Assembly: GCA_002448495.1 (NCBI GenBank) | Contig: DJYL01000102.1 | Location: forward strand, 1 to 7,333 | Origin: Pseudoselenomonas ruminantium | Lineage (GTDB): Bacteria > Bacillota > Negativicutes > Selenomonadales > Selenomonadaceae | Direction: 5' to 3' | DNA: 7,333 bases | Part shown: in pieces, positions 1 to 7,333 of the stretch | Position numbering within the stretch: the first letter of the stretch is position 1 | Layout: each line of letters starts with the position of its first letter | Made by a program: the position numbers and the translations under genes | Notes under the pieces: model-generated | Told to the model about the DNA's origin: nothing | Database searches by the model: none | What the model saw: only the letters and a program-made list of their open reading frames with translations

Positions 1-182
1 TTATAAAGATAGACAAGTGGTATCTAAGCAGTCAATTATGCCATATTTGCGGCTACCAAAATGACGAAACTAAAAACTTATCTGTGAGAGAATGGGATTG
101 TCCCGCTTGTGGCAGTCACCATAACCGCGATAAAAACGCTGCAATAAATATTCGAGAAGAAGCTAGACGAATATCTGCCTAA
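1..182 (+). CDS. tnpB: TnpB (OrfB) of an IS200/IS605-family element, C-terminal fragment
   Basis: The reading frame is open from the window edge (first full codon at 3) to TAA at 180-182, giving the last 59 residues. It shows the typical TnpB end: a four-cysteine zinc finger (CHIC, then CPAC 24 residues after the first pair) followed by [12 protein letters not shown], which carries the third RuvC catalytic aspartate (RDxNAAxNI). TnpB is an RNA-guided DNA nuclease of IS200/IS605 and IS607 elements and the ancestor of Cas12; it works with an omega RNA read from the element's 3' end. The upstream part, with the other RuvC residues, is outside the window, so whether the gene is intact cannot be told, and neither can the presence of a tnpA partner. 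The family is certain from these motifs. The fragment is richer in A and T than the metabolic genes further along, in line with transfer. Confidence 0.95.
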
Positions 183-322
183 CTAATCTCGTAAAATACC
201 GTGGGTCGCACGGGAATCTACGCCTGTGGAGAGAGTGTAAGTCGCTGCAAATCTTCGGAGTCAGTGGTGCTGTTCTCGTGGAAGCAGGAAGCTCCCACCT
301 CTATAGGCGGGGGTACGTTCAC
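183..322 (+). ncRNA. Predicted omega RNA (reRNA) scaffold of the TnpB element
   Basis: The non-coding stretch after tnpB is full of structure: a CCGTG/CACGG hairpin at 199-213, a segment beginning GAATCTACGCCTGTGGAGA that I recognise as conserved in right ends of this IS group, and GTGG (about 278-281) able to pair with the CCAC of the terminal hairpin at 294-311. In characterised TnpB systems the guide RNA is made from the tnpB 3' end through the right end, and about 15-20 nt of flanking DNA serves as guide. Here the guide would start near 323 (CAAAACAATACGAATATATT). The RNA probably begins inside tnpB. The 64-codon open frame across this segment is not considered coding. The role follows from the family; the exact ends are inferred. 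Confidence 0.7.
294..311 (+). repeat. Subterminal hairpin of the IS right end
   Basis: CCCACC (294-299) pairs with GGCGGG (306-311) around a six-base loop, TCTATA, with one A/C mismatch. Imperfect subterminal hairpins of this type are recognised as single-stranded DNA by the TnpA transposase of IS200/IS605 elements. The same bases would form the last stem of the omega RNA. Confidence 0.65.
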
Positions 323-347
323 CAAAACAATACGAATATATTATAAT
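318..347 (+). promoter_or_regulatory. Possible promoter at the IS edge, driving the small gene at 396
   Basis: A perfect TATAAT sits at 342-347, 48 bp before the start codon of the small gene. At an 18-bp spacing upstream is TTCACC (318-323), sharing four of six bases with TTGACA; most of this -35 is the terminal TTCAC of the insertion sequence. This would be a hybrid promoter made by the insertion. The -10 is convincing, the -35 weak, and AT-rich flanks give such matches by chance. Confidence 0.4.
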
Positions 348-395
348 GTATTATGGAAACAAGAGAAATATTTTTTATATGGGGAGGCTGTTTGA

Positions 396-566
396 ATGAA
401 GGGGTCTATGAGAAAAATGCTTTGTTGGGGGCTGGCAGAACTGTCTATGGGAGTAATGCTGCCGGGGGAAAAGCCGGCTATGAAGGTGCTCGGCGGCAAG
501 CACATTATCCATGTCGGCGGTAAATATGACAGCTATCTGCTGATACCGGTAGTACCGGAAAAATGA
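396..566 (+). CDS. Small hypothetical protein (56 aa)
   Basis: ATG at 396-398 to TGA at 564-566. The start is preceded by GGGGAGG (381-387) at 8 nt, a strong ribosome binding site for this genome type, and a TATAAT lies 48 bp upstream. The product begins MKGSMRKMLCWGLAELSMGV, a short basic then fairly hydrophobic segment that could be a weak signal or membrane-association region, followed by a glycine/lysine-rich part (VLGGKHIIHVGGKYDSYLLI) and the end PVVPEK. I recognise no family. It stands alone between the IS end and the convergent hydrolase gene and ends 12 bp before a hairpin that could end transcription in both directions. It may be a genuine small gene or the remains of a larger one cut by the insertion. 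The ribosome binding site and clean frame favour a real gene. Confidence 0.5.
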   Translation: MKGSMRKMLCWGLAELSMGVMLPGEKPAMKVLGGKHIIHVGGKYDSYLLIPVVPEK

Positions 567-571
567 GCGCC

Positions 572-603
572 AAAAAGCAAGGAACCTGTAACAGAAGTTC
601 CTT
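572..603 (-). terminator. Intrinsic terminator of the exported MBL-fold hydrolase gene
   Basis: AAGGAAC (579-585) and GTTCCTT (597-603) form a perfect 7-bp stem around 11 nt. Read on the minus strand the stem is followed by GC and then five T (complement of 572-576). The TAA stop of the hydrolase gene (602-604) lies inside the stem. On the plus strand the same hairpin is followed by ACTGTTTGTATTT, so it may weakly terminate the small gene too. Confidence 0.7.
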
Positions 604-1534
604 ACTGTTTGTATTTGTCAATGGCCTCCTGTGCCATTTTCCGGAAGACATCTTCATACTCGCGGTACTTTTTCTGGCCGATAACAAAGGGATGGGGCTG
701 GCCGGGGCGGCGATGCTTGAGTTTTTCCAGACGGGCGAAGGTATCGTCCACCCAGCCATGGGCGCTCATTTCCACATCAACCTGAAAATCAGCGGTGTAC
801 TTGGCAAAGTAGTTTACTGCGCTTAGATAGAGGTAATTCATTTCCAGATTGGCCGGTGTGCCGGTGCCGCCCCAAATGGCCACATGATGTTTTTCACCAT
901 GGTCGGTGACGGGAACAATCATGGACAGACAGCCCGGGGTATGACCGGGGGTGAGTACGAGGAAAATACTGGTGTCGCCCAAGGTTATGGTCTGACGGTC
1001 ATTCAGTTCGATGTCAATATGGGGACGTACGCCGGAAAAAGCGTTTTGGGCGGGAATTACCGAATACCAGTTGCTGTCAATGATATTGATGCCGATTTTG
1101 GCCTGAGGCGCATATTTATCCTTGAAGAACTGGGCTCCGCCGTAGTGGTCGCTGTGGCCGTGGGTGAGGAGAATATAGCGGGTGTCGGCAGGGGATAAGC
1201 TCAGCTTTTTCATGTTGGCGGCGGCATAGTCGGCATCCTGCTCGTCCCAGCCGGAGTCAATCATGATAAGACCTGCGCTGGTGCGCACAACAAATTGGGC
1301 TACGGATATGGAGCCGATGTAGAAAAGGTTGTCAAAGACCTGTACAGGTTCAATGGGCGTGCGGTCAAATAAATAGTGCATGGCTGTTTCGCCGGTGGCT
1401 TCCTCTGGCGAATGGGGATATTCTGTGGCAGAGGAAGCCAGTGCCTGCGGGCCGCCCCATAGCAGGCCGGCGGTCAGAGCCAGACTGCCTTTGAGAAAAT
1501 TCTTTCTGGAAATATGGGCATTGAAATTCATCAT
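602..1534 (-). CDS. Exported metallo-beta-lactamase-fold hydrolase, B3-like ligand set
   Basis: The product has 310 residues from ATG at 1534. A TTG directly before it could add one residue, but AGGAG (1541-1545) is spaced 7 nt from the ATG and only 4 from the TTG. Residues 1-33 are an export signal: SRKNFLKG at 9-16, a hydrophobic stretch, then QALA as likely cleavage site. It looks like a Tat signal (S-R-R-x-F-L-K) with lysine in place of the second arginine. The MBL fold follows: THGHSDH supplies H125, H127, D129 and H130, TPGHTPG supplies H198, and MSAHGW supplies H259. These match the six zinc ligands of subclass B3. Where lactonase- and glyoxalase-type relatives carry a bridging aspartate there is WGGTG, which also favours the B3 lineage. 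The C-terminal region (KLKHRRPGQPHPFV) resembles the B3 end as well. Likely a periplasmic or surface zinc hydrolase; a beta-lactam substrate is possible but unproven. It has its own promoter, apparently controlled by the MarR protein encoded upstream. Confidence 0.9.
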   Translation of the reverse strand: MMNFNAHISRKNFLKGSLALTAGLLWGGPQALASSATEYPHSPEEATGETAMHYLFDRTPIEPVQVFDNLFYIGSISVAQFVVRTSAGLIMIDSGWDEQDADYAAANMKKLSLSPADTRYILLTHGHSDHYGGAQFFKDKYAPQAKIGINIIDSNWYSVIPAQNAFSGVRPHIDIELNDRQTITLGDTSIFLVLTPGHTPGCLSMIVPVTDHGEKHHVAIWGGTGTPANLEMNYLYLSAVNYFAKYTADFQVDVEMSAHGWVDDTFARLEKLKHRRPGQPHPFVIGQKKYREYEDVFRKMAQEAIDKYKQ

Positions 1535-1554
1535 CAAATCACTCCTGACAAAAA

Positions 1555-1602
1555 CAATAGTACGTTAACATACTGTTATAATAGTATGTTAACGTACTAT
1601 TG
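1555..1602. promoter_or_regulatory. Perfect 20-bp inverted repeat: double MarR-type operator
   Basis: The left arm CAATAGTACGTTAACATACT (1555-1574) is the exact reverse complement of the right arm (1583-1602); the spacer is GTTATAAT. Each arm also contains its own 16-bp near-palindrome, AGTA(C/T)GTTAAC(A/G)TACT, centred on GTTAAC with one mismatched pair, so the whole reads as two dyads whose centres are 24 bp apart. MarR dimers bind 16-20 bp palindromes of this kind. One dyad lies between the -35 and -10 of the hydrolase promoter and the other overlaps the start of transcription, so a bound protein would block polymerase. That the neighbouring MarR protein is the binder is inference from position and size. 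Confidence 0.8.
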
Positions 1603-1606
1603 TCAA
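1578..1606 (-). promoter_or_regulatory. Promoter of the exported MBL-fold hydrolase gene
   Basis: On the minus strand TTGACA (complement of 1601-1606) and TATTAT (complement of 1578-1583) are separated by exactly 17 bp. Transcription would begin near 1571, leaving a leader of roughly 37 nt before the ATG. The -35 follows directly after the T-run of the marR terminator, so the hydrolase gene is a separate transcription unit. The operator dyads fill the spacer and the early leader. Confidence 0.8.
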
Positions 1607-1607
1607 G

Positions 1608-1637
1608 AAAAAAATCACAGCTTTGCCGTGATTTTTT
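1608..1637 (-). terminator. Intrinsic terminator of the marR gene
   Basis: On the minus strand the sequence reads AAAAAATCACGGC, loop AAA, GCTGTGATTTTTTT: a 7-bp GC-containing core with one G-U pair, extended by A-T pairs and ending in seven T. The codons for the last residues of the regulator (KITAKL) and its TGA stop (1615-1617) form the stem, so the gene and its terminator overlap. On the plus strand the hairpin is also followed by six T and could act in both directions. Confidence 0.85.
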
Positions 1638-2040
1638 CTTCCAGTCTGGTGAGAATTCTGGTAAAGCTGGCCAGTTCCTCGGCCGTAAGCCCGGATTCGG
1701 CTTCCTGCATAAAGTCATAGTCAAGTTCAGCCAGTTTCTTAGTAAGCTGAACGCCAGCGGCAGTGGCTTGCAGCTTATAGAATCGTTTATCGTTGTCATC
1801 TTTTTGACGGGTCAATAATTCTTTTTTTATCAACCTGTCCACCAAAGCCTTGGTGCTGTTCTTGTCTTTTTCCAGCCGTGCAGATAAATCCTGCTGGGAT
1901 AGGTTTTTCTCCTTGCTGACAATTTGCAGCACAACCCATTGTTCCGGGGTGATGTCATAATCGGCCAAGGCTTTGGTCATGAACTGATGAATCTTGCGGG
2001 CTGTGCGGCAGATGATATAGCCTGTAGTTTCCTGTAGCAT
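1615..2040 (-). CDS. MarR-family transcriptional regulator
   Basis: 141 residues, the usual MarR size. ATG at 2040 is preceded by GAGGAG at 6 nt. The layout is typical: an N-terminal helix used for dimerisation (about 5-28), TPEQWVVLQIV at 31-41, a winged helix-turn-helix from about 47 (LSQQDLSARLEKDKNSTKALVDRLIKKELL) and a wing with D-N-D-K-R at 82-86, where MarR proteins keep an aspartate-arginine pair, then long C-terminal dimerisation helices. MarR proteins are dimeric repressors that release DNA on binding phenolic or other small ligands, or on cysteine oxidation. The only cysteine is C11 in the first helix; whether it senses oxidants is unknown. The gene lies upstream of the exported hydrolase on the same strand, and the hydrolase promoter carries a double palindrome of the right size, so that gene is its likely target. 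I see no copy of that palindrome in front of marR itself. Confidence 0.93.
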   Translation of the reverse strand: MLQETTGYIICRTARKIHQFMTKALADYDITPEQWVVLQIVSKEKNLSQQDLSARLEKDKNSTKALVDRLIKKELLTRQKDDNDKRFYKLQATAAGVQLTKKLAELDYDFMQEAESGLTAEELASFTRILTRLEEKITAKL

Positions 2041-2069
2041 ACTGTTCTCCTCATTACCTAACTGAAATC

Positions 2070-2094
2070 ATTATAGCACATTTTGACCAGTCAA
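2070..2094 (-). promoter_or_regulatory. Probable promoter of marR
   Basis: On the minus strand TGCTATAAT (complement of 2070-2078) is a perfect extended -10 (TGN-TATAAT), 29 bp before the ATG. A TTGACT lies only 13 bp further upstream, too close for a normal -35, and is one half of a small dyad TTGAC-N2-GTCAA (2083-2094) that could be a regulator site. The extended -10 can work without a good -35. Confidence 0.55.
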
Positions 2095-2177
2095 TTCTGA
2101 AAAGAACCATTCCGCAATACGAATATGCAGGCATGCCCCGGCGTTTGATAGCACATATTACAGGATACACATTTCTT
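2091..2177 (-). pseudogene. Cysteine-rich C-terminal scrap of a possible iron-sulfur protein
   Basis: On the minus strand, in the frame ending with TGA at 2091-2093, the sequence reads KKCVSCNMCYQTPGHAC and then IFVLRNGSFQN before the stop. The spacing C-x2-C-x2-C-x7-C looks like an iron-sulfur cluster segment; somewhat similar cysteine groups occur in NADH:flavin oxidoreductases, but I cannot assign it. There is no start codon or ribosome binding site in this frame. It is joined out of frame to the radical SAM fragment upstream and ends just before the marR promoter, so I read it as a relic left by a deletion. Confidence 0.3.
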
Positions 2178-2235
2178 GCAGAAAACCCGAAGCCGCTTCA
2201 TAAGGAGGCCGATTGATACCGCTGGTAAAATGCAT
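2158..2235 (-). pseudogene. N-terminal remnant of a radical SAM protein
   Basis: ATG at 2235, with AAGAAGG 7 nt upstream, opens a 25-codon frame: MHFTSGINRPPYEAASGFLQ, then EMCIL and TAA at 2158-2160. The first 20 residues match what I remember as the start of a family of Bacillota radical SAM proteins, in which xRPPxEAxSxxLQVTxGCSHxxCxFC leads into the CxxxCxxC cluster site. Here the match stops right after GFLQ, before any cluster cysteine, so the enzyme is lost and only its start with its ribosome binding site survives. A short peptide might still be made if the region is transcribed. The identification rests on this short motif. Confidence 0.55.
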
Positions 2236-2288
2236 AACGCTGCCTTCTTATGGTTTTCAATACTCTTTACATTGGATGACCTGATGAA

Positions 2289-3080
2289 TTAATACATTAC
2301 CGACTGTCCGTCGTTGGGTATATCATAATTTGTCACGCCACGTTCTGCCAGTTTGCCTTTCAGCGTATGACGAGTGAGAGCGGCGTGAGCCACATTGTCC
2401 AAATGGGTCAGATACAGTCTGGCATTCGGTGCAGTTTTGGCAACGCAGTGGACATCTTCGGCATCCATGATCAGCCGGCCATTTTCTACCGTCTCGGCGG
2501 CACAGCAGTTGAGCGCCACGACTTCCGGCTGGCAGCGTTTCAACGTGTCTGCTACTGCCGGATACCATATCGTATCACCTGCCAGATAAAAGGTTTTTTC
2601 CTTTTCGTTTTCAAACATAACGCCCATCGCATCACCACAAGGGGTTACCGTGCCATGGAGGGCCGGTACCTTGGTCAGTTTTGCCTGACCAAACATCATG
2701 CCGGTTTCGCACAGTACGGTCACATTCTGGAACCCGGATTTTTTGAAGACAGCGGCATCTTCCTCATTTTGGCAGATTACAGGCACAGTTTTGTCCAGAG
2801 GTGTGCCAACAGTACCATCCATGGCCATATCAATGTGATCGGGATGGATATGCGTTACCAGATAATAATCGACGCCGGCGAGAATTTCTTTCAGCGGCAT
2901 GGGCAGGTCATAGAAGGGCATGGGCAAATGTTCCTTCATTTCATCCGGCACATGATAAGGCCTGCCGGGAACATCAACGAAGGAAAACTGGTGCTTGGGC
3001 ATCAGCCACGGGTCAATCAGGAAAATTTTACCGGCATATTCAAGACGATTGGTGGCATTGCGGATTTGTGTCAGTTTCAT
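2289..3080 (-). CDS. Cytoplasmic MBL-fold metal-dependent hydrolase, UlaG-like
   Basis: 263 residues; ATG at 3080 has AAGGAG (complement of 3091-3096) at 8 nt. No signal peptide: the protein begins directly with the first beta strands (MKLTQIRNATNRLEYAGKIFLIDPWL). This start, with a short strand then IDPWL, is typical of the UlaG-type branch (L-ascorbate-6-phosphate lactonase and uncharacterised relatives). Metal ligands visible are H77, H79, D81 and H82 (THIHPDH), H142 (ALHGT), the bridging D169 (LAGDT) and H226 (LTHLDNV). It is therefore a different branch from the exported hydrolase at 602-1534, which lacks the bridging aspartate. An insertion around residues 27-62 (PKHQF to PMPLKE) is rich in proline and methionine and may shape the active site. 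It is transcribed divergently from the LysR-type regulator, which usually marks a target gene. Lactone, phosphodiester or similar bonds are possible substrates; the real one is unknown. Confidence 0.88.
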   Translation of the reverse strand: MKLTQIRNATNRLEYAGKIFLIDPWLMPKHQFSFVDVPGRPYHVPDEMKEHLPMPFYDLPMPLKEILAGVDYYLVTHIHPDHIDMAMDGTVGTPLDKTVPVICQNEEDAAVFKKSGFQNVTVLCETGMMFGQAKLTKVPALHGTVTPCGDAMGVMFENEKEKTFYLAGDTIWYPAVADTLKRCQPEVVALNCCAAETVENGRLIMDAEDVHCVAKTAPNARLYLTHLDNVAHAALTRHTLKGKLAERGVTNYDIPNDGQSVMY

Positions 3081-3122
3081 GGTGATATCTCCTTTTCGTA
3101 ACTTCCAAATTGCGTTAGCTAG

Positions 3123-3160
3123 GTTATGCTTTTAGTATAATGCTTATACCAAGGCATAAC
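3123..3160. promoter_or_regulatory. Nested inverted repeats: likely LysR-type operator
   Basis: Two dyads share the region: an outer pair GTTATGC (3123-3129) with GCATAAC (3154-3160), and an inner pair GTATAA-TGC-TTATAC (3135-3149). TTATACCAAGGCATAA (3144-3159) also has the T-N11-A spacing common in LysR-type sites. The inner dyad covers the -10 of the UlaG-like hydrolase gene and the outer right arm reaches its -35. LysR-type proteins usually bind an upstream and an activation site as tetramers in such divergent regions. Sequence symmetry is observed; binding is inferred. Confidence 0.6.
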
Positions 3161-3162
3161 AA
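3134..3162 (-). promoter_or_regulatory. Promoter of the UlaG-like hydrolase gene
   Basis: On the minus strand TTGTTA (complement of 3157-3162) and TATACT (complement of 3134-3139) are spaced 17 bp. Transcription would begin near 3127, giving a leader of about 45 nt. The -35 is weaker than consensus, as is common for activated promoters. Confidence 0.65.
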
Positions 3163-3178
3163 GCAAAGAGATTTTCTT

Positions 3179-3207
3179 TTGACGCAACTTAAAGGTTGCT
3201 GTAAAAT
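3179..3207 (+). promoter_or_regulatory. Promoter of the lysR-uvrA2 transcription unit
   Basis: TTGACG (3179-3184) and TAAAAT (3202-3207) are spaced 17 bp, 23 bp before the TTG start of the regulator gene. It lies just beyond the inverted repeats of the divergent promoter, so the regulator could bind without fully blocking its own gene. Confidence 0.7.
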
Positions 3208-3230
3208 AAAATGAAAAGGGGAGATGAAAC

Positions 3231-4160
3231 TTGAATCAGAAACAAATGGAATATTTCCTCGAAGTATATAGGCAGGGCAATATTCAGAACGCTGCGGACA
3301 GGCTCTTTGTGTCACGGCAGGGAATCAGCAAGATGCTCAGGACTTTGGAGGAGGAACTGGGGCAGCTGCTCTTTATCCGCAATCCGCATGGCCTTGTTCC
3401 GACAGATTACGCCAATGCACTTTTACCGCATGTGCAGCGGCTGCTGGCAGAATATCAGAGCATTGCGAATATGAGCACCTTGGCTTCACAATCCAAAAGT
3501 GTGGTGACTATCTACGCACTTGACCATATTATGGCTTACTTTGGTGCAGAATTTCTTTGGGATTTTCACCGTGCATGCCCGGATATTATCCTCAGCACTG
3601 TGGATACGACAGATGATGCAGCCTTGAAAGGTGTGTTGGAGAAGCAATGCAACTTTGCTATCGTCACGGGAGAGGTTGACCAAAATCGTTTTGCGGCTGA
3701 ACCATTATTTTTTTCCCGGTACTGTGTGCGGCTGCATCGTGAGCATTTGCTGGCCAGCAAAGAAAAGATTGCCTATGCTGATCTGGAGGGGGCGCGTATC
3801 GTCAGCAAGGGGCGGGCTTATCGATGTTTTCGGCATAATATTGATAGGTATATCTTATTGCCGGGGATTCAGGTAGACCTTGTAGCCGAAACAGCCGATG
3901 AAATGCTTATCACCGATATGATACTCCGGCATCAGGCAATAAATCTGGGCTATGACTACGCTGCTGTGTTGAATCTTCATCCGGATATTGTGGTAAAAGT
4001 TTTAGACAAAGCTGATGAGCTTGGTCAGACTGTATACCTTGTCTGGGACAAGACCACAGTCCTCACCCAAGCCAGCCAAAAGTTTCGTGCCTTTCTGCTC
4101 GAATGGCTGTCGCAAAATGGTAAAGACAAGGTCGTCTTAGATTGCAGCAAAAAGCAATAA
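3231..4160 (+). CDS. LysR-family transcriptional regulator
   Basis: 309 residues, normal for the family. The start is TTG at 3231, set by GGGGAG (3218-3223) 7 nt upstream; the ATG at 3224 is out of frame, and the protein begins exactly where LysR proteins do (MNQKQMEYFLEVYRQGNIQNAADRLFVSRQGISKMLRTLEEELGQLLF). The helix-turn-helix spans about 18-38, a linker helix follows (58-85), and the effector domain runs from about 90 to 295, in two lobes (VVTIYALDHIMAYF onwards; then the return strands near the C-terminus). No transmembrane segment. It is divergent from the UlaG-like hydrolase gene, across 150 bp holding nested inverted repeats, and followed after 14 bp by uvrA2, so it probably regulates both. 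The ligand cannot be read from the sequence. The 20-residue tail (NGKDKVVLDCSKKQ) is specific to this protein. Confidence 0.93.
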   Translation: MNQKQMEYFLEVYRQGNIQNAADRLFVSRQGISKMLRTLEEELGQLLFIRNPHGLVPTDYANALLPHVQRLLAEYQSIANMSTLASQSKSVVTIYALDHIMAYFGAEFLWDFHRACPDIILSTVDTTDDAALKGVLEKQCNFAIVTGEVDQNRFAAEPLFFSRYCVRLHREHLLASKEKIAYADLEGARIVSKGRAYRCFRHNIDRYILLPGIQVDLVAETADEMLITDMILRHQAINLGYDYAAVLNLHPDIVVKVLDKADELGQTVYLVWDKTTVLTQASQKFRAFLLEWLSQNGKDKVVLDCSKKQ

Positions 4161-4174
4161 TGGAGGGTTGAGAA

Positions 4175-6700
4175 ATGGACAATAAGGAACGTCCTAAAAA
4201 TATTATAGTCAGGGGCGCTCGCGTGCATAATCTGAAAAATATTGATGTGGATATCCCCTTAGGCAAGTTGGTAGCCATTGCCGGGGTATCCGGCTCGGGA
4301 AAATCGTCTTTGGCGTTGGGCACCTTGTATGCGGAGGGCTCACGTCGTTATCTGGAGGCGCTGTCTACCTATACACGCCGCCGTATTACGCAGGCCGGCA
4401 AAGCCGATGTGGAAGAAATCCGTCATGTACCGGCGGCCTTGGCGCTTCATCAGCGTCCGGGGATTCCCGGTGTGCGCAGTACCTTTGGTACGGCGTCGGA
4501 ACTGTTGAACAGCCTGCGCCTGCTGTTTTCCCGCCTGGGCAGTCATACCTGTCCCAATGGGCATCTTTGTCCGCCCAATATGGATGTGGCGCTGATGCTG
4601 CCGACCAAATGCCCTATCTGCGGCGAGGAGTTTTACGGCCCCGGCGCTGAGGCCATGGCCTTTAATTCGGAAGGGGCCTGCCCGCATTGTTCAGGGACAG
4701 GGATTGTGCGTACAGTTGATGAGAGCAGCCTCGTGCCGGACGAAAGTCTGTCCATTGCAGAGGGGGCGGTGGCTCCGTGGCAGACGCTTATGTGGTCATT
4801 GATGAAGGATATTGCCAAGGAGATGGGCGTGCGGATTGATGTGCCTTTCCGTGATTTGACACCGGCGGAAAAGGATATTGTCTTTCATGGCCCTGCAGAG
4901 AAAAAGCATATCCTCTATGTCAATGAAAAGACCAATGTAGCTGCAGAAATGGATTTTACCTATTATAACGCGATTTATACGGTGGAAAATGCGTTGGCGA
5001 AAGTCAAAGATGAAAAGGGCATGAAGCGGGTCGAAAAATTCCTGCATGAAGCCGCCTGTCCGGAATGCGGGGGCACACGGCTGTCGGAGAAAGTGCGCTC
5101 GACCAAGCTGGCCGGGAAAAATTTGGCTGAGGCTACAGCCATGACTTTAGATGAACTGATTCCCTGGGTTAAGGCTGTGCCGGATACCCTGCCGCAGGAA
5201 ATGCGTCCTATGGCGGAAAGTATCAGCGAATCGTTTTTGGATAATGCCCGCAGGTTGAAGGAACTCGGTCTGGGATATCTGTCCCTTGACCGTGCCAGCA
5301 GCACACTGTCTACCGGCGAGCGCCAGCGCGTGCAGCTGGCCAGAGCTGTGCGCAATGAAACCACAGGGGTGCTTTATGTACTCGATGAGCCGAGTATTGG
5401 CCTGCATCCGGCCAATATCGAGGGACTTTTGGATGTGATTGACAGCTTGCTGCGCGACGGCAATTCCGTGGTTCTGGTCGATCATGATGTGCATGTATTG
5501 CAGAATGCTGATTATCTGATTGAACTGGGGCCGCTGGCTGGCAGTGAAGGGGGCAATTTGCTGTTCGCCGGAGACATGCAGGCGGCAGTAAACAGCAAAG
5601 TCTCCAAGATTGCTCCTTTTATGCGAGGCGGGGCAAATTGCAATTTGCGGCAGCGTACGTCTTGGGCAGAGATGTTTGCGTTGGGCACAATCCATTTGGA
5701 AACGAATCCGCTGCATACGGTAAAGCCCTTGCAGGCAGATATTCCCAAGGGCAGATTGACCGTGGTTACCGGTGTATCCGGTTCGGGCAAGACCACCATG
5801 GTGCTCGAATGTCTGCTGCCTGCATTAACGGCCAATGCGGAAGGCCGCAAGCTGCCGCCGCAGGTCAAGGCCATAACCGCCGCGGGCATACGCCGGGCTA
5901 ATCTGATTGATGCCTCGCCCATCGGCATCAATATCCGTTCCACGGTAGCGACATATAGTGGTGTACTTGATGAATTGCGCAAACTCTATGCCGGTACTGC
6001 CATGGCTAAAGAGAAAAAATGGAAGGCAGGAACTTTTTCCTATAATACGGGCAAGCTGCGCTGTCCGACTTGTGATGGCACGGGCCAGATTTCCCTCGAT
6101 GTGCAGTTCCTGCCCGATGTAACGATTACCTGCCCGGACTGCAATGGTCAGCGTTATAGCGAGGCAGTCAAAGAGGTACTTTGGCAGGCGGATGGTGCAG
6201 AGCGTGGCTATACTTTGCCGGAAATACTATCCTTGACCGTAAAAGAGGCGCTGCCGCTTTTTGCACATCAAAAAAAGATTAAGGGGAAACTTTCGACTTT
6301 GTATGACTTAGGTCTGGGCTATTTGACTTTGGGCGAAGATACACCTGCCCTCTCCGGTGGAGAAGCTCAACGCTTGAAACTGGCCAGTGAGATGGGACGT
6401 TCGCAGGCAGATTCTGTCTTTATCTTTGATGAGCCGACTATCGGCTTGCATCCGTTGGATGTGCAGGTACTTTTGCAGGTTTTTGACCGTCTGGTGGCTG
6501 CCGGTGCGACTGTGATTGTCATTGAGCATGATTTGGATGTAATCATCAATGCGGATTACCTGATTGATATGGGCCCGGAAGGCGGCGAAAAAGGCGGGCG
6601 TATCGTAGCCTGCGGCACGCCGGAAATGGCAGCAGAGAGCAAAGAGAGTATTACGGGAAAATATATCGCCAGAGAGGTAGGGCAGCAAAAAGTTTTATGA
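4175..6700 (+). CDS. uvrA2: Class II UvrA (UvrA2), UvrA-like ABC ATPase lacking the UvrB-binding domain
   Basis: 841 residues, about 100 shorter than normal UvrA (about 940). ATG at 4175 with GGAGGG 7 nt upstream. First ATPase half: Walker A GVSGSGKSS (37-45), signature LSTGERQR (378-385), Walker B VLYVLDEPSIGLH (399-411), H-loop DHD at 436-438. Second half: Walker A GVSGSGKTT (533-541), signature LSGGEAQR (727-734), Walker B FIFDEPTIGLH (749-759), EHD at 784-786. Zinc fingers C146-x2-C149 with C169-x2-C172, and C630-x2-C633 with C653-x2-C656. In standard UvrA about 118 residues that bind UvrB lie between the region of CPNGH (126-130) and the first zinc finger; here only about 15 residues separate them. 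This loss defines class II UvrA, which includes DrrC of the daunorubicin producer, a drug-resistance protein, and Deinococcus UvrA2. It should bind DNA and hydrolyse ATP but not load UvrB. The first signature departs from LSGGE; I believe this is normal for this subgroup. Probably co-transcribed with the LysR gene. Confidence 0.92.
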   Translation: MDNKERPKNIIVRGARVHNLKNIDVDIPLGKLVAIAGVSGSGKSSLALGTLYAEGSRRYLEALSTYTRRRITQAGKADVEEIRHVPAALALHQRPGIPGVRSTFGTASELLNSLRLLFSRLGSHTCPNGHLCPPNMDVALMLPTKCPICGEEFYGPGAEAMAFNSEGACPHCSGTGIVRTVDESSLVPDESLSIAEGAVAPWQTLMWSLMKDIAKEMGVRIDVPFRDLTPAEKDIVFHGPAEKKHILYVNEKTNVAAEMDFTYYNAIYTVENALAKVKDEKGMKRVEKFLHEAACPECGGTRLSEKVRSTKLAGKNLAEATAMTLDELIPWVKAVPDTLPQEMRPMAESISESFLDNARRLKELGLGYLSLDRASSTLSTGERQRVQLARAVRNETTGVLYVLDEPSIGLHPANIEGLLDVIDSLLRDGNSVVLVDHDVHVLQNADYLIELGPLAGSEGGNLLFAGDMQAAVNSKVSKIAPFMRGGANCNLRQRTSWAEMFALGTIHLETNPLHTVKPLQADIPKGRLTVVTGVSGSGKTTMVLECLLPALTANAEGRKLPPQVKAITAAGIRRANLIDASPIGINIRSTVATYSGVLDELRKLYAGTAMAKEKKWKAGTFSYNTGKLRCPTCDGTGQISLDVQFLPDVTITCPDCNGQRYSEAVKEVLWQADGAERGYTLPEILSLTVKEALPLFAHQKKIKGKLSTLYDLGLGYLTLGEDTPALSGGEAQRLKLASEMGRSQADSVFIFDEPTIGLHPLDVQVLLQVFDRLVAAGATVIVIEHDLDVIINADYLIDMGPEGGEKGGRIVACGTPEMAAESKESITGKYIAREVGQQKVL

Positions 6701-6704
6701 CTGT

Positions 6705-6729
6705 AAACGTTGACGGTTGTTATTTTTTA
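6705..6729 (+). terminator. Weak possible terminator after uvrA2
   Basis: Just after the uvrA2 stop, AAACG (6705-6709) and CGGTT (6714-6718) can pair around TTGA with one mismatch, followed by TGTTATTTTTT. The T-run is good but the stem is short and imperfect. It is the only candidate in the 34 bp between the convergent genes. Confidence 0.3.
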
Positions 6730-6734
6730 TACGG

Positions 6735-7333
6735 TCAGACTTTAAAATCCGGCTGGTCACGGTAGAAGTGCTGTAAAAGTTCAATAAAAGCATGCAGGGA
6801 TTTGCGCTTGTCGTTTTTATGGGTGTAGACACCGCAGGGAATGACCACATTGCTGTCAAAGTCGAGCCAGGCAAATTCGCTGTTATGGTCATTGAGGAAA
6901 CCCGGAGCCAGACAGATTCCTTTGTGGGCGGCCACATTGGTGAGGGTATTGTCATGGTCGGGACTGTTGAAATAATCCACATGAATTTCACTAATCATAC
7001 GTTGCTGCAAAGCACGCAGAGCGGGCGGGGAGCCGCCGCCTACCATAAGTGTCCGTCCTTTGAGGTCGCTGGGAGTAACCAGCGGCTTTTTTGTCAGGGC
7101 ATCATTTTTTTCGGTAATCAGGTAAATGCGGCTGTCAAAAAGATGGTGACAGGTCACATCCGGCACCCGTTTCATCGTGTACTCCATCGCAAAAGTCACG
7201 TCCTGTTCGCCTTGCAGGAAGGATTCCTGTCCGTGCTGCCAGTCAAAACTGGGAATGACATTGACTGTAGGGAAACTGCGGCTGAATTGCGCAATGACCT
7301 GCGGCAGAAAGTAGATGGCGGAACGAATCGGCA
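6735..7333 (-). CDS. LysR-family transcriptional regulator, C-terminal part (cut by window end)
   Basis: On the minus strand the frame is open from the window edge to TGA at 6735-6737, giving 198 residues. No start codon lies in the window; the GTG at 7199 is internal, since homologous coding sequence continues upstream of it (SAIYFLPQVIAQFSRSFPTV). What is present is a LysR-type effector domain: its first strand and helix (PIRSAIYFLPQVIAQFSRSFP), the FLQGEQDVTFAME segment where family members have a glycine/aspartate turn, LFDSRIYLITEKNDAL, and the return region VAAHKGICLAPGF followed by the final helix (SLHAFIELLQHFY). The DNA-binding domain is outside. It is convergent with uvrA2, 34 bp apart, so it belongs to another unit whose target, probably divergent from it, lies beyond the window. 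It is clearly different in sequence from the LysR protein at 3231-4160. Confidence 0.88.
   Translation of the reverse strand, partial: PIRSAIYFLPQVIAQFSRSFPTVNVIPSFDWQHGQESFLQGEQDVTFAMEYTMKRVPDVTCHHLFDSRIYLITEKNDALTKKPLVTPSDLKGRTLMVGGGSPPALRALQQRMISEIHVDYFNSPDHDNTLTNVAAHKGICLAPGFLNDHNSEFAWLDFDSNVVIPCGVYTHKNDKRKSLHAFIELLQHFYRDQPDFKV

What the first reader, a model, noticed from the sequence alone, without database searches (positions are those of the whole stretch)
1555..1602. Perfect 20-bp inverted repeat built from two GTTAAC dyads on top of the hydrolase promoter
Seen directly: two exact 20-bp reverse-complement arms around 8 bp, each arm itself a 16-bp near-palindrome, covering the -10, the spacer and the transcription start of a consensus-like promoter. 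Such exactness, with the single internal mismatch mirrored between arms, suggests strong selection or recent duplication by inversion of one site. Dyad centres are 24 bp apart, which would put two dimers on roughly neighbouring faces and could allow tight cooperative repression.
Basis: partly seen in the sequence, partly recalled or inferred. Interest (0 to 1): 0.7.

Follow-up and report, generated by a model that had tools for sequence, protein, structure and literature searches.

The report
Twin repressor docking sites, one promoter
Two near-identical 16-base palindromes lie on the predicted promoter of a predicted zinc hydrolase gene in a Selenomonas rumen bacterium; in the relatives compared here, from three bacterial phyla, such a palindrome (weak in one case) stands before this gene whenever a particular MarR-type gene is its neighbour and was absent in the four cases where it is not, so the palindromes are likely the docking sites of that predicted repressor.

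Summary
The repeat is real: exact 20-base arms at 1555-1574 and 1583-1602; the longest perfect repeat is 21, against at most 12 in 200 shuffles. It reads best as two palindromic sites, AGTAYGTNNACRTACT, 24 bp apart on a predicted promoter: one between -35 and -10, one over the predicted start. The downstream gene encodes a predicted exported metallo-hydrolase resembling subclass B3 metallo-beta-lactamases; marR lies just upstream. The dyad precedes the hydrolase gene in 22 of 22 loci with an adjacent KDxNxxK marR (Selenomonadaceae, Fusobacteriota, Campylobacterota; 21 at 0-2 mismatches, one at 3) and in 0 of 4 without. Exact dyads: two each in 9 of 9 genus genomes with the gene, 0 of 13 without. 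In 585 genomes 23 have exact matches: 18 at this promoter, 5 only inside ORFs; the reversed word, a control, is as common by chance, so place is the evidence. A related marR-MFS pair has the doublet. Exact arms are peculiar to the window; relatives match 16-18 of 20. Spacing varies (23, 24, 26 bp), which weakens phase-locked cooperativity. Binding, ligand and substrate are untested. New member of a known kind.

The parts
1583..1598 (.). dyad 1, spacer site: between -35 and -10; its last base in transcription order is the first base of the -10; centre -19.5 from the predicted start
   Evidence: same offset in 14 of 24 promoters scanned (13 Selenomonadaceae, G893)
1559..1574 (.). dyad 2, start site: centre about +4.5 from the predicted transcription start
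   Evidence: a site at +1.5 to +10.5 in 21 of 24 promoters, among them 8 of the 11 single-site loci of Fusobacteriota and Campylobacterota
1601..1606 (-). predicted -35, TTGACA
1578..1583 (-). predicted -10, TATTAT, 17-bp spacer
1542..1546 (-). Shine-Dalgarno-like AGGAG, 7 nt before ATG 1534
   Evidence: read from the sequence
602..1534 (-). regulated gene: 310-aa MBL-fold protein with twin-arginine-like export signal (recalled motif) and subclass-B3-like metal ligands (TTG 1537 also possible as start)
1615..2040 (-). marR gene, 141 aa, predicted repressor; recognition helix residues 60-72 (model), motif KDKNSTK
1605..1640 (-). hairpin with U-run at the end of marR: likely intrinsic terminator separating marR from the hydrolase transcript
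   Evidence: window only, z -4.21; by eye the stem is kept in the eight other g1 loci but not in G168
2070..2078 (-). extended -10 (TGCTATAAT) of a predicted separate marR promoter, without the dyad
   Evidence: read by eye (kept in L006-L011 and L013, not seen in L012); best dyad match upstream of the window's marR 5 mismatches

Best explanation
The 48-bp element consists of two copies of one palindromic site, AGTAYGTNNACRTACT, on the predicted promoter of an MBL-fold hydrolase gene, and these are likely the operators at which dimers of the adjacent MarR protein would block RNA polymerase. Shown: the two sites, their overlap with a predicted promoter, and the co-occurrence of such sites with the neighbouring marR gene in three phyla. 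Inferred: a MarR dimer on the spacer site would cover the spacer and -10, and one on the start site the initiation region, so either could bar open-complex formation. A small ligand, unknown here, would release the protein and let the exported hydrolase be made. In S. ruminantium-type genomes marR lies upstream of the hydrolase gene and is predicted to have its own promoter without the dyad, mostly with a terminator-like hairpin after it, so the repressor is likely made constitutively. In the Fusobacteriota, Campylobacterota and G038 loci the order is hydrolase then marR, predicted to be one operon, so the same site would also give autoregulation there. The twin arrangement would tighten repression; it need not be phase-locked.
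For: A dyad within 120 bp of the hydrolase start in 22 of 22 loci with adjacent KDxNxxK marR (best match 0 mismatches in 18, 1 in two, 2 in one, 3 in one); 0 of 4 without (best 5-6). Genus: 9 of 9 genomes with the gene have two exact dyads each; 13 of 13 without have none exact. Scans of 189 + 98 + 298 = 585 genomes: 23 have exact matches, 18 at this promoter (27 of 33 matches); the 6 matches in the other 5 genomes lie inside ORFs. The window's genome (68.8% complete) holds only these two exact sites. Two Selenomonas genomes without the hydrolase have the doublet (1-3 mismatches, 23 bp) before another marR of this kind (KDPNTVK, RDANTVK) followed by an MFS-type gene. In the MarR tree the 21 dyad-linked rows lie in one group of 24 (100/99); none of the 16 rows outside reads KDxNxxK. 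The spacer site has one offset (-19.5) in 14 promoters. The MarR model (mean pLDDT 90.1) has a MepR-DNA chain as its best fold match (TM 0.89).
Against: No binding, expression or start-site data. Loci are related, so counts are not independent. The four negatives are two near-identical Fusobacteriota and two distant homologues. Raw word counts prove nothing: the reversed word (control) matched 26 times in 25 of 585 genomes exactly (places not looked at), 63 against 23 times at up to 1 mismatch in the genus and 16 against 7 times in the window's genome at up to 2 mismatches. At 3 mismatches background is high: 21 of 67 distant loci have a match at up to 3 somewhere, so G801 (3 mismatches, 3.8% of shuffles as good, 32.5 bp past a poorly predicted start) is doubtful, and G595 has 2 mismatches and a weak predicted promoter. 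Three MarRs of the group (L142 Ilyobacter, L017, L018) have no such dyad near marR in the DNA held. marR frames look interrupted or short in G153 and G893. Within the S. ruminantium-type loci neither dyads nor hairpin show covariation clearly beyond shuffles.
Confidence: 0.85

Rival explanations
1. The long hairpin acts as RNA: a terminator or attenuator for read-through from marR, and the dyads are a by-product.
For: The RNA of 1602-1545 folds to -27.3 kcal/mol, z -8.95, and five U follow. In six distinct S. ruminantium-type rows 93.3% of hairpin cells pair, about as many as for the two dyads (92.7%), and one hairpin pair changes on both sides; its covariation score is reached by 68 of 500 shuffles, that of the dyads by 500 of 500.
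Against: 11 of 22 loci have a single dyad and therefore no such hairpin. A start near 1571 leaves only half the repeat in the hydrolase mRNA, which folds no better than shuffles (148 of 200 as good). marR already ends in its own terminator-like hairpin in the window. Arms match at 16-18 of 20 positions in 9 relatives.
Confidence: 0.06
2. The dyads bind another regulator, coded elsewhere, and the adjacent MarR protein acts on other targets.
For: Binding is untested; three MarRs of the group lack a dyad near marR in the DNA held. The marR promoters of the window and eight relatives show no copy.
Against: In the loci compared the dyad goes with the adjacent marR in three phyla and in the marR-MFS pair; G916, which groups with dyad-bearing hydrolases (87/93 with G744, below the tool's star), lacks both.
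Confidence: 0.07
3. The exactness of the arms in the window is a mutational product (template switching at a quasi-palindrome) and not selection for a long repeat; compatible with the operator reading.
For: Only the window among 10 loci has 20 of 20 matches; one pair (columns 9/40) changed on both sides. Mechanism recalled, no paper read.
Against: One case; independent point changes at a position that tolerates Y/R explain it too.
Confidence: 0.3

Closest known systems
MarR-family repressors with promoter-overlapping palindromes
   Same: Homodimeric winged-helix proteins whose sites are palindromes, often in marR gene promoters (passages of PMC5487221), 16-20 bp long (passage of PMC6018408); model closest to MepR-DNA 4lln.
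   Different: One spelling of the site (GTATGTTAACATAC) was searched in the paper library and not found; the S. ruminantium-type marR promoters looked at lack the site.
SCO3205 of Streptomyces coelicolor (MarR family)
   Same: Two separate operators in one intergenic region, predicted by comparing orthologues and then measured (passages of PMC3737563).
   Different: Its consensus is TTnAAnnnTCAA and the sites are assigned to two genes; here both sites sit on one predicted promoter.
BilQ (NCBIfam NF045593)
   Same: Best NCBIfam hit of the window MarR, 63.2 bits.
   Different: Below the 125-bit cut-off.
Subclass B3 metallo-beta-lactamases (Blr6230, known as BJP-1 by recall; FEZ-1; CAR)
   Same: About 94 bits to Blr6230 chains; HxHxDH, TPGH and the C-terminal His align.
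   Different: 119.8 bits against the 240-bit curated B3 cut-off; activity unknown.

Membership tests
MarR family | MarR HTH domain above Pfam gathering score | tested here: met
   PF01047, 50.9 bits against 24.6
MarR family | winged-helix fold | tested here: met
   predicted model, mean pLDDT 90.1; MepR-DNA chain TM 0.89
MarR family | palindromic site of 16-20 bp in a promoter beside the gene | tested here: met
   two 16-bp dyads; 22 of 22 paired loci, one of them weak; binding itself not tested
MarR family | autoregulation through the same site (frequent, not universal) | tested here: not met
   best match upstream of marR is 4-6 mismatches in the window and eight relatives; autoregulation predicted only where the order is hydrolase-marR
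MarR family | dimer binding and ligand release | not testable with these tools
   needs experiment
Subclass B3 metallo-beta-lactamase | six metal ligands | tested here: met
   H125, H127, D129, H130, H198, H259 invariant in six sequences, aligned to Blr6230; ligand roles recalled
Subclass B3 metallo-beta-lactamase | curated model cut-off | tested here: not met
   NF033105 119.8 bits, cut-off 240
Subclass B3 metallo-beta-lactamase | beta-lactam hydrolysis | not testable with these tools
   no assay
Intrinsic terminator | G+C-rich stem followed by a U-run | tested here: inconclusive
   20-bp stem but only 6 G-C pairs, five U

The most novel reading that the evidence does not exclude
A portable switch: a distinct MarR lineage (KDxNxxK recognition helix) with its own operator word, AGTAYGTNNACRTACT, travels with a B3-like periplasmic hydrolase among diderm bacteria of three phyla, is re-used on an MFS transporter gene, and is doubled into a spacer-plus-start operator in Selenomonadaceae. 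It would be a ligand-inducible MarR switch on a B3-type metallo-hydrolase, possibly a lactamase.
Probability: 0.35. Interest if true: 0.6.

Novelty: new member of a known kind. Interest (0 to 1): 0.42.

Why it matters
It gives a testable operator word for a MarR lineage for which the searches here found no study, tied by comparison to one target gene in three phyla, so repressor, operator and target can be tested in one gel shift. The natural set of single and double operators at 23-26 bp would let one measure what a second MarR site adds. If the hydrolase proved to be a lactamase, a MarR switch would differ from the AmpR and BlaI/BlaR control of many beta-lactamases (recalled).

Tried and rejected
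Genome-wide repeat or REP-like element: rejected; the window's genome holds only these two exact sites. Chance: rejected. Known RNA family: one Rfam hit at 1556-1601 (MIR7504, 29.6 bits against a gathering score of 83), taken as chance from the self-complementary repeat. A palindrome in the marR promoter, TTGACTGGTCAA at -54, differs in several relatives (by eye). Hairpin against dyads by pair counts within the S. ruminantium-type loci: does not separate them. Plasmids: the Cetobacterium hydrolase matched 16 records and the window MarR 5, all under 60% identity; of the 5 MarR places two were opened (L142, L143): no MBL-fold gene is annotated there, and the only dyad match at up to 3 mismatches is one in L142 at 172, 2.3 kb before marR. 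One-mismatch matches elsewhere: those of G145 and G151 lie inside ORFs; one in G156 and seven in G038, G189, G190 and G192 were not opened. Among 67 distant MarR loci 21 have a match at up to 3 mismatches, 20 of them at exactly 3; two of these (L030, L043, Paenibacillus) lie about 85 bp before marR and were not followed up.

Papers: searches for this pair or operator returned nothing; some searches returned listings (12, 4, 8 of 88, 2) whose titles and abstract starts do not concern it; (15 of 195 listed) served to find general MarR papers. PMC5487221, PMC6018408 and PMC3737563 were seen as passages only.

Rows dropped before counts: G1041, whose hydrolase lacks its 5' part in the 2191 bases held; the hydrolase fragments L099 and L100. 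G698 was left out of the ligand check and the hydrolase tree because its frame holds a TGA, but was counted for the dyad; G917 was left out of both as near-identical to G916. The MarR tree used 15 of the 67 distant loci L019-L085, plus L017, L018, L142 and L143, and not L013 or the MarR of G147. The hydrolase tree used 18 of the 26 loci and 12 of the 120 listed proteins (2056 found). Promoter weights are recalled approximations. The phylum scans are samples of larger groups, and the hydrolase searches used different limits (1e-20, 1e-40, 1e-60).

Full report
What is there. The window is contig C136 of a Selenomonas-type genome (2.1 Mb, 68.8% complete); the nearest named relatives by MarR are Selenomonas sp. 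ND2010 and S. ruminantium, 88-89% identical. On the minus strand marR (1615-2040) is followed by an MBL-fold gene (602-1534; ATG 1534 has AGGAG 7 nt before it). The inverted repeat fills most of the gap. Its arms are exact over 20 bp (21 with the next pair), where 200 dinucleotide shuffles reach at most 12. Each arm holds a 16-bp near-palindrome, and the sites are 24 bp apart. The best promoter-like site of the window, TTGACA-17-TATTAT, coincides with it.

Two sites rather than one repeat. In 9 further S. ruminantium-type loci (eight in the same genus g1, one in genus g22) both dyads are kept at exactly 24 bp, but the arms match each other at only 16-18 of 20 positions; dyad 1 shows TCAA or TTGA cores and dyad 2 TTAA or ATAA. 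Exact arms are therefore special to the window among these ten, whereas the two palindromes are the conserved thing. Pair counts within these loci do not separate hairpin from dyads (93.3% against 92.7% of cells; covariation reached by 68 and 500 of 500 shuffles). Comparison outside does: 11 of the 22 paired loci have a single dyad and no partner arm.

The dyad goes with the marR gene. Relatives of the MBL-fold gene were sought in 189 genomes of the family (11 with a match), a sample of 398 of the phylum (4), a sample of 298 Campylobacterota (5), 98 Fusobacteriota (8) and 380 of the class (12); the sets of the family, class and own phylum overlap. Of the 26 loci with an assessable upstream region, 22 have an adjacent marR whose recognition helix reads KDxNxxK. 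All 22 have a dyad within 120 bp of the start codon: best match 0 mismatches in 18, 1 in G038 and G698, 2 in G595, 3 in G801. The 4 without such a marR (G916, G917, G232, G433) have best matches of 5-6 mismatches. G916 groups with dyad-bearing genes in the tree (87/93 with G744, below the tool's star), which suggests loss of both. In the genus, 9 of 9 genomes with the gene carry two exact dyads each and 13 of 13 without carry none exact. Fisher values (6.7e-5 and 2.0e-6) are a guide only, since the loci are related.

Specificity. Exact matches to AGTAYGTNNACRTACT occur in 23 of 585 genomes scanned whole: 12 of 189 Selenomonadaceae, 8 of 98 Fusobacteriota and 3 of 298 Campylobacterota. In 18 genomes (27 of 33 matches) the match is this promoter; in the other five (G047, G050, G898, G965, G783; 6 matches) every match lies inside an ORF. 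The tool's control, the word read backwards, gave 26 matches in 25 genomes, whose places I did not look at; so it is the place of the matches and not their number that counts. Four paired genomes are missed by the exact word (G038, G595, G698, G801). At 3 mismatches the word is common by chance: 21 of 67 distant MarR loci have a match at up to 3 mismatches somewhere (20 at 3, one at 1), so the G801 dyad is doubtful.

A second target. G143 and G159, Selenomonas genomes without the MBL-fold gene, carry the doublet (1 to 3 mismatches, 23 bp apart) before another marR of the same kind (KDPNTVK and RDANTVK), followed by an MFS-type gene (Pfam run on the G143 copy only). The site thus seems to go with the MarR type and not with the hydrolase as such. 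In a tree of 40 MarR rows the 21 dyad-linked rows fall in one group of 24 (100/99); the other three rows (Ilyobacter L142 and L017, L018) also read KDxNxxK but show no dyad near marR in the DNA held, an open exception.

Geometry. With predicted starts, the spacer site is centred at -19.5 in 14 of 24 promoters (13 Selenomonadaceae and G893). A start-side site is centred between +1.5 and +10.5 in 21 of 24; the three others are G893 (spacer site only), G595 (-1.5, weak promoter) and G801 (+32.5, weak promoter). The 13 Selenomonadaceae promoters have both sites, the other 11 one. Spacings of 24 (ten loci), 26 (G038) and 23 (two MFS loci) turn the second site by about 103, 171 and 69 degrees, so a rigid side-by-side contact is unlikely to be essential. 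Doubling is not tied to gene order, because G038 has hydrolase-marR order and two sites.

Wiring. In the Fusobacteriota, Campylobacterota and G038 pairs the order is hydrolase-marR, and the dyad would control both genes. In S. ruminantium-type genomes marR comes first; its upstream region has no dyad (best 4-6 mismatches in the window and eight relatives), an extended -10 is kept in the window and seven of those eight (by eye), and the window's marR ends in a terminator-like hairpin whose stem is seen by eye in the other g1 loci but not in G168. The repressor is therefore predicted to be made constitutively there.

The proteins. The MarR model is a winged helix (mean pLDDT 90.1) with recognition helix 60-72, and its best fold match is a MepR-DNA chain. 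The MBL-fold protein shares the six ligands of subclass B3 enzymes and about 94 bits with Blr6230 (BJP-1 by recall) but stays below the curated B3 cut-off. HxHxDH and TPGH are present in 22 of 22 sequences read (21 paired loci and G916); the C-terminal AH motif was found in 21 of 22 (not by that pattern in G801). N-termini look like export signals, twin-arginine-like (recalled motif) in S. ruminantium-type proteins. Whether it cleaves lactams is unknown.

Verdict. It is a new member of a known kind with a clean cross-phylum signature.

Noticed in passing
window 3-182 (+): C-terminal fragment of a TnpB-like protein (PF07282, 60.8 bits), followed at about 183-330 by a stretch that looks like the 3' end of an IS605-type guide RNA (recalled resemblance; no Rfam match there).
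   Followed up: partly
window 2289-3080 (-) and 3231-4160 (+): A second MBL-fold gene (PF12706) divergent from a LysR gene; likely a separate regulator-target pair.
   Followed up: no
window 4175-6700 (+): 841-aa UvrA-like protein, 721.4 bits against the 729.8 cut-off of TIGR00630, shorter than the 924-position model.
   Followed up: no
L099 and L100 (G148:C44, G146:C2): Fragments of the same MBL-fold gene elsewhere in two Selenomonas genomes, without a marR hit; no dyad at up to 1 mismatch, one 2-mismatch word in L100.
   Followed up: partly
L131, L092, L141: Interrupted or short frames: an in-frame TGA in the hydrolase of G698, a broken marR match in G153, a 104-aa marR in G893; could be assembly errors.
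   Followed up: no
G143, G159 (L101, L112): A marR-MFS gene pair under the same operator doublet in Selenomonas genomes that lack the hydrolase.
   Followed up: partly
L030 at 2917, L043 at 2915: Three-mismatch dyad words about 85 bp before marR in two Paenibacillus loci, sharing TTTACATGCT; chance or a diverged operator.
   Followed up: no
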